From: Runella rosea
Lineage (GTDB): Bacteria > Bacteroidota > Bacteroidia > Cytophagales > Spirosomataceae
NCBI RefSeq assembly: GCF_003325355.1
Contig: NZ_CP030850.1
Coordinates: 4,643,501 to 4,707,500, forward strand
Reading direction: 5' to 3'
Length of the DNA stretch: 64,000 nt
Shown here: positions 1-64,000 of the stretch, in pieces
How positions within the stretch are numbered: the stretch's first letter is position 1
How the letters are laid out: each line of letters opens with the position of its first letter
Program-made: the position numbers and the translations under genes
The notes under the pieces: model-generated
The model's database searches: none
Told to the model about the DNA's origin: nothing
What the model saw: the letters and a program-made list of their open reading frames with translations, nothing else

Positions 1-1052
1 CGCAAAATTTGCGCTCCTACACCGTAGTCGCGTTCATCCATCTTGAACCCTAATGCAAGATTGGCTTCCACGGTATCCAAACCGTTTTCTTGTAATTTGT
101 AGGCTTTGAGTTTGTTGATTAAACCAATACCTCGTCCTTCTTGATTCATGTACAAAACCACCCCTTTTCCAGCACGTTCGACCATTTGCATGGCGGCGTG
201 GAGTTGAGGGCCGCAATCGCAGCGGCATGAACCGAAAATGTCGCCCGTGGCGCAGGAAGAATGGACGCGTACCATCACGGTTTCGTCTTTTTCCCAAGAA
301 CCTTTGATTAATGCCAAGTGGAGTTCATCGGTGTTTAACTGGCGGTAAGCAATCATGTCAAAATGGCCCCATTCGGTGGGCATGTCGACCGCTATTTCGC
401 GTTTGATGAGTGATTCCGTGCGGAGACGATAGGCAATCAAATCTTTGATAGACACCAACTTCATTCCGAATTTGTCGGCCAAAATGCGCAATTGAGGCAA
501 ACGTGCCATGGTGCCGTCTTCGTTCAGGATTTCGATAAGCACCCCTGCTGGTTTTAACCCTGCAAGTCTGGCAAAGTCAATGGTGGCTTCGGTGTGACCA
601 GTACGGCGCAATACCCCTCCTGGCATAGCCCGAAGCGGAAAAATATGTCCCGGACGGCCCAATTCTTCAGGTTTTGTTTCGGGATTCACCAGCGCTTGAA
701 TGGTTTTGGCGCGGTCGGAAGCGGAGATGCCAGTGGTGCAACCGTAGCCGAGCAAGTCGACAGAAACCGTAAACGGCGTTTCGTGGGTGGAGGTGTTATC
801 ACCCACCATCATTTTAAGACCCAATTCTTCGCAGCGCTCTACGGTGAGTGGGGCGCACATCAACCCACGTCCTTCGCGGACCATAAAATTCACCATTTCA
901 GGGGTAATTTTTTCGGCAGCACAGACAAAGTCCCCTTCATTTTCCCGATCTTCGTCGTCTACTACAATGATGATTTTTCCATCCCTAATATCGGCAATGG
1001 CATCTTCAATTCTATCAAGTTGTATGGAATTGGTATTATTATTGCTATCCAT
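1..1052 (-). CDS. ribBA: RibBA, bifunctional riboflavin biosynthesis enzyme (3' end cut by window)
   Basis: Cytosolic enzyme of riboflavin synthesis. The N-terminal half is 3,4-dihydroxy-2-butanone 4-phosphate synthase (ribulose 5-phosphate to the four-carbon precursor); the C-terminal half is GTP cyclohydrolase II. About 350 codons are visible. The RibB signature [10 protein letters not shown] lies at residues 32-41. The RibA zinc site is visible as Cys267, Cys278 and Cys280 in the spacing C-x10-C-x-C, with an extra Cys276. The gene runs off the left edge, so the end of the RibA domain is missing. The start is the ATG at 1050-1052, which leaves a leader of about 100 nt behind a TATCTTTG promoter element. 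No FMN riboswitch is recognisable in that leader. Family assignment is secure. Confidence 0.96.
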
Positions 1053-1155
1053 GTATCAAGTAAAAAATAGTTTGTCAAAAATTACGTTTTATGCTTACTT
1101 ACCCGCTTGAGTTGATTCATTGTGAGCATGGTTGTGCAGTTAAAACAACTGTGGG

Positions 1156-1163
1156 CAAAGATA
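1156..1163 (-). promoter_or_regulatory. Bacteroidota -7 promoter element for ribBA
   Basis: TATCTTTG on the minus strand matches the TAnnTTTG consensus, about 105 nt upstream of the ribBA ATG. A convincing -33 TTG is not obvious. Confidence 0.45.
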
Positions 1164-1201
1164 CGTTCTTTGAACGGAACGAAAGAAGAATAACCAAATC
1201 T

Positions 1202-3142
1202 ATGAGAATCTATCTTTTACTTGCTTTGTTGACGCTGTCTTTTGTAAGGTCTTATGCCCAACAACTGGTCGATTTATGTGCAACACCTGCTGCACAGTCG
1301 GGCTTTACTATTGTCGGGCCTTCTGTGGGGTGTACTCCTTTTGAAGTAAAAGTTGAAAAAACAGTAGGAGAAAACTATACCTATGTTTATGATTACAAGG
1401 GTGGAACCATTCCTCAAAGCATAGCACGTGGAGATACTACAAAAGCCACGACTTTTAAATATGCTAAACCTGGAACTTATAAAATTTTACAATATGGCAG
1501 CAACGGAGCTGGTGCAATCACCTGCAAAACGGTAGAAGTACTTCCTCCGCCAAACTATACGGCTAAAGCCTGTAGTAATCGAAAAATTCAAGTCACGATT
1601 GCCGATGACAGTACCACCAAACGCTATGAAAGTTTTACCATTGATTGGGGTGATGGCAAAGAAAATGTTTCTAAAGCGGGAATATATACGCACTCCTACA
1701 ATTCAGCAACTAATGTAGCGACGGTTTTTGTCACGGGGAGCTTCGGGGGGCAATCATTAGGTTGTTCGATTTCTGTTGCGCCTATTGTTCTTAACAGTAC
1801 GGACTTATCAACCACTTCAATTCGTAAAGTAACTCTAAACAACGACGGCTCAGTAGCGGTATTGATTAAAGCACCGGTAGGAACGACAACAGCGGTGCAG
1901 GTAAGTCAGAATAACGGAACTTTTACGGGCCTTCCAGGACAAATAACCCTCACAAGAGACACAGCAACCATTACAATCAAAGACGTAAATGCGCTGAAAG
2001 ATACGTACTGCTTTCGACTGAATACCAACGATGGATGTGCCAATAATGCGGCTTTAACCTCCAATGTGGTTTGTGCTACGCCTTTAGAAGTAAAAGCCGA
2101 AAACCGCCAGAATGTGGCTGCATGGAAAGAATATCCCAACGCTGCCGATTTTCAGAGTTATCGTATTACGCGTAATCTGGTAAGTTTGGGCGGCGCAAGT
2201 GTGCGTACTAATACTACCCAAACCGATGCCAATGTGACCTGCGGGGAGCAATATTGTTATCAGGTAACGGTCCGATTAGCGGGCGGAGCTGAGTCGGTTT
2301 CACCTTCGGTATGTGTAAAGGCCATCTCTACGGAGTTTCCGTCGGTGGTTCAAAATGCGTTTGTTACGGTAGAGGATGAAGGGAAAATAAACATTTTTGC
2401 TACCCCTCCCGCTTCGGGAGCGACCCCCGCTAAGTTCAAAACGATTTTCTTCCGTACAGAAAACGGTAGCGGAGACTTTAAAGAAATAGCGTCGTTGGAC
2501 AATGCACTTTCGTACGTTGATAATGCCGTGAATTCCAACCAGCAATCCTATTGTTACAGGATTGCGTACGAGAATTCCTGCGGAAACCGCTCGCAGCCTT
2601 CCGAGCCTCTTTGTTCTATTTATTTATCTTCCAAATCAGGTTCAACGGTCGATTGGACGCCAGAAACGCCGTTTTTGGTACCTGTCAATCGGTATCAACT
2701 GGAGATTCTGGACGAGCAGGGAAATCCATACGACCAAGTTCCAGTGGGGGTCAATACCAGCTATTCGCCTAATGTTTCTGACCAGCAGCTGTTTCGGTAC
2801 CGGATTTTAGGGTTTGCGCAGGGCGGCGGCGGCAACAGTTACTCCAACTATTACGTATTCAAGAAGAATGCACTGTTGTTTATTCCAGATGCTTTTTCTC
2901 CCAACGGCGACAATGTCAATGATATTTTTGCCCCTAAAGGTCAATTTGTGGATAAGTCGCGGATGATTGTGTATAACCGCTGGGGACAGGTTCTTTTTGA
3001 AACCAGCAACGCACTCGAAGGCTGGGATGGCACTATCAACGGGCAGCCTGCCGTGGAGGGAACGTACGTATTTCGGATTGAAATAACCGACTCGTTGGGC
3101 GCTAACTTCGTCAAAACGGGGACTGTTTTGTTAGCGCGTTAG
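1202..3142 (+). CDS. Secreted protein with T9SS type B (gliding-motility-associated) C-terminal domain
   Basis: A 646-residue exported protein. The ATG at 1202 is chosen because it begins a classical signal peptide (MRIYLLLALLTLSF, cleavage likely after SYA). Longer upstream starts would bury it. Mature residues about 20-110 look PKD-like (GCTPFEV, YDYKGG). The middle is beta-rich with fibronectin-III-like repeats. The last 90 residues form the type B sorting domain: PDAFSPNGDNVNDIF, then YNRWGQVLFE, WDGT and GTYVFRIE. Proteins with this tail cross the outer membrane by the type IX system and are released or surface-attached. The ligand or enzymatic role is not visible; it is probably an adhesin or structural surface protein. 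It stands alone between divergent ribBA and the CotH cassette. Confidence 0.85.
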   Translation: MRIYLLLALLTLSFVRSYAQQLVDLCATPAAQSGFTIVGPSVGCTPFEVKVEKTVGENYTYVYDYKGGTIPQSIARGDTTKATTFKYAKPGTYKILQYGSNGAGAITCKTVEVLPPPNYTAKACSNRKIQVTIADDSTTKRYESFTIDWGDGKENVSKAGIYTHSYNSATNVATVFVTGSFGGQSLGCSISVAPIVLNSTDLSTTSIRKVTLNNDGSVAVLIKAPVGTTTAVQVSQNNGTFTGLPGQITLTRDTATITIKDVNALKDTYCFRLNTNDGCANNAALTSNVVCATPLEVKAENRQNVAAWKEYPNAADFQSYRITRNLVSLGGASVRTNTTQTDANVTCGEQYCYQVTVRLAGGAESVSPSVCVKAISTEFPSVVQNAFVTVEDEGKINIFATPPASGATPAKFKTIFFRTENGSGDFKEIASLDNALSYVDNAVNSNQQSYCYRIAYENSCGNRSQPSEPLCSIYLSSKSGSTVDWTPETPFLVPVNRYQLEILDEQGNPYDQVPVGVNTSYSPNVSDQQLFRYRILGFAQGGGGNSYSNYYVFKKNALLFIPDAFSPNGDNVNDIFAPKGQFVDKSRMIVYNRWGQVLFETSNALEGWDGTINGQPAVEGTYVFRIEITDSLGANFVKTGTVLLAR

Positions 3143-3474
3143 CGTTTTGTACGGTGAGTTTTATCCAATGCGACGATAAATGACTGATGCGCCCTACAAA
3201 ATTGAAGCAGCAGAAGTCGTGCTTTGTATTTTTTTGTAAACTTCTCTCTCTATTTCGCCGTACAAATAGGCCAAAGCCTTTCTCGCCGGTGGTTGTAAAC
3301 TGCCAATAAATAATCATCGATTACCTTCAATTCGAAACCTTCCAACGCATAGGTCTGATAGGCTGTGTCGAAAATAGGCATCAGAAACTGCCTCTGGTGA
3401 TAAGGTTTTTCGCAACGATGACGCAAAAACTTGCGTATACATCAAAAAATACCTGAACACCAATAAACACTACT
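3143..3474. other. Intergenic region with a possible decayed minus-strand reading frame
   Basis: These 332 bases have no convincing gene. On the minus strand an open frame without a start codon runs from 3441 to a TAG at 3250-3252. It reads plausibly protein-like (for example FDTAYQTYALEGFELKVIDD) and could be a remnant of a decayed gene. The promoter of the CotH cassette should also lie here, but no clear TAnnTTTG element was found close to 3475. Confidence 0.3.
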
Positions 3475-4932
3475 ATGAAATCGATTCACTATACGCTGCT
3501 TACTGCTGCGCTGTTATGGGTAGCCTCGGCCTGTAAGGATAAAACCACAGACTTGGTGCCGCAAAATGCCAATTCCGATTGGACCACAGAATCGCACAGT
3601 AATGATGTAGCCCCCAATTATGACATTGTTTTTCCGCAAAATCAGGTAAATACCTTGGAAATTACCATGACGGCCGCCGATTGGACTGCTATCAAAACCG
3701 ATATGCAAACCAAAAGTGGGACAGCTTTTGGGGCGGGTGGAGGAGCGAGTCAGGGAGGAATGGCTCCTGGCGGAATGGTGGGCGGCGTTCCTCCTGGGGG
3801 AAATGGAGCTGGAGGCTTGGATATTATTCCGGGAGACCCTATTTACGTGGCTACCACCATGAAATTTAACGGAAAAGTTTGGAACAACGTCGGACTCAGA
3901 CTCAAAGGCAATTCTAGCCTTTCGTCTATCTGGCGGGCTGGAATTTATAAATTACCGTTTCGCCTCAAAATGGATGAATACGAAGACAAATATCCAGAAA
4001 TCGACAATCAGCGTTTTTATGGATTTAAGGAATTGTCAATGTCGCCAGCCTTTTCTGATAACTCGCTCATTCGAGAGAAAGTAGTAGCGGATATTTTTAG
4101 AATGGGTGGCGTTGCAGCGGCTCGGACGGCGTTTTATAAAGTATATCTAAATTTTGGCGATGGTCTTAAGTATTGCGGCGTTTATACCATGGTCGAAATC
4201 ATTGATGACACGATGGTCAAAGACCAATTTGGGGAAGGTAAAGGCAATATCTACAAACCTGAATCAACGTTTCAGACGTTTGTGCAATCGCAATTTGAAA
4301 AGAAAAATAACGAAACCACCGCTGATTACAGTGATGTACAAGCATTTGTGGCAGCCCTCAACAGTACAGACCGCACCACTAATGCCGCCCAATGGCGTAA
4401 CAATCTGGAGAAAACGTTCAATGTAGATAACTATCTTAAATTTTTGGCCATCAACAATACGATTGTCAACTGGGATACCTACGGGGCCATGGCGCACAAT
4501 TATTACTTGTATAATTCGCCCACCAATAGGCTCACCTGGATTCCGTGGGACCATAACATGTCGATGACGAGTACCACTGGTGGCGGAAATGCGGGCGGTG
4601 CTGGTGGCGGCGGGCGAGCGGCGGTGTCTCTGGCCATGACCGAAGTAGGAACGGGCTGGCCGTTGATTCGCTACGTGGCGGCTGACCCTGTGTATTATGC
4701 CAAGTACAAACAATATGTTAGAACATTCGCGGATGAAGTATTTACGACGGCCAAAATGAATGAGTTATTTGATAAGTATGCCAATTTAATTACGCCGTAC
4801 GTCAACGGAACGGAAAAAGAGGTGGCACCGTATACCAATCTTACCAATACGGCCGCTTTCGCCACCGCTCTCACGGTGTTAAAACAACATGTATCAACGC
4901 GAAATCAGGCCGTTAATACCTTTTTAAAATAG
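3475..4932 (+). CDS. CotH-family protein kinase-like lipoprotein
   Basis: A 485-residue predicted lipoprotein: signal MKSIHYTLLTAALLWVASAC with lipobox Cys20. The CotH domain follows, with RLKGNSS near residue 142, GVYTMVEIIDD near 240 and the metal/catalytic segment WIPWDHNMSM near 356-365. Bacillus CotH is an atypical protein kinase that phosphorylates spore-coat proteins; Bacteroidota homologues are envelope proteins of unknown substrate. Two glycine-rich stretches (about residues 90-118 and 367-380) are low-complexity insertions typical of this subgroup. It is the first gene of a cassette: the VTC gene starts on the base after its stop codon, so translation is probably coupled. A kinase role in this host is inferred, not shown. 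Confidence 0.85.
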   Translation: MKSIHYTLLTAALLWVASACKDKTTDLVPQNANSDWTTESHSNDVAPNYDIVFPQNQVNTLEITMTAADWTAIKTDMQTKSGTAFGAGGGASQGGMAPGGMVGGVPPGGNGAGGLDIIPGDPIYVATTMKFNGKVWNNVGLRLKGNSSLSSIWRAGIYKLPFRLKMDEYEDKYPEIDNQRFYGFKELSMSPAFSDNSLIREKVVADIFRMGGVAAARTAFYKVYLNFGDGLKYCGVYTMVEIIDDTMVKDQFGEGKGNIYKPESTFQTFVQSQFEKKNNETTADYSDVQAFVAALNSTDRTTNAAQWRNNLEKTFNVDNYLKFLAINNTIVNWDTYGAMAHNYYLYNSPTNRLTWIPWDHNMSMTSTTGGGNAGGAGGGGRAAVSLAMTEVGTGWPLIRYVAADPVYYAKYKQYVRTFADEVFTTAKMNELFDKYANLITPYVNGTEKEVAPYTNLTNTAAFATALTVLKQHVSTRNQAVNTFLK

Positions 4933-5739
4933 ATGGCAGCGCAATTCCTCACCCCCACTATTGTACAGAAAATAGGATTATATGATTCTATTTCGCTGGC
5001 CGAAATGGACGGCGTCAAACTCATGAACCGCACCGATGCTAAGTTTTTGGTTCCCTTAAAAATGCTACCTGCGTTGTTGGAGGATTTGCGTCCGTACTAT
5101 CGTTTGTTGGAAATCAACGGGCATCGGATGTGTGATTATGAAACGCTCTATTTTGATACGCCTGATTTACGGTTTTATCACGATCATCAAGCAGGACGGT
5201 TGAACCGGTATAAAATTCGGCAACGCAAGTATGTTCATAGTAACACGATTTTTACGGAAGTAAAATTCAAGAATAATAAAGGACGTACGATCAAGACCCG
5301 GATTCCGAATCAAAAAACCGTCAATACTATCCTGACCGAGGAAACGAACACGTTTCTAAGCCTACAAACACCAGTTGATCCCGCTACGCTGATGCCAGTC
5401 TTGCGGGTGGATTATACCCGGATTACCCTTGTAAGCCGCACGACCACTGAACGCTTAACGCTAGATTTGAATTTGACGTTTCACAATGAGGGAAGCCGCA
5501 AAAGTTATGAACAATTGGTGGTGGCCGAAGTAAAACAAGATTCGCTAAAACATTCCCGATTTTTGGATTTAATGAAGAAGTATCAACTGCGGGAAGGCTC
5601 ACTGAGTAAGTATTGTTTGGGCGTTATTAGTCTTAATAAAACCGTCAAACACAATCGATTTAAAGCAAAGTTGAAACACGTGTTCAAAATAAATGCCCGA
5701 TGTACTTCCTTGCCCGAAAATAGCCATTATTCTGCTTAA
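4933..5739 (+). CDS. VTC-domain polyphosphate polymerase-like protein
   Basis: A 268-residue protein with one VTC domain and no signal peptide, so probably cytosolic or at the inner face of the membrane. Family features are visible: NRTDAKFLVP near residue 29, YETLYFDTPDLRFYHDHQ near 66-83, the basic strand RLNRYKIRQRKY, EVKFKNNKGRTIKTRI, and late acidic AEVKQ. In yeast Vtc4 this tunnel fold makes polyphosphate from ATP. Its lysines and arginines bind phosphate and its glutamates bind metal, and equivalents are present here. The gene abuts the CotH gene (TAG|ATG) and is followed 27 nt later by a DUF4956 membrane protein. CotH, VTC and DUF4956 often neighbour each other in bacteria, which suggests one pathway. 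Polymerase activity is inferred. Confidence 0.85.
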   Translation: MAAQFLTPTIVQKIGLYDSISLAEMDGVKLMNRTDAKFLVPLKMLPALLEDLRPYYRLLEINGHRMCDYETLYFDTPDLRFYHDHQAGRLNRYKIRQRKYVHSNTIFTEVKFKNNKGRTIKTRIPNQKTVNTILTEETNTFLSLQTPVDPATLMPVLRVDYTRITLVSRTTTERLTLDLNLTFHNEGSRKSYEQLVVAEVKQDSLKHSRFLDLMKKYQLREGSLSKYCLGVISLNKTVKHNRFKAKLKHVFKINARCTSLPENSHYSA

Positions 5740-5766
5740 CATTGTCTGATACCTAACGATAAAAAA

Positions 5767-6429
5767 ATGATTTTTCTCCAAGAGTTTGCCACTGCCGACA
5801 CCTTTGAATGGTTTAATAAACTTCCCGAAAAGTTTTTCGTACGCTTGTTAGTTGATTTGCTGACGGTCACGATTCTGGTCCGACTGATTTATTACCGCCT
5901 CTACCGTCGTACTGACTTGTTCCTGACGTTTTTCGGTTTCAATTTGGTCATTTTTCTCATTACGTATCTGCTCAATAAAGTGCAGATGTCGATGGGAGCG
6001 GCCTTTGGGTTGTTTGCCGTGTTTTCGATGCTCCGCTACCGCACCGAAGGGCTTTCGGCCAAAGACATGACTTATCTTTTCATCGTCATTTCGCTGGGTC
6101 TTATCTCAGCTATTATCAAAGGAAGTTGGGACGAACTGGGCTTGGTCAATGGTATGATTGTACTGACTGTGTGGCTGTTGGAGGGTAATTGGCTTATCAA
6201 ACGCGAGTTGACCAAGGTTGTGCAATACGACAAAATTGACCTGATTTTACCCGAACGGCGTGCCGAATTGATTCAAGACCTGCGGGCACGCACGGGGTTG
6301 AATATTCACCGGGTAGAAATTCAAACCATGGATTTTCTAAGAGATTCGGCCCTTATTATGATTTTTTACTACCAAACTGCTGCCAAAAATGAAAAAAAAG
6401 TTGAAGAAAATATTTTGGAAAATGCATAA
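5767..6429 (+). CDS. DUF4956 inner-membrane protein
   Basis: A 220-residue protein with about four predicted membrane segments in its first 150 residues (around residues 28-47, 54-72, 76-90 and 105-150). A soluble C-terminal domain follows, containing DLRARTGLNIHRVEIQTMDFL. The segment FGLFAVFSMLRYRTEGLSAK is the recognisable DUF4956 signature: a short basic motif between helices. The function is unknown. Placement directly after the VTC gene suggests it anchors the polymerase or carries its product across the inner membrane, by analogy with the membrane part of the yeast VTC complex. The end overlaps the next gene by 8 nt. Confidence 0.8.
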   Translation: MIFLQEFATADTFEWFNKLPEKFFVRLLVDLLTVTILVRLIYYRLYRRTDLFLTFFGFNLVIFLITYLLNKVQMSMGAAFGLFAVFSMLRYRTEGLSAKDMTYLFIVISLGLISAIIKGSWDELGLVNGMIVLTVWLLEGNWLIKRELTKVVQYDKIDLILPERRAELIQDLRARTGLNIHRVEIQTMDFLRDSALIMIFYYQTAAKNEKKVEENILENA

Positions 6430-7135
6430 ATTAGAAAATAACCCTGCGCTTTTTAAAGGATTGCCAAGGCATTGGTTTATAGGAGTTTATATTTCATTGT
6501 TGCTGTTGATTTTGCCAATGGTGGGTTATTCGCAAGCCGCAGATATCGGCCTTTGGGCGGGTGTGGGAGTGGAGAAAAAAATTACAAAAAAATGGTCGGT
6601 CAATGTCAATGTGCAATCCCGTTTTACGGACGATATTTCTGTTTTAAAAGCGTATTTGGGGGAAGTCGGCCTTTCCTACAAACTTACCAAGCATTGGGAA
6701 GTGAGCGGGTACTATCGCTACATAGCCCGGCGTAAAAGAAATGAGGATAAAACTGGCTATGAATACCGTTCGTACAACCGTTTTTATGCTGATTTAGCCT
6801 ATGATCATAAGCTTTGGAAGTTGAAATTTGATTATCGTCTTCGGTACCAAAATCAGTTTCAAGATGATGAAAGTGCGGCCGAAAATAACAGCAGCTACAT
6901 CCGCAATAAATTTGAGTTGTCGTATCCCAATAAATCGCGTTTTACGCCCTACATTTCGACCGATTTTTTCTACGAAATCGGCAATGGTTTTGACCAAATG
7001 CGTAATAAAGCGGGCGTAGAAATTGCGCTCAATAAGCACCATAAACTGGAATTGTCGGGCTTTACCGATTACCGTTTGATTGGAAGTCAGGAAAATCGGT
7101 TTCTGATTGGCGTGGGCTATAAAGTAAAATTTTGA
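6422..7135 (+). CDS. DUF2490 outer-membrane beta-barrel protein
   Basis: A 237-residue exported protein (ATG at 6422; an in-frame ATG at 6389 would add 11 lysine-rich residues and a 41-nt overlap). A hydrophobic segment ending VGYSQ is the signal peptide. The rest is alternating beta strands rich in Tyr, Arg and Lys (WSVNVNVQSRF, GLSYKLTKHWEVSGYYRY) and ends in the aromatic barrel terminus FLIGVGYKVKF, typical of DUF2490 barrels. Its start overlaps the DUF4956 stop (ATGCATAA), so it is the distal gene of the CotH/VTC cassette. An export or outer-membrane receptor role for this cassette is inferred. A hairpin terminator follows. Confidence 0.8.
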   Translation: MHKLENNPALFKGLPRHWFIGVYISLLLLILPMVGYSQAADIGLWAGVGVEKKITKKWSVNVNVQSRFTDDISVLKAYLGEVGLSYKLTKHWEVSGYYRYIARRKRNEDKTGYEYRSYNRFYADLAYDHKLWKLKFDYRLRYQNQFQDDESAAENNSSYIRNKFELSYPNKSRFTPYISTDFFYEIGNGFDQMRNKAGVEIALNKHHKLELSGFTDYRLIGSQENRFLIGVGYKVKF

Positions 7136-7149
7136 GGTTTGGGGCGAAC

Positions 7150-7175
7150 TGGGGCGAGTTTTTGCCCCGTTTTAT
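7150..7175. terminator. Hairpin between convergent DUF2490 and coaX genes
   Basis: GGGGC (7151-7155) pairs with GCCCC (7164-7168) around GAGTTTTT, followed by a T-rich run. It lies in the 36-bp gap between two converging genes. Confidence 0.5.
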
Positions 7176-7948
7176 ATACTTTTTTGTTTAACCTTCTCGC
7201 CTATAATGCGCAGTCCATCAAGCGTCAGGCTTCGATTTACTTCCACAAACTCGCCGTGTAAGGTATCAATAATGGAGGATAAACCACCCGTAGCCAGCGC
7301 AATACAATCTCCGTCGAGTTCGCGGCGGATGCGCGTTACCATACCCCGCACCAAACTTTCATAACCCAACAAAATCCCCGCCTGAATGGCGTGGGTTGTA
7401 TTTTTTCCAATGGCGGATTCTGGCAACTTCAACGGTACTTCTGGCAACTGAGCGGTGTTGGAAAACAAGGCTTTGACGGCGGTTTTCAGGCCTGGCGCGA
7501 TGGCAACGCCCAAGATTCGGCCATCTCCTGATACAGTCGTAAAGGTAAGTGCTGTACCGAAATCTACCACCACGGCATTCCGATTGTATTTGGTAAAAGC
7601 CGCTACGGCATTGGCCACGAGATCGCTGCCGATTTCGTGCGGATGGTCTATTTCCACTTTTAAATCAGGGTAAATATCGGGCCCGACCACTACGGGAGGC
7701 TCCCCAAAGAGGTTGGATAGCATGGTGCGCAGGGTGGGCGTCAGCGGCGGAACCACACTGCTTAAAACCGTAATTGTGACATTCTCCAAGGCTAGGTCAG
7801 CCTCTAAAAAATGAAGCCGTAATTTACTTTCAAAATAATTCGGAGATTCTTCGGGCAGTGAACGCGTACGGAAGATGTGCGTCCATTCTTCATTTTGCCA
7901 AATTCCAAAAACGGTGTCAGTATTGCCTACGTCAACGGCTAAAAGCAT
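7172..7948 (-). CDS. coaX: Type III pantothenate kinase
   Basis: A 258-residue cytosolic kinase that phosphorylates pantothenate, the first step of coenzyme A synthesis. Visible CoaX features: N-terminal MLLAVDVGNTDTVFGIW (phosphate-binding motif with catalytic-type Asp6), the pantothenate-pocket region DFGTALTFT near 130, the dimer-interface GVAIAPGLKTAVKALF near 148-163, and ATGGLSSII near 220. Length matches the family. It stands alone, converging on the DUF2490 gene and diverging from the GH2 gene. The start ATG is the one that opens directly into the conserved motif. Confidence 0.95.
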   Translation of the reverse strand: MLLAVDVGNTDTVFGIWQNEEWTHIFRTRSLPEESPNYFESKLRLHFLEADLALENVTITVLSSVVPPLTPTLRTMLSNLFGEPPVVVGPDIYPDLKVEIDHPHEIGSDLVANAVAAFTKYNRNAVVVDFGTALTFTTVSGDGRILGVAIAPGLKTAVKALFSNTAQLPEVPLKLPESAIGKNTTHAIQAGILLGYESLVRGMVTRIRRELDGDCIALATGGLSSIIDTLHGEFVEVNRSLTLDGLRIIGEKVKQKSI

Positions 7949-8181
7949 GATAGACTGAGGTTTGTGGTGGTATATTTTTTGTAAATATGAAATGTTTAGT
8001 AGGGCAAAATCAGCTCAAAAATTCAATGGAATCTATCAAAAACGCCGATGCGATTCGTGTGTATAGGTCATTTTTATCCAATATTTAGCCGTGTTTTTTC
8101 GTTGTCTTTCTATTGGTTCAGCCAAAAGTCCTTTATTTTGTGAAACTGAGTTGCGTTCTGGAAAATTTAACCCGCTAATGA

Positions 8182-11589
<3,408 letters not shown>

Positions 11590-11605
11590 TGGTTGCTAGT
11601 TATAA

Positions 11606-11637
11606 ACAAAAAAGCCGGGATAGCCCGGCTTTTTTGT
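11606..11637. terminator. Bidirectional intrinsic terminator
   Basis: Perfect 14-bp arms ACAAAAAAGCCGGG (11606-11619) and CCCGGCTTTTTTGT (11624-11637) with loop ATAG. A and T tracts on both sides let it serve the converging GH2 and M16 genes. Confidence 0.85.
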
Positions 11638-11668
11638 TTTGGTATTTTTGTGGATTTACCACGGATTA

Positions 11669-14473
11669 TTACTTTTTCTCTGGCAACAACACCGCTTTGA
11701 TAAAGTTGGCGTCGCTGAGGTATTTGTTGGCCGTTGCCTTGGTGCTTGCTACGGTAATTTTGTTCAATTGCTTCTCCCAGTCCAACAGCGCTTTTGGATC
11801 TTCGCCTTTGGTGTAGGCGTCGATCAGCTGGTTCTGCCAGAAACCGTTTTCTTTGGTTTGGACTTCCATGGCCCGGCGGGTTTCGGCTTTAAACTTGTCA
11901 ATATCGGTCTGTGTAGCACCATTTTTCTTGATTTCGTCAATGACCGCTAGGGTTTTGACGGCCAATTCTTCTACGCGCTCAGGGCCTGTGCCATAACCAA
12001 TACGTAAACTGTAGCGAGGAGCTGGAATCTTGCTGTAAGCTGCCCGGGCGCCGATGCCGTATACGCCGCTTTCTTTCTCACGAATGACTTCAATCAACTT
12101 GATATTCAGGATTTCTTCCAACGCATCCAATTGCCAGTTGTTGTCATCATTGTATTCATAATCGCCGCTGTAAACCAACGTCGCCTGGCTTTTTTGCTCA
12201 ATGCCTTTGTAGACTTTCTTCTCTATTTTGCCCTTCGGAGCACGAATACCCAAGTCACGGAACGACTCTTTTTTGCCCTGTGCTGGCAAAACGGCTAGGT
12301 ATTTTTCGAGCAAAGGTTTGATTTGTTCTATGTTAAATGAACCCGTAAAGAAAAAAGTGAAATCGGACGCATCGGCAAAACGCTCTTTGTAAATCTCGTA
12401 CGAGCGGTCTGGGTTTGCCATGTCCCAACGTTCTACGCTGATGGGCAAACGGCGGAAATTATAGTTGCCCAACAAGGTATTCAAGGTGTCCTGAAAAACC
12501 ATTTCTGGCGACGGCGACGCTTTCATGTTTTGAATGGCCGAGCGCTGCGTGGTCATGAAGCCTTTGATGACTTCGTTGTCTTTGCGGGGTTTTGTAAAGT
12601 AGGCGTAGACCAGTTGGAGGGCGGTTTCAAGGTCTTTGGGACTGCTGCTACCCGTAAAACCTTCTTCGTTTTCGCTCACAAAAGGACTGATATTGACCAC
12701 TTTCCCTGTCAGGTATTTTTTGAGGGCGTTTTGGCTAAATTCACCTACACCGCTCTCTTCCACCACTGCGTCCGAAAGTCCAGCGCTCATAAAATCTTTA
12801 TCATTATAAAGCGACGTACCTCCTTGACTGCGGGCTCCGATGAGGATTTCGTCATTCTTGAAGTCAGTGGGTTTCAGCACCACTTTGACGCCGTTGCTTA
12901 ACGTAAGTTCGGTCACGCCCAGTTCGGCGATTTGTTTAGTGGAAGTTGTACGACCTGCCGCTGGTAAGTTTTCAATCAACGGTTTGTTGATGACTTTGTC
13001 TTCGTAGGCGGTTACTCCCTTGCCTGCTCCGTTGACCCATTCCAGGATTTGGGCTTCGGTCGGTAGCTTCGCTTTGTCTTTTTCCGAGGCCATGATAATC
13101 ACCGTGCGGTTGTCGGGCGTTAAATATTTGCCAGCCAATGCGTTTACTTCTTCTATTTTGATGCCGTTGAGTTGTTCTTTTACAAATTCGTAGTAAAACT
13201 CAATGCCTGTTGAGGGCGCATCCTCCAAAAAATGATTCATGTATTCATTCACATAACTCGCTGATTTGGTTTTGTCTTTTTCTTTGAAGCGCTTTTCAAC
13301 GCCCGTCAACAACTGCGTTTTGGTACGTTCCAATTCAGTGGCGGTAAAACCAAAATTTTTCACGCGGATTCCTTCATCCAACACCGCTTTGACGGCCAGT
13401 TCTAGGTTGCCATCTTTGGCGACTGCAATGTTGCTGAACGAGTCATAATCTCCAATAAAACCGCCGTAGCCCGCTCCTCCAAACAAGAAAGGAGGGTTGG
13501 CCTGCTGTTGTAACTCCTGCAAACGTGCCTGCAACATTTGGTTGAACAGGTTGCGTTTGATGGTTTCGCGCGAGTCATTCAAGGTTTTTTCTTCCGCTTT
13601 TGGCAATTTTGTTACTATTTGAGCAATCATGTAAGGCTGCTCTGGGTCGGTGACAATCGCCACGCGGGTTCCTTTAAAATCAGCTACTGGATATTTTCCG
13701 AGGGGTTTAGCATTGGTGGCTTTCGGAATAGCCCCGAAGCGCTCTTTAATGGTTTTTTCTACCTGATCAATGTCGAAATCTCCCACTGCTAAAATTGCTT
13801 GCAAATCAGGTCGATACCAGGTTTTGTAGAAGTTGCGGATGGTTTCGTGCGTAAAATTTTTAAGAATATCTTCAGTTCCAATCACGGTACGTTTGCCGTA
13901 TTTTGAATCTCCAACAAGAATGGGAAGCCACTTATCGCGCATACGTTGTTGTGCGCCTTTGCCCCCGCGAAATTCTTCCAGAATTACGCCGCGCTCCTTG
14001 TCAATTTCGGAGCCTTCCATCGTAATGTTGTGCGCCCAATCTTCAAGTACGACGAACGCTTTGTTGAAAATGTCGGCGGAGTCGGTCGGTACAGGAAGTT
14101 GATATACCGTCTGGTCCTGACCTGTGAAGGCGTTTAAGTCATCGCCAAATTTAACCCCAGCGCGTTGGAGGTAGTTGACCAATTCGTTTTTTGGGAAACT
14201 TTTGGTGCCGTTAAAAGCCATGTGCTCGGTGAAGTGGGCTAAACCATTTTCTTTGTCTTCTTCCTGAATCGCTCCTACTTTGTTGACTAGATAGAGCTCA
14301 GCGCGCTTTTTAGGCTCTTCGTTTTTACGAATGTAATACGTCATTCCGTTGGGTAATTTGCCATAGCGGACTTTTGGGTCAAAGGGAATGGGCTTTTTAA
14401 GGTCGGCCTGGGAAAAGGCTGCATTTGCCCAGCCGAAAACTACCATAAATAGTAGTAATTTTGTTTGTTTCAT
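11669..14473 (-). CDS. M16 family zinc peptidase (insulinase/pitrilysin type)
   Basis: A 934-residue exported metallopeptidase built from two M16 halves. The start is set at the ATG of MKQTKLLLFMVVFGWANAAF, a signal peptide; a more upstream start would fall inside the promoter. The inverted zinc motif HxxEH is His80, Glu83 and His84 (HFTEHMAFNG), with the distal Glu expected about 76 residues later. The second half (about residues 470-930) has the fold without the zinc motif, as is normal for the subfamily. It probably degrades peptides in the periplasm. It is transcribed alone from a clear TAnnTTTG promoter and converges with the GH2 gene. Confidence 0.92.
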   Translation of the reverse strand: MKQTKLLLFMVVFGWANAAFSQADLKKPIPFDPKVRYGKLPNGMTYYIRKNEEPKKRAELYLVNKVGAIQEEDKENGLAHFTEHMAFNGTKSFPKNELVNYLQRAGVKFGDDLNAFTGQDQTVYQLPVPTDSADIFNKAFVVLEDWAHNITMEGSEIDKERGVILEEFRGGKGAQQRMRDKWLPILVGDSKYGKRTVIGTEDILKNFTHETIRNFYKTWYRPDLQAILAVGDFDIDQVEKTIKERFGAIPKATNAKPLGKYPVADFKGTRVAIVTDPEQPYMIAQIVTKLPKAEEKTLNDSRETIKRNLFNQMLQARLQELQQQANPPFLFGGAGYGGFIGDYDSFSNIAVAKDGNLELAVKAVLDEGIRVKNFGFTATELERTKTQLLTGVEKRFKEKDKTKSASYVNEYMNHFLEDAPSTGIEFYYEFVKEQLNGIKIEEVNALAGKYLTPDNRTVIIMASEKDKAKLPTEAQILEWVNGAGKGVTAYEDKVINKPLIENLPAAGRTTSTKQIAELGVTELTLSNGVKVVLKPTDFKNDEILIGARSQGGTSLYNDKDFMSAGLSDAVVEESGVGEFSQNALKKYLTGKVVNISPFVSENEEGFTGSSSPKDLETALQLVYAYFTKPRKDNEVIKGFMTTQRSAIQNMKASPSPEMVFQDTLNTLLGNYNFRRLPISVERWDMANPDRSYEIYKERFADASDFTFFFTGSFNIEQIKPLLEKYLAVLPAQGKKESFRDLGIRAPKGKIEKKVYKGIEQKSQATLVYSGDYEYNDDNNWQLDALEEILNIKLIEVIREKESGVYGIGARAAYSKIPAPRYSLRIGYGTGPERVEELAVKTLAVIDEIKKNGATQTDIDKFKAETRRAMEVQTKENGFWQNQLIDAYTKGEDPKALLDWEKQLNKITVASTKATANKYLSDANFIKAVLLPEKK

Positions 14474-14538
14474 GGATTGTGAAAGTTTAGATGAAAAGAG
14501 AAGTAAATGATAAAACAAGTTGTTTACGCACTTGTTCA

Positions 14539-14570
14539 CAAATTTATTGTGGATAAGTGGTCGAAATCAA
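14539..14570 (-). promoter_or_regulatory. Promoter of the M16 peptidase gene
   Basis: On the minus strand TTG at 14570-14568 is followed, after 21 nt, by TAAATTTG at 14546-14539. This matches the Bacteroidota TTG-N17-23-TAnnTTTG pattern. The ATG follows 65 nt downstream. Confidence 0.65.
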
Positions 14571-14647
14571 GGTTTGCTGTTAAATAAATTGTCATAATAG
14601 CAGGCTAAAAACGAAAAAATTAGTTTTTTAACAAAGTTATTGAATTG

Positions 14648-15262
14648 ATGCTATTTGACGATAGTTATAAAACAATAGTCACCCCGATAGAGGGATTTTT
14701 TCGGGACCGTGGTAGTAAATTTTTGGCTTTTGGCTACCCAATCCAGAATGAAGAAGACGTAAAACAATACCTTACTGCTTTACGTGAAATTCACCCCAAA
14801 GCCAACCATCACTGCTACGCCTATCGCCTAGGGTTGGACCGGATGCATTTTCGCGCTAATGACGACGGCGAACCGTCTGGTTCAGCGGGAAAACCCATTT
14901 TAAATACGCTTTATGCTCATGATATCACCAATCTTCTGGTGGTAGTAGTTCGTTATTTTGGGGGTACGCTGCTGGGTGTTCCAGGTTTAATTAATGCCTA
15001 CAAAGTGGCGACCGAAGAAGCGCTCAGTCAAGCTCAAATTGTGACCAAACACGTGCGCGATGTGTACACGCTGACGTACCCGTACGAACAGATGAATGAG
15101 GTCATGAAAGTCATCAAAGCGTTTGACCTGACGCCTCAAAAACAACAATTCGACAATGAATGCAGCCTTCAAATCGAAATCCGCAAAACGCTCCTGAATC
15201 AAGTATTGGGAAAACTGGAAAAAATTGATGCATTGCGACTTGATTTTAAAGGAACGATTTAA
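14648..15262 (+). CDS. YigZ/IMPACT (UPF0029) family protein
   Basis: A 204-residue cytosolic protein. The IMPACT N-terminal domain is recognisable from KTIVTPIEGFFRDRGSKF, then HHCYAYRLG, DDGEPSGSAGKPIL (family hallmark near residue 76-90) and VVRYFGGTLLGVPGLI. A DUF1949-like C-terminal domain of about 65 residues follows. E. coli YigZ has this architecture; its role is unclear and the eukaryotic homologue IMPACT modulates Gcn2. The ATG at 14648 is preferred to an adjacent TTG. The gene diverges from M16 and ends at a long inverted repeat shared with the converging peptidase gene. Confidence 0.9.
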   Translation: MLFDDSYKTIVTPIEGFFRDRGSKFLAFGYPIQNEEDVKQYLTALREIHPKANHHCYAYRLGLDRMHFRANDDGEPSGSAGKPILNTLYAHDITNLLVVVVRYFGGTLLGVPGLINAYKVATEEALSQAQIVTKHVRDVYTLTYPYEQMNEVMKVIKAFDLTPQKQQFDNECSLQIEIRKTLLNQVLGKLEKIDALRLDFKGTI

Positions 15263-15267
15263 TTGAT

Positions 15268-15316
15268 GTGGCAGAACACGGAAGTACGTATTCTCCGTGC
15301 TTCCGTGTTCTGCCAC
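15268..15316. terminator. Long hairpin between converging genes
   Basis: Perfect 17-bp arms GTGGCAGAACACGGAAG (15268-15284) and CTTCCGTGTTCTGCCAC (15300-15316) with a 15-nt loop, in the gap between the YigZ gene and the S9 peptidase gene. It has no clean T tract, so it may act as a transcript-end stabiliser rather than a classical terminator. Confidence 0.6.
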
Positions 15317-15332
15317 TCCTTTCTGCTAAAAA

Positions 15333-17588
15333 TTACAAATTCTTCAATACCCAATCTGACATCATTTGATAACGGTGCATGAGGGTATTACCGCCACTGA
15401 TGCCGTGATTGCGGTTGGGGTAATAAAAGCTGTCAAACTGTTTGCCTGCCTTGATGAGAGCATTGACAAAATCGACGGAATTCTGAAAATGCACATTGTC
15501 GTCGCCCGTTCCGTGAACGATAAAGAATTTACCTTTCAGCTTATTGACGTGCTGAATTGGGGAGTTGTCATCGTAGCCCGAAGCATTGTCTTGTGGGCGT
15601 TTGAGGTAGCGTTCAGTATACACTGTGTCATAATATCGCCACGTGGTCACGGGCGCGCCCGCTATGCCCGCTTTGAAGTAATCGGCCCCGATGGTCATGC
15701 ACAGCGAGGCCATGTAACCTCCGTAGCTGTGGCCATGAATTCCGATGCGAGAAGCGTCCACGTAGGGTAAAGTGGCCAAATATTTTGCCCCTTCAATTTG
15801 GTCTTCGGTTTCGTATTTGCCAAGTTGCGCGTAGGTAACGGTCCGGAAGGCATTGCCGCGCGCGCCCGTGCCGCGCCCATCTACCGATACAATCATGTAG
15901 CCTTTGCTGGCCAATACCTGAAACCAATAAAACAACCCACCACCCCAAGTATCGGTCACGGTTTGTGAGCCGGGACCGCCGTAAACGAACATTAAAACGG
16001 GGTATTTTTTGGTGGGGTCAAAGTCAAGAGGCTTCATCATCCAGCCGTTGAGGCTCGTGCCCTGCGTAGTGGTAAATTTGAAAAATTCTTGTTTAGAAAT
16101 GCGATATTCCGTCAAGCGTTCGCGGAGTTTTTGATTTGCTTCCAACGTACGTACCGCTTTGCCTGTAGGTGCCTGATGCAGACTGACAACCAACGGTTCT
16201 TGCGCCGACTGGTTGTAAATCAAATAATAACTGAAATCAGGACTCATATTGACCGTGTTTGAACCTGATTTCTCGGTCAATTTTACGGGTTGAGGTACGG
16301 GAATGGGTTTCTTTGATTTTTTGTTGACGGGAGGAGTGGCAAAACTCAAACTGTACAAATGCCGCTCCATCGGCGAAACCATCGGTGAAGTAAAGTATAG
16401 TGTCTGCGTTTTTTCGTCGATTCCGACCAAATCCGTCACTTCCCAATCGCCAGAGGTTAGGGTTTTGAGCAACGTCCCGTTTATGTCGTATTGGTACAAA
16501 TGCTTATAGCCGCTGCGCTCGGAGGATTGAATAAAGGATTTTCCATCGGCCAAATAGGTAAGGTCATCTGTAAATTCCAAATCCACGTAGGTTTTGCTTT
16601 CTTCGCTCCACACGGTTTTGGATTGGCCCGTAGCGGCATCACTGTGCAGAATATCTAACCGATTTTGCAGTCGATTCATGCGTTTGACAGACAATAAACC
16701 AGGGTTCTGCGTCCATTTAATGCGCGGAATGTATTGGTCGGTTTCGGGGCCAACGTCTACTTTTGTTTTTTGGTTGGAAGCTAAATCATGAACCCAAATC
16801 TCCACCAGTGAGTTGGCCTCTCCCGCCTTTGGATATTTATAACGGTAATCTTTAGGGTACAAATCGCCCCAAAGTTGCATGTTGTATTCAGGAACGCGGC
16901 TTTCATCAAAGCGATAAAAAGCAATTTTCTTGCCATCGGGAGCCCATTCAAAGGCCTTGGCAAAACTGAATTCTTCTTCATAGACCCAATCCGAGGCACC
17001 ATTGATGATTTCGTTGCGTTTGCCGTCGGTGGTGATGGCTTGCTCGGTGAGGGTAGAAAGGTCGGTGAGGTAAAGGTTGTTGTCTCGAACAAAAGCCACT
17101 TTGCTGCCATCAGGAGAAAGCGTTGCCAACATTTGTTTTCCGTTTTTGGAGAGCTGCACTAGCTTTTTGCTCGCCAAATCATACACATAAAACTCGGCCT
17201 TAAACGAGCGCCGATAAATACGCTCAATGCCCGTGGTCAACAACAGTTTTCGCTCGTCGGCGCTGAGTTCGTAACTGTCAAACTGGATGTTTTGATTGGT
17301 ACCTTCTACCTTGACGGTCGATTGGTCAAAAAGCGTTTCGACGGCCTCGCCCGTGGCAATGCTGTATTTAATGACTTTCCCGCTTTGTTGGGCGGTGTAA
17401 AACCCGCCAGCTTTCATCCAGTTTACTCCAGATACGCTACGCGGGGTAAAGACAGAGCCTTGTGGGCCGTAAATGTCATTGAGGGTAACGGTTCTTTGCT
17501 GGGCTTGGACAAGCGAGACAAAAAACAAATAAAAAATAAAATAGGGAACGGTAAACCGATAATGGGTTGAAGGAAAGGTTTTTCTCAT
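15333..17588 (-). CDS. S9 family prolyl peptidase, DPP-IV-like
   Basis: A 751-residue exported serine peptidase. The start ATG opens a signal peptide ending LVQAQQ. Residues about 60-490 form the DPP-IV N-terminal beta propeller; the last 230 or so are the alpha/beta hydrolase domain. The catalytic triad is visible as Ser621 (GHSYGGYMA), Asp696 (GTGDDNVHF) and His728 (NRNHGISGG). The propeller contains YEEEF, matching the paired glutamates that bind the substrate N-terminus in DPP-IV. It should release Xaa-Pro dipeptides from peptides in the periplasm. Monocistronic, with a TATCTTTG element upstream. Confidence 0.93.
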   Translation of the reverse strand: MRKTFPSTHYRFTVPYFIFYLFFVSLVQAQQRTVTLNDIYGPQGSVFTPRSVSGVNWMKAGGFYTAQQSGKVIKYSIATGEAVETLFDQSTVKVEGTNQNIQFDSYELSADERKLLLTTGIERIYRRSFKAEFYVYDLASKKLVQLSKNGKQMLATLSPDGSKVAFVRDNNLYLTDLSTLTEQAITTDGKRNEIINGASDWVYEEEFSFAKAFEWAPDGKKIAFYRFDESRVPEYNMQLWGDLYPKDYRYKYPKAGEANSLVEIWVHDLASNQKTKVDVGPETDQYIPRIKWTQNPGLLSVKRMNRLQNRLDILHSDAATGQSKTVWSEESKTYVDLEFTDDLTYLADGKSFIQSSERSGYKHLYQYDINGTLLKTLTSGDWEVTDLVGIDEKTQTLYFTSPMVSPMERHLYSLSFATPPVNKKSKKPIPVPQPVKLTEKSGSNTVNMSPDFSYYLIYNQSAQEPLVVSLHQAPTGKAVRTLEANQKLRERLTEYRISKQEFFKFTTTQGTSLNGWMMKPLDFDPTKKYPVLMFVYGGPGSQTVTDTWGGGLFYWFQVLASKGYMIVSVDGRGTGARGNAFRTVTYAQLGKYETEDQIEGAKYLATLPYVDASRIGIHGHSYGGYMASLCMTIGADYFKAGIAGAPVTTWRYYDTVYTERYLKRPQDNASGYDDNSPIQHVNKLKGKFFIVHGTGDDNVHFQNSVDFVNALIKAGKQFDSFYYPNRNHGISGGNTLMHRYQMMSDWVLKNL

Positions 17589-17627
17589 GAAATTGATGAA
17601 TAAGTGAACAAATAAGACGCAATGAGA

Positions 17628-17635
17628 CAAAGATA
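17628..17635 (-). promoter_or_regulatory. -7 element for the DPP-IV-like gene
   Basis: TATCTTTG on the minus strand, 40 nt upstream of the ATG, matches TAnnTTTG. No well-spaced -33 element is apparent. Confidence 0.5.
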
Positions 17636-17756
17636 GGGAAAACTTGGGCAACCATTAAATCACCCATATTGCGGGAAAATTCCTCGCGCATTTCCTGTTT
17701 TAAGCTTCTTATCTAAAACTCTATGTTTTCAAGGGGGTACATTTTGAGGAAACAAG

Positions 17757-17764
17757 TATCTTTG
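17757..17764 (+). promoter_or_regulatory. -7 element for nth
   Basis: TATCTTTG 28 nt upstream of the nth ATG matches TAnnTTTG; the -33 element is weak. Confidence 0.5.
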
Positions 17765-17792
17765 AAGGCTCAAAAAAGGGCTGTCCAAACCT

Positions 17793-18470
17793 ATGCAAAA
17801 GAAAGAACGCTATCGTCTTTTAATCGAACATTTCTCGCAAAAATTTCCTGAAGCTGAAACAGAACTAAATTATTCCAATCCATTTGAACTATTGGTAGCC
17901 GTGATTTTGTCGGCACAGTGCACCGACAAGCGTATCAATATGGTTACGCCGGCACTTTTTCAGCGTTATCCTGACCCGCAGGCCATGGCCGATAGTACCG
18001 CAGAGGAAGTATTTCAATTGATTCGTTCGGTGTCGTACCCCAACAACAAAGCCAAGCACCTCGTGGGAATGGCCCGAATGCTGCTTGATAAATTTGACGG
18101 CGAGGTTCCGAGCACGATTGAGGAATTGCAACAAATGCCGGGTGTGGGGCGCAAAACGGCGAACGTCATCGCTTCTATCATTTACAATCAGCCCACGATG
18201 GCGGTCGATACGCACGTTTTTCGGGTTTCGCACCGGCTGGGTTTGGTTGCCAAAACCGCCACTACTCCTCTGGCCGTTGAGAAAGAACTCGTCAAATATA
18301 TCCCCGATACGGTGATTCCTTTGGCACATCATTGGTTGATTTTGCACGGGCGTTATGTGTGCGTGGCGCGCAGCCCTCAATGCAACAAATGCGAACTGAC
18401 GCACGTCTGTAAGTTTTATGAGACACTGCAAAAAAAATTGAACGCTCCTAAAAAGAGGCAAGAATTGTAG
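17793..18470 (+). CDS. nth: Endonuclease III (DNA glycosylase/AP lyase)
   Basis: A 225-residue base-excision-repair enzyme that removes oxidised pyrimidines and nicks at abasic sites. The helix-hairpin-helix reads LQQMPGVGRKTANV with catalytic Lys121, and Asp139 is in AVDTHVFR. These line up with E. coli Lys120 and Asp138. The 4Fe-4S cluster loop CVARSPQCNKCELTHVC has the exact spacing C-x6-C-x2-C-x5-C. A short Lys-rich tail follows. It is the first of two same-strand genes, but the next gene has its own promoter. Confidence 0.97.
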   Translation: MQKKERYRLLIEHFSQKFPEAETELNYSNPFELLVAVILSAQCTDKRINMVTPALFQRYPDPQAMADSTAEEVFQLIRSVSYPNNKAKHLVGMARMLLDKFDGEVPSTIEELQQMPGVGRKTANVIASIIYNQPTMAVDTHVFRVSHRLGLVAKTATTPLAVEKELVKYIPDTVIPLAHHWLILHGRYVCVARSPQCNKCELTHVCKFYETLQKKLNAPKKRQEL

Positions 18471-18473
18471 TAA

Positions 18474-18507
18474 TTGGTATAAAAAACGGGTTTTTAGCGT
18501 AATTTTG
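18474..18507 (+). promoter_or_regulatory. Promoter of the SerC-like aminotransferase gene
   Basis: TTGG at 18474-18477, 22 nt, then TAATTTTG at 18500-18507. This is an excellent match to the Bacteroidota consensus. It places transcription start near 18514 and supports the ATG at 18550 over an upstream TTG. Confidence 0.7.
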
Positions 18508-18549
18508 CCCCCTCAAACCAAAGGCCTTACCGATAGGGCTCCAAATCAG

Positions 18550-19635
18550 ATGAAACAAGTCTATTTTACAGCCGGGCCGGCTGAGATGTATCCTACGTTT
18601 GAGAAGCACTTATTGACCGCCGTTGAGCAGCAATTGGGTTCGATTTCGCACCGCAGTCAGAAGTTTCGGAGCATTTATCAATTTACGGTAGAGCAACTTC
18701 GTACGTTGATGAATATCCCCGATACGCACGGTATTTTTTTCACGGGCTCCGCCTCGGAAGTGTGGGAGCGGGTGGTGCAGAATTGCGTCGAACACGAAAG
18801 TTTTCACTTGGTCAACGGGTCTTTTTCCAAGAAATTTTATGAGTATAGCGCGTCGCTTCGGAAATACGCCCACAAGCAGGAAAAGCCTTTTGGCGAAGGT
18901 TTTGACTACGCCGAAGTAGAAGTGCCCGAATATGCGGAGTTAATTTGTGTCACGCACAATGAAACCAGTTCGGGCGTACAAATGCGCGAGCCCGACATTC
19001 ACAAACTGAAGCGGAGCAATTTAAAAAAACTCATTGCGGTCGATATGGTCTCTTCGGCGCCTTATCCTGAGTTAGATTTTGGGGTGGTAGATACGGCGTT
19101 CTTTTCGGTTCAAAAAGCCTTTGGCTTACCAGCGGGTTTGGGTGTATGGATTGCCAACGAAAAGTGTCTCGCCAAAGCTGAGCGTTTGCAGAAATACGAA
19201 GATGCTACCATCGGAGCGCACAACAGCCTGCCCATGTTGTGGAAGAATTTTAAGAATTACGAAACGCCCGCTACACCCAATGTGATTGGCATTTATCTGT
19301 TGGGAAAAGTAGCCGAAGATTTGAACAAAATCGGTGCTGAAACGGTGCGTAAGCAGACCGAAGAAAAATATAAATTGCTCAATAAATACATTGAAACAAG
19401 TCGGGCTTTCAGCCCATCGGTAGCCGAAGAGCGGCATCGCTCGCGTACAGTGGTAGTAGCCAATACCCGTATTCCCTCTCCTGAAGTAATTGCTCAGGTA
19501 AAACAAGCCAATATGATTGTCGGAAGTGGTTATGGACCTTTCAAGGAAAGTCAAATTCGCATCGCTAATTTTCCTGCGGTATCGTTTGAGCAGGTAGAAG
19601 CGTTGATTGGCGAATTGAAGAAATTGGAAAATTAA
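18550..19635 (+). CDS. Class V PLP aminotransferase, SerC-like
   Basis: A 361-residue cytosolic PLP enzyme. It begins MKQVYFTAGPAEMYP, the class V opening that binds substrate phosphate or carboxylate. It has FFTGSASEVWER near residue 61, VDMVSSAPYPELDF for the cofactor Asp region, and the Schiff-base Lys189 in SVQKAFGLPAG. The overall length and the S(V/M)QK-GLPAGLG context resemble phosphoserine aminotransferase, so a role in serine synthesis is likely. The sequence differs from the standard SerC opening, and alanine-glyoxylate aminotransferase-like activity is possible. A clear promoter and terminator make it monocistronic. Confidence 0.8.
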   Translation: MKQVYFTAGPAEMYPTFEKHLLTAVEQQLGSISHRSQKFRSIYQFTVEQLRTLMNIPDTHGIFFTGSASEVWERVVQNCVEHESFHLVNGSFSKKFYEYSASLRKYAHKQEKPFGEGFDYAEVEVPEYAELICVTHNETSSGVQMREPDIHKLKRSNLKKLIAVDMVSSAPYPELDFGVVDTAFFSVQKAFGLPAGLGVWIANEKCLAKAERLQKYEDATIGAHNSLPMLWKNFKNYETPATPNVIGIYLLGKVAEDLNKIGAETVRKQTEEKYKLLNKYIETSRAFSPSVAEERHRSRTVVVANTRIPSPEVIAQVKQANMIVGSGYGPFKESQIRIANFPAVSFEQVEALIGELKKLEN

Positions 19636-19636
19636 T

Positions 19637-19669
19637 AAACGAGGTGAGCGATTAAAGCTCACCTCGTTT
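19637..19669. terminator. Bidirectional intrinsic terminator
   Basis: Arms AAACGAGGTGAGC (19637-19649) and GCTCACCTCGTTT (19657-19669) with a 7-nt loop, between converging genes. Confidence 0.8.
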
Positions 19670-19699
19670 AACATAATTCTTATTTGTGCAGACAAAAGT

Positions 19700-22600
19700 T
19701 TATGGCTTAGTTACTTCACATCCTTTAATTTCAGCGCTAAATAGTGTTTGGCCTTCGGTTTTGAAGCCGGGAGTTAATTCTATGGATTCTTTAGCAGAAA
19801 ATAACGTGTTGTTTTTAATGACCGGAGCGCTGCTTTTAATAGTACTGTTGGAATAGTACTCGTTACTGTCCGAATAGATATAGCCCGGATTTACGTCTCC
19901 ATAACACCTTTTTACGCGTACTTCACCTATTGCCTGACCATAACCGCATACGCTTTCAATGTCGGCTAAAGTATATACATTACCTGGCGTTGACGAAGCC
20001 CATATAGTCGTCACTTTTGTGTATGCCTGTATGGTTGTTCCTCCGAAAGTAGTGGGATTTACTACCGTTTTGCCGTTCCAACGAGGAGTGTTGGAGTTAA
20101 TTGTTTCGGCTTTCAGGTAGACAGATGAGTTACTGCCATCAACCCATAAGATAGAGGTGCCATCTGAAGCGGTTAGTTTGACCTGATGGCGTTTATAAAT
20201 AGAAATTCGAGGCAAACGATAGTTTTTGGCGAAATGACCTTCATGGCTTAATGGCTCTACCTCAACCCCAAAACCTCCCTCATAGGGCATATCAGGAATT
20301 TGGATGGTATAATGAAAAGGGCGCTTTGTGACAACAAGGGCCTCAAATCGAAGGGAATCAGGATATATCTGAGCATAAGGCGCAATCGGTCTGAAATACA
20401 CTTTGTAGTCAGTCGGTACATTTTGCTGATTGCCCTCGATAGAGAACATTACATCCACTATATTTTGCTGACATCTTATACCTGCTTCGACAAGTGCGGT
20501 TTGGATTCGATAAGGTCTTACCTTGATTATTACAGTGTCATTCAGGGATGTAACTCCGCAAATATTTTCCAGCGCATTTAATACCAACAGTGTATCGTTG
20601 GAGGGCTTTATATTAATGTAAAGACTGTTTATCATGCCTGAGTTATTATTCACGTAGGCGGCATAATTATACCAAGTACTATTGATCTTAACATTATAAG
20701 GTTCATTGGAATTAGAAGTGGAAGATTGTATAATAAGCGGCACACTTTCTCCCTTTAACAGATCAATAGTTTTACTTAAAATCTTATTTCCGTTTAAATC
20801 AAATGTATTCACAAACAGAGAAGCTGTTTGGTTGACTGTAATATACGAAGACGCTTCGCGAAAGGCGGTTGGCAGATTGTCGGCTTCTGTCTGAACCGAA
20901 GAGACAACAAATTTGCAGAAATTGTTGTCTGCCGAAACAGGTATATTGGTCGGGATCTGAATGGATAAAATTTTTGACTTGCCTCTGCCTACTTCATAAA
21001 CGACAGGGACGTAATTGATATATCGTACCAACCGAACTAAATACTCATCTTCTGTAGAAAAAGTCCCGGCAGTTTTTATTTCAATTGTATAGGTGCCTCC
21101 CAAACAAACTTGTTTCGGACTTTTTACGATGAAAATGTTTTTCTGAGTGGTATTGTCAACGGTTATCGTAACCTCCGGAACAGGGAAATTCTCGGTTTTT
21201 CCACAACTGTTTTCGATGGACTTCCAACGGAAAGAAGTGGTTTGTACAATGAGCGGATTTAACGAAATCTCTCTTGTAAGTTCATTGGTGACGCTGAAGA
21301 CAGACACCGTATCGTCGCGTTGCCCATCGGTAAATATCAAGGAAGCAGGGGACCCTCCTTTGAATAAAAAAAAGAGGTAACCGTTTCCGGGATTTGTCAG
21401 CGGAGTAGTTGCCCATGCCGTTACGGGGACAGGTTTTTGAGTCACGTTAATTTGTTGCTGATACAACGAACTTAAAGCTGCCGGGGAATTGGATTCCAGT
21501 TGCAATTGAAAATAAAAGGCTGTGGACTCAAAAAACGAAGCTGCGGGAATCGTAAATTCCAAACTGTCGGTGGAAATTCGAGTGGTTGGCAATGCCAAAA
21601 CCGTACCATTGCTCAAATATATTTTAGCGATAAAAACCGTACTCGCGGTAAAAGGAAGTGTCGATTTTATTTTTAACCTTAGTTTTTCGCCTTCACAATA
21701 GATGAGTTTTGGTAAGTTTTCAATGTAAAAATCGTTTTTTACAACCAATTCCCGCTCTCCGGAAACGGTATATTGTCGGGAAATTCCACACGCTGTGATC
21801 AACGAATCAACTTTATAATAATGTGTTTTTTCAGGGTTAAGGAAAACGTCGGCCATATATCCGGAACTTGCACCACTATATCCACTAAAATTATTGACAA
21901 TGGTGCCATCTGAGAGTTTGAGTGTCAAAGGTCTGCCGGACTCTGTTGCCCCAACACTGCGTATTCTAAGCCAAACTTTATTTTTATATCCCACCGGATT
22001 TGTGACACCGTCCAGCCAATCTAACTCAATTTTCGGGGCACTGTTCATAAAGATCGGAACGAAATCAGTGGCGGCATCAGGAGCAATGGATCTTATTCGT
22101 ACAAAATAAGTTCCTGATGAAAATGAATTATCTAAAGTACCGGTGAAGTTGCGGGCATCTACAACCGTCGTGGAAAGTTGTTTGATGGTGTCGCCTTTAA
22201 AATTGGCGACTTCGATCACTACTTGTTCAGGGTTAAGTTCACCTGTGTAATCTATATTGACGTTAATTTTTCGATCCTCGCAAATTGCTTTTGGATATAC
22301 AGATGTTATTTTCAGTTTAAATGGATTTACTTTCACAGTAATGGTATTAGGGGGAATAACTTTGCCTATACCGCACCTGTTCTGAATTTGAACCAGTTGA
22401 TAAACAGTTGTTTGATTAGGTGATAATGCCCATTCTCCCCCTAAGTACCAAAGGGTACTGTCAGCCAACTTACCGATTACATTGTCATCGCCTCGGTATA
22501 TTTTATGGCCAACATACCGTGCTTGTCCTGCATTGGTGTATTCATTAGGGAATCTTGAAATAGGGAAAACATCAATCGCCTGCATGGGCTGTTCCAATTG

Positions 22601-22996
22601 AATAGTAGGCAAAAGGCCAACATTGAAATATTTTTCATTGCTTACTGTTACAGGGTTAGTGGAACTGATACTTGCAATGGAAAACAATTTCGATGATCGA
22701 TTCTTATCAGCGTATAATTTTGGTAACTGAAATTGTAAGGGAGAGGAAGTATTATCGGCGGTTACATAAATAATGGTATCTCCTGAGATCGAATTCTCCC
22801 TAAGTTTAAGTACAAATTTATTATCAGGGGCCCAAGAACCTGACAATGCAACAGGAATGCTGATGGTTGATCCTGCACAAAGAGAATAGAAATTGTCGGA
22901 ACTAATGGAGATAGATTGGCCTTTGACTGAAATAGTATTTAGGGCTGATAAATATAATAATAGTACTACCCAATTAATACGAATCTTATTCGCCAT
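19700..22996 (-). CDS. Large secreted beta-rich protein of unknown function
   Basis: A 1098-residue exported protein with signal peptide MANKIRINWVVLLLYLSAL, cleavage near VKGQS. The rest is long, beta-rich and repetitive in character (many Ig/PKD-length units with segments such as FYSLCAGSTISIPV, AICEDRKINVNIDYTG and KQVCLGGTYTIEIKT). Each unit opens with a short Cys-containing stretch. The C-terminus runs SIELTPGFKTEGQTLFSAEI and closes with GCEVTKP. This resembles the short parallel-beta C-terminal domains ending in Gly-Cys found on secreted Bacteroidota proteins, possibly a sorting or anchoring tail. No catalytic motif is visible. It is probably a surface adhesin or matrix protein. The DNA is visibly AT-richer than its neighbours. 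It is transcribed alone. Confidence 0.75.
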   Translation of the reverse strand: MANKIRINWVVLLLYLSALNTISVKGQSISISSDNFYSLCAGSTISIPVALSGSWAPDNKFVLKLRENSISGDTIIYVTADNTSSPLQFQLPKLYADKNRSSKLFSIASISSTNPVTVSNEKYFNVGLLPTIQLEQPMQAIDVFPISRFPNEYTNAGQARYVGHKIYRGDDNVIGKLADSTLWYLGGEWALSPNQTTVYQLVQIQNRCGIGKVIPPNTITVKVNPFKLKITSVYPKAICEDRKINVNIDYTGELNPEQVVIEVANFKGDTIKQLSTTVVDARNFTGTLDNSFSSGTYFVRIRSIAPDAATDFVPIFMNSAPKIELDWLDGVTNPVGYKNKVWLRIRSVGATESGRPLTLKLSDGTIVNNFSGYSGASSGYMADVFLNPEKTHYYKVDSLITACGISRQYTVSGERELVVKNDFYIENLPKLIYCEGEKLRLKIKSTLPFTASTVFIAKIYLSNGTVLALPTTRISTDSLEFTIPAASFFESTAFYFQLQLESNSPAALSSLYQQQINVTQKPVPVTAWATTPLTNPGNGYLFFLFKGGSPASLIFTDGQRDDTVSVFSVTNELTREISLNPLIVQTTSFRWKSIENSCGKTENFPVPEVTITVDNTTQKNIFIVKSPKQVCLGGTYTIEIKTAGTFSTEDEYLVRLVRYINYVPVVYEVGRGKSKILSIQIPTNIPVSADNNFCKFVVSSVQTEADNLPTAFREASSYITVNQTASLFVNTFDLNGNKILSKTIDLLKGESVPLIIQSSTSNSNEPYNVKINSTWYNYAAYVNNNSGMINSLYINIKPSNDTLLVLNALENICGVTSLNDTVIIKVRPYRIQTALVEAGIRCQQNIVDVMFSIEGNQQNVPTDYKVYFRPIAPYAQIYPDSLRFEALVVTKRPFHYTIQIPDMPYEGGFGVEVEPLSHEGHFAKNYRLPRISIYKRHQVKLTASDGTSILWVDGSNSSVYLKAETINSNTPRWNGKTVVNPTTFGGTTIQAYTKVTTIWASSTPGNVYTLADIESVCGYGQAIGEVRVKRCYGDVNPGYIYSDSNEYYSNSTIKSSAPVIKNNTLFSAKESIELTPGFKTEGQTLFSAEIKGCEVTKP

Positions 22997-23032
22997 TTAT
23001 ATTAAATTTTAGTGTAAGATTTATGGCTATAT

Positions 23033-23040
23033 CAAATATA
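23033..23040 (-). promoter_or_regulatory. -7 element for the 1098-residue secreted protein gene
   Basis: TATATTTG on the minus strand, 36 nt upstream of the ATG at 22996, matches TAnnTTTG. Confidence 0.5.
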
Positions 23041-23144
23041 AAAAAGTTGTTTTTGGTATACTTTATACCGTTTTATGCGCCAAAAAACTATTTTTTCTTT
23101 AGAATTTTATTAAAAAGATGATTTTACAATTGAATTATTAAAAA

Positions 23145-23654
23145 TTAGTACTTTTCAAGCGTCAGCAACCGAATCACTTCCTCATGTTGTGGATAAGTTG
23201 CTAATAAATCTACCCGTTCGGCCAGTTCAAAATCAGCGAAATCAAAGCCCGGCGCTACGGTGCAGCCCACCAGCGAATAATCACTTTCTGCCGCAGGCTT
23301 AGAGCCAAACCACGTCCCTGCTGGCACTACCGCCTGAAACACCTCTCCGTTGTCGGGATTAGAGCCTAATTTGATGATTTCCAGCTTTCCGTCTTCATGA
23401 ATAACGTAGACATTCAACGGCCCGCCCGCGTAGAAATGCCACATTTCATCGGCCTGAATGCGGTGGAATGCCGAAAAATGATGATTTTCGAGTAAGAAAT
23501 AAATGCCCGTGCTAAAACTTCTGTCGCCTGAGAAACGGCTCGGAAGCGCACTGAGTGGGATGCTTTCCGTAGAACGGTAGGTTTCGGCAAAATAGCCACC
23601 TTCAGGATGCACCTGCATTTGGTATTTCTCCACCCAATACTGCGCTTGTTTCAT
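23145..23654 (-). CDS. DUF985 cupin-family protein
   Basis: A 169-residue cytosolic protein of the cupin_5/DUF985 family. Signature segments: MQVHPEGGYFAETYRS near residue 12-27, STGIYFLLENHHFSAFHRI, DEMWHFYAGGPLNVYVI, and the late VGCTVAPGFDFADFELA. The double-stranded beta-helix fold is expected from these strands, and His residues in HHFSAFH and EMWHFY could bind metal. Substrate unknown; relatives look like sugar isomerases or epimerases. The start ATG lies 2 nt beyond the map stop, so the two are cotranscribed and probably translationally coupled. Confidence 0.88.
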   Translation of the reverse strand: MKQAQYWVEKYQMQVHPEGGYFAETYRSTESIPLSALPSRFSGDRSFSTGIYFLLENHHFSAFHRIQADEMWHFYAGGPLNVYVIHEDGKLEIIKLGSNPDNGEVFQAVVPAGTWFGSKPAAESDYSLVGCTVAPGFDFADFELAERVDLLATYPQHEEVIRLLTLEKY

Positions 23655-23656
23655 GT

Positions 23657-24421
23657 TCAATTCCAAATCTCGTTGCTTTCGGTAAGTATCACGGGTTTTC
23701 CGTCGGTAATCATAATGGTATGTTCGTGTTGAGCCACAAAACTGCCATCGTTGGTCACAAACGTCCACCCGTCACCATTTTGGTGCGCAAGCGTGGCTTT
23801 GGTCGAAATGAACGTTTCTACGGCTACAATGGAGTTTTTTCTGAAACGGCCCGTATTGAAGCGGTCATAGAAACAAGGAATTTCGGAGGGTGCTTCGTGC
23901 AAACTTCTACCTACGCCGTGTCCGACTAGGTTACGGATAACCCGATAGCCTGATTTTTTCGCTTCGGTTTCAATCAATTTTCCAATGTCGGCAATTCTGA
24001 CGCCTCCTTTGATTTGATGAATAGCTTTGTGTAAAATTTGCTTCGAGGCGTTGACAAGTTTCAGGTGATTGTGTTTGTCTTCGCCCAATACAAAAGAGCC
24101 GCCATTGTCGGCCCAGAACCCGTCGAGTTCGGCCGAAACGTCGATGTTAATCAAGTCGCCTTCTTTTAGAATCTTGTGTTCGGTGGGAATACCGTGCGCT
24201 ACTTCATTGTTAAGGCTGATGCACGTCCAACCAGGAAAACCGTAGGTAAGACGCGGAGCAGATTTGGCTCCAAATCCTTGCAGTATCTGTCCGCCGTAAT
24301 CGTCCAGTTCTTTGGCGGTTATGCCAGGGCGGGCATATTCGCGCATTTTCCGGAGGGTAGTGCCAACGGCTTCGCTGATTTTTTTCATGCCGACTAGCTC
24401 GGCAGGGTTGGTAATGGACAT
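23657..24421 (-). CDS. map: Type I methionine aminopeptidase
   Basis: A 254-residue cytosolic metalloenzyme that removes N-terminal Met from new proteins. The pita-bread fold ligands are visible: Asp in NIDVSAELDGFWADNG (two aspartates), His in NLVGHGVGRSLHEAP, Glu in IVAVETFIS and Glu in AQHEHTIM. NNEVAHGIP supplies the substrate-side His. The length suits the type I enzyme without an N-terminal zinc extension. It leads a short operon with the DUF985 cupin gene. An element TATCTTTA, close to the -7 consensus, lies upstream. Confidence 0.96.
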   Translation of the reverse strand: MSITNPAELVGMKKISEAVGTTLRKMREYARPGITAKELDDYGGQILQGFGAKSAPRLTYGFPGWTCISLNNEVAHGIPTEHKILKEGDLINIDVSAELDGFWADNGGSFVLGEDKHNHLKLVNASKQILHKAIHQIKGGVRIADIGKLIETEAKKSGYRVIRNLVGHGVGRSLHEAPSEIPCFYDRFNTGRFRKNSIVAVETFISTKATLAHQNGDGWTFVTNDGSFVAQHEHTIMITDGKPVILTESNEIWN

Positions 24422-24489
24422 GAGGTTACTATTAGTTAAAAGAAACAGTATTAAAAACTAAAGATATTGAGAACAAGTCGGTCAAAAAA

Positions 24490-25323
24490 CTAGGCTTTTA
24501 CCAATCCATACCCCGTCACCAATTCCTCAAACTGCTCCAATAGCTTTAAGGTTCTGACACCTGGCTTGCCGTCACCTACGATTTGGCGGCCAATTTGCAC
24601 CACGGGCATTACCCATTTGGTCGTGCTGGTAGTGAAGGCTTCGTCGGCTTCTTCCAGTTCTTCTACTTTTAACGGACGAATTTCTACCTTGAAATCCTTT
24701 TTTGCCAGTTCCAATACCACCCTGCGTGTAATCCCGTGCAGAATGTTTTGGTCGGGTGTGATGAGCGTATCGCCTTTAAAAATGAAGAAATTACTGCGGG
24801 TCAACTCGCTTACTTCACCGTCTTTATGGTATAATAAATCAGCCGCTCCTTGCGATTTCATCTCGGCGGCGAGGCGAATCATGTGGAGATAATTGGTGCT
24901 TTTAAGCTCGGGTAGGTCTCGTACAAACTCAAAGGGCAACACTTTGATGCCTCGGTAGCGCCCTTCGGGATTGTCTTTGGGAAGGTTTTCGGCAATAATC
25001 AAAAAATTGGGTTGTACCACGCTGACGCTATCGGGCGAGTAACCGCCAGTCAAAACAAAACGATAGGCAATATCGGGCTTGTCAGCCAGCTTGTAGAGTT
25101 CTGCCAATACATCGGCGGTTTGGGCTTGTGTAAGCGCTACGGGCAGGCGTAGGACTTCGGCCGAACGGGTAAAGCGCGCCCAGTAGCCATCCCACTCAAA
25201 AGGAACACCGTTGTAGGTACGAAAGTAGTCAAACAAGCCGTAGCCGCGCAATAAAGCAAGATCGTTGATTTTGACAGAGGCCTGTTCTACAGGGATAATG
25301 TCGCCGTTGAAGTAGCAGTGCAT
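24490..25323 (-). CDS. Class IV PLP aminotransferase (branched-chain or D-amino-acid type)
   Basis: A 277-residue PLP enzyme of fold type IV. MHCYFNGDIIPVEQASVKIN and LLRGYGLFDYFRTYNGVPFE are the typical N-terminus. The PLP lysine is in LPELKSTNYLHMI, and EVSELTRSNFFIFKGD and ILHGITRRVVLELA form the cofactor-binding segments. Members include branched-chain aminotransferase (IlvE), D-alanine aminotransferase and aminodeoxychorismate lyase (PabC), which sequence alone does not separate here. It is separated from map by 68 nt and has its own TATCTTTG element. Confidence 0.88.
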   Translation of the reverse strand: MHCYFNGDIIPVEQASVKINDLALLRGYGLFDYFRTYNGVPFEWDGYWARFTRSAEVLRLPVALTQAQTADVLAELYKLADKPDIAYRFVLTGGYSPDSVSVVQPNFLIIAENLPKDNPEGRYRGIKVLPFEFVRDLPELKSTNYLHMIRLAAEMKSQGAADLLYHKDGEVSELTRSNFFIFKGDTLITPDQNILHGITRRVVLELAKKDFKVEIRPLKVEELEEADEAFTTSTTKWVMPVVQIGRQIVGDGKPGVRTLKLLEQFEELVTGYGLVKA

Positions 25324-25354
25324 GGTGATTGAAGATGTCTAAGATGAGTGTTTG

Positions 25355-25362
25355 CAAAGATA
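25355..25362 (-). promoter_or_regulatory. -7 element for the class IV aminotransferase gene
   Basis: TATCTTTG on the minus strand, 31 nt upstream of the ATG. Confidence 0.5.
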
Positions 25363-25432
25363 GGGTTTTTGGCATTAACCTTAATTAACATTGTTTCTAC
25401 GACCATTAACCTACTTTGGTTGGGAGGCTCAT

Positions 25433-25440
25433 TAGTTTTG
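25433..25440 (+). promoter_or_regulatory. -7 element for the outer-membrane barrel operon
   Basis: TAGTTTTG matches TAnnTTTG, 76 nt upstream of the chosen ATG. A TTTGG lies 14 nt before it, somewhat closer than the usual spacing. Confidence 0.5.
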
Positions 25441-25516
25441 TCCCGCAGTCATTCAAAAACCCATTACAGCCATGCATTATTGTTTTAAAATCGTTAGAGT
25501 AAACTCCCGGCAGAAC

Positions 25517-28351
25517 ATGACGTTGACAAAAAGAAAAAAGACAACTTCTTTTTTTCAATGTTATGCCCTGTCGGGGCTTTTTTTTCTGGTACTATCGTCG
25601 GCTTCACTTGCCCAAAAATTAACGATCAGAGGAACGCTTCGCGACACTGCCAACCGCCCGCTCGAAGGCGCGACGGTGATGTTGTTGGATGGAAAAGATA
25701 CGTCGCTTGTCTCTTTTTCGAGGTCACAATCGACGGGGGCGTTTGAGTTTAAAAACATAACCAATGCCCCGTATTTTCTCAAAGCCACCTACATGGGCTT
25801 GCAACCGATGAGTCAATTGATTCAGGCACAAACAACAGATTTATTGGATTTAGGGGCGATTCAGATGGCACCTGTTCCTAAGGATTTAAAAGAAGTAATT
25901 GTCAAAGGCGAGCGCGACCCCGTGACCATCAAGCAAGACACGATTGAATACAATGCAGGCTCGTTTAAAGTACAGCCCAACGCGGCCGTGGAAGAATTGC
26001 TCAAGCGCCTGCCGGGCGTAGAAGTAGACCGCGACGGAACGGTTCGTGCCCAAGGGCAGCAAGTGCAACGGGTGACGGTCGACGGCAAAGAGTTTTTTGG
26101 CCGTGACCCCAAAATGGCGACCAAAAATCTGCCCGCCGACGTGGTAGATAAAGTGCAGGTATTTGACCGAAAATCAGACCAAGCGCAGTTTACGGGTATT
26201 GACGACGGTCAGCGCGAGAAGACGCTTAACCTTACGTTGAAAGAAGAAAAGAAAAAAGGAATCTTCGGCAATGTTACGGCAGGCGTCGGCGATGCGAGTC
26301 GCTACTCAATCAAGGGTAATTTTAACCGTTTCAGCAAAACCCGTCAGTTGTCGTTTTTGGGAATGGCCAACAATATCAATCAACAGGGTTTTTCAATAGA
26401 TGATTACATGAACTTCACGGGAGCGTCGCAACGCATGATGGCTGGCGGTGGGGTGCGGTTGCAGTTTAACTCAGAGGAAGATGCCGCTATTCCCCTCAAT
26501 TTCGGCGGACGCAATAATGGCTTTGTCACCTCGGGCGGGGCGGGCTTGAACTACAATGACCAGCTCAGCAAAAAGACCGAGTTGCAAAGTAACTATTTCT
26601 ATAATCAACTCGACCAATTGATTGAACGTGAGACCAATCGTGAGACTTTTCTGCCGATGGGTAATTTTAAAACCAATCAAAACACTGCTCAGAAAACCAC
26701 CAATGCTACGCACCGAGGAAATGTAACATTGGACCATAAAATTGATTCGCTCAATTCGTTGAAATGGACCAATAACTTCAACTATTCCCAAAATTCGTCC
26801 AACATAGGCAGCAGCAGCCTTTCCACCAACGGCAGCGGCGTGCCCGAAAATGAAGGTACACGCCAATCAAATGCCCAAGGCGATACGTGGAGAATCAACT
26901 CTGAGTTGTTGTGGCGACATAAGTTTGGTAAAAAAGGACGGACGCTTTCTGCCAATTTTAGTTTGGGGCTCGAACAAAGCGACCGTGACGGGACTTTGCG
27001 CGCAGTCAATACTTTCTACAACCCCTCGGGTCAAAAAAGCCGTGTGGATACGCTACGCCAGACCAATACACAGACCAACAACCGCCAAAGCTACGGTATC
27101 ACGGCGTCTTACACAGAACCCTTAGGCAAACGTAGGTATTTGGAGGTCAATTATGCGTTGAATCTTTCCCAAAACGACGTTGACCGGCAGGTTTTTGACG
27201 TCAACGGCGAAGGGCGCGCCCCGCGCTTCAATGCGCAGTTGAGCAATCAGTTTCGCAATGGTTTTACGTATCAACGCGGTGGGTTGAATTTTCGGATGAA
27301 TTCTCAAAAAGCTAACTTCTCCACTGGTGTAAGCGTGCAGCAGTCGGTGTTGGATGGTGAGTTGATTTTGCAGAATACCCGCATTGCACGAACGTTTGTG
27401 AATGTGTTGCCCAATATACGTTATCAATACAATTTTGCCACAAGCCGCAACCTGAATGTAACGTATGATACCGATGTGCGTGAACCGAGTATTCAGCAAC
27501 TTTCACCGATTGTGGATAATAGTGATCCACTTAATATCATCACAGGAAATCCAAACTTGCGACCAGAATACAACCACCGCTTAAACTTGAATTTCTTTAA
27601 CTTTAATCAGCTAAAATTCAGCAACTTTTTTGCTTTTGTCAACCTGACTTATACCACCAATAGAATCGCGAATGCGCAGCAAGTAGATGCTAATTTGGTG
27701 CGCACGTATCGCCCCGTCAACGTGAAGGATGATTATACCATCAACGCCAATATCTCGAAGGGGTTTCGGATTAAAGCCCTCGGTACTCGGGTGAATTTTA
27801 CCACCAATTTGGTCTTAAATCGGGGTATTACGCCCGTCAACAACGTAGACAACCTCACGCGTCGGCTCGAAAGTCGCAACCGGCTTCGGTTAGAATACCG
27901 CTATAAGGAAGTTTTGGACCTTTCGACGAGCGCGGCCATTACCTACAACCAAACGGGTTATTCGCTCAATCCCAATCTGAATCAGTCGTTTGTGAATCAG
28001 GTATATGATGTGGAAGGAAACTTAAAAGTGACCAAAACGCTGACTCTTAACTCGACACTAGACTACAGTATTTACGACTTTGCGGGTTCAACTTTTAACC
28101 AAAAAGTGCCCATCTGGAATGCGTCGGTGTCTAAGTTTTTCCTGAAAGGGAACCGTGGAGAACTCAAGTTATCGGTGGTCGATATGCTAAATCGCAACGT
28201 GGGCATCAACCGCATTGCGCAGGTAAATTTCGTACAAGACGAGCGGATTCGCTCCTTGGGCCGCTACTTCCTATTGAGTTTTACGTACAGTCTCAAAAGC
28301 TTCATGGGCGGCATGCCATCGGGCGGAATGCGCGTGATACGCCAGGGGTAA
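25517..28351 (+). CDS. TonB-receptor-like outer-membrane barrel with carboxypeptidase-like regulatory domain
   Basis: A 944-residue outer-membrane protein. The ATG at 25517 opens a long basic signal peptide ending SASLAQ; an ATG at 25472 would add 15 residues. Order: carboxypeptidase-D-like regulatory domain (LTIRGTLRDTANRPLEGATV, about 34-115), plug-like domain (EVIVKGERDPVTIKQDTIEY, then LLKRLPGVEVDRDG and VDGKEFFGRDPK, about 125-235), then a barrel of about 700 residues. This is the family often annotated outer membrane beta-barrel protein (OMP_b-brl_3). There is no SusD partner, so glycan import is unlikely. Its neighbours are a GLPGLI protein and a two-component system, a linkage that suggests sensing of metal, peptide or envelope stress. 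Substrate unknown. Confidence 0.88.
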   Translation: MTLTKRKKTTSFFQCYALSGLFFLVLSSASLAQKLTIRGTLRDTANRPLEGATVMLLDGKDTSLVSFSRSQSTGAFEFKNITNAPYFLKATYMGLQPMSQLIQAQTTDLLDLGAIQMAPVPKDLKEVIVKGERDPVTIKQDTIEYNAGSFKVQPNAAVEELLKRLPGVEVDRDGTVRAQGQQVQRVTVDGKEFFGRDPKMATKNLPADVVDKVQVFDRKSDQAQFTGIDDGQREKTLNLTLKEEKKKGIFGNVTAGVGDASRYSIKGNFNRFSKTRQLSFLGMANNINQQGFSIDDYMNFTGASQRMMAGGGVRLQFNSEEDAAIPLNFGGRNNGFVTSGGAGLNYNDQLSKKTELQSNYFYNQLDQLIERETNRETFLPMGNFKTNQNTAQKTTNATHRGNVTLDHKIDSLNSLKWTNNFNYSQNSSNIGSSSLSTNGSGVPENEGTRQSNAQGDTWRINSELLWRHKFGKKGRTLSANFSLGLEQSDRDGTLRAVNTFYNPSGQKSRVDTLRQTNTQTNNRQSYGITASYTEPLGKRRYLEVNYALNLSQNDVDRQVFDVNGEGRAPRFNAQLSNQFRNGFTYQRGGLNFRMNSQKANFSTGVSVQQSVLDGELILQNTRIARTFVNVLPNIRYQYNFATSRNLNVTYDTDVREPSIQQLSPIVDNSDPLNIITGNPNLRPEYNHRLNLNFFNFNQLKFSNFFAFVNLTYTTNRIANAQQVDANLVRTYRPVNVKDDYTINANISKGFRIKALGTRVNFTTNLVLNRGITPVNNVDNLTRRLESRNRLRLEYRYKEVLDLSTSAAITYNQTGYSLNPNLNQSFVNQVYDVEGNLKVTKTLTLNSTLDYSIYDFAGSTFNQKVPIWNASVSKFFLKGNRGELKLSVVDMLNRNVGINRIAQVNFVQDERIRSLGRYFLLSFTYSLKSFMGGMPSGGMRVIRQG

Positions 28352-28390
28352 AATCATTCATTTCTAAACAAATAATTAAATCATAAACCA

Positions 28391-29122
28391 ATGAAAAAGA
28401 CAAGTTTAAGCTTAATTTTGATATTTTCTTTGTTGCAAGCTTTTGGCCAACAAAACGAAGGGATTGTGCTGTACGACCAAAAAATCAACATGCATAAACG
28501 TATGCAAGACGAATCGATGAAGGCCATGGTGCCCGAGTTTCGTACCAATAAAATGCAACTTTTGGTTCGTGCCAGCGAATCGTTGTTTAAGGCTGCCACT
28601 CAACCCAACGAAGACGAAGAAAATACGGATGCCAACGGAAATACGGTTCGCATGGTGATTCGTGTTCCGCAAAATGAAACCTATCGTAACTACGAAACCC
28701 AAAAATCCGTAGAATTGCGCGAATTGGCGGGGCAAAAATTTCTGATTGAAGATACCCTGCGCCGGATGCCGTGGAAATTGGCGGGAGAGACCAAAAAAAT
28801 TCAGGGCTATGACTGCATGAAGGCCACCATGACCAATAAAGTAAATAACCAGCCCATCGTAGCGTGGTTTACGGAGGCCATTCCTGTGCCGAGCGGACCC
28901 GCAGGGTTTGGCGGATTGCCTGGCTTAATTTTGGAAGTAGACGTCAATGACGGCGACATGATTTACAGCCTGACCAAAGCGGAGTTTAAAAAATTAGCGG
29001 CAAACGATATAAAACTGCCTTCAGGTGGAAAGAAGATTACGGAAGCCGAGTTTACTAAAAAACGCGACGAATTCATGAAGGAAATGGGTGGACAAGGTGG
29101 CATCAGAATCATTCGGAATTAG
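28391..29122 (+). CDS. GLPGLI family protein
   Basis: A 243-residue exported protein with signal peptide MKKTSLSLILIFSLLQAFGQ. The diagnostic motif GFGGLPGLILEVDVNDGD lies near residues 175-192, preceded by WFTEAIPVPSGP. GLPGLI proteins are restricted to Bacteroidota and usually sit next to barrel proteins of the type encoded just upstream; their job is unknown. The gap to the barrel gene is 39 nt and no terminator intervenes, so they share a transcript. The charged C-terminus (KKRDEFMKEMGGQGG) is probably soluble. Confidence 0.9.
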   Translation: MKKTSLSLILIFSLLQAFGQQNEGIVLYDQKINMHKRMQDESMKAMVPEFRTNKMQLLVRASESLFKAATQPNEDEENTDANGNTVRMVIRVPQNETYRNYETQKSVELRELAGQKFLIEDTLRRMPWKLAGETKKIQGYDCMKATMTNKVNNQPIVAWFTEAIPVPSGPAGFGGLPGLILEVDVNDGDMIYSLTKAEFKKLAANDIKLPSGGKKITEAEFTKKRDEFMKEMGGQGGIRIIRN

Positions 29123-29181
29123 CATTTTGTCCCACTGAAAGTGTCTATTTGACTCATGTACTATTAATAAAATTGGTAAAA

Positions 29182-31014
29182 ATGAGGAATACTAAGTCAG
29201 CTATTACTTCTTTGTCCTTGATGGTCGCCAGTATGCTTTTACTGGCGGCTTTTCAGGTGTTTTGGCTGCGCAAAGAGTATACCGAACAAAAAAGTATTTT
29301 GCAGAAAGAAGCCGATATTTTGTTCAAAAATACCATTCAGGCTTTAGAAGACTCCGTGATTCAGAAGAAGATAACGTTTCCGATGCGAAAAGCATTTGCG
29401 TTGGATTCGCAAGCTGGAAAACCAAATAAAGTTGCCATTGACCGAAAGTTTACCTTTAGATACACCCACGAAAGTTCGCCTCCTACACCTATCGTTTATT
29501 CAGACAAAAAAGCGCGTGACGGCAAAAATGAAAGAACAGAAGCTTTCAACTTATTTTATATCCAAACGGCGGCTCGAATGGCTCAATTGTCAGGCGTAGA
29601 TACTACAATCTCAAAAAGTAAACTGCACGACGTTTTACGAAAAACCCGACCTGAAGATATTCGCGCCATTAAAATGAATTCAGTGGGCAACTTGGATATT
29701 ACCAAACTGACCGTTGCCGATACTACACCGCAGGGCAAATCCGAAATTGTCATTGTAAAATCGCACCAACCGTCTGACACGCTCCAACGAATGCTCGGCC
29801 GAATGGCCAAGGTTGTGATGTATAATCGCCCAAATCGCGACAGTGTTTTGTCATTTACGCCACTGGCAGAAGGAACTAATAATTTGAAAATCTCGGTGAT
29901 TGAGCGGAGTGAAAAAGCGCCATTGCGCCCTAAAAACAAATCAACCATCAAGCCCATTGAAAATCAGTTTATTATTAGGCTAGACCACGACTCCTTGAAA
30001 ATCCAAGACATTAAGCGGGCGTATGTTCGTCAAATTCAGAAGTCAAAAATTGACTTGCCGTTTCAGGTGGTGCGACAATCGACAAAACCATTGCTTGAAA
30101 AACAAGAGATTGCTTTTCCTAAAAATACCAATGAGCAGGTTTTAACTACGTCGGCCGTTCCGACGACAATTCCCTTTGGAAGTACCTACACGGCGGTGTT
30201 TTCTGGTTATGAGGGTTTTTTATTGAAAAAAATCCTTCCGCAAAGTCTATTTTCATTTTTTCTGTTGGCCATTACAGGCTTAGCTTTTGGGGCGATTTAC
30301 CAAAATCTTCGTCAGCAGCGTCGACTGACTGAATTAAAAAATGATTTTATCAGCAACGTGACGCATGAACTTAAAACGCCCATTGCCACCGTGAGCGTAG
30401 CGATTGAAGCGTTGCAGAATTTTGGGGTTTCGCAAAACCCCGAGCAAACCAAAGAATACCTTGAAATATCAAAAAGTGAGCTCAATCGCCTAACGTTGTT
30501 GGTGGATAAAGTGCTTAAAATGGCAACCTTTGAGCAGCACGGACTGACGCTCTCGCCCGAAACCGTTGATTGGGCCGAACTCACACAGTTGGTGCTAAAT
30601 TCGATGAAATTACAATTTGAGAAATACGGCGCAAAAGTAGATTTTAACCAAATAGGACATTCTTTTAAGCTCTCTGCCGACAAAATTCACCTTACCAATG
30701 TGGTCTATAATTTGTTAGATAATGCCCTGAAATACACCGAAAATCGACCCAAAATTGCGTTGCTTTTACAAGAAACCGATGCTGAATTACGCCTTTCGGT
30801 CAAAGACAACGGCATCGGTATTCAATCGGAGTTTTTGGCGAGAATTTTTGATAAATTTTTCAGGGTGCCCACGGGCGATACGCACGATGTAAAAGGGTAT
30901 GGACTAGGATTGAGCTACGTATCATCGGTCGTCAAACAACACCACGGCCGCATCGAAGTGGAAAGTGAAGTAGGCAAAGGCAGTATTTTTACCGTCATTA
31001 TCCCCAAACCGTAG
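29182..31014 (+). CDS. Sensor histidine kinase
   Basis: A 610-residue membrane kinase. The ATG at 29182 is used because upstream starts are TTG and lie before the first membrane helix. TM1 is about residues 10-28. A large extracytoplasmic region of some 320 residues with no recognised sensor domain follows, then TM2 at about 352-375. The kinase core has phospho-acceptor His395 in NVTHELKTP, the N box LLDNALKYTE, G1 KDNGIGI, F box FDKFFRVP and G2 GYGLGLSYV. It is followed by its response regulator. The TAG stop codon is the first three bases of a REP-like repeat. Signal probably comes from the barrel/GLPGLI pair upstream, by inference from gene order. Confidence 0.93.
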   Translation: MRNTKSAITSLSLMVASMLLLAAFQVFWLRKEYTEQKSILQKEADILFKNTIQALEDSVIQKKITFPMRKAFALDSQAGKPNKVAIDRKFTFRYTHESSPPTPIVYSDKKARDGKNERTEAFNLFYIQTAARMAQLSGVDTTISKSKLHDVLRKTRPEDIRAIKMNSVGNLDITKLTVADTTPQGKSEIVIVKSHQPSDTLQRMLGRMAKVVMYNRPNRDSVLSFTPLAEGTNNLKISVIERSEKAPLRPKNKSTIKPIENQFIIRLDHDSLKIQDIKRAYVRQIQKSKIDLPFQVVRQSTKPLLEKQEIAFPKNTNEQVLTTSAVPTTIPFGSTYTAVFSGYEGFLLKKILPQSLFSFFLLAITGLAFGAIYQNLRQQRRLTELKNDFISNVTHELKTPIATVSVAIEALQNFGVSQNPEQTKEYLEISKSELNRLTLLVDKVLKMATFEQHGLTLSPETVDWAELTQLVLNSMKLQFEKYGAKVDFNQIGHSFKLSADKIHLTNVVYNLLDNALKYTENRPKIALLLQETDAELRLSVKDNGIGIQSEFLARIFDKFFRVPTGDTHDVKGYGLGLSYVSSVVKQHHGRIEVESEVGKGSIFTVIIPKP

Positions 31015-31035
31015 GGGCGGGGCTCGCCTCCGCCC
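31011..31035. repeat. GTAGGGGC-type REP-like palindromic element
   Basis: G + TAGGGGCGGGG + CTCG + CCTCCGCCC, able to form a GC-rich hairpin, lies exactly at the histidine kinase stop and before the response regulator. It is the same family as the element at 57699-57723 (three differences over 24 nt). Confidence 0.65.
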
Positions 31036-31045
31036 ATAACAAACT

Positions 31046-31747
31046 ATGACCAAGATTCTGTATGTAGAAGATGAGCCCTTTTTAGGGAAAATTGTAAAAG
31101 AAAGCCTCGAAAGCCGCCAATTTGAGGTGTGCATGGTAGCTGATGGCCGAGATGTACTTGCCCAATTTAAAGTATTTCAGCCCGTTATATGTGTGTTGGA
31201 TGTCATGCTTCCGCACCGAGACGGCTATGCATTGGCGCAGGATATTCGTCAATTGGCTCCTGAAATGCCCATTATTTTTCTGACCGCCAAAACCCAAACC
31301 GAAGACGTGCTGAAAGGGTTTCAGGCGGGAGGAAATGACTATGTTCGGAAGCCTTTTAGCATGGAGGAACTGATTGTCAGGATTCAGAATTTACTTCAGT
31401 TGACCAACGCTAAGCCCGTCTTAGCTGCTCCAAATGGCAATATTATGCTTGGTAGCTATACTTTTTATCCTCACAAGTACGAACTTCACCGCGCCGATAG
31501 TCTGCGCAAACTCTCGCACCGCGAAACGGAACTGCTTTCTATATTGGCCGAAAACCGCAACTTCACGGTACCTCGGCGCGATATTTTGATGCGGGTTTGG
31601 GGCGATGATTCTTTCTTCAATTCCCGTAATTTAGACGTCTATATCACCCGCCTACGCGACTATCTGCGCGAAGACCCCGCGCTCGAAATTGTCACCCTCA
31701 AAGGAGTTGGTTATTTGTTTAAGTGTGAAGGCCGAGAAAACTTCTAA
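31046..31747 (+). CDS. OmpR/PhoB-type response regulator
   Basis: A 233-residue DNA-binding regulator. The receiver domain (1-120) has acidic VEDEP, phospho-acceptor Asp52 in VLDVMLP, Thr in FLTAKT and Lys102 in VRKPFS. The winged-helix output domain (about 135-230) contains LSHRETELLSILAE, RRDILMRVWGDDSFF and SRNLDVYITRLRDYL. It lies 31 nt after its kinase gene with a REP-like hairpin in the gap, which could lower its expression relative to the kinase or stabilise the upstream message. Target promoters are unknown; the operon's own barrel gene is the obvious candidate. Confidence 0.94.
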   Translation: MTKILYVEDEPFLGKIVKESLESRQFEVCMVADGRDVLAQFKVFQPVICVLDVMLPHRDGYALAQDIRQLAPEMPIIFLTAKTQTEDVLKGFQAGGNDYVRKPFSMEELIVRIQNLLQLTNAKPVLAAPNGNIMLGSYTFYPHKYELHRADSLRKLSHRETELLSILAENRNFTVPRRDILMRVWGDDSFFNSRNLDVYITRLRDYLREDPALEIVTLKGVGYLFKCEGRENF

Positions 31748-31826
31748 AAATCCCCGTAATGATGAGGGATAGTGCCATTATTTTTTATAGTATTGTTGGG
31801 AAAGAAATTTTATTTTTTTTCCATTT

Positions 31827-31952
31827 ATGCCTTTATTGAACGATATGGGCATTATCTTTAGGAACTATGATATTCTTGCTGAGAATATTAGAATGCTATT
31901 AGAAAATAGACTCGTCAAAATAGTTGCCGATAAAATAATATCAAATAATTAA
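31827..31952 (+). CDS. Possible small ORF, 41 codons
   Basis: ATG to TAA reading MPLLNDMGIIFRNYDI and ending DKIISNN. Composition is protein-like (amphipathic, ENIRMLLENRLVK) but no relative is recognised and there is no clear promoter. It could be a real small protein, a gene remnant, or chance in AT-rich DNA. Confidence 0.2.
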   Translation: MPLLNDMGIIFRNYDILAENIRMLLENRLVKIVADKIISNN

Positions 31953-32182
31953 GTAGTGTAACGGGCAAATCTATTTTTAGATAGTAAAACCACCTTAATG
32001 AAAATGAGGTGGTTGAGAGGGGATTTTTGGAGGCTGTCAAATAAAGCGTAAGGTATCTTTTGAAAAAACAGAGCTAAAAACCTTCCTGACGCATGTTGTA
32101 AGTATTTCAATCAACTTTATCCTTAGTGTTTGTTTTCCTTGAATAAAAGCAAATAAACATTATTATTGCAATTCAAAACTGT

Positions 32183-32216
32183 AAAATTGTACATTTTAAA
32201 TTAAAAATTGTACATT
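32183..32216. promoter_or_regulatory. Direct repeats upstream of the glycogen synthase gene
   Basis: AAAATTGTACATT occurs at 32183-32195 and 32204-32216, exactly 21 bp apart, i.e. two helical turns on the same DNA face. Each contains TGTACA-type symmetry. The second ends 17 nt before the start codon. Possible operator; inference only. Confidence 0.35.
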
Positions 32217-32233
32217 AAAAATCTTCATTAATC

Positions 32234-34051
32234 GTGGAAAAGAAACCTAAAAAAGCCCTCTTATTTGAAGTCGCTTGGGAAGTCTGCAACCAAGTGGGAG
32301 GAATTTATACCGTAATTCGGAGTAAAGTCCCTGCAATGGTCGACCAATGGGGGGATGATTATGTATGCTTGGGGCCTTATTTCCCCCAGCGTGCTTTAAC
32401 AGAATATGAGCCTATCACTTCAGACGACGGGTCGGGGATTTATCAGACCGTAGAAAAGATGCGCGAGGCGGGATTTGTGGTCGAATATGGCTACTGGCTC
32501 ATTACCGGAAAACCTCGCGTGGTACTGTTTGACATTAGAAGTGTAGCGGCGCAGCTAGACCGTATAAAATATGGTCTATGGGAGCGGCATAAAATCTCGA
32601 CGGTCAATATTGAAGATTTGGTCAATCAAACGCTGGGCTTTGGCGAAATGGTGCGGGTTTTTCTGACCCAGTTTGCGGAAGATTACGCCAAGAAATTTGA
32701 AATTACGGCCCATTTCCACGAATGGATGGCGAGCTCGGGACTGCCAGATTTGCGTAAAGATGATGTTCGGATTGCGACCATATTTACCACTCATGCCACT
32801 ATGTTGGGGCGGTATATCGCTTCCAACGAGCGTGATTTCTACACCAAACTTCCTTCCTTTGATTGGCAGCATGAGGCGCGGTACTACGCCATTGAGGCCC
32901 AGGCTACCATCGAACGCCTGGCCTACCTGAGCGCCCACGTGAGTACCACCGTCAGCGACGTAACGGCCCGTGAATGTGAAGTGTTTTTAGGGAAATATCC
33001 CGACTTGGTGTTGCCAAATGGTCTTAATATTCAGCGCTTTGCGGCAGTACACGAGTTTCAGAACCTACACATGAAGTACAAGGAAAATATCCATCGGTTT
33101 ATCATGGGTCACTTTTTCCAAAGCTATTCTTTCAATCTTGACAAAACGCTTTATTTCTTCACGTCGGGCCGCTATGAATTTGTCAATAAAGGCTACGATA
33201 TTACGATGGAAGCCTTGGCGCGGTTGAACTGGAAAATGGTGCAAGCCAAGATGGATATGACGGTGGTGATGTTTATCGTGACGCGTCAACCTTATCATTC
33301 TATCAACCCAGACGTGCTTCAGTCAAGAGCAGTTTTGGGTGAAATACAGGATACCTGCGAAGCAATTGAAAAGCAATTGGGCGATAAATTATTTTTGGCT
33401 TCGGCTTCTTCTACCGACCATCATTTGCCTGATTTGAACCAATTTGTAGATGAATATTGGCGCTTGCGTCTCCGGCGGACCATTCAAACTTGGAAAACAA
33501 AACGCTTGCCGCCTTACGTAACCCACGACCTAAAACAACCTGACTCTATCACGGAATATTGCGAGCGTTCGGGCCTCAAAAACCATGAGCAAGACCGCGT
33601 CAAAATCGTGTACCATCCTGATTTTATTGCCTCCACAAATCCACTTTTTGGATTGGATTACGGCCAATTTGTGCGAGGATGTCACTTGGGGATTTTTCCA
33701 AGCTACTACGAGCCGTGGGGCTATACGCCGTTGGAGTGCGTAGTACGCGGTATTCCAACCGTTACGAGCGATTTGTCGGGTTTCGGTGATTTTATCATGC
33801 AAATCATGCGTGATTACGAAAACCGAGGTATTTATGTGATCAATCGCAAAACACAAAACTTTGATCAGGCCGCCGACCAATTGGCAAATATCATGTTCAA
33901 ATTTGTACGTATGAACTTGCGTGAGCGTATTCAACAGCGTAACAAAGTAGAGAATATTTCGGATGTATTTGACTGGGGAAATCTACGTTCATACTACGAT
34001 ACGGCCCACGATTTGGCCGCGAAAAAAGCCTTCAAAACTACGGTGAATTAA
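32234..34051 (+). CDS. Glycogen synthase, GT3 (eukaryote-type) family
   Basis: A 605-residue glycosyltransferase that extends glycogen from a nucleotide-glucose donor. It resembles eukaryotic GYS rather than bacterial GlgA. The opening LLFEVAWEVCNQVGGIYTVI, then FTTHATMLGRY, and FPSYYEPWGYTPLECV with the E-x7-E pair Glu493/Glu501 are GT3 features. The start is GTG: the conserved opening begins within 10 residues of it and there is no closer ATG upstream. In this family the donor is usually UDP-glucose; donor choice here is inference. It is monocistronic, with paired direct repeats before the start and a strong hairpin after the stop. Confidence 0.9.
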   Translation: MEKKPKKALLFEVAWEVCNQVGGIYTVIRSKVPAMVDQWGDDYVCLGPYFPQRALTEYEPITSDDGSGIYQTVEKMREAGFVVEYGYWLITGKPRVVLFDIRSVAAQLDRIKYGLWERHKISTVNIEDLVNQTLGFGEMVRVFLTQFAEDYAKKFEITAHFHEWMASSGLPDLRKDDVRIATIFTTHATMLGRYIASNERDFYTKLPSFDWQHEARYYAIEAQATIERLAYLSAHVSTTVSDVTARECEVFLGKYPDLVLPNGLNIQRFAAVHEFQNLHMKYKENIHRFIMGHFFQSYSFNLDKTLYFFTSGRYEFVNKGYDITMEALARLNWKMVQAKMDMTVVMFIVTRQPYHSINPDVLQSRAVLGEIQDTCEAIEKQLGDKLFLASASSTDHHLPDLNQFVDEYWRLRLRRTIQTWKTKRLPPYVTHDLKQPDSITEYCERSGLKNHEQDRVKIVYHPDFIASTNPLFGLDYGQFVRGCHLGIFPSYYEPWGYTPLECVVRGIPTVTSDLSGFGDFIMQIMRDYENRGIYVINRKTQNFDQAADQLANIMFKFVRMNLRERIQQRNKVENISDVFDWGNLRSYYDTAHDLAAKKAFKTTVN

Positions 34052-34068
34052 TTTTTATAGCTTGATTT

Positions 34069-34107
34069 ATCCTCGGCAAGGCTTTAAGCTTTGCCGAGGA
34101 TTTTTTT
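34069..34107. terminator. Intrinsic terminator, usable by both converging genes
   Basis: Arms ATCCTCGGCAA (34069-34079) and TTGCCGAGGAT (34091-34101), followed by T7. Confidence 0.85.
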
Positions 34108-34123
34108 ATAATTCCTTCCAAGT

Positions 34124-35197
34124 CTACAACTTTATCACTTCTCCAACGCCCGCCAACTGAATTAATCCCTGATTCTGGGGCGCTTTCTGCAATTTTTGGA
34201 GCGAGCGGTAGCAATCTCCCAAGGGTTCATCTGACAAATCGAACGTGCCGTAGTGCATCGGAATCATTCGTTTTGCTTTCATTTCGTGGGCTGCTCGTAC
34301 GGCATCCTTTGGCCCGGCGTGACTGGCAGACATAAACCATTCGGGTTTATAAGCACCAACCCCCAACAAGGCCACATCAACCCCGCCAAAATACTTGGCA
34401 AAATCCTGATAGTGCGTTCCGTAGCCCGAATCTGAGCCAAAATAAATACTTTTGCCATTGGCTCGAATCAAATACGCCCCCCATAGATTTTTATTGGTGT
34501 CGTTTAAATAACGCCGCGCCCAGTGACGGGCGGGCAAATAGATGATTTCAATTTTAGAAGTATCCGTTTGGTAGGTTTGGTACCAGCCCGCCGCCTGAAT
34601 GTTAGGGTTTTTTGTAAAATTATTGAGCAGAGTATCTAGCCCAAGACCCGTCAAATAAGTGGCATTTAGGTTTTGGGGGGCCAACGTTTTGAGGCTTTTT
34701 TCGTCGCAATGGTCGCGGTGGTCGTGCGAGACGATGATGTAATCCATATCCTTTAATTCCGAAACCGCCACGGGCAATGCCGAATACCGTTTCATCAGCG
34801 CGGAGGGACTTTCCAGCACAGGGTCGGTTAAAATTCGGACGCCGTTGAGCCGAATAAAAAACGTAGCATGACCTAACCACACGACACAATCTTCGTTGTT
34901 GCTCAGGAAATCACTGTTTTTTGTCACTTTCAAGCGAAACGTATCCGTTTTTTTCTCGGCTTTTTGGGGATTGGGTTCGCGTTGCCATTTCAATAAATCA
35001 CTAAATCCAGGCAACGGCTCCAAGTTTTCGTTCAAAAAACGTCCCTGCGGATTTACGGGGTTGCCTTTCCAATCAGGTCGAACGGTTTTTAAATCAGGGT
35101 TAGAACGATAGCCGCTTATCTCCCACGTAAAACGCTCATACATAAAGAAATAAAAACCTCCTGCCAGCGACAGGACAAAAACGAAGCTGATAATCAT
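34124..35197 (-). CDS. MBL-fold metallo-hydrolase (NAPE-PLD/RomA-like)
   Basis: A 357-residue protein with an N-terminal membrane anchor or signal (MIISFVFVLSLAGGFYFFMY). The ATG at 35197 is preferred to a TTG further up. The beta-lactamase fold metal site is visible: VWLGHATFFIRLNG, DPVL, SHDHRDHCD (HxHxDH) near residue 162, later SDSGYGTHY and PMHYGTFDLSDEP. The arrangement and the leader RPDWKGNPVN match the NAPE-phospholipase D/RomA group, so a phosphodiesterase acting on a lipid or envelope substrate is plausible. Faces the periplasm by topology. Monocistronic. Confidence 0.85.
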   Translation of the reverse strand: MIISFVFVLSLAGGFYFFMYERFTWEISGYRSNPDLKTVRPDWKGNPVNPQGRFLNENLEPLPGFSDLLKWQREPNPQKAEKKTDTFRLKVTKNSDFLSNNEDCVVWLGHATFFIRLNGVRILTDPVLESPSALMKRYSALPVAVSELKDMDYIIVSHDHRDHCDEKSLKTLAPQNLNATYLTGLGLDTLLNNFTKNPNIQAAGWYQTYQTDTSKIEIIYLPARHWARRYLNDTNKNLWGAYLIRANGKSIYFGSDSGYGTHYQDFAKYFGGVDVALLGVGAYKPEWFMSASHAGPKDAVRAAHEMKAKRMIPMHYGTFDLSDEPLGDCYRSLQKLQKAPQNQGLIQLAGVGEVIKL

Positions 35198-35352
35198 TTT
35201 TTTTAGGGCGAGAAAAGGTATCAACGGATTGAAATTCAGTAGTATCAAAAACAGGGGATGTTACAGCATAGTTCGCCTATAAGTTATAAATTCACTTTTG
35301 TTTACTTTAGGTATACAAACCCTGTTATGTTCCTAAACTTTTTCTTAACGCT

Positions 35353-36534
35353 ATGGCGCCCACTTTGCCCGTCCGTATCTCGTCGGTAGATGCTTACCGA
35401 GGTTTTGTTATGTTTTTGATGATGGCCGAAGTGCTCGAATTCGGTCATATTTCCAAAGCCCTGCCCGATAGCTCTTTTTGGGCGTTTTTGGCCTATAACC
35501 AAGACCACGTCGAATGGGTGGGTTGTTCGTTGCATGATTTGATTCAGCCGTCGTTTTCGTTTTTGGTGGGTGTGGCATTGCCGTATTCTATTGCGAGTAG
35601 GATGGCTAAAGGGCAAAACTTCGGAGCCATGTTTGGGCACACCATTCAGCGCTCGTTGATTCTGATTTTTCTCGGAATTTTTCTGCGTTCTATGCACCGC
35701 GAACAAACCAATTTTACGTTTGAAGATACACTCACGCAAATTGGCTTGGGTTACCCCGTTTTATTTTGGCTGGGTTTTCGCACATTCCGTACCCAACTCA
35801 TTGCTTTGGGCACTATTTTGGTAGGTTATTGGCTTTTCTTTGCCGTTTACCCGCTTCCAGGGGCCGATTTTGATTATGCGGCGGTGGGTGTTACTGCCGA
35901 TTGGGAACATAATTTAAAGGGGTTTGCGGCTCATTGGAACAAAAATACCAATGCGGCATGGGCATTTGACCAATGGTTTATGAACCTTTTTCCTCGTGAG
36001 AAACCTTTCATTAGAAATGGCGGAGGGTATTCTACGTTAAGCTTTATTCCAACGTTGGGTACAATGATTTTAGGGCTGTTGGCGGGTCAATGGCTCAAAT
36101 CAGATTCGGAGCCGATGGAAAAAGTGAAGCGGTTTGCGACCTTAGGCGTAGCCCTTTTGGTGGTGGGTTCTCTTCTCAGCTGGCTGGGTATTTGTCCCAA
36201 TGTTAAACGTATTTGGACGCCTACTTGGGTGCTGTTTAGCGGTGGATGGTGTTTTGTGCTGCTCGCAGCTTTTTACTGGTTGGTAGATATACAGGGGTGG
36301 CGAAAAGCATTTATTTGGTTGATAATTATTGGCACCAATTCCATTGCCGCCTATGTTATCTCCCATACCATAGTAGAGTTTATTCATCACTCTATTCAAA
36401 CGCATGTATCTCAAACCTACGACCAGGTGTTTGGAATCACGTATGAGTCCTTGGTTAGGGGTGGATTGATTCTTTTAGTCGAGTGGCTGATTTTGCGCTG
36501 GATGTACCGAAATCGGATTTTTGTAAGAATTTAA
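35353..36534 (+). CDS. DUF5009/HGSNAT-like membrane acyltransferase
   Basis: A 393-residue integral membrane protein with about ten helices. The family opening RISSVDAYRGFVMFLMM is present, then CSLHDLIQPSFSFLVGVALP with the conserved His (catalytic His in human heparan-glucosaminide acetyltransferase), RSLILIFLGIFLRS, and LTQIGLGYPVLFW. Such proteins move acetyl groups from cytosolic acetyl-CoA to a sugar amine outside the membrane. The bacterial substrate is probably a glucosamine unit of peptidoglycan or polysaccharide. It diverges from the MBL gene; no operon partner. Confidence 0.85.
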   Translation: MAPTLPVRISSVDAYRGFVMFLMMAEVLEFGHISKALPDSSFWAFLAYNQDHVEWVGCSLHDLIQPSFSFLVGVALPYSIASRMAKGQNFGAMFGHTIQRSLILIFLGIFLRSMHREQTNFTFEDTLTQIGLGYPVLFWLGFRTFRTQLIALGTILVGYWLFFAVYPLPGADFDYAAVGVTADWEHNLKGFAAHWNKNTNAAWAFDQWFMNLFPREKPFIRNGGGYSTLSFIPTLGTMILGLLAGQWLKSDSEPMEKVKRFATLGVALLVVGSLLSWLGICPNVKRIWTPTWVLFSGGWCFVLLAAFYWLVDIQGWRKAFIWLIIIGTNSIAAYVISHTIVEFIHHSIQTHVSQTYDQVFGITYESLVRGGLILLVEWLILRWMYRNRIFVRI

Positions 36535-36554
36535 TAAGTTTTTAAGCTCATTTC

Positions 36555-36585
36555 TTGGACTTTTTAACTATTGCTCCTACTTTTG
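36555..36585 (+). promoter_or_regulatory. Promoter of the TauE gene
   Basis: TTGG (36555-36558), 19 nt, then TACTTTTG (36578-36585) matches the Bacteroidota consensus. Transcription should start near 36592, inside a GC-rich hairpin, giving a leader of about 140 nt. Confidence 0.6.
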
Positions 36586-36586
36586 T

Positions 36587-36610
36587 AATGCCGCCCCAAA
36601 AAGCGGCATT
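36587..36610 (+). promoter_or_regulatory. Hairpin at the 5' end of the TauE transcript
   Basis: AATGCCGC (36587-36594) pairs with GCGGCATT (36603-36610) around CCCAAAAA. Because the promoter lies just upstream, this is either a 5' mRNA stabiliser or the terminator of the DUF5009 gene. Confidence 0.5.
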
Positions 36611-36733
36611 TAATTTATATTAATTTCTCTACATAATCAATATACTATATCTGGTATTAGGTGTTTAAACTTCTGCTTATCTTTCAAACTAATCGCAGGA
36701 ATTGTTCTACCAGCATAAATTTCAGAAACGGCT

Positions 36734-37639
36734 ATGAGCTCCATGACAAAACCACCAGTTATTCCTGTCGAGAAACCAAGAGATATTGAAGATTGGCTGT
36801 GGGTTGGTATACCCATTGCGCTCTTGACCATTATCATAGGATACCTTATCTACAAACACGCTGGAAGTTTTACTTTGGAATCTTTTAAAGCGGGTTTTAA
36901 TTCAGATTTGGCGTTTTACCTGATGGTTGGAGTTATGGCTCAGTTGGTAGATGGTGCGTTGGGCATGGGCTACGGCGCTACGGCAACGTCTTTTTTATTG
37001 ACCTTAGGCGTTCCTCCAGCGGTAAGTAGCACGAGTGTTCACTTATCAGAGATGTTTACCACGGGCGCTTCGGCCATTTCACACTTCAAATTCAAAAATA
37101 TCAATAAAAAGCTATTCAAAACTTTATTGATTCCTGGTGTAATCGGTTCAGTAATCGGTGCTTATTTACTTTCAGATGTAATAGATGGCAACGTTATTAA
37201 GCCTTTTATCTCGGCTTACATGGTGGTGTTGGGCTGTATTATTGTGAGTAAAGGAATCAAAAAGAATAATGTTAAAAAGCCAACAAAAAGATTAGGTGTT
37301 TTAGCCATTTTCGGTGGTTTTATGGATGCCGTTGGTGGGGGAGGTTGGGGTCCGATTGTGACTTCTACGCTCATTGGCCGTGGCCGCGACCCACGCTATA
37401 CCATTGGTTCGGTCAATGCTGCTGAATTTGCCGTTGCGTTTGCCAGTGGGGTTACATTTCTTCTTTTTGAAGGTATCAATAGTTGGCAGGTTGTATTGGG
37501 GTTGATGCTTGGAGGCATGATAGCTGCTCCGCTTGGTGCTTATCTAGTAAATCGAGTGAACCGCCGACCATTGATGGTGATTGTGGGTTTATTGGTGATA
37601 TTCCTAGGATTAAGGGTTGTATTGAAAGCTATTTTATAG
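36734..37639 (+). CDS. TauE/SafE family sulfite/sulfonate exporter
   Basis: A 301-residue membrane protein with about eight helices. The TauE/SafE features are MAQLVDGALGMGYGATATSFLLTLG (first repeat, shown here in part as QLVDGALGMGYG) and IFGGFMDAVGGGGWGPIV (second repeat). An N-terminal helix (about 25-42) precedes the first repeat. In a sulfur context such proteins export sulfite or sulfonates and so protect against excess sulfite. It leads the metZ/cysHDN block; metZ begins 107 nt downstream. Either ATG at 36734 or 36743 could be the start. Confidence 0.88.
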   Translation: MSSMTKPPVIPVEKPRDIEDWLWVGIPIALLTIIIGYLIYKHAGSFTLESFKAGFNSDLAFYLMVGVMAQLVDGALGMGYGATATSFLLTLGVPPAVSSTSVHLSEMFTTGASAISHFKFKNINKKLFKTLLIPGVIGSVIGAYLLSDVIDGNVIKPFISAYMVVLGCIIVSKGIKKNNVKKPTKRLGVLAIFGGFMDAVGGGGWGPIVTSTLIGRGRDPRYTIGSVNAAEFAVAFASGVTFLLFEGINSWQVVLGLMLGGMIAAPLGAYLVNRVNRRPLMVIVGLLVIFLGLRVVLKAIL

Positions 37640-37746
37640 TAAATGTGTAATTTTACGGCCTAGCTCAATTAGGTCATTTAAAAGACTTGGTGTGTTTTCC
37701 ATATTATTTGGTGTACAAATCGTAAGTCTAAATTCTCAAGAAAAGT

Positions 37747-38937
37747 ATGCAACGTAAGACGAAAGCAATCCGCATCCAAACCAAAAAGACGCAATACCGC
37801 GAGCATTCGACGCCATTGTTTCTTACTTCCAGTTTCTCATTTGAGTCGGCTGAGCAAGGCAAGGCGCTCTTTGATGAAACCGAGGAGGGTAATATTTACA
37901 GCCGTTTTTCAAACCCCAGTGTTCAGGAGTTTGTCGATAAAGTGTGTATGCTGGAAGGTGCGGAAGATGGTCTTGCTACCGCCACTGGCATGGCGGCGGT
38001 ATTTGCAAGTATGGCGGGAATTCTCAAGTCGGGGGATCATATCATTGCCTGCCGTGCGTTGTTTGGGTCGGCGCATCAGATTATTACGCAGATTTTTGCG
38101 AAGTGGGGTATTACTTATACGTACTTGGATGCCGATGCTTCTGAAGAACAGTGGGAGGCCGCCGTGCAGCCCAATAGCCGGATGGTGTACTTAGAAACCC
38201 CATCTAATCCTGGTTTGGAGTTGGTCGATTTGGCTATGATTGGTCGGATTTGTAAAAAACACAACCTGATTTTCAACGTTGACAATTGCTTTGCCACCCC
38301 CATCATTCAAACGCCCGCGGATTTTGGTGCAGATTTGATTGTACACTCTGCCACCAAATTTATGGATGGGCAGGGGCGTGTATTGGGAGGAGTTGTGGTT
38401 GGAAAAGCTGAATACATTGCCCCGATTCGCTTTTTTTGTCGCCATACTGGCCCTTCTATGTCGCCATTTAATGCGTGGACATTGAGCAAAAGCCTCGAAA
38501 CGCTTGAATTACGCATGGAGCGCCACAGCCAAAATGCGTTGCGTTTAGCCGAAGCCTTGGAGGCATTGCCCGAAGTGAAAAAAGTAAATTATCCGTATTT
38601 GCCAAGCCACGCCCAATATGAGCTTGCCAAAGCGCAAATGAACGCGGGCGGCGCCATTGTGACCATTGAATTGGAAGGTGGTTTTGAACGCGTGAGTGCG
38701 TTTATGAAAGCGTTGACTATCCCAACCTTGTCGTCAAACTTGGGCGATACGCGTACCATTATCACCAATCCATTTACGACCACTCACTCCAAACTCAAAC
38801 CCGACGAAAAAGCGGCTTTGGGTATTACGGAAGGCCTGATTCGTATTTCAGTAGGCTTAGAAGCTGTAGAAGACTTGATTGAAGACTTTACGCAGGCGGC
38901 AGTGGTGAGCGCAGAAGTGATTGCGGAGAAGATATAG
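37747..38937 (+). CDS. metZ: O-succinylhomoserine sulfhydrylase
   Basis: A 396-residue PLP enzyme of the Cys/Met metabolism family (fold I) making homocysteine from O-succinylhomoserine and sulfide. Visible: YSRFSNPSVQEF near 50, GAEDGLATATGMAA near 71-84, ETPSNPGLELVD near 152, DNCFATP near 178, and Schiff-base Lys204 in HSATKFMDGQGR. The Met-side substrate is inferred from close similarity of these motifs to MetZ and from the adjoining sulfate-assimilation genes; O-acetylhomoserine is an alternative acceptor. An unknown AT-rich gene starts 20 nt after its stop. Confidence 0.9.
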   Translation: MQRKTKAIRIQTKKTQYREHSTPLFLTSSFSFESAEQGKALFDETEEGNIYSRFSNPSVQEFVDKVCMLEGAEDGLATATGMAAVFASMAGILKSGDHIIACRALFGSAHQIITQIFAKWGITYTYLDADASEEQWEAAVQPNSRMVYLETPSNPGLELVDLAMIGRICKKHNLIFNVDNCFATPIIQTPADFGADLIVHSATKFMDGQGRVLGGVVVGKAEYIAPIRFFCRHTGPSMSPFNAWTLSKSLETLELRMERHSQNALRLAEALEALPEVKKVNYPYLPSHAQYELAKAQMNAGGAIVTIELEGGFERVSAFMKALTIPTLSSNLGDTRTIITNPFTTTHSKLKPDEKAALGITEGLIRISVGLEAVEDLIEDFTQAAVVSAEVIAEKI

Positions 38938-38957
38938 ATAGAAATTAGTTTTCAGAT

Positions 38958-39395
38958 ATGAAATTCCCGCTTACAGCAAGCGAATTGACTAATGAGATTT
39001 ATATTTCAGTAGACAAATACCCTGAAATTGGAGATTTGCGAATTAGACAGTTGATGAAAATTTTATCAAACGTGCCTGATGAACTACTAATTGAGGGTCT
39101 AATTAAAGTTTTTGAGAATAATAATAGAAGGGAAACTGAAATTTTAGATCAAGAGTTTGCAGGGCAAATTTTGAAAGAAATTAAACCTAAAACAGATGTT
39201 GCCCTTGAAATTATTCTAAAAAAAATTTTAAGCAATTGGAATAAAAGTGTAGAAGAGGTTCCATTTTGGTTTAAAGAAAACTATGGTATAGAAATATGTA
39301 GACACACTTTAGAAAGCATTTCCAATGAAGCTGTATTAACTAAAGTTGAAAAAGAGAAATTAGAAACGATGAAGTGGTGGTTAGAAATAAAATAA
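38958..39395 (+). CDS. Hypothetical protein, 145 residues, AT-rich gene
   Basis: I do not recognise this gene. It encodes a soluble, largely helical, charged protein (SELTNEIYISVDKYPEIGDLR near the start, shown in part as EIYISVDKYPEIGDL; LKKILSNWNKSVEEVPFW in the middle; KEKLETMKWWLEIK at the end). No signal peptide or membrane segment. The DNA is clearly AT-richer than metZ and cysH, and the gene sits directly before a REPIN-like repeat and the DUF559 gene, so horizontal arrival is likely. The HEAT-like helical character and small size resemble immunity or accessory proteins, but nothing decides this. Confidence 0.6.
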   Translation: MKFPLTASELTNEIYISVDKYPEIGDLRIRQLMKILSNVPDELLIEGLIKVFENNNRRETEILDQEFAGQILKEIKPKTDVALEIILKKILSNWNKSVEEVPFWFKENYGIEICRHTLESISNEAVLTKVEKEKLETMKWWLEIK

Positions 39396-39454
39396 GTTAG
39401 CTGTTGAATTATCGAAATGCTAAAATAAGTTGTTTCTCATTAATTTTATTATCT

Positions 39455-39545
39455 ACACACCCCGCGGCTAAAGCCGCACCCCTCTCAAGAGGGGATTGTC
39501 GCTGATTCCCCTCTTGAGAGGGGTGCCCGTAGGGCGGGGTGTGTG
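39455..39545. repeat. REPIN-like pair of inverted palindromic repeats
   Basis: Two REP-like units face each other around a 10-nt spacer (39496-39505). Each has CACACCCC, a small stem, ACCCCT, and the near-palindrome CCCCTCTTGAGAGGGG or its complement. Unit 1 (39455-39495) has stem GCGGC-TAAA-GCCGC; unit 2 (39506-39545) has GCCC-GTA-GGGC. The pair lies directly before the DUF559 gene. Sequence direct; the REPIN analogy is inference. Confidence 0.75.
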
Positions 39546-39557
39546 AAATTAGCAATT

Positions 39558-39944
39558 ATGGAACGTCGTCAAATCATTCCGTACAACCCTAAACTCAAAG
39601 AAATAGCCCGACAATTACGAAATAATAGTACTTTATCAGAAGTGTTATTGTGGCTTGAATTGAAGGGGAAAAAAATGAGAGGGTACGACTTTCACCGACA
39701 AAAACCGATTGACAATTATATCGTTGACTTTTTTTGTCATGAGCTGATGTTAGTAATTGAAATTGATGGAATCAGTCATACGTGGGAAGAAGTAGCCGTG
39801 AATGAGGAAATTCGTCAACGAAAAATAGAAAGCTTTGGAATACAATTTCTAAGATTTGACGACAAAGAGATAAAACAAAATATGAGTTTTGTCTTAAATA
39901 CAATTCACGATTGGATAGTTGAAAAAGAAAAAATCCCCTCTTGA
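39558..39944 (+). CDS. DUF559 (Vsr/restriction-endonuclease-like) protein
   Basis: A 128-residue protein of the DUF559 family, related to the Vsr/very-short-patch nuclease fold. Features: ARQLRNNSTLSEVLLWLELKG, KMRGYDFHRQKPIDNYIVDFF (catalytic Asp in NYIVDFF), LMLVIEIDGISH (acidic EIDG), and FGIQFLRFDDKEI. A PD-(D/E)xK active site is therefore plausible. The ATG at 39558 is chosen; a GTG at 39543 falls inside the repeat. The TGA stop lies within the downstream palindrome, so gene and repeats are fused into one unit. It interrupts the metZ-cysH block. Nuclease activity and any role in repeat spread are inferred. Confidence 0.85.
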   Translation: MERRQIIPYNPKLKEIARQLRNNSTLSEVLLWLELKGKKMRGYDFHRQKPIDNYIVDFFCHELMLVIEIDGISHTWEEVAVNEEIRQRKIESFGIQFLRFDDKEIKQNMSFVLNTIHDWIVEKEKIPS

Positions 39945-39973
39945 GAGGGGTGTCACGAAGTGACGGGGTGTGT
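39934..39973. repeat. Third REP-like unit, overlapping the DUF559 stop codon
   Basis: CCCCTCTTGAGAGGGG (39935-39950) is followed by stem GTCAC-GAA-GTGAC (39952-39964) and GGGGTGTGT. It has the same layout as the units at 39455-39545 but a different stem sequence that still pairs. Confidence 0.75.
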
Positions 39974-40022
39974 TTAGATAAAAAGGAATTTATAAAAAAG
40001 AACACTTATTGCAACGGTACCC

Positions 40023-40736
40023 ATGATACTCACCGAAACACATACAACAGAATCGTTACTTAGTTTACTCAACGGTAAAACCGAAGTGGAAGCATTGCGC
40101 CTTTTGGCCGAAACGTTTCCCGGACAGGTGGCTTTTTCGACCAGCTTGGGCTATGAAGACCAAGTGATCACGGATATGATTTTAGCCAATGGAATTGACA
40201 TCCGAATCTTTACGCTAGATACGGGCCGCATGTTTCCCGAAACTTATCTGACGCTCCAGAAAACCAATAATCGCTACGATACCAAAATCGAAGTGATGTT
40301 CCCCAAAAACGAAGCCGTTGAACAACTGCTGACCGAAAAAGGGCCTTTGAGTTTTTACGAATCCATCGAAAACCGCAAAGAGTGTTGCTTTATTCGCAAA
40401 GTAGAACCTTTGAATCGTGCGCTGAAAGGTGTGAAAATTTGGGTGACGGGTATCCGCGCGGAGCAATCACCTAACCGCACTGATATGCAGGCCATTGAGT
40501 GGGACGGAGGACATGAATTGTTTAAATACAATCCACTTTTGCCTTGGACATTCGACCAAGTAAAAAGCTACGTGAAGGCGCACAATGTGCCTTATAACCC
40601 ACTGCATGATAAAGGGTTTGTAAGTATTGGCTGTGCCCCTTGTACCCGCGCCATCCAAGAAGGAGAAGACTTCCGCGCAGGCCGCTGGTGGTGGGAAGAT
40701 GAAAGCAAAAAAGAGTGTGGGTTACACGCTAAATAG
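40023..40736 (+). CDS. cysH: Adenylylsulfate (APS) reductase of the CysH family
   Basis: A 237-residue cytosolic enzyme reducing activated sulfate to sulfite. The PP-loop-like region is AFSTSLGYEDQV near residue 38, with LDTGRMFPETY near 67. The 4Fe-4S ligands of the APS-using subgroup are present: Cys121-Cys122 (KECCFIRK) and Cys204-x2-Cys207 (GCAPCTRA). The C-terminal redox Cys232 is in KKECGLH. The iron-sulfur cysteines indicate APS rather than PAPS as substrate, which fits CysN lacking a fused APS kinase. cysD follows after 58 nt. Confidence 0.94.
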   Translation: MILTETHTTESLLSLLNGKTEVEALRLLAETFPGQVAFSTSLGYEDQVITDMILANGIDIRIFTLDTGRMFPETYLTLQKTNNRYDTKIEVMFPKNEAVEQLLTEKGPLSFYESIENRKECCFIRKVEPLNRALKGVKIWVTGIRAEQSPNRTDMQAIEWDGGHELFKYNPLLPWTFDQVKSYVKAHNVPYNPLHDKGFVSIGCAPCTRAIQEGEDFRAGRWWWEDESKKECGLHAK

Positions 40737-40794
40737 AAGAGAAGGAATCCCCCGTTCTTTTAAAAGTAAATTACAAAATCAGACACGATAAATC

Positions 40795-41727
40795 ATGTCC
40801 AATATCCAAAGTCCAGAGTCTATTGTCCAACGTCAGGACTATTTAGACCAACTCGAATCCGAAGCCATTTACATCATGCGTGAAGTGGCAGGGCAATTTG
40901 AGCGCCCCGCGTTGTTGTTTTCGGGCGGTAAAGATTCGATTACCCTTGTACGTTTGGCCCAAAAAGCCTTTGCTCCTGGTAAAATCCCTTTTCCATTGGT
41001 ACACATCGATACAGGACATAATTTTCCTGAAGCAACTCAGTACCGTGATTGGTTGGCCAATGAAGTAGGAGCAAAGTTGATTGTACGTCAGGTCGAAGAT
41101 ACCATCAAAGCCAAAGGGCTGAAAGAGCAAACGGGTAAAAATGCTACGCGTAACTGGCTTCAGACCTTTACATTGCTTGATACCATCGAAGAATTTGAAT
41201 TTGATGCGTGTATCGGTGGGGCGCGTCGTGACGAAGAAAAAGCCCGCGCCAAAGAGCGTATCTTCTCTTTCCGCGATGAATTTGGTCAATGGGATCCTAA
41301 GCGTCAGCGTCCTGAATTGTGGAATTTGTTTAACGGCAAAATCAGCAAAGGCGAAAATGTACGTTGCTTCCCGATTTCCAACTGGACCGAGCTCGACGTG
41401 TGGTCATACATTGAGCGCGAAAAAATTCCGTTGCCTAGCATTTATTTCTCGCACCAACGCGAAATGATTTTGCGCGATGGTAATTTGTTGGCCAATGCCG
41501 ATTTTATTTTCAAAGATGAAAACGACGTAATTGTAACCAAGACCGTTCGTTTTCGCACGGTAGGTGACATGACTTGTACTGCGGCGGTAGAGTCGGATGC
41601 CGATACGATTGAGAAAGTAGTCAACGAAATCAAAGCAACGCGCATCAGCGAACGTGGCGAAACCCGCATCGACGACCAACAAACCGAAGCGGCGATGGAA
41701 GACCGTAAAAAGGGAGGATATTTTTAG
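40795..41727 (+). CDS. cysD: Sulfate adenylyltransferase subunit 2
   Basis: A 310-residue ATP-sulfurylase catalytic subunit. PP-loop LLFSGGKDSITL starts near residue 40, followed by HIDTGHNFPEATQYRD near 72-87, GARRDEEKARAKERIFSFRD near 141-160 and PISNWTELDVWSYI near 193. It forms APS from sulfate and ATP with the GTPase CysN, the next gene. Length matches E. coli CysD. The 111-nt gap to cysN is unusually long and holds repetitive non-coding sequence. Confidence 0.97.
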   Translation: MSNIQSPESIVQRQDYLDQLESEAIYIMREVAGQFERPALLFSGGKDSITLVRLAQKAFAPGKIPFPLVHIDTGHNFPEATQYRDWLANEVGAKLIVRQVEDTIKAKGLKEQTGKNATRNWLQTFTLLDTIEEFEFDACIGGARRDEEKARAKERIFSFRDEFGQWDPKRQRPELWNLFNGKISKGENVRCFPISNWTELDVWSYIEREKIPLPSIYFSHQREMILRDGNLLANADFIFKDENDVIVTKTVRFRTVGDMTCTAAVESDADTIEKVVNEIKATRISERGETRIDDQQTEAAMEDRKKGGYF

Positions 41728-41728
41728 C

Positions 41729-41830
41729 GTTTACAGCCAACAGTAGGCAGTTCACAGTCAGATGAACGGTCTAAAAATAGAACTAACTGTAAACCTCTCC
41801 GGCGACCCCGTGTGAAACGTAAACTGTAAA
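41729..41830. other. Repetitive spacer between cysD and cysN
   Basis: GTTTACAG (41729-41736) and CTGTAAAC (41787-41794) form an inverted repeat, with a further GTAAACTGTAAA at 41819-41830. The rest (CAACAGTAGGCAGTTCACAG) looks like decayed tandem repeat. Significance unclear. Confidence 0.35.
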
Positions 41831-41838
41831 TTGAACAA

Positions 41839-43086
41839 ATGGACATTCTAAGATTTATAACCGCAGGTAGTGTTGACGACGGAAAAAGTACGTTGATTGG
41901 CCGCTTGCTTTACGATACAAAAAGCATTTTGGCCGACCAAATGGAGGCCGTAGAGCGCGCCAGCAAAACCAGAGGTGACGGCGAAATTGACTTAGCACTG
42001 CTGACCGACGGCCTTCGTTCGGAGCGGGAGCAAGGCATTACCATCGACGTAGCCTACAAATATTTCCAAACGCCCAATCGCAAGTTTATCAGCATTGATG
42101 CGCCCGGTCACATTCAGTACACCCGCAATATGGTAACGGGGGCCTCCAATGCAGATTTGGCCATTATTTTGATTGATGCCCGGCAGGGAGTGGTGGAGCA
42201 AACACGTCGTCATTCGTTGATTGCGTCTTTGTTAGGCATTCCTCATATTGTGGTAGCGGTCAATAAGATGGACTTGGTGGGTTATTCAGAAGATGCGTTT
42301 CTGCAAATTGCCCAAGAATACAAAAAACTAGCGGATAAACTTGGTATTAAAGACCTGAAAATCATCCCTGTCAGTGCGTTGGCGGGTGATAACATTGTGG
42401 ATAAATCGGAAGCCATGCCTTGGTATACGGGCGAAACAATGCTGCATTTTCTCGAAAATGTCAACGTGCTGAACGACCTGAATTTGACCGATGCACGTAT
42501 GGCAGTGCAATACGTACTGCGTCCGCAAACCGAAGAATTACACGATTATCGTGGCTATGCGGGACGAATTCAAAGCGGAGTTTTCAAAAAAGGTGATTCT
42601 ATTACCGTTTTGCCTTCAGAACAAACCTCCAAAATCGCCAGAATCGAAGTCTATGGCGAAGAAGTGGAAGAAGCTACGGCTCCGCAATCAGTAACGATAT
42701 TGCTGGAAACTGACGTGGACATCAGCCGGGGAGATTTAATCAGCGGTGCGGGCAATCAGCCGATTTTGAGTCAAGACGTTGAAGCCACTATTTGTTGGAT
42801 GGACGACCGAAAAGAGTTGAAAGTGGGTAATAAATACACCCTGCAACACGGAACAAGCCTAGTACGTTGCTCTGTCAAAGGCATTGAATACCGCATTGAT
42901 GTAAACAATTACGAGCACTTGGAAGACATCGAAAGCCTCAAGCTAAACGACATCGCTAAAGTGACGCTCCGCACGGCAAAACCGCTTGCCTACGATTCAT
43001 ACCTGAAAAATCGGGCCAACGGCGCCGCTATTCTGATTGATGAAACTTCCCACGTAACCGTCGGTGCGTGTATGGTAGAAGCCTAA
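41839..43086 (+). CDS. cysN: Sulfate adenylyltransferase subunit 1 (GTPase)
   Basis: A 415-residue EF-Tu-like GTPase that drives APS formation by CysD. P-loop GSVDDGKSTLIGRLLYD (residues about 9-25), ITIDVAYKYF, G3 DAPGHIQYTRNM, G4 VNKMDL, G5 VSALAG. Beta-barrel domains follow (about 230-415). There is no CysC (APS kinase) extension; the protein ends after the EF-Tu-like domains. This agrees with direct APS reduction by CysH. A terminator follows. Confidence 0.97.
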   Translation: MDILRFITAGSVDDGKSTLIGRLLYDTKSILADQMEAVERASKTRGDGEIDLALLTDGLRSEREQGITIDVAYKYFQTPNRKFISIDAPGHIQYTRNMVTGASNADLAIILIDARQGVVEQTRRHSLIASLLGIPHIVVAVNKMDLVGYSEDAFLQIAQEYKKLADKLGIKDLKIIPVSALAGDNIVDKSEAMPWYTGETMLHFLENVNVLNDLNLTDARMAVQYVLRPQTEELHDYRGYAGRIQSGVFKKGDSITVLPSEQTSKIARIEVYGEEVEEATAPQSVTILLETDVDISRGDLISGAGNQPILSQDVEATICWMDDRKELKVGNKYTLQHGTSLVRCSVKGIEYRIDVNNYEHLEDIESLKLNDIAKVTLRTAKPLAYDSYLKNRANGAAILIDETSHVTVGACMVEA

Positions 43087-43133
43087 TTATATTTTTTGTC
43101 GTCCTGAAAGGACCTAATACGCATGAATTTGAT

Positions 43134-43170
43134 AAGCCCTCAATTTCTTTCGAAGTTGAGGGCTTTTTTA
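43134..43170 (+). terminator. Intrinsic terminator after cysN
   Basis: Arms AAGCCCTCAA (43134-43143) and TTGAGGGCTT (43156-43165), then TTTTTA. A small hairpin GTCCT-GAA-AGGAC (about 43100-43112) precedes it. Confidence 0.8.
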
Positions 43171-43269
43171 TAGCAGTCGTAAACAGGTGGGTACGGGAAT
43201 GTTGATGTCGTAATTCCCCGCAACTTTGTAACTTTCCAATAAAACCAAGATTATTCCCCTTTTATACCT

Positions 43270-44646
43270 ATGAAAACCCTGCTGTCTAGTCAAAATTTGT
43301 CGGCGCTTGGAGTGGTATTATGCCTGACAACGCCCCTTTTGGCGCAACGAAACGTGACCAATGCCAATGACTCCAATACGCCTTTGCATTTGCTGCAACC
43401 CGATTATCCAGTACCTTACGGGATTGTGAAAACCGAGGAAGTAAAGGGGGTATTGGATAGAATTCACGGATATTTAAACAATGTGACTCCTGCTGCCTTT
43501 GTCAATGCCAAAACGGGTGAAGTCCTGACCGATTTATCCAAAATTGACGAAAATACCGCCTTGCAAAAAGGCGATTATCGCTTGGTTAGCTATGAATGGG
43601 GCGTTACCTACGGAGGTATGTTGTTGGCAAGTCAGGTAACGGGAGATAATCGCTACAAAGAATATACGGATAAACGATTGGCTTTTATCGCCAATGCCGC
43701 TCCGTACTTCAAAAAAACGACCGAAGAACATGCAGATTGGGGAACGAAAGGTCCGCTGCGTGGTTTATTGATGCCCCATGCTTTGGACGATTGTGGGGCC
43801 ATGTGCGCTGCTATGATTAAGGCCACTCGTGAAGGGAATAAGTCAAATTTGCGCCCGTTGATTGACAGTCACATTAATTATATTCTGACCAAAGAACACC
43901 GACTAAAAGACGGTACGCTAGCCCGCAATCGTCCCCAGCCCAATACCCTTTGGTTGGATGATATGTTTATGGGCGTACCCGCACTTGCGCAAATGGGCAA
44001 GCTGACGGGCGACAAAAAATACTACGACGAAGCCGCTAAACAAATACTGCAATTTGCGGGTCGGATGTTTAACAAAGAAAAAGGTGTATACATGCACGGT
44101 TGGGTCGAAGGCATGACTGAGCACCCGCAATTTCACTGGGCCAGAGCCAATGGTTGGGCGATTTTGACCAAAGTTGAAGTGCTGGACGTGTTGCCCGAAA
44201 ATCACCCATCGCGCCCTGCGATTTTGGCTTTGTTGAAAGCGCACGCCAAAGGATTGGCATCCTATCAATCAGGGTCAGGTTTTTGGCATCAATTGCTCAA
44301 CAAGGAAGATTCCTATCTGGAAACGTCGGCCACGGCGATTTATACTTATGCCATCGCTCGTGCCATCAATAAAGGCTGGATTGACGGCTTGGCGTATGCA
44401 CCTATGACGCTGTTGGGATGGAATGCCGTGGCAACCAAAGTGAATGAAAAAGGCCAAGTAGAAGGAACGTGTGTAGGAACAGGCATGGGTTTTGACCCTG
44501 CTTTTTACTACCATCGTCCCATCAGCCCTTTTGCGGCGCATGGCTATGGGCCCGTGATTTTGGCGGGAGCTGAGGTGATTAGTTTGTTGAAAAACAAGCA
44601 GTTCGAAATCAATGACAGCTCAGTGCAGTTGTTACAAAAGAAGTAA
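43270..44646 (+). CDS. GH105 unsaturated rhamnogalacturonyl hydrolase (long form)
   Basis: A 458-residue exported glycosidase (signal MKTLLSSQNLSALGVV to PLLAQ). The (alpha/alpha)6 barrel of GH88/GH105 is shown by YEWGVTYGGMLLASQ, MPHALDDCGAMCAAMI, NTLWLDDMFMGVPALAQ (catalytic-type Asp), FHWARANGWAI, and YLETSATAIYTYAIARAI. These enzymes hydrate the 4,5-unsaturated galacturonyl end left by lyase cleavage, releasing it from rhamnogalacturonan fragments. It opens a block with a PL11 lyase and a second GH105, so the two GH105s probably cut different fragment ends or side-chain forms. Confidence 0.9.
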   Translation: MKTLLSSQNLSALGVVLCLTTPLLAQRNVTNANDSNTPLHLLQPDYPVPYGIVKTEEVKGVLDRIHGYLNNVTPAAFVNAKTGEVLTDLSKIDENTALQKGDYRLVSYEWGVTYGGMLLASQVTGDNRYKEYTDKRLAFIANAAPYFKKTTEEHADWGTKGPLRGLLMPHALDDCGAMCAAMIKATREGNKSNLRPLIDSHINYILTKEHRLKDGTLARNRPQPNTLWLDDMFMGVPALAQMGKLTGDKKYYDEAAKQILQFAGRMFNKEKGVYMHGWVEGMTEHPQFHWARANGWAILTKVEVLDVLPENHPSRPAILALLKAHAKGLASYQSGSGFWHQLLNKEDSYLETSATAIYTYAIARAINKGWIDGLAYAPMTLLGWNAVATKVNEKGQVEGTCVGTGMGFDPAFYYHRPISPFAAHGYGPVILAGAEVISLLKNKQFEINDSSVQLLQKK

Positions 44647-44689
44647 ATTCATTGATGTTATTTAACACCTACTCTATAATGGCAAGAAT

Positions 44690-46531
44690 ATGAAGTGGAT
44701 TCATCTGACCGTATATTGCTGCCTGACGTTACTGACCCACACCTTTGCTCAACGGCAAATGGAAGCCCTCAACCGAGGTGTTGTAGCAGTGCCTACTGCC
44801 GAAGGAAGCATGTTTATTAGTTGGCGGCTGTTAGGCAATGACCCTGAAAGTGTAGCTTTTAATATCTATCGGAACAAGGAAAAACTAAATACCAAGCCAA
44901 TAGATAGTAGTAATTTTACGGACAAAAATCCCGTCGAGGGGGCTGTTTACAGCATTCGAATGGTGCTGAAAGGGTTAGAACAGAAAAATGCAGCAACGGC
45001 ATTAAGTTTTAAACAATCCTACTTAGAAATTCCTTTGCAAATTCCTCCTGGCGGTACCACCCCCGACGGAAAAACCTATACTTACAATGCCAACGATGCA
45101 AGCGTTGGGGATTTGGATGGCGACGGCGAATACGAAATCATCCTGAAATGGGAGCCTTCCAATGCCAAAGACAATTCCCAAGATGGCTACACGGGTAATG
45201 TGTTTTTAGATGCTTATAAACTCAACGGCATACGATTGTGGCAAATTGATTTGGGTAAAAATATCCGCGCGGGCGCCCATTATACGCAGTTTATGGTATA
45301 TGACTTAGACGGAGATGGCAAAGCTGAAGTTGCCTGCAAAACTGCAGATGGCACCACGGACGGCAAAGGAAAACCCATCGGCGATGCTTCAAAAGACTAT
45401 CGAAATGCCCAAGGAAGAGTTTTGGAAGGGGCCGAGTTCTTTACCATTTTTGACGGGCAAACGGGCGCAGCGCTGGCTTCAACCGAATATTTGCCGAGCC
45501 GATTTCCGATTGACAGTTGGGGCACCCCCGAACACAATGACCGAAACGGTAATCGGGCGGACCGCTTTTTGGCGTGTGTAGCCTATCTCGACGGCCAACA
45601 ACCCAGTGTCGTCATGTGCCGAGGTTACTATGCCCGTACCGTGTTGGCAGCTTGGGATTGGCGTAATGGAAAATTAACCTCACGTTGGGTATTTGATACT
45701 AAAAATGGCTTTCCTCAATACGAAGGACAGGGAAATCATAACCTCACCGCTGCCGACGTAGACAAAGACGGCAAAGATGAAATTGTATTCGGCGCAATGG
45801 TCGTGGATGATAATGGAAAAGGGTTGTTTACAACGGGTTTTGGGCACGGGGATGCCATCCACGTGAGTGACTTAGACCCCACGCATGAGGGATTGGAGGT
45901 ATTTGGCATTCACGAAAACAAAGATAAGGATGCTACCCGCCCAGGCATGGCGCTGTATGATGCCAAAACAGGCGCAACTTTGGTTAGAACCGCCGAAGGA
46001 AAAGACGTAGGTCGAGGCGTAGCTGCCGACATTGATCCCGTGCATTTGGGCGCAGAACTGTGGGGTGGGATGATGGTAGATGGCAAAAGTCGCTTGCTAA
46101 GCATAAAAGGCGAAGATATTGGCGAAGCGCCTAGTTCCGCTAATTTTCTGGCGTGGTGGGACGGTGATTTGGGTCGTGAATTGCTTGATGGAAACCACAT
46201 CGACAAATACAAAGGCAGTCGCCTGCTCACCGCCGAAGGTTGTACCTCTAATAATGGCACCAAATCTACGCCTGCGCTCAGCGCGGATTTATTCGGAGAT
46301 TGGCGCGAAGAAGTTATTTTTAGAACCAACGATAACAAAAATTTGCGGATTTATTCGACCACCATCCCGACCGAACATCGCCTGGTCACGCTCATGCACG
46401 ACCCACACTACCGACTTAGCATTGCGGCTCAAAATGTAGCTTATAATCAGCCGCCTCATACGAGCTATTACTTGGGCACTGGTATGAAAAAAGTACCTAA
46501 ACCTTTAATCAAGGTGGTTAATAAAAAATGA
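44690..46531 (+). CDS. PL11 rhamnogalacturonan lyase
   Basis: A 613-residue exported lyase (signal to TFAQ). An N-terminal Ig-like domain (VAVPTAEGSMFISWRLLG, about 25-120) precedes the eight-bladed propeller of PL11. Repeated calcium loops are visible: VGDLDGDGEYEII, YDLDGDGKAEVACKTADGT, AADVDKDGKDEIVFGAM and LSADLFGDWREEVIFR. It splits the rhamnose-galacturonate bond of pectin rhamnogalacturonan I by beta-elimination, producing the unsaturated ends that GH105 removes. 43 nt after the first GH105 gene. Confidence 0.95.
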   Translation: MKWIHLTVYCCLTLLTHTFAQRQMEALNRGVVAVPTAEGSMFISWRLLGNDPESVAFNIYRNKEKLNTKPIDSSNFTDKNPVEGAVYSIRMVLKGLEQKNAATALSFKQSYLEIPLQIPPGGTTPDGKTYTYNANDASVGDLDGDGEYEIILKWEPSNAKDNSQDGYTGNVFLDAYKLNGIRLWQIDLGKNIRAGAHYTQFMVYDLDGDGKAEVACKTADGTTDGKGKPIGDASKDYRNAQGRVLEGAEFFTIFDGQTGAALASTEYLPSRFPIDSWGTPEHNDRNGNRADRFLACVAYLDGQQPSVVMCRGYYARTVLAAWDWRNGKLTSRWVFDTKNGFPQYEGQGNHNLTAADVDKDGKDEIVFGAMVVDDNGKGLFTTGFGHGDAIHVSDLDPTHEGLEVFGIHENKDKDATRPGMALYDAKTGATLVRTAEGKDVGRGVAADIDPVHLGAELWGGMMVDGKSRLLSIKGEDIGEAPSSANFLAWWDGDLGRELLDGNHIDKYKGSRLLTAEGCTSNNGTKSTPALSADLFGDWREEVIFRTNDNKNLRIYSTTIPTEHRLVTLMHDPHYRLSIAAQNVAYNQPPHTSYYLGTGMKKVPKPLIKVVNKK

Positions 46532-46575
46532 TGCTTTGGCATAGGGAGAATTGAAATATCAAATTATAAAGGTTA

Positions 46576-47046
46576 ATGAAAATACGAGGCTGGAAACGTA
46601 GGATTATTCATATAGAAAAGTGGTTCGAAGCAAATGTTTTGCCTGATTTAGAGCACTTTGAAAAGCAGAATAGTGATTACGTTAAAATCTGGATAGACCC
46701 ATTTTATAGGCTTAATAAAACGAATCCGCCGTTGTGGTATTTCAGATTAATCACCAAAAAAATGGTGCTGATTTTTGAAAATTGGGAGAGTGAATTTCAA
46801 AAGCAAGGTGCTGATTATGATTTGCAACTATGGATTTTTGAAAAAGAATATATCCGCAGTGAAGTAGTTTGTGCAAAAGCTAATAGACGAGACTATTTTG
46901 ATAAATCGTCTATTTTCAAGGAATTACCAATTGAAAAATTCGGAAAGCATTTACAAAACCTTCATTGGGAGTATTGCGAAGTAATTGGCGAAGACGAAAA
47001 TGACCTGCCTTACAAAATTGATAATGTTTGGGTAGGCCGTAAATAA
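46576..47046 (+). CDS. Hypothetical protein, 156 residues, inside the pectin block
   Basis: Not recognised. A soluble protein without signal peptide, rich in aromatic and charged residues (KRRIIHIEKWFEANVLPDLE, PLWYFRLITKKMVLIFENW, LHWEYCEVIGEDENDLPYK). The DNA is AT-richer than its enzyme neighbours. It is on the same strand 44 nt after PL11 and 20 nt before GH105, so it is cotranscribed, yet its cytosolic look does not fit exported enzymes. It may be an inserted gene carried in the operon rather than part of pectin use. Confidence 0.65.
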   Translation: MKIRGWKRRIIHIEKWFEANVLPDLEHFEKQNSDYVKIWIDPFYRLNKTNPPLWYFRLITKKMVLIFENWESEFQKQGADYDLQLWIFEKEYIRSEVVCAKANRRDYFDKSSIFKELPIEKFGKHLQNLHWEYCEVIGEDENDLPYKIDNVWVGRK

Positions 47047-47066
47047 ACATTCAAATTCAATAATCT

Positions 47067-48188
47067 ATGAAATCAATAAAGCTTTTCGTTTGCCTTTTAT
47101 TCATCGCTTCCACGACCTTGGCCCAAAAACTCCCCCCAAAAAAGGAGCTTTTGAAAGCCATGACGTCGGCCAATGCTTATTTTATGAACAAATGGCCTGA
47201 TGTGGGTAAGCCTATCGTGGGAAAGGACCGTACGCGTCCAAGCAACATCTGGACGCGGGGTGTATACTACGAAGGACTGATGGCATTGTACAAACTCGAC
47301 CCCCAAAAAAGCTATCTTAACTACGCCATTTTGTGGGGAGAAGCGCACAAATGGGGTTTGCGCAATGGAATTACCACCCGCAACGGCGACGACCAATGCT
47401 GCGGCCAAACCTACATAGATTTGTACCTCATGGATAAAAAAGAGGAGCGCATTCGTGACATCAAAGCCTGTATGGATAACATGGTCAACAGTGACAAAAA
47501 AGATGATTGGTCGTGGGTAGATGCGCTGCAAATGGCCATGCCCGTTTTTGCAAAATTGGGCGTGCTGTACAACGACAATCGATATTACGAAAAAATGTAC
47601 GAGATGTATATGTTTACCAAAAATCAGCACGGCGACAAGGGCCTTTACAACCCCGCCGAAGGGCTCTGGTGGCGTGACAAAGACTTTGACCCACCTTACA
47701 AAACTCCAGGAGGAAAAAATTGCTATTGGTCGCGAGGGGATGGCTGGGTGGTGGCCGCTTTGGTGCGAGTGTTGGACATTATGCCCAAAGACGCCCCCCA
47801 CCGCGACGAGTACCAAAAGACTTATTTGGAGATGATGCGCGCCCTTGCACCGTTACAACGCGCAGATGGCTTCTGGAATGTAAGTTTGACCGATGAAACA
47901 GATTTTGGCGGCAAAGAATTGACTGGAACGGCGCTGTTTGTGTACGGAATGGCGTGGGGAATGCGCAACGGCTTGTTGGATAAAAAGACCTATCAACCCA
48001 TCGTAGCCAAGGCCATGAATGCCATGCTCAAAGACTGCGTACATCCCAATGGCTTTTTAGGATGGGTACAAGGAACGGGCAAAGAGCCCAAAGATGGGCA
48101 GCCGTTGAGCTACGAGAAAGAACCCGATTATGAGGATTTTGGCTTAGGATGTTTCCTGTTGGCTGGCACTGAAGTAGCGAAATTGTAG
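47067..48188 (+). CDS. GH105 unsaturated rhamnogalacturonyl hydrolase (YteR-like)
   Basis: A 373-residue exported enzyme (signal MKSIKLFVCLLFIASTTLAQ). It has the compact YteR-like length. Asp-containing signatures are NGDDQCCGQTYIDLY and WSWVDALQMAMPVFA (the catalytic Asp of Bacillus YteR lies in the second), with YWSRGDGWVVAALVRVLDI and ELTGTALFVYGMAWGMRNG lining the barrel. It releases unsaturated galacturonate from rhamnogalacturonan disaccharide. Last gene of the block; two hairpins follow. Confidence 0.93.
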   Translation: MKSIKLFVCLLFIASTTLAQKLPPKKELLKAMTSANAYFMNKWPDVGKPIVGKDRTRPSNIWTRGVYYEGLMALYKLDPQKSYLNYAILWGEAHKWGLRNGITTRNGDDQCCGQTYIDLYLMDKKEERIRDIKACMDNMVNSDKKDDWSWVDALQMAMPVFAKLGVLYNDNRYYEKMYEMYMFTKNQHGDKGLYNPAEGLWWRDKDFDPPYKTPGGKNCYWSRGDGWVVAALVRVLDIMPKDAPHRDEYQKTYLEMMRALAPLQRADGFWNVSLTDETDFGGKELTGTALFVYGMAWGMRNGLLDKKTYQPIVAKAMNAMLKDCVHPNGFLGWVQGTGKEPKDGQPLSYEKEPDYEDFGLGCFLLAGTEVAKL

Positions 48189-48216
48189 TTTTACCCACCT
48201 GATAGCTGTTTTGTTT

Positions 48217-48253
48217 CCCAAGTCCTGATTTTCGTCAGGATTTGGGGTTTTTT
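48217..48253 (+). terminator. Intrinsic terminator after the second GH105 gene
   Basis: Arms CCCAAGTCCTGA (48217-48228) and TCAGGATTTGGG (48235-48246, with a G-U pair), then GTTTTTT. Confidence 0.8.
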
Positions 48254-48314
48254 AGGTGCGGTCATCAAATGGTTCCTTACATTGGCATAAAAAAACTAAA
48301 GGTTAATACAAAAA

Positions 48315-48340
48315 AATCCTGCGGACATCCGCAGGATTCT
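48315..48340. terminator. Second hairpin, likely terminator of the GntR gene
   Basis: Arms AATCCTGCGG (48315-48324) and CCGCAGGATT (48329-48338) with loop ACAT. A run of A on the left makes it a good terminator for minus-strand transcription. Confidence 0.65.
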
Positions 48341-48423
48341 TTTGTTCATCTGTTCCTTTCGATAATTATTCATTTTTAACTCTAAACGGTATTCTCAATG
48401 TCATGCGTTATCTTTTGATTTCC

Positions 48424-49512
48424 TCACAGTGAACCTCTCCGAATCATGTAAAATGGATTTTTTACTTTAACGCGCTGATTATTAATTAAAAGTGTGGCCG
48501 CAGTTTGGCCCATCAGTTCAAAATCGGTGGTGATAACCGTAATGTCCAGAAGCTCTTTGAGGGCGGTTTCGTTGAACGATATTACCCCAATGTCATTCCC
48601 CAAGGTAAGCTGGCCGTGGCGCGCTTTTTTGATTAGCTCGGCCAAATCATTTTCTTCCACGGCAATGTAGGCCGTTCCAGTTTCAATCACCGATTCGTCA
48701 CTATTTTCTCTGACTTCAAATTCTTTGTGGTAATTGATGCAGAAATTCCGAAATCCGCGCACAATTTCGAGGGGATAATTGCCATCGCTCGGAAAAATCA
48801 GCACCATTCGCTGATATTTTGAGAGTAAATCCGTGGCATTTTCCAGCGCTTCAAAGATGTCTTTGTCGAAACGTTGATAAATACTGAGCGGCTGTTGTGG
48901 AAGCTCGGGGATTTCGCGGTCGAGCAGCACTAACTCATTGGCAGGAATGCTTTTGAGCGTTTGAAGATAATCAGCTTTGTCTAAATCTTCCGTAAAATGG
49001 GGCATTACAATGTAGTAATTGTACTTGCCCAAATTCTTGTCAATGATTTCCTGAAAACGCCCCGCACTGTAGTGATGAATCTCCAAATCTACCGTGGCTT
49101 TGTCGCCCAATGTTTTCAAAAAAGAGTAGTAAATGATTTTTTTATAGGAGCTTAACTTGTTGAAAATGAGCAGAACTTTTAGTTTTTTGTCGTGATTTGA
49201 TTGAATATAATATCCTTTTCCCTGTACTGAGGTGATGTAACCACGCGCCCGCAACTCCCGATAGGCTTTTTCTACCGTGTCGCGGGCCAAAAGGTATTCG
49301 ATGCTCAGCTCGCTGATGGAAGGCAATTGATCCCCTTTTTGCAAAACCCCCCTTTCAATATCCTTAATCACCGAATGGACAATTTGCTTGTATTTAGGCA
49401 TCTTGTCGGAAGGGTTAAATTGCAATTGATAAAGGGCCGCCGCGCTTTGAGAATGGTCTATTCCAAAGTGGTGGCCGCGACGGCGAGAGATAGAAGCAAT
49501 TGTGGTTGTCAT
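48424..49512 (-). CDS. GntR-type regulator with sugar-binding-protein-like effector domain
   Basis: A 362-residue regulator. The winged helix (about residues 35-105) carries PKYKQIVHSVIKDIERG, QLPSISELSIEYLLARDTVE and LRARGYITSVQGKGYYI. The remaining 250 residues have the LacI/periplasmic-binding fold (KVLLIFNKLSSYKK, VLLDREIPE, GNDIGVISFNETALKELLDI). The combination is common in Bacteroidota for sugar-responsive control. It converges on the rhamnogalacturonan block, so rhamnose or a pectin fragment is a reasonable effector; this is inference from position only. Confidence 0.88.
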   Translation of the reverse strand: MTTTIASISRRRGHHFGIDHSQSAAALYQLQFNPSDKMPKYKQIVHSVIKDIERGVLQKGDQLPSISELSIEYLLARDTVEKAYRELRARGYITSVQGKGYYIQSNHDKKLKVLLIFNKLSSYKKIIYYSFLKTLGDKATVDLEIHHYSAGRFQEIIDKNLGKYNYYIVMPHFTEDLDKADYLQTLKSIPANELVLLDREIPELPQQPLSIYQRFDKDIFEALENATDLLSKYQRMVLIFPSDGNYPLEIVRGFRNFCINYHKEFEVRENSDESVIETGTAYIAVEENDLAELIKKARHGQLTLGNDIGVISFNETALKELLDITVITTDFELMGQTAATLLINNQRVKVKNPFYMIRRGSL

Positions 49513-49702
49513 AGCAGACTTCTTGAATTTTTCTAAGAAAACCTTAAAAAGTACCTTTCCATTAGATTGTATAATGTATTGTAATATATATAGATGATAT
49601 TAAACTTTGTAAAGATAAAAGCCGATTTATTTATGCAATCGTTATCGGGAACGTTGTCAAAATGAAATGTTTTGGAGAAATTGACCAAAATTCCTGTACA
49701 GA

Positions 49703-49716
49703 CGCAAAATTTTGCG
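49703..49716. promoter_or_regulatory. 14-bp perfect palindrome upstream of the GntR gene
   Basis: CGCAAAATTTTGCG, about 190 nt upstream of the GntR start in an AT-rich gap of 295 nt that otherwise shows no gene. ACGTTGTC occurs twice around it (49651 and 49717). Candidate operator; unproven. Confidence 0.35.
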
Positions 49717-49807
49717 ACGTTGTCCAATACAAAATGAATAAGAAGAAAATAAGAAAAATTAGATTATTTTAATTTGTTAATCATCGAAATACGAAACACT
49801 GGGATTG

Positions 49808-50587
49808 TTAGAGCTCAAACAATCGGCGAACATTTTCGGCAAATGACTGCCCAGAGGTAATTTTGGAGCCTTTTTTATCATTGAGAACCAAAATGAATTT
49901 GCCGTCAAAATGCTTCTGAATTTCTCGCACATGGCGGGAATTAAGAATTGCCGACCGACTAACGCGGGTAAAATGGTCGGGAAGTTTTTCTTCTAACGTC
50001 GCCACGGTGTAGCTTGTTAGGTACTTTTGTCCTTCTTTGGTGGCTAGAAATACATATTTATCCTCGGCTTCAAAATAGCTGATTTCATCTAGAGGAATCA
50101 ATAAAATCTTATCGGCAAACTTGACCGAAATTGTGTGTAAATCTTTTTTAGGTTTAAACTGTTCAATAATCTGTAAAAGACTGGAATTGAAGGTATTTTG
50201 AGTGGTTTCTTCTTGATGTGAAGCCATCCTTTTTCTTAATTTTTCCACCGTTTTCTCCAGTCGGTCGTTTTCAATGGGCTTGAGTAAATAGTCAATAGAG
50301 TTTTCTTCAAACGCCCGTATTGCGTACTGGTCGTAGGCGGTGGCAAAAATAACCATCGGCATAAACGTCAGTTGAGAAAGCATCTCAAAGCCGTTCATTA
50401 GGGGCATTTCGATGTCCAGAAAAATGACGTCGGGCTGTAATTCTTCCACCAGCGTAAGGCCTTCTGCGCCATTGGCAGCCTCGCCGATGATTTCAAACGT
50501 TGCTTCAAACTTGTTTAACAGCCGACGCAAACGGGCGCGGGCCAACGGCTCATCGTCGATAAGAAGGGTTTTAAAAGAGGTGTTCAT
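49808..50587 (-). CDS. LytTR-family response regulator
   Basis: A 259-residue regulator. Receiver domain (1-125): DDEPLAR, phospho-acceptor Asp58 in IFLDIEMPLMNG, ATAYDQYAI and LLKPIE with the conserved Lys. LytTR DNA-binding domain (about 155-258): KILLIPLDEISYFEAEDKY, FTRVSRSAILNSRHVREI. In Bacteroidota the partner is normally a LytS/YehU-like kinase in an adjacent gene; none is present here, so it is an orphan in this window. Diverges from the Tll0287-like lipoprotein gene. Confidence 0.93.
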   Translation of the reverse strand: MNTSFKTLLIDDEPLARARLRRLLNKFEATFEIIGEAANGAEGLTLVEELQPDVIFLDIEMPLMNGFEMLSQLTFMPMVIFATAYDQYAIRAFEENSIDYLLKPIENDRLEKTVEKLRKRMASHQEETTQNTFNSSLLQIIEQFKPKKDLHTISVKFADKILLIPLDEISYFEAEDKYVFLATKEGQKYLTSYTVATLEEKLPDHFTRVSRSAILNSRHVREIQKHFDGKFILVLNDKKGSKITSGQSFAENVRRLFEL

Positions 50588-50700
50588 GGCGTATGGGTAG
50601 TGGTCTTTTGTTCGGAAAAAATAGGCAATGGCAAGTTACAAACTTTTTGCCTGAACCAAACGGCGGCAAGAGGCGTTTTCATTTTGCCGAGAATAACCTG

Positions 50701-50708
50701 TAATTTTG
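50701..50708 (+). promoter_or_regulatory. -7 element that fixes the start of the Tll0287-like gene
   Basis: TAATTTTG ends 15 nt before the GTG at 50723. Any start further upstream would precede transcription, so GTG 50723 is supported. Confidence 0.55.
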
Positions 50709-50722
50709 AAGTAAAAATAACC

Positions 50723-51319
50723 GTGAGCAACCGACTGATTCATTATAGTATATTGATTACTGGCCTGTTTTTTGCCTCCTGCAACCCCGAACGGCGCGTA
50801 GAAGGCTCCAAAGAAGCGGTCGAGAGAATGAAAAGTATGCAAATCAAACGCGTCACTTCTCCCCAAGTAGTGACCATCGTAGATGACTGGGGTGAGCGGA
50901 TTGTGAAGCAGGCACAGCTTGATTGGGAAGCGCAGGCCAAGAAGCCCAACGCCAATCTTGCGGCGTTGTGCCAATTGCAGGGAATTGCTGAAATAGACTC
51001 ATTGGAGCAATTGTACGGAGTTCAAATCCTGCTTTTAGGAACGAAAGACATGAAAAACGGCCAACTGTCGGCTAAAGAAAAGGAGGTGTTGGATGCGTAC
51101 CTTTACAATGCCGAAAACAAACTCCCACAATCCACCAATATTCAGAAATTAGGTGATTCGGTGCTGATTTACAATGCGCCGATTGCGGTGCAAAACATGA
51201 TTTGTCAAAAGTGTTTTGGCGACGATGCCACGAAACTAGGACTCTGGCGCGTAAAGTTTCTAAAGAACGAAGTGATACGAAAAGTAGACGGCAAGTCGTT
51301 GGTGAAAAATAAAAAGTAA
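50723..51319 (+). CDS. DUF3365/Tll0287-like lipoprotein lacking the heme His
   Basis: A 198-residue predicted lipoprotein with GTG start (VSNRLIHYSILITGLFFASC, lipobox Cys). It matches the Tll0287-like/DUF3365 group in its C-terminal layout: YNAPIAVQNMICQKCFG, then a GLWRVKF ending. Members normally bind c-type heme through CxxCH; here the motif is CQKCF, so the axial His is missing and covalent heme attachment by the usual route is doubtful. The gene precedes dsbD by 35 nt on the same strand, and DsbD could keep these two cysteines reduced. Start and family inferred with moderate confidence. Confidence 0.65.
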   Translation: MSNRLIHYSILITGLFFASCNPERRVEGSKEAVERMKSMQIKRVTSPQVVTIVDDWGERIVKQAQLDWEAQAKKPNANLAALCQLQGIAEIDSLEQLYGVQILLLGTKDMKNGQLSAKEKEVLDAYLYNAENKLPQSTNIQKLGDSVLIYNAPIAVQNMICQKCFGDDATKLGLWRVKFLKNEVIRKVDGKSLVKNKK

Positions 51320-51354
51320 AAACTGTTTTGTAAACTGTTATCTGTCAAATATAT

Positions 51355-53400
51355 ATGAAGCGCATAGCTGCTGTTTTGCTGTTGTTGGTAGGGGCAATTT
51401 CCGCCTTTGCCCAGATTCAAAACCATGCCAAATGGTCGTTTGAAGTTCCTAAAAAAGAAGTGAAAGTTGGAGATGTTATTGAGATAAAGTTTAATGCAGA
51501 CATTGATCCCACCTGGCATTTATATTCAACGGAGTTTGAGGTCAAAGAAGGCCCTAACCCTACCGAGTTTGCTTTTAAACCCAATGATAGTTATCAATTA
51601 ATCGGAAAAATTAAACCTGTTGGGTTCCATAATTTTTACGAAGAAGTATGGGGAGGAAATACCAGCGTGGCCGAAGGAAAAGGGAGTTTTATCCAGAAAG
51701 TGAAAATTCTAAAGGTGGCACCCCAGATTGAAGTAGCTATTTCGTACCAAACGTGCCAAAACGATGGACTTTGTACGATGGGCACTGCCGATTTTAAAAT
51801 AAATACGCTAAAAGTAGTCGCGGCATCTAATACAGAAACCCCAACCGTAGAGGCCACCGCCCCAACCGTTGAGCCACAGGTGACCGAAAATACGCAACCT
51901 GCCACCACACCCAAAGCAGATACTATTCAGGCCGAAGCCACGGCTTCTGCGGAAAATATCTCCTCTGACATTCCTGTCTCGGAGCCTGAAGAATCTCTTT
52001 GGAGCTTTTTGTTGGCGTGTTTTTTAGGGGGATTGGCGTCTATTTTTATGCCGTGTATTTACCCAATTATGCCCATGACGGTGAGTTATTTCACTAAGCA
52101 AGAGCACGGCACCGGCAAAGCTTTGGTTTACGGGCTTTCGATTGTGGCCATTTTTACGTTGTTGGGCTTTTTGGTGTCGCGTGTTGGCGGTGCGCAAGCG
52201 GCCAATTTTATCAGTACCCACTGGGCACCCAACGCAATTTTCTTTGTAGTGTTTATTCTTTTCGGCCTCTCGTTTTTGGGATTATTTGAAATAGTATTGC
52301 CCAACTCTTTCGTCAATAGTGTGGACAAACAAGCCGATAAAGGGGGCCTCATCGGGATTTTCTTCATGGCGCTTACGTTGGTGGTGGTTTCGTTTTCATG
52401 TACGGCACCGATTGCGGGTTCTTTGTTGATTTTGGCTTCTAAAGGCAACGAAGTGATGCGCCCAGTGTTGGGGATGATATTCTTCTCCCTGCCGTTTGCG
52501 GTGGTGTTTACGGGCTTGGCCATGTTTCCTAAATTCCTGAAAAGTCTGCCTAAGTCAGGCGGGTGGCTCAATGAATTTAAAGTCGTTTTTGGCTTATTAG
52601 AATTTGCATTGGCTTTGAAATTTTTATCAAACATAGACCTAGCTTATCAGTGGCAAGTGCTTGACCGTGAGGTGTTTTTGGCTATTTGGATAGTGCTGTT
52701 CTCCATCATTGGTTTTTACGTCTTGGGAAAACTGCGGATGGATAAAGATTCACCCGTAAAAGGAATCACGATTCCGCGTTTGCTGATTTCATCGGCTACG
52801 TTTGCGTTTGTGGTGTACATGATTCCGGGTATGTTTGGCGCGCCGTTGCGGGCGTTGTCGGGGTGGTTGCCTCCCGAACAAACGCAGGATTTTTATCTTA
52901 CTAATGCCGTTGGCGGTGGAACTTCGGCTCCTGCTTTGACGGCATCGGGCCGCCGCAAGCCGCATTTACCACATGGATTGGAAGGTTATTTTGACTATGA
53001 GCAAGCATTGGCCGAGGCCAAAGCCCAGGGCAAACCCGTATTTATCGACTTTACAGGCTTCAATTGTGCCAATTGTCGCAAGATGGAGGCCAATGTTTGG
53101 CCACAGCCAGAGGTGTTGAGCCGTCTTAAAAAAGACTTCGTGATTGCCTCTTTGTACGTGGATGATAAGACTGAACTGCCCAAAGAAGAGCAGTTTGTTT
53201 CTACGTATGACCAACGTGAAAAAACGACCATCGGTGATAAAAATGCCGACTTGCAGATTACAAAATTCAACAACAACGCCCAGCCGTTTTACTGTTTGGT
53301 CACGCCCGAAGGCGAGTTATTGACCAAGCCCGTCGGTTATACAAGTGCCGAAGAATTTACCCGTTTTCTGGATGAAGGATTAACAAAATACAAAAAGTAA
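51355..53400 (+). CDS. Thiol:disulfide interchange protein DsbD-like
   Basis: A 681-residue protein carrying electrons from cytosolic thioredoxin across the inner membrane. Signal peptide MKRIAAVLLLLVGAISAFAQ; periplasmic N-terminal domain (about 25-155) with the Cys pair in TCQNDGLC; a Thr/Pro-rich linker (about 160-215); eight-helix CcdA-like core (about 220-515) with FMPCIYPIMPM and SFSCTAPIAG holding the two membrane cysteines; C-terminal thioredoxin domain (about 550-681) with Cys571 and Cys574 in FNCANCRKM. A complete three-module DsbD. A hairpin follows the stop. Confidence 0.94.
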   Translation: MKRIAAVLLLLVGAISAFAQIQNHAKWSFEVPKKEVKVGDVIEIKFNADIDPTWHLYSTEFEVKEGPNPTEFAFKPNDSYQLIGKIKPVGFHNFYEEVWGGNTSVAEGKGSFIQKVKILKVAPQIEVAISYQTCQNDGLCTMGTADFKINTLKVVAASNTETPTVEATAPTVEPQVTENTQPATTPKADTIQAEATASAENISSDIPVSEPEESLWSFLLACFLGGLASIFMPCIYPIMPMTVSYFTKQEHGTGKALVYGLSIVAIFTLLGFLVSRVGGAQAANFISTHWAPNAIFFVVFILFGLSFLGLFEIVLPNSFVNSVDKQADKGGLIGIFFMALTLVVVSFSCTAPIAGSLLILASKGNEVMRPVLGMIFFSLPFAVVFTGLAMFPKFLKSLPKSGGWLNEFKVVFGLLEFALALKFLSNIDLAYQWQVLDREVFLAIWIVLFSIIGFYVLGKLRMDKDSPVKGITIPRLLISSATFAFVVYMIPGMFGAPLRALSGWLPPEQTQDFYLTNAVGGGTSAPALTASGRRKPHLPHGLEGYFDYEQALAEAKAQGKPVFIDFTGFNCANCRKMEANVWPQPEVLSRLKKDFVIASLYVDDKTELPKEEQFVSTYDQREKTTIGDKNADLQITKFNNNAQPFYCLVTPEGELLTKPVGYTSAEEFTRFLDEGLTKYKK

Positions 53401-53450
53401 ATCAGATAAGAAGGCTTTTCAAAAATATGAAAGTCTTCGAGAATCCTTCA

Positions 53451-53495
53451 AAAGCAACTTCCAAAAGTTTCGGCTTTGGGGAAGTTGCTTTGTTT
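53451..53495 (+). terminator. Hairpin after dsbD
   Basis: Arms AAAGCAACTTCC (53451-53462) and GGAAGTTGCTTT (53480-53491) with a 17-nt loop, followed by GTTTGTT. Confidence 0.65.
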
Positions 53496-53598
53496 GTTAA
53501 AAAATCTAAAAAAAGCAACCTTTACCGAATCAAAGCATAACTTGTGGAGATTTGGGTTGTACTGCAAGACGGACAACATACGACGAAAGACTTATTGC

Positions 53599-54675
53599 AT
53601 GAAAATATTAGACCGGTATATTCTCAAGAATTTTTTAATCACTTACGTATTTACGGTACTTGTCACGCTGCTGATTATCTGCGTGATTGACTTCACGGAA
53701 AAGGTAGATAATTTCAGAAAAACGAACCCTACGCCGTACGAAATTATCGTAAACTACTACCTCAATTTTATTCCTTATTACGCCAATTACCTGAGTCCGT
53801 TGTTGGTTTTTATTTCTACGGTTTTTTTTACGGCGCGTATCGCGGCCCGTACCGAGATCATCGCGATGTTTAGCAGTGGTATCAGCTTTATCAGAATTTT
53901 GTTTCCGTATTTTGTAGGTTCGGTCATATTGGCAGCTTTTACTTTCTACATGGTAGGCTGGGTCATTCCGCGCGCCAACAAAATCCGGTTGGCTTTTGAG
54001 TACAAATACATCGAAGAACAATTTTATTTCAACCGTCGGAATTTCCACGTAAAAGTCGCGCCCACTACCTACGCCTACCTCGAAAGCTACAACAATACCT
54101 CGCAAACGGGTTATAAGTTTACTTTGGAGCGCATCGAAGGCAACCAACTGAAAGAAAAACTTACTTCCGACCGCATCACGTGGGCTCCCAAGAAGAAAAA
54201 ATGGGAAATTCATGACTATAAAGTGCGGAAATTTGAAGGTCAAAAAGAGTTTTTGACCCAAGGCGTTAAGATAGATACGGCCATTTCGCTGAGTCCCAAA
54301 GACTTTGAGAATGATAAAAATCGCTTCGAAGAGCTGACCCTGAGTCAGTTAAATGAGTACATCGACCTACTCAATCTGCGCGGTGCCGATGGCGTTCAGA
54401 CGTACCTGCTCGAAAAATACACCCGTTTTACACACCCGTTCGCCTTTATTATTCTGACCATCATAGGCGTAGTGGTATCAGCCCGTAAAAGCCGACGCGG
54501 CTCGGGGTGGCAGATTGCTTTGGGTTTTATTCTGGCGTTTGTGTATTTGCTCTTTTTCATGCTGGCCAAAGGCATTGCCGAATCGGGCAAAATCCCTGCG
54601 GTTGCTGCGGTGTGGTTGCCCAACATCATCTTTGCCGGCATTGGGTTTGTGCTTTATAAAACCTTACCCCGCTAA
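53599..54675 (+). CDS. LptF/LptG family lipopolysaccharide transport permease
   Basis: A 358-residue inner-membrane protein. The ATG at 53599 opens MKILDRYILKNFLITYVFT, the family N-terminus; a TTG 41 codons earlier adds only poor sequence. Three N-terminal helices (about 12-32, 54-74 and 100-120), a periplasmic beta-jellyroll (about 130-260) and three C-terminal helices give the YjgP/YjgQ layout. With LptB these proteins extract lipopolysaccharide from the inner membrane. LptF versus LptG cannot be decided here and the partner gene is elsewhere. Confidence 0.92.
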   Translation: MKILDRYILKNFLITYVFTVLVTLLIICVIDFTEKVDNFRKTNPTPYEIIVNYYLNFIPYYANYLSPLLVFISTVFFTARIAARTEIIAMFSSGISFIRILFPYFVGSVILAAFTFYMVGWVIPRANKIRLAFEYKYIEEQFYFNRRNFHVKVAPTTYAYLESYNNTSQTGYKFTLERIEGNQLKEKLTSDRITWAPKKKKWEIHDYKVRKFEGQKEFLTQGVKIDTAISLSPKDFENDKNRFEELTLSQLNEYIDLLNLRGADGVQTYLLEKYTRFTHPFAFIILTIIGVVVSARKSRRGSGWQIALGFILAFVYLLFFMLAKGIAESGKIPAVAAVWLPNIIFAGIGFVLYKTLPR

Positions 54676-54727
54676 TGGGTTATTTACCCCCGGATTGGGG
54701 GATATTTAGGTTGTTGTGTATTGTTTA

Positions 54728-54761
54728 TTGGCAATATTGACAGATAAAAAACCTATTTTTG
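54728..54761 (+). promoter_or_regulatory. Promoter of the toxin-antitoxin/M1 operon
   Basis: TTGG (54728-54731), 22 nt, then TATTTTTG (54754-54761), an excellent TAnnTTTG match; the first ATG follows 22 nt later. Confidence 0.7.
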
Positions 54762-54783
54762 TAATCATTAATCAATCGACATT

Positions 54784-54999
54784 ATGCGAATAATTATTGA
54801 TGTGAAACCACAACACCGTAATTTGTTCATTGAAATGGCAAAAGCGGTAAAGGCGAAGGTCGAAATAGTGCCGGAAGAAAAAAAACGAACTAAAGAAGAG
54901 TTTTTAGACAATCTTGAAAATTCACTTCGAGAGGCCGAATTGCATTCACAGGGAAAAATAGAGTTGAAAACGGCAAGAGAACTTTTCGATGAGCTTTAA
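54784..54999 (+). CDS. Antitoxin-like small protein
   Basis: A 71-residue protein, MRIIIDVKPQHRNLFIEMAK at the N-terminus and a charged helical C-terminus (EEFLDNLENSLREAELH, ELKTARELFDEL). It overlaps the downstream toxin gene by 11 nt, and this layout (small, acidic, first gene) is that of many type II antitoxins. Antitoxin identity is by position and layout; no DNA-binding motif is certain. Confidence 0.75.
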   Translation: MRIIIDVKPQHRNLFIEMAKAVKAKVEIVPEEKKRTKEEFLDNLENSLREAELHSQGKIELKTARELFDEL

Positions 55000-55324
55000 A
55001 ATTGTGGCGGTTCAAGATTTTGACAAAGAGCTTAAACGCCTTTCTAAAAAATATCAATCATTAAAATATGATTATTTATCATTAATAGAATTGTTAGAAG
55101 AAAACCCTCTCCAAGGCACTCCTCTCGGTAAAGATTGTTACAAAATCCGTTTGAATATTACTTCAAAAAGAAAAGGAAAAAGTGGAGGGGCTCGGTTCAT
55201 TACCTACGTCAAAATCATAGATGAAGTCATTTATCTGTTAAGTATTTATGACAAAAGTGAACAGCCTTCCATTCCCGAAAAAGAAATTATTGCCCGACTA
55301 AATTCAATCAACAAATTACAATGA
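54989..55324 (+). CDS. RelE/ParE-superfamily toxin
   Basis: A 111-residue basic protein. The RelE/ParE fold is suggested by FDKELKRLSKKYQSLKYDY, NPLQGTPLGKDCYKIRLNI, GGARFITYVKIIDEVIYLLSIYDKSEQ (shown in part as GARFITYVKIID) and the C-terminal helix. Members usually cleave mRNA at the ribosome or poison gyrase. The stop overlaps the next gene's start as ATGA, so an M1 peptidase is translated from the same message. Confidence 0.85.
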   Translation: MSFKIVAVQDFDKELKRLSKKYQSLKYDYLSLIELLEENPLQGTPLGKDCYKIRLNITSKRKGKSGGARFITYVKIIDEVIYLLSIYDKSEQPSIPEKEIIARLNSINKLQ

Positions 55325-57693
55325 ACAAGTTTTTTCTACCTTTTCTGTGCTGTTTTATAGCCACAGTATCCACACTCATGGCGCAGCAGCCTGGTGCTGC
55401 CAACTATCACGCCAATTCGCGTTTTGAGCAAATGGGTACACAACTGCCTACTCCCAATACCTATCGTACCGCCTCTGGCGCGCCAGGTAAAGACTATTGG
55501 CAGAACCGTGTTGATTACGATATTAAAGTTGAGATAAACGACGAAAAACAACACCTGACGGGTTCGGAAAGTGTGACTTATTTCAACAATTCTCCCGATG
55601 AGTTGCGCTATGTGTGGATGCAGCTAGACCAGAACGTATTCACCAAAAACTCAATGGCCAATCTGACCCGTACGAGTTCGGTCAATGAAAGAGGAATGCC
55701 GATGAGCAGCACCATGCGCTCAATGATCGACAAAGATTATGGGCATAAGATTACGGCCGTAAAAGACCCTAAAACGGGGCAACCATTGCGCTACACCATC
55801 AACGAAACCATGATGCGCATTGAGCTTGTATCGCCTATTAAGACAGGACAATCGGCGAGCTTCCAGATTGATTGGAACTATAATATCACCGATTTTCGCT
55901 TTTCGCAAGGCCGCTCAGGGGCCGAATATTTTGCCAAAGACAACAACTTTATCTATGAAATAGCCCAGTGGTTTCCTCGTGCGTGCGTATATGATGATGT
56001 AAACGGCTGGCAGAATAAGCAGTTTTTGGGGCAAGGAGAATTTACGTTGGCCTTTGGAAATTATAAAGTAGCCATTACCGTCCCCAACGATCACATCGTA
56101 GGAGCTTCGGGAGAATTGCAAAATGCTAATCAGGTACTTTCGGCTGAGCAACTCAAGCGCATGGAACTGGCCCGTAAAACGTTTGACAAGCCAGTGTTGA
56201 TTGTGAGTCAGGAAGAGGCAACAAAAAACGAAGCCAATAAGCCCACAGGTAAGAAAACTTGGATTTTCAAAGCCGATAACGTACGCGATTTTGCCTTTGC
56301 TACTTCGCGCAAATTCATTTGGGATGCGATGAATGTGGAATTGAACGGCAAAAAAATCATGGCGATGTCGTTTTATCCCAAAGAAGCCAACCCGCTTTGG
56401 GGCCAATACTCGACCATGTTGGTAGCGCATACGGTCAAAACCTATTCGAAGTTTACGTTTGATTATCCTTATCCCGTAGCGCAATCGGTACACGGTCCCG
56501 TGGGTGGTATGGAATACCCCATGATTTCTTTCAACGGTGCGCGCCCAGAAGCGGATGGCACGTATTCAAAAGGGACCAAAGACTTTTTGATTCAGGTAAT
56601 TATTCACGAAGTAGGTCACAACTGGTTCCCGATGATTGTCAACTCTGATGAGCGCCAATGGTCGTGGATGGACGAAGGGTTGAACTCATTCATGGAATAT
56701 TTGTCTACGAAAGAATGGGACCGCGATATGGGCGGCGATGTGGCAGAGCCGCAAAACATCGTCGAATACATGCGCACTGACCCAAGCAAGCAAGTGCCCA
56801 TCATGTCGAGTTCTGACAACATCATGGGTTTTGGCCCCAATGCTTATACCAAACCCGCTACGGGATTGAATATTTTGCGTGAAACCATTATGGGCCGTGA
56901 GTTATTTGATTATGCATTTAAAGAATACGCCAATCGCTGGAAATTCAAGCATCCTACCCCGGCAGATTTCTTCCGTACCATGGAAGATGCCTCGGGCGTG
57001 GATTTGGATTGGTTCTGGAAAGGCTGGTTTTACGGTACACAGCCCGTTGATCAGGATTTGACCGAGGTGGAATGGTTTGCGTTGGATACCCAAAATCCTG
57101 AACTCAATAAGCCTTTAGCTAAAAAGGAAGCCGACGCCAAGCGCAATACAGTAGCGCGTCAGCGGGATAAAGATTATATCAAGGAAAGTGTGGTAGAAAA
57201 AAATCCCGATATGAAGGATTTTTATAATACCTACGACCCATATCAGGTGACGGAAAACGACAAGAAAAAATATGAAACCTATTTGGCAAGTCTAACGCCT
57301 GACGAGCGTAAGTTGGTCGAATCAGGCTTGAATTTTTATACCATCAAGCTGAAAAATAAAGGTGGTTTGCCGATGCCAGTCATTATCAGAATGCAATACG
57401 AAGATGGTACGGATTCGGTAGCACGTTTTCCGGCGGAGATCTGGCGTTTGAATGACCAAGACATTTCGAAGGTAATTACCAGTAAGAAAAAAGTGGTTCA
57501 ATGGACGCTCGACCCGTATCAGGAAATCGCCGATATTGACACCGAAAATAACAGTTTTCCCCGTCAACCCGCACAACCGACGCGATTCCAGTTATTTAAA
57601 TCACAGGGAATTCAGCGGGCACCCAACCCAATGCGAGAAGCGCAACAAAATCAGCCGCCCAAAACTGGTCAACAGGGCGGTGCCAAAAATTAA
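55321..57693 (+). CDS. M1 family zinc aminopeptidase-like protein
   Basis: A 790-residue exported metallopeptidase (signal MNKFFLPFLCCFIATVSTLM to AQQ). The M1 catalytic domain has the GxMEN-equivalent GPVGGMEYPMI, zinc motif HEVGH at 429-433 and the third ligand Glu452 (WMDEGLNSF), with 18 residues between, as in the family. The N-terminal beta domain has ESVTYFNNSP; an Ig-like tail and a Pro/Gln/Gly-rich end follow. The start overlaps the toxin stop (ATGA), with no own promoter seen, so it depends on the toxin-antitoxin transcript. A REP-like hairpin starts 7 nt after its stop. Confidence 0.9.
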   Translation: MNKFFLPFLCCFIATVSTLMAQQPGAANYHANSRFEQMGTQLPTPNTYRTASGAPGKDYWQNRVDYDIKVEINDEKQHLTGSESVTYFNNSPDELRYVWMQLDQNVFTKNSMANLTRTSSVNERGMPMSSTMRSMIDKDYGHKITAVKDPKTGQPLRYTINETMMRIELVSPIKTGQSASFQIDWNYNITDFRFSQGRSGAEYFAKDNNFIYEIAQWFPRACVYDDVNGWQNKQFLGQGEFTLAFGNYKVAITVPNDHIVGASGELQNANQVLSAEQLKRMELARKTFDKPVLIVSQEEATKNEANKPTGKKTWIFKADNVRDFAFATSRKFIWDAMNVELNGKKIMAMSFYPKEANPLWGQYSTMLVAHTVKTYSKFTFDYPYPVAQSVHGPVGGMEYPMISFNGARPEADGTYSKGTKDFLIQVIIHEVGHNWFPMIVNSDERQWSWMDEGLNSFMEYLSTKEWDRDMGGDVAEPQNIVEYMRTDPSKQVPIMSSSDNIMGFGPNAYTKPATGLNILRETIMGRELFDYAFKEYANRWKFKHPTPADFFRTMEDASGVDLDWFWKGWFYGTQPVDQDLTEVEWFALDTQNPELNKPLAKKEADAKRNTVARQRDKDYIKESVVEKNPDMKDFYNTYDPYQVTENDKKKYETYLASLTPDERKLVESGLNFYTIKLKNKGGLPMPVIIRMQYEDGTDSVARFPAEIWRLNDQDISKVITSKKKVVQWTLDPYQEIADIDTENNSFPRQPAQPTRFQLFKSQGIQRAPNPMREAQQNQPPKTGQQGGAKN

Positions 57694-57698
57694 TAAAT

Positions 57699-57730
57699 GT
57701 AGGGGCGGGGTTTACCTCCGCCCTTTTTTT
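57699..57730. repeat. GTAGGGGC-type REP-like hairpin, likely also terminator
   Basis: TAGGGGCGGGG + TTTA + CCTCCGCCC, then T8, immediately after the M1 gene. Same family as 31011-31035. Confidence 0.7.
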
Positions 57731-57795
57731 TGTGTAAATAAGGGTAATAGTTAGCCATTTTTTGAAAAATACGATGGTAATTTCGGGGCCCTTGA

Positions 57796-57880
57796 GCAGA
57801 TGCAAGGCCTGGGCAGATGCAAGGCCTGGGCAGACGCAAGGCCTGGGCAGACGCAAGGCCTGGGCAGACGCAAGGCCTGC
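57796..57880. repeat. 17-bp tandem repeat, five copies
   Basis: Unit GCAGACGCAAGGCCTGG; the first two copies have T in place of C at position 6. Followed by CCCCTAC, so on the minus strand the block begins with GTAGGGGCAGGCC, the same start as the REP-like elements. It looks like an inverted REP-like element whose core was expanded by tandem duplication. Confidence 0.85.
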
Positions 57881-57908
57881 CCCTACGGGTTTTTGTCATA
57901 AATTCCTC

Positions 57909-57916
57909 TAATTTTG
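57909..57916 (+). promoter_or_regulatory. -7 element for the phosphotransferase gene
   Basis: TAATTTTG, 40 nt upstream of the ATG at 57957. Confidence 0.5.
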
Positions 57917-57956
57917 TTTTGGAATTGATTCATGAAAATTACCTAAACCCGACCTG

Positions 57957-59030
57957 ATGTCTACCCCCAAAACCGATATACCCGTAGCAGTGCGAGAAGG
58001 TGAGCAATTGGATGTTGCCAAACTGAACGCGTATTTTGCTGAGCAAGTGCCTGATTTTGGTGTGATTACAGATGTTAACCAATTTCCGGGCGGTTATTCC
58101 AATTTAACGTATTTTTTAAAAACCTCTAAGGGAAAAGAATACGTTTTGCGTCGGCCGCCGTTTGGTGCCAAACACATAAAAGGAGCGCACGATATGGGGC
58201 GAGAGTTTCGGGTGTTGTCCTTGCTGAAAGCGGCAGAATACGCTAAAATTCCTGAGCCCATTGCGTATTGTGAAGATGAAAGTGTACTGGATTGTCCCTT
58301 TTATGTAATGGAGCGTGTGCAGGGAGTGATTTTGCGCGCCCATTCCGCGCCCAAAATGAGCATTGATGCCGATATATTCCGACGGCTCTCGGCGGCTTTG
58401 GTGGACAATATGGTGGCGTTACATTCTATCGATATTCAGGCCACGGGATTGATTAATCTTGGCAAACCCGAAGGCTACGTACAGCGTCAAGTGGAAGGCT
58501 GGTACAAACGCTACCAACACGCCCAAACCGACGAAGTGCCGATTTTTGAGCAGGTATATCAATGGCTAGTGCAAAACCTCCCCGTCGAAAATTCGCCCGC
58601 GCTTATCCACAACGATTACAAATACGACAACGTTGTGCTTAATGCCAACGATTTGACCGATATTTTGGCCGTGCTGGATTGGGAAATGACCACCGTCGGC
58701 GACCCGCTGATGGACGTAGGAACATCGCTTTCGTATTGGTCAGAGGCCACGGATGGAGCGTTTGAAAAAAGCTTTAATCTGACGTGGCTTCCGGGCAACT
58801 TTACGCGCCAAGAGTTTGCAGACCGCTATGCCCAACAAAGCGGTCGTGATGTTTCCAATATTCTGTATTACTACGTTTTTGGGTTGTTTAAAAACACGGT
58901 GGTGATTCAGCAGATTTATGCGCGCTGGAAGCAGGGTTTTAGCAAAGATGAACGCTTTGCGGGGCTAATTATGGGGGTGCACTCATTGAGCAATACGGCT
59001 GCGAAGGCCATTGAGCGTGGCCGTATTTGA
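57957..59030 (+). CDS. APH-family phosphotransferase (ACAD10/11 kinase-like)
   Basis: A 357-residue cytosolic kinase-fold protein. Nucleotide loop FPGGYSNLTYFL (about 44-55), Lys region EYVLRRPPFGAKHIKGAH, catalytic loop LIHNDYKYDNVVLN (His-x-Asp, about 219-232) and metal Asp in VLDWEMTTVGDPLMDVG. It is the type seen fused to or near acyl-CoA dehydrogenases (ACAD10/11), which phosphorylate hydroxyacyl substrates, rather than an aminoglycoside-resistance enzyme. The neighbouring genes do not confirm this, although an acyl-CoA synthetase gene lies 4.5 kb downstream. Confidence 0.85.
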   Translation: MSTPKTDIPVAVREGEQLDVAKLNAYFAEQVPDFGVITDVNQFPGGYSNLTYFLKTSKGKEYVLRRPPFGAKHIKGAHDMGREFRVLSLLKAAEYAKIPEPIAYCEDESVLDCPFYVMERVQGVILRAHSAPKMSIDADIFRRLSAALVDNMVALHSIDIQATGLINLGKPEGYVQRQVEGWYKRYQHAQTDEVPIFEQVYQWLVQNLPVENSPALIHNDYKYDNVVLNANDLTDILAVLDWEMTTVGDPLMDVGTSLSYWSEATDGAFEKSFNLTWLPGNFTRQEFADRYAQQSGRDVSNILYYYVFGLFKNTVVIQQIYARWKQGFSKDERFAGLIMGVHSLSNTAAKAIERGRI

Positions 59031-59093
59031 CCGTTAGCGGCCAGAAGTCTCAGAATAATGCTCGCTCCGTCTCGCGAGCGACTGCTTAAAAAT

Positions 59094-59432
59094 CTAAAAG
59101 GCTCGCTTGAGAAAACCGCCTAAATAACTGCCCGCAAAAATGGGTAAGAACTGCAAAAAAGCCGTGAACTGCGTAGCATCAGCGTCAAAAGGCGGAATCA
59201 GCTGGAAGTTATTGATGAGAAAATAAAAGCCTATGACGAGTATCACCTGCTCAATGGCGAGAATCCAGCCTTTGCGCGGTTGAAGTACGCCCAAACTTAG
59301 GCCAGACATTACCCCAACTAAAAAAGGGAGGTGAATCGTTGGGCCATAGAAACAGCTCAAGGCCAAAATAGCGCTGGTAAAGACGGTAATGAGGGCGTCG
59401 CGCGTGAGGGTTTTGTTCCAAAATGACTCCAT
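59094..59432 (-). CDS. Small membrane protein of unknown function
   Basis: A 112-residue protein with about four short hydrophobic segments (TVFTSAILALSCFYG, LPFLVGVMSGLSLG, AIEQVILVIGFYFLI, FTAFLQFLPIFAGSYLGG). No known family recognised. Ends GFLKRAF. Monocistronic, 72 nt downstream of the TolC gene on the minus strand, so it could share the same direction of transcription; relation unknown. Confidence 0.65.
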   Translation of the reverse strand: MESFWNKTLTRDALITVFTSAILALSCFYGPTIHLPFLVGVMSGLSLGVLQPRKGWILAIEQVILVIGFYFLINNFQLIPPFDADATQFTAFLQFLPIFAGSYLGGFLKRAF

Positions 59433-59504
59433 AAAACAACCTTTATTAAAGACGAACCGTTTTTAACAAAGGTAAGCCATAGCCCTCAATGGTCGTTTGG
59501 TTTT

Positions 59505-60836
59505 TTATTTAACGTCATTTATAATCGAACTACTCAGGCGAAGCAATTCAATCTCTGTTACTTTAACGTTGTATGCCGCTTCAATCAGGCGTGATTCGGT
59601 GGCCACGGCGTTGCGTTGTGCTTCTCGAAATTCGATGGCCGTTGAGTTTCCGAACTTATAACGCTCAAACGCCAAATCTACGTTTTGGCGGGCAATTTTA
59701 AGGTTTTGTTCTTCAAAACTAAAAAGAGCAATGCTGTTTCGGTAGGTATTATAGGTCCGTTCAAGGGCCGAAAGCAATTGCACCGTTAGATCAGATTCCT
59801 GGTATTCCGCAATCATTGTTCCGATTTTGGCGTTAGCTTCCCGCCGCCGCTGATTATAGCCGTCATAAATCGGAATAACGAGGCGAGCGCCGTAGTTGAG
59901 AGAGCCATTTCGGCTGGTTTTTACGCCAAAGCCTACCTCATTGTTGAGGGTATTGTAGGTATAACTCCCGAGCAAATCCACTTGTGGTAAGCGGGCTGCT
60001 TTTATTTCACGCTCCGTTACCGATGCAATTTTACGGTTTTGGTTGGCGGCCAGTAAATTCGGGTTTTGGCTTTTTAAACTTTGCTGCAACTGCGCCAATT
60101 CCAAATCTTTCCGAAAGGTAATGGTATCAGGAATCGTAAAATCAATGTTTAATTCCCGCATCAATAGTGCGTTCAGGGTTACTTTGGTATTTTGTAAAAA
60201 TTGCTCTTGCGCTACCAAAGCGGCTTGGTCGCCGTTGTAGTCTACCTGCGCGGCCAAATACTCCGACTTCGAAGTGGCTCCCACTTCGTAATTGGCTTTG
60301 GCCAATTCGCGGCGAGTACTCGAAATATCCAAAGCATCTTTGAGCGATTCGAGGCGCTGTTTTTGGCGAATGATGTCATAATAAGCCGCTGCTACCTGCG
60401 CTACGGTATTTTCAATGTTGATTTTAACGGTAGTTTTGCCAAATTGCTCAATTTCACGCAGTCGTTCGGCGGTGGCAAACATGCCCATTCCGTCAAAAAC
60501 CGTCCACACCAAGTTGATACCCGAGTTGGAGTTTCGGTTCTGTACACCTCTTTGTACGAGGGGCTCGCGGGTGGTGGTTCCTAGCGGAAAAAACGTTTGG
60601 TTAACGCTGTTGTTATTGAAGTTAGCCTGCGTTGAACCCGTCACGACGGGCAGCATACCAGCGTTGCCGCGCGTGTTGTCGTTGTGGGCAATGGCTTCGC
60701 GGCTGCGGGCTATTTTAATGGCGTAGTTTTTTTCCAACGCCACAGCAATGGCGTTTTCAAGGGTCAAAAGTTCTTGAGAAAAGGAAGCAAAAGTTGGTAC
60801 AAAAAGAATAAACAGCAGTAGCAAAAATCGTGTCAT
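59505..60836 (-). CDS. TolC-family outer-membrane efflux protein
   Basis: A 443-residue exported outer-membrane channel (signal to ASFSQ). TolC repeats start LTLENAIAVALEKNYAIKIA; helical pairs with GNAGMLPVV, LVWTVFDG, and a second half beginning PNLLAANQNRKIAS with AARLPQVDLLGSYTY, ARLVIPIYDGYNQRR. The end is DLAFERYKFGNSTAIEFREAQ then a short coil. It would join an RND or ABC pump, but no inner-membrane or adaptor gene is in the window. Confidence 0.92.
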   Translation of the reverse strand: MTRFLLLLFILFVPTFASFSQELLTLENAIAVALEKNYAIKIARSREAIAHNDNTRGNAGMLPVVTGSTQANFNNNSVNQTFFPLGTTTREPLVQRGVQNRNSNSGINLVWTVFDGMGMFATAERLREIEQFGKTTVKINIENTVAQVAAAYYDIIRQKQRLESLKDALDISSTRRELAKANYEVGATSKSEYLAAQVDYNGDQAALVAQEQFLQNTKVTLNALLMRELNIDFTIPDTITFRKDLELAQLQQSLKSQNPNLLAANQNRKIASVTEREIKAARLPQVDLLGSYTYNTLNNEVGFGVKTSRNGSLNYGARLVIPIYDGYNQRRREANAKIGTMIAEYQESDLTVQLLSALERTYNTYRNSIALFSFEEQNLKIARQNVDLAFERYKFGNSTAIEFREAQRNAVATESRLIEAAYNVKVTEIELLRLSSSIINDVK

Positions 60837-60989
60837 ACAAGCAAAAACGAAACAGGTTAGCTTTATTTTGTCATGTCGTTTAGCATCTATTAACAGGAAT
60901 CTAGGCCCTCAAAGGGCGACAAAACGCGTTTGACGTTTCAAAAATAACTTTTTATAACGTAGCTTTAAGCATCAATTAAACCCGACACG

Positions 60990-62624
60990 ATGAAAAACTA
61001 CTTTTACGCGCTATTCGCCGCCTTTTTAGCGTCATGCTCAAGCCAAGATAAAGCAGACCTAATTGTCTATAATGCGGCCGTTTACACCGTTGATTCCACC
61101 TTCAGCAAAGCCTCCGCGTTTGCCATTAAAGACGGGAAATTTGTGCTTGTTGGTGATTCTGCTTCGGTGTTTGGCGCGTACAAATCCGACTCCTTGGTCA
61201 ATGCCGAAGGCAAGGCCGTTTATCCAGGATTGTACGATGCCCATGCGCATTTTTATGGCTTGGGGCAGATGCTTGATCAAGCTGACTTGGTAGATACAAA
61301 ATCACCAGATGAAATCATCGAACGCCTGAAAAAATACCAATCCGAACATCCCGAGGCCGTTTGGATTATAGGTCGAGGTTGGGACCAAAATGACTGGCCC
61401 GTCAAAGAATTTCCGACAAAAGAAATTTTGGATAAAGCCTTTCCTGACCAACCGGTCTATCTCGCACGTATTGATGGCCATGCTGGTTGGATTAACTCCA
61501 AAGCGCTGCAGTTGGCCAAAATTACGGCTGATACCAAAGTGGAGGGCGGTTTGGTCGTTCTCAAAAATGGACAACCAACAGGCGTGCTGATAGATCGCGC
61601 CCAGCAATTGGTAAAAACCCTTAATCCCACTCCAACGAAGCAAGAAATCACTTCAAGACTGCTCAAAGCTCAGCAAGTGTGCTTCCAATATGGTCTTACC
61701 AACGTGGGTGATGCGGGTGTGGAAACTGATTTGATTGACCACATAGACAGTTTGCAAAAAGCAGGTACGCTCAAAATCCGTTTGTACCCGATGGTGAGGG
61801 TGGGCCAGGAAAATATTGAGAAAATGCTCAAAAAAGGCGTGTACGTCACCGACCGCCTCAATGTGCGCTCGTTCAAAATCTACGCCGACGGAGCGTTGGG
61901 CTCGCGCGGGGCGTGCTTGCTCAAGCCATACAGCGATGCGCCCGAAACGACAGGCTTTTTGCTTTACAGCCCTGCTGAACTTGAAAAATGGATTGAACAA
62001 TTGGCCAATAGCGAGTTTCAGGCCAATACGCACTGCATCGGAGACTCGGCCAACCGCCTCATGCTCAATTTGTATGCCAAGTATTTGAAAGGCAAAAATA
62101 ACCGCCGCTGGCGTATTGAGCACGCCCAAATTGTGGACGCCGCCGATGTGCCTACTTTTGGAAAGTTTAACATTTTGCCTTCTGTTCAACCCACCCACGC
62201 TACTTCTGATATGTATTGGGCGGTTGAGCGTTTGGGCAAAGAGCGCGAAAAAAATGGCTACGCGTTTCAGGCGTTGCTTCAACAAAACGGTAAGGTGACG
62301 TTTGGAACCGATTTTCCAGTGGAGGCCGTTTCGCCGTTTTATACGTTTCATTCGGCCGTGTACCGGCAAGACGCCAAAGGTTTTCCCGAGGGTGGCTACC
62401 AAATGGAAGGCGCGCTCAGTCGGGAAGAAACCCTGCGCGGCATGACGATCTGGGCCGCTTACGGCAACTTTGAAGAAGGCCGTTTGGGCAGCATCGAACC
62501 TGGCAAAGCCGCTGACTTTGTTATCTTGGAAAAAGACTTGCTGACGGCTCCCGCCAATGAACTCCGTGACGTAAAAGTTCTAAAAACCTACGTAGCGGGC
62601 GAGAAAGTGTTTGAGCGGAAGTAA
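60990..62624 (+). CDS. YtcJ-like amidohydrolase lipoprotein
   Basis: A 544-residue amidohydrolase-superfamily enzyme with lipobox (AFLASC). ADLIVYNAAVYTVDS at the start, metal motif YDAHAHFYG, later WINSKALQLA, SFKIYADGALGSRGA, HCIGDSANRLML, WRIEHAQIVDA, PSVQPTHATSDMYWA and GTDFPVEAVSPFY. These are the YtcJ/DUF-type amidohydrolase features, with metal His and Asp present. Probably an extracytoplasmic hydrolase; substrate unknown. Monocistronic. Confidence 0.92.
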   Translation: MKNYFYALFAAFLASCSSQDKADLIVYNAAVYTVDSTFSKASAFAIKDGKFVLVGDSASVFGAYKSDSLVNAEGKAVYPGLYDAHAHFYGLGQMLDQADLVDTKSPDEIIERLKKYQSEHPEAVWIIGRGWDQNDWPVKEFPTKEILDKAFPDQPVYLARIDGHAGWINSKALQLAKITADTKVEGGLVVLKNGQPTGVLIDRAQQLVKTLNPTPTKQEITSRLLKAQQVCFQYGLTNVGDAGVETDLIDHIDSLQKAGTLKIRLYPMVRVGQENIEKMLKKGVYVTDRLNVRSFKIYADGALGSRGACLLKPYSDAPETTGFLLYSPAELEKWIEQLANSEFQANTHCIGDSANRLMLNLYAKYLKGKNNRRWRIEHAQIVDAADVPTFGKFNILPSVQPTHATSDMYWAVERLGKEREKNGYAFQALLQQNGKVTFGTDFPVEAVSPFYTFHSAVYRQDAKGFPEGGYQMEGALSREETLRGMTIWAAYGNFEEGRLGSIEPGKAADFVILEKDLLTAPANELRDVKVLKTYVAGEKVFERK

Positions 62625-62684
62625 AAAAGTATGCTTTTTACCGTTTGATAACTTTTTTGATAAATGATTGTAAAGTAAAGATAA

Positions 62685-62745
62685 ATCACAGATGTTTGGG
62701 CGTAAGAGTATTCCACAACCAACACGTATTCCAAACTTCTGTGAT
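62685..62745. promoter_or_regulatory. Inverted repeat ending on the start codon of the HTH gene
   Basis: ATCACAGATGTTTGG (62685-62699) and CCAAACTTCTGTGAT (62731-62745) are inverted copies with one mismatch and 31 nt between. The second arm ends GTGAT, so the ATG at 62744 lies at its edge. It could be an operator for the HTH protein or a stem that hides the start codon. Confidence 0.6.
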
Positions 62746-63019
62746 GCTTCCTGACCATCAGTTTGTATTGGTACAGCGGGCCGACGATTTGATCACCGCC
62801 CAATCTACGGGTAGGCCCCGCCAAATGGCCCAACGCCTTGGCCTCTCCGAAAGAGCATGGTACTACCTGCTCGACCGGCTCCGTAACGACTACGGCCTGC
62901 CGATTCTCTACGACCGCTTTAGATGCAGTTATTACTACACCGACGACGCATCTCATTGGCAAGATTTCGTGCAAAAATTCTTCAATTACCCTCTCTATAA
63001 CAACAATAGGGGAAAGTAA
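62744..63019 (+). CDS. Small HTH protein, 91 residues
   Basis: No family name recognised. The 91-residue protein (MLPDHQFVLVQRADDLITAQ at the start) has a helix-turn-helix: TGRPRQMAQRLGLSERAWYYLLDRLRND (in part RQMAQRLGLSERAWYYL). A Tyr-rich C-terminal part follows (RFRCSYYYTDDASHWQDF). The ATG at 62744 is chosen because it follows the inverted repeat and the upstream codons do not look conserved. Directly followed, 41 nt later, by a 42-codon ORF. Could control that ORF. Confidence 0.7.
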   Translation: MLPDHQFVLVQRADDLITAQSTGRPRQMAQRLGLSERAWYYLLDRLRNDYGLPILYDRFRCSYYYTDDASHWQDFVQKFFNYPLYNNNRGK

Positions 63020-63060
63020 TTTATTGATTATCAATTGTTTGTATTGTAAAAGCTAAAGCT

Positions 63061-63189
63061 ATGAAAAAAGACGAAAAAAAAATGACTCACTGCAAGCCGT
63101 TTGCAGTGGCAACTCCTAACATTGTGACGTTGATCAACGACGGCCACCGCCCAAACGCCCGCAAGAAACAAAGTTTAGAACATGTTTAG
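63061..63189 (+). CDS. Small ORF, 42 codons, downstream of the HTH gene
   Basis: MKKDEKKMTHCKPFAVATPN and ending NARKKQSLEHV. Lys-rich leader of about 8-9 residues, one Cys, then a neutral segment and basic end. It could be a precursor peptide or small signal. It lies 41 nt after the HTH gene without a terminator. Relation and product are inferred only from position and composition. Confidence 0.5.
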   Translation: MKKDEKKMTHCKPFAVATPNIVTLINDGHRPNARKKQSLEHV

Positions 63190-63573
63190 AATTATATTTT
63201 ACTACTCTTACAAAAGATTGATGATAATTTGGTAATTAACCCATAAAATACACTTTGCAGGTTGTTCTTTCATAGTCTTCAGAATGTCTTCGAAAGAACG
63301 GGGGCATCCGTGCGAGTTACTCATCCAAATGTGCGTTCATTTATCCATCGCCACTTAACAGGGAGAAAGCCTCGTTGAGAAGGTGGGCGGGAGTCAAACT
63401 CAACCCTCAGGCCAATAATACTTGGATTCTACCTACCCTAAAAATATTTTTTATAGGCATCATCTACAAGTATCTTTTTGTAACAATTTGATAATAAATT
63501 GTCGATATCCACAAATGCATTTTTGGCAGAATGCTCGTTTTCGAATAGCTTTGAGCCTTTCCTTTTTTAACCT
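63190..63573. other. 384-nt non-coding region before the acyl-CoA synthetase gene
   Basis: AT-rich at the start. GTTCTTTC (63264-63271) and GAAAGAAC (63292-63299) form a hairpin with a 20-nt loop, perhaps the terminator of the small-peptide unit. A 24-codon ORF (63284-63358) is probably chance. Nothing else was recognised. Confidence 0.4.
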
Positions 63574-64000
63574 ATGCTACAGTTAATCAAAAATGCCTCC
63601 CAAACCCAAGGCAATCAAGCTATTGTCGCCGACAATCAAACCTACACCTACCAACATTTACTAGAAGCTTCGCATGGATTTGCGTCAATATTACTTGAAC
63701 AAACAACCGATTTGGCCGAAGCTCGGGTCGCATTCATGGTCTCCCCTGGCTTTGATTATGTGCGGGTACAGTGGGGCATTTGGCGCGCTGGTGGCGTGGC
63801 GGTTCCGTTGTGTATTACGTACCCATTGCCCTCATTGGAGTATGTTATCGACGATACCGACGCGCAAATCATCGTGGCGGGGGCCGAATACGCCGAGGTT
63901 TTAGCGCCGTTGGTTACCCAAAAAGGCCTTCGTTTCATTGTCTTAACGGATGTTAAAGACGCTGCTTTGTCTCCCAAAAAATTGCCTAATATTTCGCCCA
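63574..64000 (+). CDS. AMP-binding acyl-CoA synthetase, N-terminal part (cut by window)
   Basis: The first 142 codons of an ANL-superfamily enzyme. ATG opens MLQLIKNASQTQGNQAIVAD, then TYTYQHLLEAS, VAFMVSPGFDYVRVQWGIWR, AGGVAVPLCITYPLPSLEYV and IDDTDAQIIVAGAEY, the typical start of fatty-acid or malonyl-CoA synthetases (acyl-adenylate forming). The P-loop-like STGT region and C-terminal lid are beyond the window. Substrate undetermined. Confidence 0.88.
   Translation, partial: MLQLIKNASQTQGNQAIVADNQTYTYQHLLEASHGFASILLEQTTDLAEARVAFMVSPGFDYVRVQWGIWRAGGVAVPLCITYPLPSLEYVIDDTDAQIIVAGAEYAEVLAPLVTQKGLRFIVLTDVKDAALSPKKLPNISP

Follow-up and report, generated by a model that had tools for sequence, protein, structure and literature searches.

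Bacteria commonly carry REP repeats, which the literature consulted here links to enzymes of one type, the HUH-type tyrosine transposases (RAYT, TIRYT). What, then, is a gene for a small nuclease of another kind doing among REP-like units in Runella rosea? A first-pass annotation of the 64,000-nt stretch of the R. rosea genome analysed here (the window) had seen the gene bracketed by an inverted pair of REP-like units and a third unit containing its stop codon, and had proposed a separate class of REP-handling enzyme. Among the open-access papers listed by our literature searches, none connects DUF559 with REPs in its title or the start of its abstract.

The nuclease gene lies among three REP units

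Upstream of the gene is a 90-bp REPIN-like inverted pair of REP units (39455..39544, no strand assigned), recognized by its layout, inverted match and predicted fold, which reads ACACACCCC, a small hairpin, CCCCTCTCAAGAGGGG, a 13-nt spacer, CCCCTCTTGAGAGGGG, a small hairpin and GGGGTGTGT. The two units of this pair, which starts with ACACACCCC at 39455 and ends with GGGGTGTGT at 39544, are 100% mutually complementary over 20 nt, and as single-stranded DNA the stretch 39457-39545 is predicted to fold at -36.3 kcal/mol (z -9.1), a value equalled by 0 of 200 shuffles. Unit 2 (39505..39544, + strand) has its hairpin outside and its GGGGTGTGT tag facing the gene, as is seen 5' of many relatives. 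The gene itself (39558..39944, + strand) encodes 128 aa, and its stop codon TGA (39942-39944) sits within the core of unit 3 (39932..39973, + strand), which is in direct, not inverted, orientation relative to unit 2. The unit 3 core is absent from the two nearest relatives, L025 (96%) and L026 (87%). In the window, the core CCCCTCTTGAGAGGGG occupies three sites, 39479-39494 (- strand), 39508-39523 (+ strand) and 39935-39950 (+ strand), with no further site when up to 3 mismatches were allowed; its 6 strand-matches compare with a shuffle mean of 0.32 and a largest shuffle count of 2. The coordinates, the core sites and the end of the ORF thus confirm the arrangement first described.

A 145-aa ORF lies 5' of the unit in the ORF list (38958..39395, + strand). 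It gave no match in Pfam up to E 1 or in NCBIfam up to E 0.1, and we excluded it from the unit because it is absent upstream of the unit in L026. The unit sits at what we take to be a metZ-cysH junction. An Rfam search gave one sub-threshold match that was not relevant, and the phage records searched gave no match. The nuclease is the sole DUF559 match in its own genome.

The protein is a DUF559 nuclease with a conserved active site

Pfam places the protein in DUF559 (PF04480) at 96.6 bits against a cut-off of 20.6, and the matches up to E 1 are DUF559, MTES_1575 and DUF2726, with Y1_Tnp absent. For the AlphaFold2 model (pLDDT 90.6, pTM 0.84), the nearest fold is 3hrl, a Neisseria endonuclease-like protein (E 4.4e-7), which is the sole match at or below 0.001 and is also retrieved by phmmer (6.5e-15). 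The second-nearest is the catalytic domain of the homing endonuclease I-Bth0305I (E 1.8e-3), followed by mitoribosomal proteins, modification-specific nucleases and R2 retrotransposon proteins, with Vsr at E 0.19. Across 49 aligned sequences E28, W32, R47, Q48, D57, F58, E68 and H74 are invariant and D70 is nearly so. The fold and the conserved D...ExD active site (D57, E68, D70) assign the protein to the PD-(D/E)XK superfamily, and because the active-site residues are invariant in these 49 sequences (D70 nearly so), we regard the active site as kept. The initial description of a Vsr-like nuclease from a family other than RAYT was therefore correct, given the DUF559 assignment by Pfam and the missing Y1 match.

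DUF559 genes are frequently bracketed by inverted repeats

A search of genome contigs returned at least 80 loci with relatives, in Bacteroidota, Planctomycetota, Nitrospirota, Thermodesulfobacteriota, Cloacimonadota, Cyanobacteriota, Bacillota, Pseudomonadota and others. By eye and uncounted, many of these carry hairpin-linker-GGGGTGTGT 5' of the gene and its mirror 3'. For a sequence-blind test we scored the best inverted match between the 260 bp upstream and the 320 bp downstream of each gene. After five duplicates were dropped, 2 of 115 loci were without enough flank; among the remaining 113 DUF559 loci, strong flanking inverted repeats (score of at least 15) were present at 70 and 43 scored under 15. 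In three sets that overlap these 113 loci, 46/68, 9/11 and 13/20 loci beat all 60 of their dinucleotide shuffles, and scores of at least 15 were reached at 39/68, 8/11 and 12/20 loci versus 0/58, 0/9 and 0/20 for outer flanks taken ~1 kb farther out (0/87 in total). Two loci within this test, L054 and L055, fail because the downstream core is missing. Among 47 window ORFs of at least 100 aa, the one that reached 15 was the nuclease gene itself (16.5), and 2 of 39 control ORFs in fetched loci did so.

The 70 bracketed loci comprise 36 with tags inward, 7 with tags outward and 27 unclassified. Bracketing is thus frequent and not universal, and the orientation of the units varies. More distant DUF559 genes bear long repeats of their own, and at one locus (L041) a repeat pair lies on either side. 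Bracketing scores for plasmid loci, 6 of 37 records, were 32.5 (Sphingomonas), 55 (Deinococcus), 45 (Pseudanabaena), 17 (Picosynechococcus), 14 (Azospirillum) and 9.5 (Shinella). We also noted an array (G112:C3:135505-136790, L032) in which two partial DUF559 matches, 333 bp apart, come after a full one, and each match has a REP unit after it.

Nuclease and repeat co-occur across genomes

As a genome-wide pattern we used hairpin-linker-GGGGTG. Of the 150 genomes searched in the family, 26 contained it, as did 115 of the 395 sampled across the phylum and 43 of 50 picked for carrying the gene; in these 50 it occupied up to 187 and 158 places per genome, and a reversed control pattern gave 5 matches in total. 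The pattern is general across genomes, while R. rosea itself has few copies, 9 places spread over three loci.

With DUF559 presence set at a threshold of 1e-22, 63 of the 395 phylum genomes carry both nuclease and repeat, 26 DUF559 only, 52 the repeat only and 254 neither, giving an odds ratio of 11.8 (Fisher p 3.9e-21, with genomes that are not independent). The tested pattern is absent from 26 of the 89 DUF559 genomes, and the repeat is present in 33 of 37 genomes that hold a close relative of the nuclease (E of at most 1e-35). By family, p was 0.004 (f17), 0.014 (f18), 0.09 (f24) and 0.11 (f7), so that 2 of 4 large families fall below 0.05. Twenty genomes had at least 4 places and no close DUF559 match; PF04480 was present in 11 of them, 4 of these matches being weak as the genome's best (E 6e-9 to 2e-5), and absent in 9. 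The possibility that the repeats are rare or unlinked to DUF559 in relatives is contradicted by this linkage, which holds in the phylum and extends to other phyla.

Repeat type follows the nuclease lineage

Different DUF559 paralogues carry clearly different repeat types in 2 of 3 genomes examined (G162 and G176, not G151). In G162, a Pontibacter, 5 of 6 DUF559 matches are flanked by repeats of three types: L098 and L368 share one, L369 has another, and L370 and L371 have a third with tags outward; the weak sixth match (L372) shows none. Flank scores in this genome are 19-40.5 within a type and at most 13 between types and, by eye, the types are also dispersed in the genome. A further frequent repeat type of G162 (AACCCACCCCTACCCCTCC..., L336-L355) was seen to flank none of the six matches. 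In G176 six genes have five types, and the pair that shares a type is 72% identical. In G151 the flanks of L065, L116, L119, L380 and L381 match one another, and low scores were obtained for L383 and L384, which makes this genome less clear.

Across the 70 loci, repeat similarity correlates with protein identity (rho 0.311, 0/999 permutations). The correlation is present among pairs from different phyla (rho 0.348, 0/999, permuted inside phyla; 1540 pairs of 66 loci, namely the 70 scoring at least 15 less those with no phylum or more than two stops). Own flanks were the single best match at 32 of 70 loci, since close relatives have types in common. A form of the repeat with an extra small hairpin requires 4 changes on the nuclease tree versus at least 8 in 500 shuffles; this count used 59 of 99 tree rows, leaving out those that showed neither form or both. 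The window row was labelled manually, and the tree, built on 123 columns, resolves poorly (38 of 96 inner branches open). The notion of a single repeat core gives way to a grammar of hairpin, linker and G-run tag that varies with the nuclease lineage.

Unit edges, dispersed pairs and in-frame insertions

Two pairs, chosen among the matches listed, have sharp edges. One consists of L061 and L075, which come from two MAGs (93% identity over 464 bp), the other of L104 and L105, which occupy two places in Hyunsoonleella flava T58 (81% identity over 459 bp); both alignments end at the outer repeat edges. Since the shared sequence takes in the repeats and goes no farther than their outer edges, gene and repeats travel together. 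By contrast, L103 and L104, from two species, align over 3361 bp. Among the matches listed, other close pairs (e.g., L063/L066, L056/L058 and L093/L098) are alike far past the repeats on one or both sides, which is expected of copies at one common site and gives no edges. Internal stops within the matched stretch occur in 10 of 113 copies.

Three attempts (window locus, two dispersed pairs and E. coli ycjD) yielded no clean nucleotide-level empty site. The metZ-cysH junctions of the same genus are too diverged: G095 has a short empty junction and G031 a possible scar, and neither gives exact edges. The sites of the two dispersed pairs also have diverged flanks in 12 same-genus genomes. Just before cysH in L166, at the junction corresponding to that of the window unit, we observed CACACCCCACAAGTGTGT, possibly a deletion scar.

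REPIN-type inverted dispersed pairs are present in the window, G095, G103 and G000. In G162, 3 of 20 loci hold two cores by pattern, and further loci have, by eye, a second unit of a different type. We set aside the G031 pairs as proof of gene-free spread: by eye, 4 of 5 lie inside a larger repeated element of ~200 bp, and because of this they may have been carried along. That element (AAGTACTG...CATACTT, with a REP pair inside) has four copies in G031 and one in R. rosea (L268-L270, L272, L275). Another dispersed palindrome, GACTTGGAAAGTTT...AAACTTTCCAAGTC, was seen at L276 856-888 and at many Runella places (query 718-750).

In eight long ORFs, selected among the matches with long frames, DUF559 is in frame with other domains: IleRS, MnmE, MetH, two methylases, CoA-transferase, an HMGL-like protein and the HsdR N-terminus (L034, L049, L096, L062, L365, L045, L048 and L032). 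In these predicted ORFs, repeat DNA is part of the reading frame. The MnmE insert comprises a repeat pair, the nuclease and another repeat pair, flanked by parts matching 5-365 and 345-454 of E. coli MnmE; the IleRS insert is flanked by parts matching 202-485 and 525-777 of E. coli IleRS. In both, the entire insert, repeats included, is extra relative to the E. coli protein. In the two methylases the units lie ~50-75 residues ahead of the DPxxGSGHF motif, which we take to be motif I.

E. coli ycjD

At its 3' end the DUF559 gene ycjD of E. coli carries two REP-like units in inverted orientation (L356 2217-2241 and 2396-2420), for which Box C is, we presume, a candidate identity. Of 5426 E. coli genomes, 5375 contain matches to a 51-nt query from this 3' end, with a median of 18 places per genome. 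The flank score of ycjD is 8.0, so it is not bracketed by the inverted-repeat test. Two strains without ycjD (L357, L358) gave no clean empty site because they carry a different operon at that place. YcjD has been assigned to PD-(D/E)XK in the account given in PMC1189080.

Discussion

We put at about two chances in three the reading that the window copy is one of many widespread REP-bracketed mobile units whose nuclease acts on its cognate repeats. A single-gene DUF559 nuclease between REP units of its own type would be the autonomous form, and scattered gene-free units of the same types the non-autonomous form. The hairpin-plus-G-run unit might extrude as a single-strand hairpin or a cruciform; the PD-(D/E)XK nuclease would then recognize its cognate unit and nick or cut at the unit edge, and repair or strand capture could spread either the short REPIN-like pair or the whole REP-gene-REP unit, which may sometimes land in frame within host genes. 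PD-(D/E)XK enzymes cut DNA, and we know of none that joins strands. In this scheme the binding, the cleavage and the nuclease-driven spread of the repeats are the parts that we infer.

The main rival is a homing-type selfish gene, in which the nuclease would cut gene-less REP sites and the gene would spread by repair, the REP pairs being targets made by another agent. The I-Bth0305I catalytic domain as next-nearest fold after 3hrl, the placement of the gene between repeats, and the units inside conserved genes, including two methylases near DPxxGSGHF, are all in keeping with homing. However, identity in the two sharp-edged pairs includes the repeats and halts at their outer edges, and the IleRS and MnmE inserts are extra to the E. 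coli proteins with their repeats included; we therefore consider homing unlikely.

That RAYT/IS200-type Y1 enzymes move the repeats, with DUF559 as a passenger, has in its favor that 31 of the 35 repeat-positive genomes examined (R. rosea and 34 of the 43 positives among those picked for the gene) match Y1_Tnp, and that flanking inverted repeats occur at 2 of 5 Y1 loci (L330 and L334; scores 22.5 and 32.5, without the core pattern). We judge it very improbable: 4 of the 35 genomes, possibly incomplete assemblies, lack Y1_Tnp; all three R. rosea Y1 genes lie more than 100 kb from its repeats; the core pattern was found at none of 5 Y1 loci (10 were fetched, 5 being too short); and repeat type tracks the DUF559 lineage. 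A shade more remote still is a Vsr-like repair enzyme whose neighboring REP units serve as terminators or mRNA caps and involve no mobility, an idea favored by the mismatch repair role proposed for the Caulobacter DUF559 protein VsrA in the account of PMC12907096. It leaves unexplained the repeat types tied to paralogues, the sharp unit edges and the in-frame insertions. The ORFs next to the window gene, moreover, resemble what we take to be sulphur-metabolism genes and not a methylase.

On the mobile-unit reading, DUF559 would be another nuclease family, unrelated to the HUH enzymes, that has repeats of its own, and hence a candidate enzyme for the REP classes that PMC3733652 reports to be without a transposase. 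The proposal of a separate class of REP-handling enzyme, distinct from RAYT, is supported by the linkage inside the phylum and in other phyla and by the absent Y1 match. Whether DUF559 units further constitute a separate class of transposable element is to us an evenly balanced question. In such an element one PD-(D/E)XK nuclease, bracketed by REP hairpins particular to its lineage, would in many bacterial phyla mobilize both its own gene and gene-free REPIN-like pairs, and it could insert in frame into essential genes such as ileS; such a class, if real, would account for many REP families without a RAYT. With matched repeats to hand, a role for DUF559 becomes testable, and REP spread becomes open to direct assay with nuclease-repeat pairs from a single genome.

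Several known systems invite comparison. VsrA and YcjD belong to DUF559 like the window nuclease; they differ in being regarded, in the accounts of PMC12907096 and PMC1189080, as repair proteins or putative nucleases, and ycjD lacks two-sided bracketing in the inverted-repeat test. The CGTC REPs of Bacteroidetes and other phyla are, as PMC3733652 presents them, not associated with transposase genes, and their tag and CCA tail are unlike the repeats of DUF559 units; PMC12306157 makes no mention of an endonuclease or transposase. I-Bth0305I is similar in predicted fold and in its mobile-gene logic. We know of no REP brackets around this Vsr-like homing endonuclease. Rickettsia palindromic elements are palindromic repeats that lie in frame inside coding genes, whereas an in-frame DUF559 insert brings a nuclease gene with it.

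The closest parallel is the REPtron, described in PMC3733652 as a RAYT (TnpA-REP) with GTAG REPs or REPINs and repeat-specific enzymes. Like the DUF559 unit, it combines a small nuclease gene between palindromic repeats, dispersed inverted pairs and enzymes specific for their repeats. The REPtron uses an HUH/Y1 enzyme and a GTAG tag, whereas the DUF559 unit has a PD-(D/E)XK enzyme and a G-run tag (GGGGTGTGT and variants). Membership of the window unit in the RAYT/REPtron group was rejected on both counts: Y1_Tnp is missing from the Pfam matches up to E 1, and the REP ends are GGGGTGTGT, not GTAG. The GTAG that does occur in unit 2 is a hairpin loop, and reads GAAG in L025 and L026. Because of the layout, the matched repeats, the sharp edges and the kept active site, we view the DUF559 unit as probably a REPtron-like mobile unit with a different enzyme.
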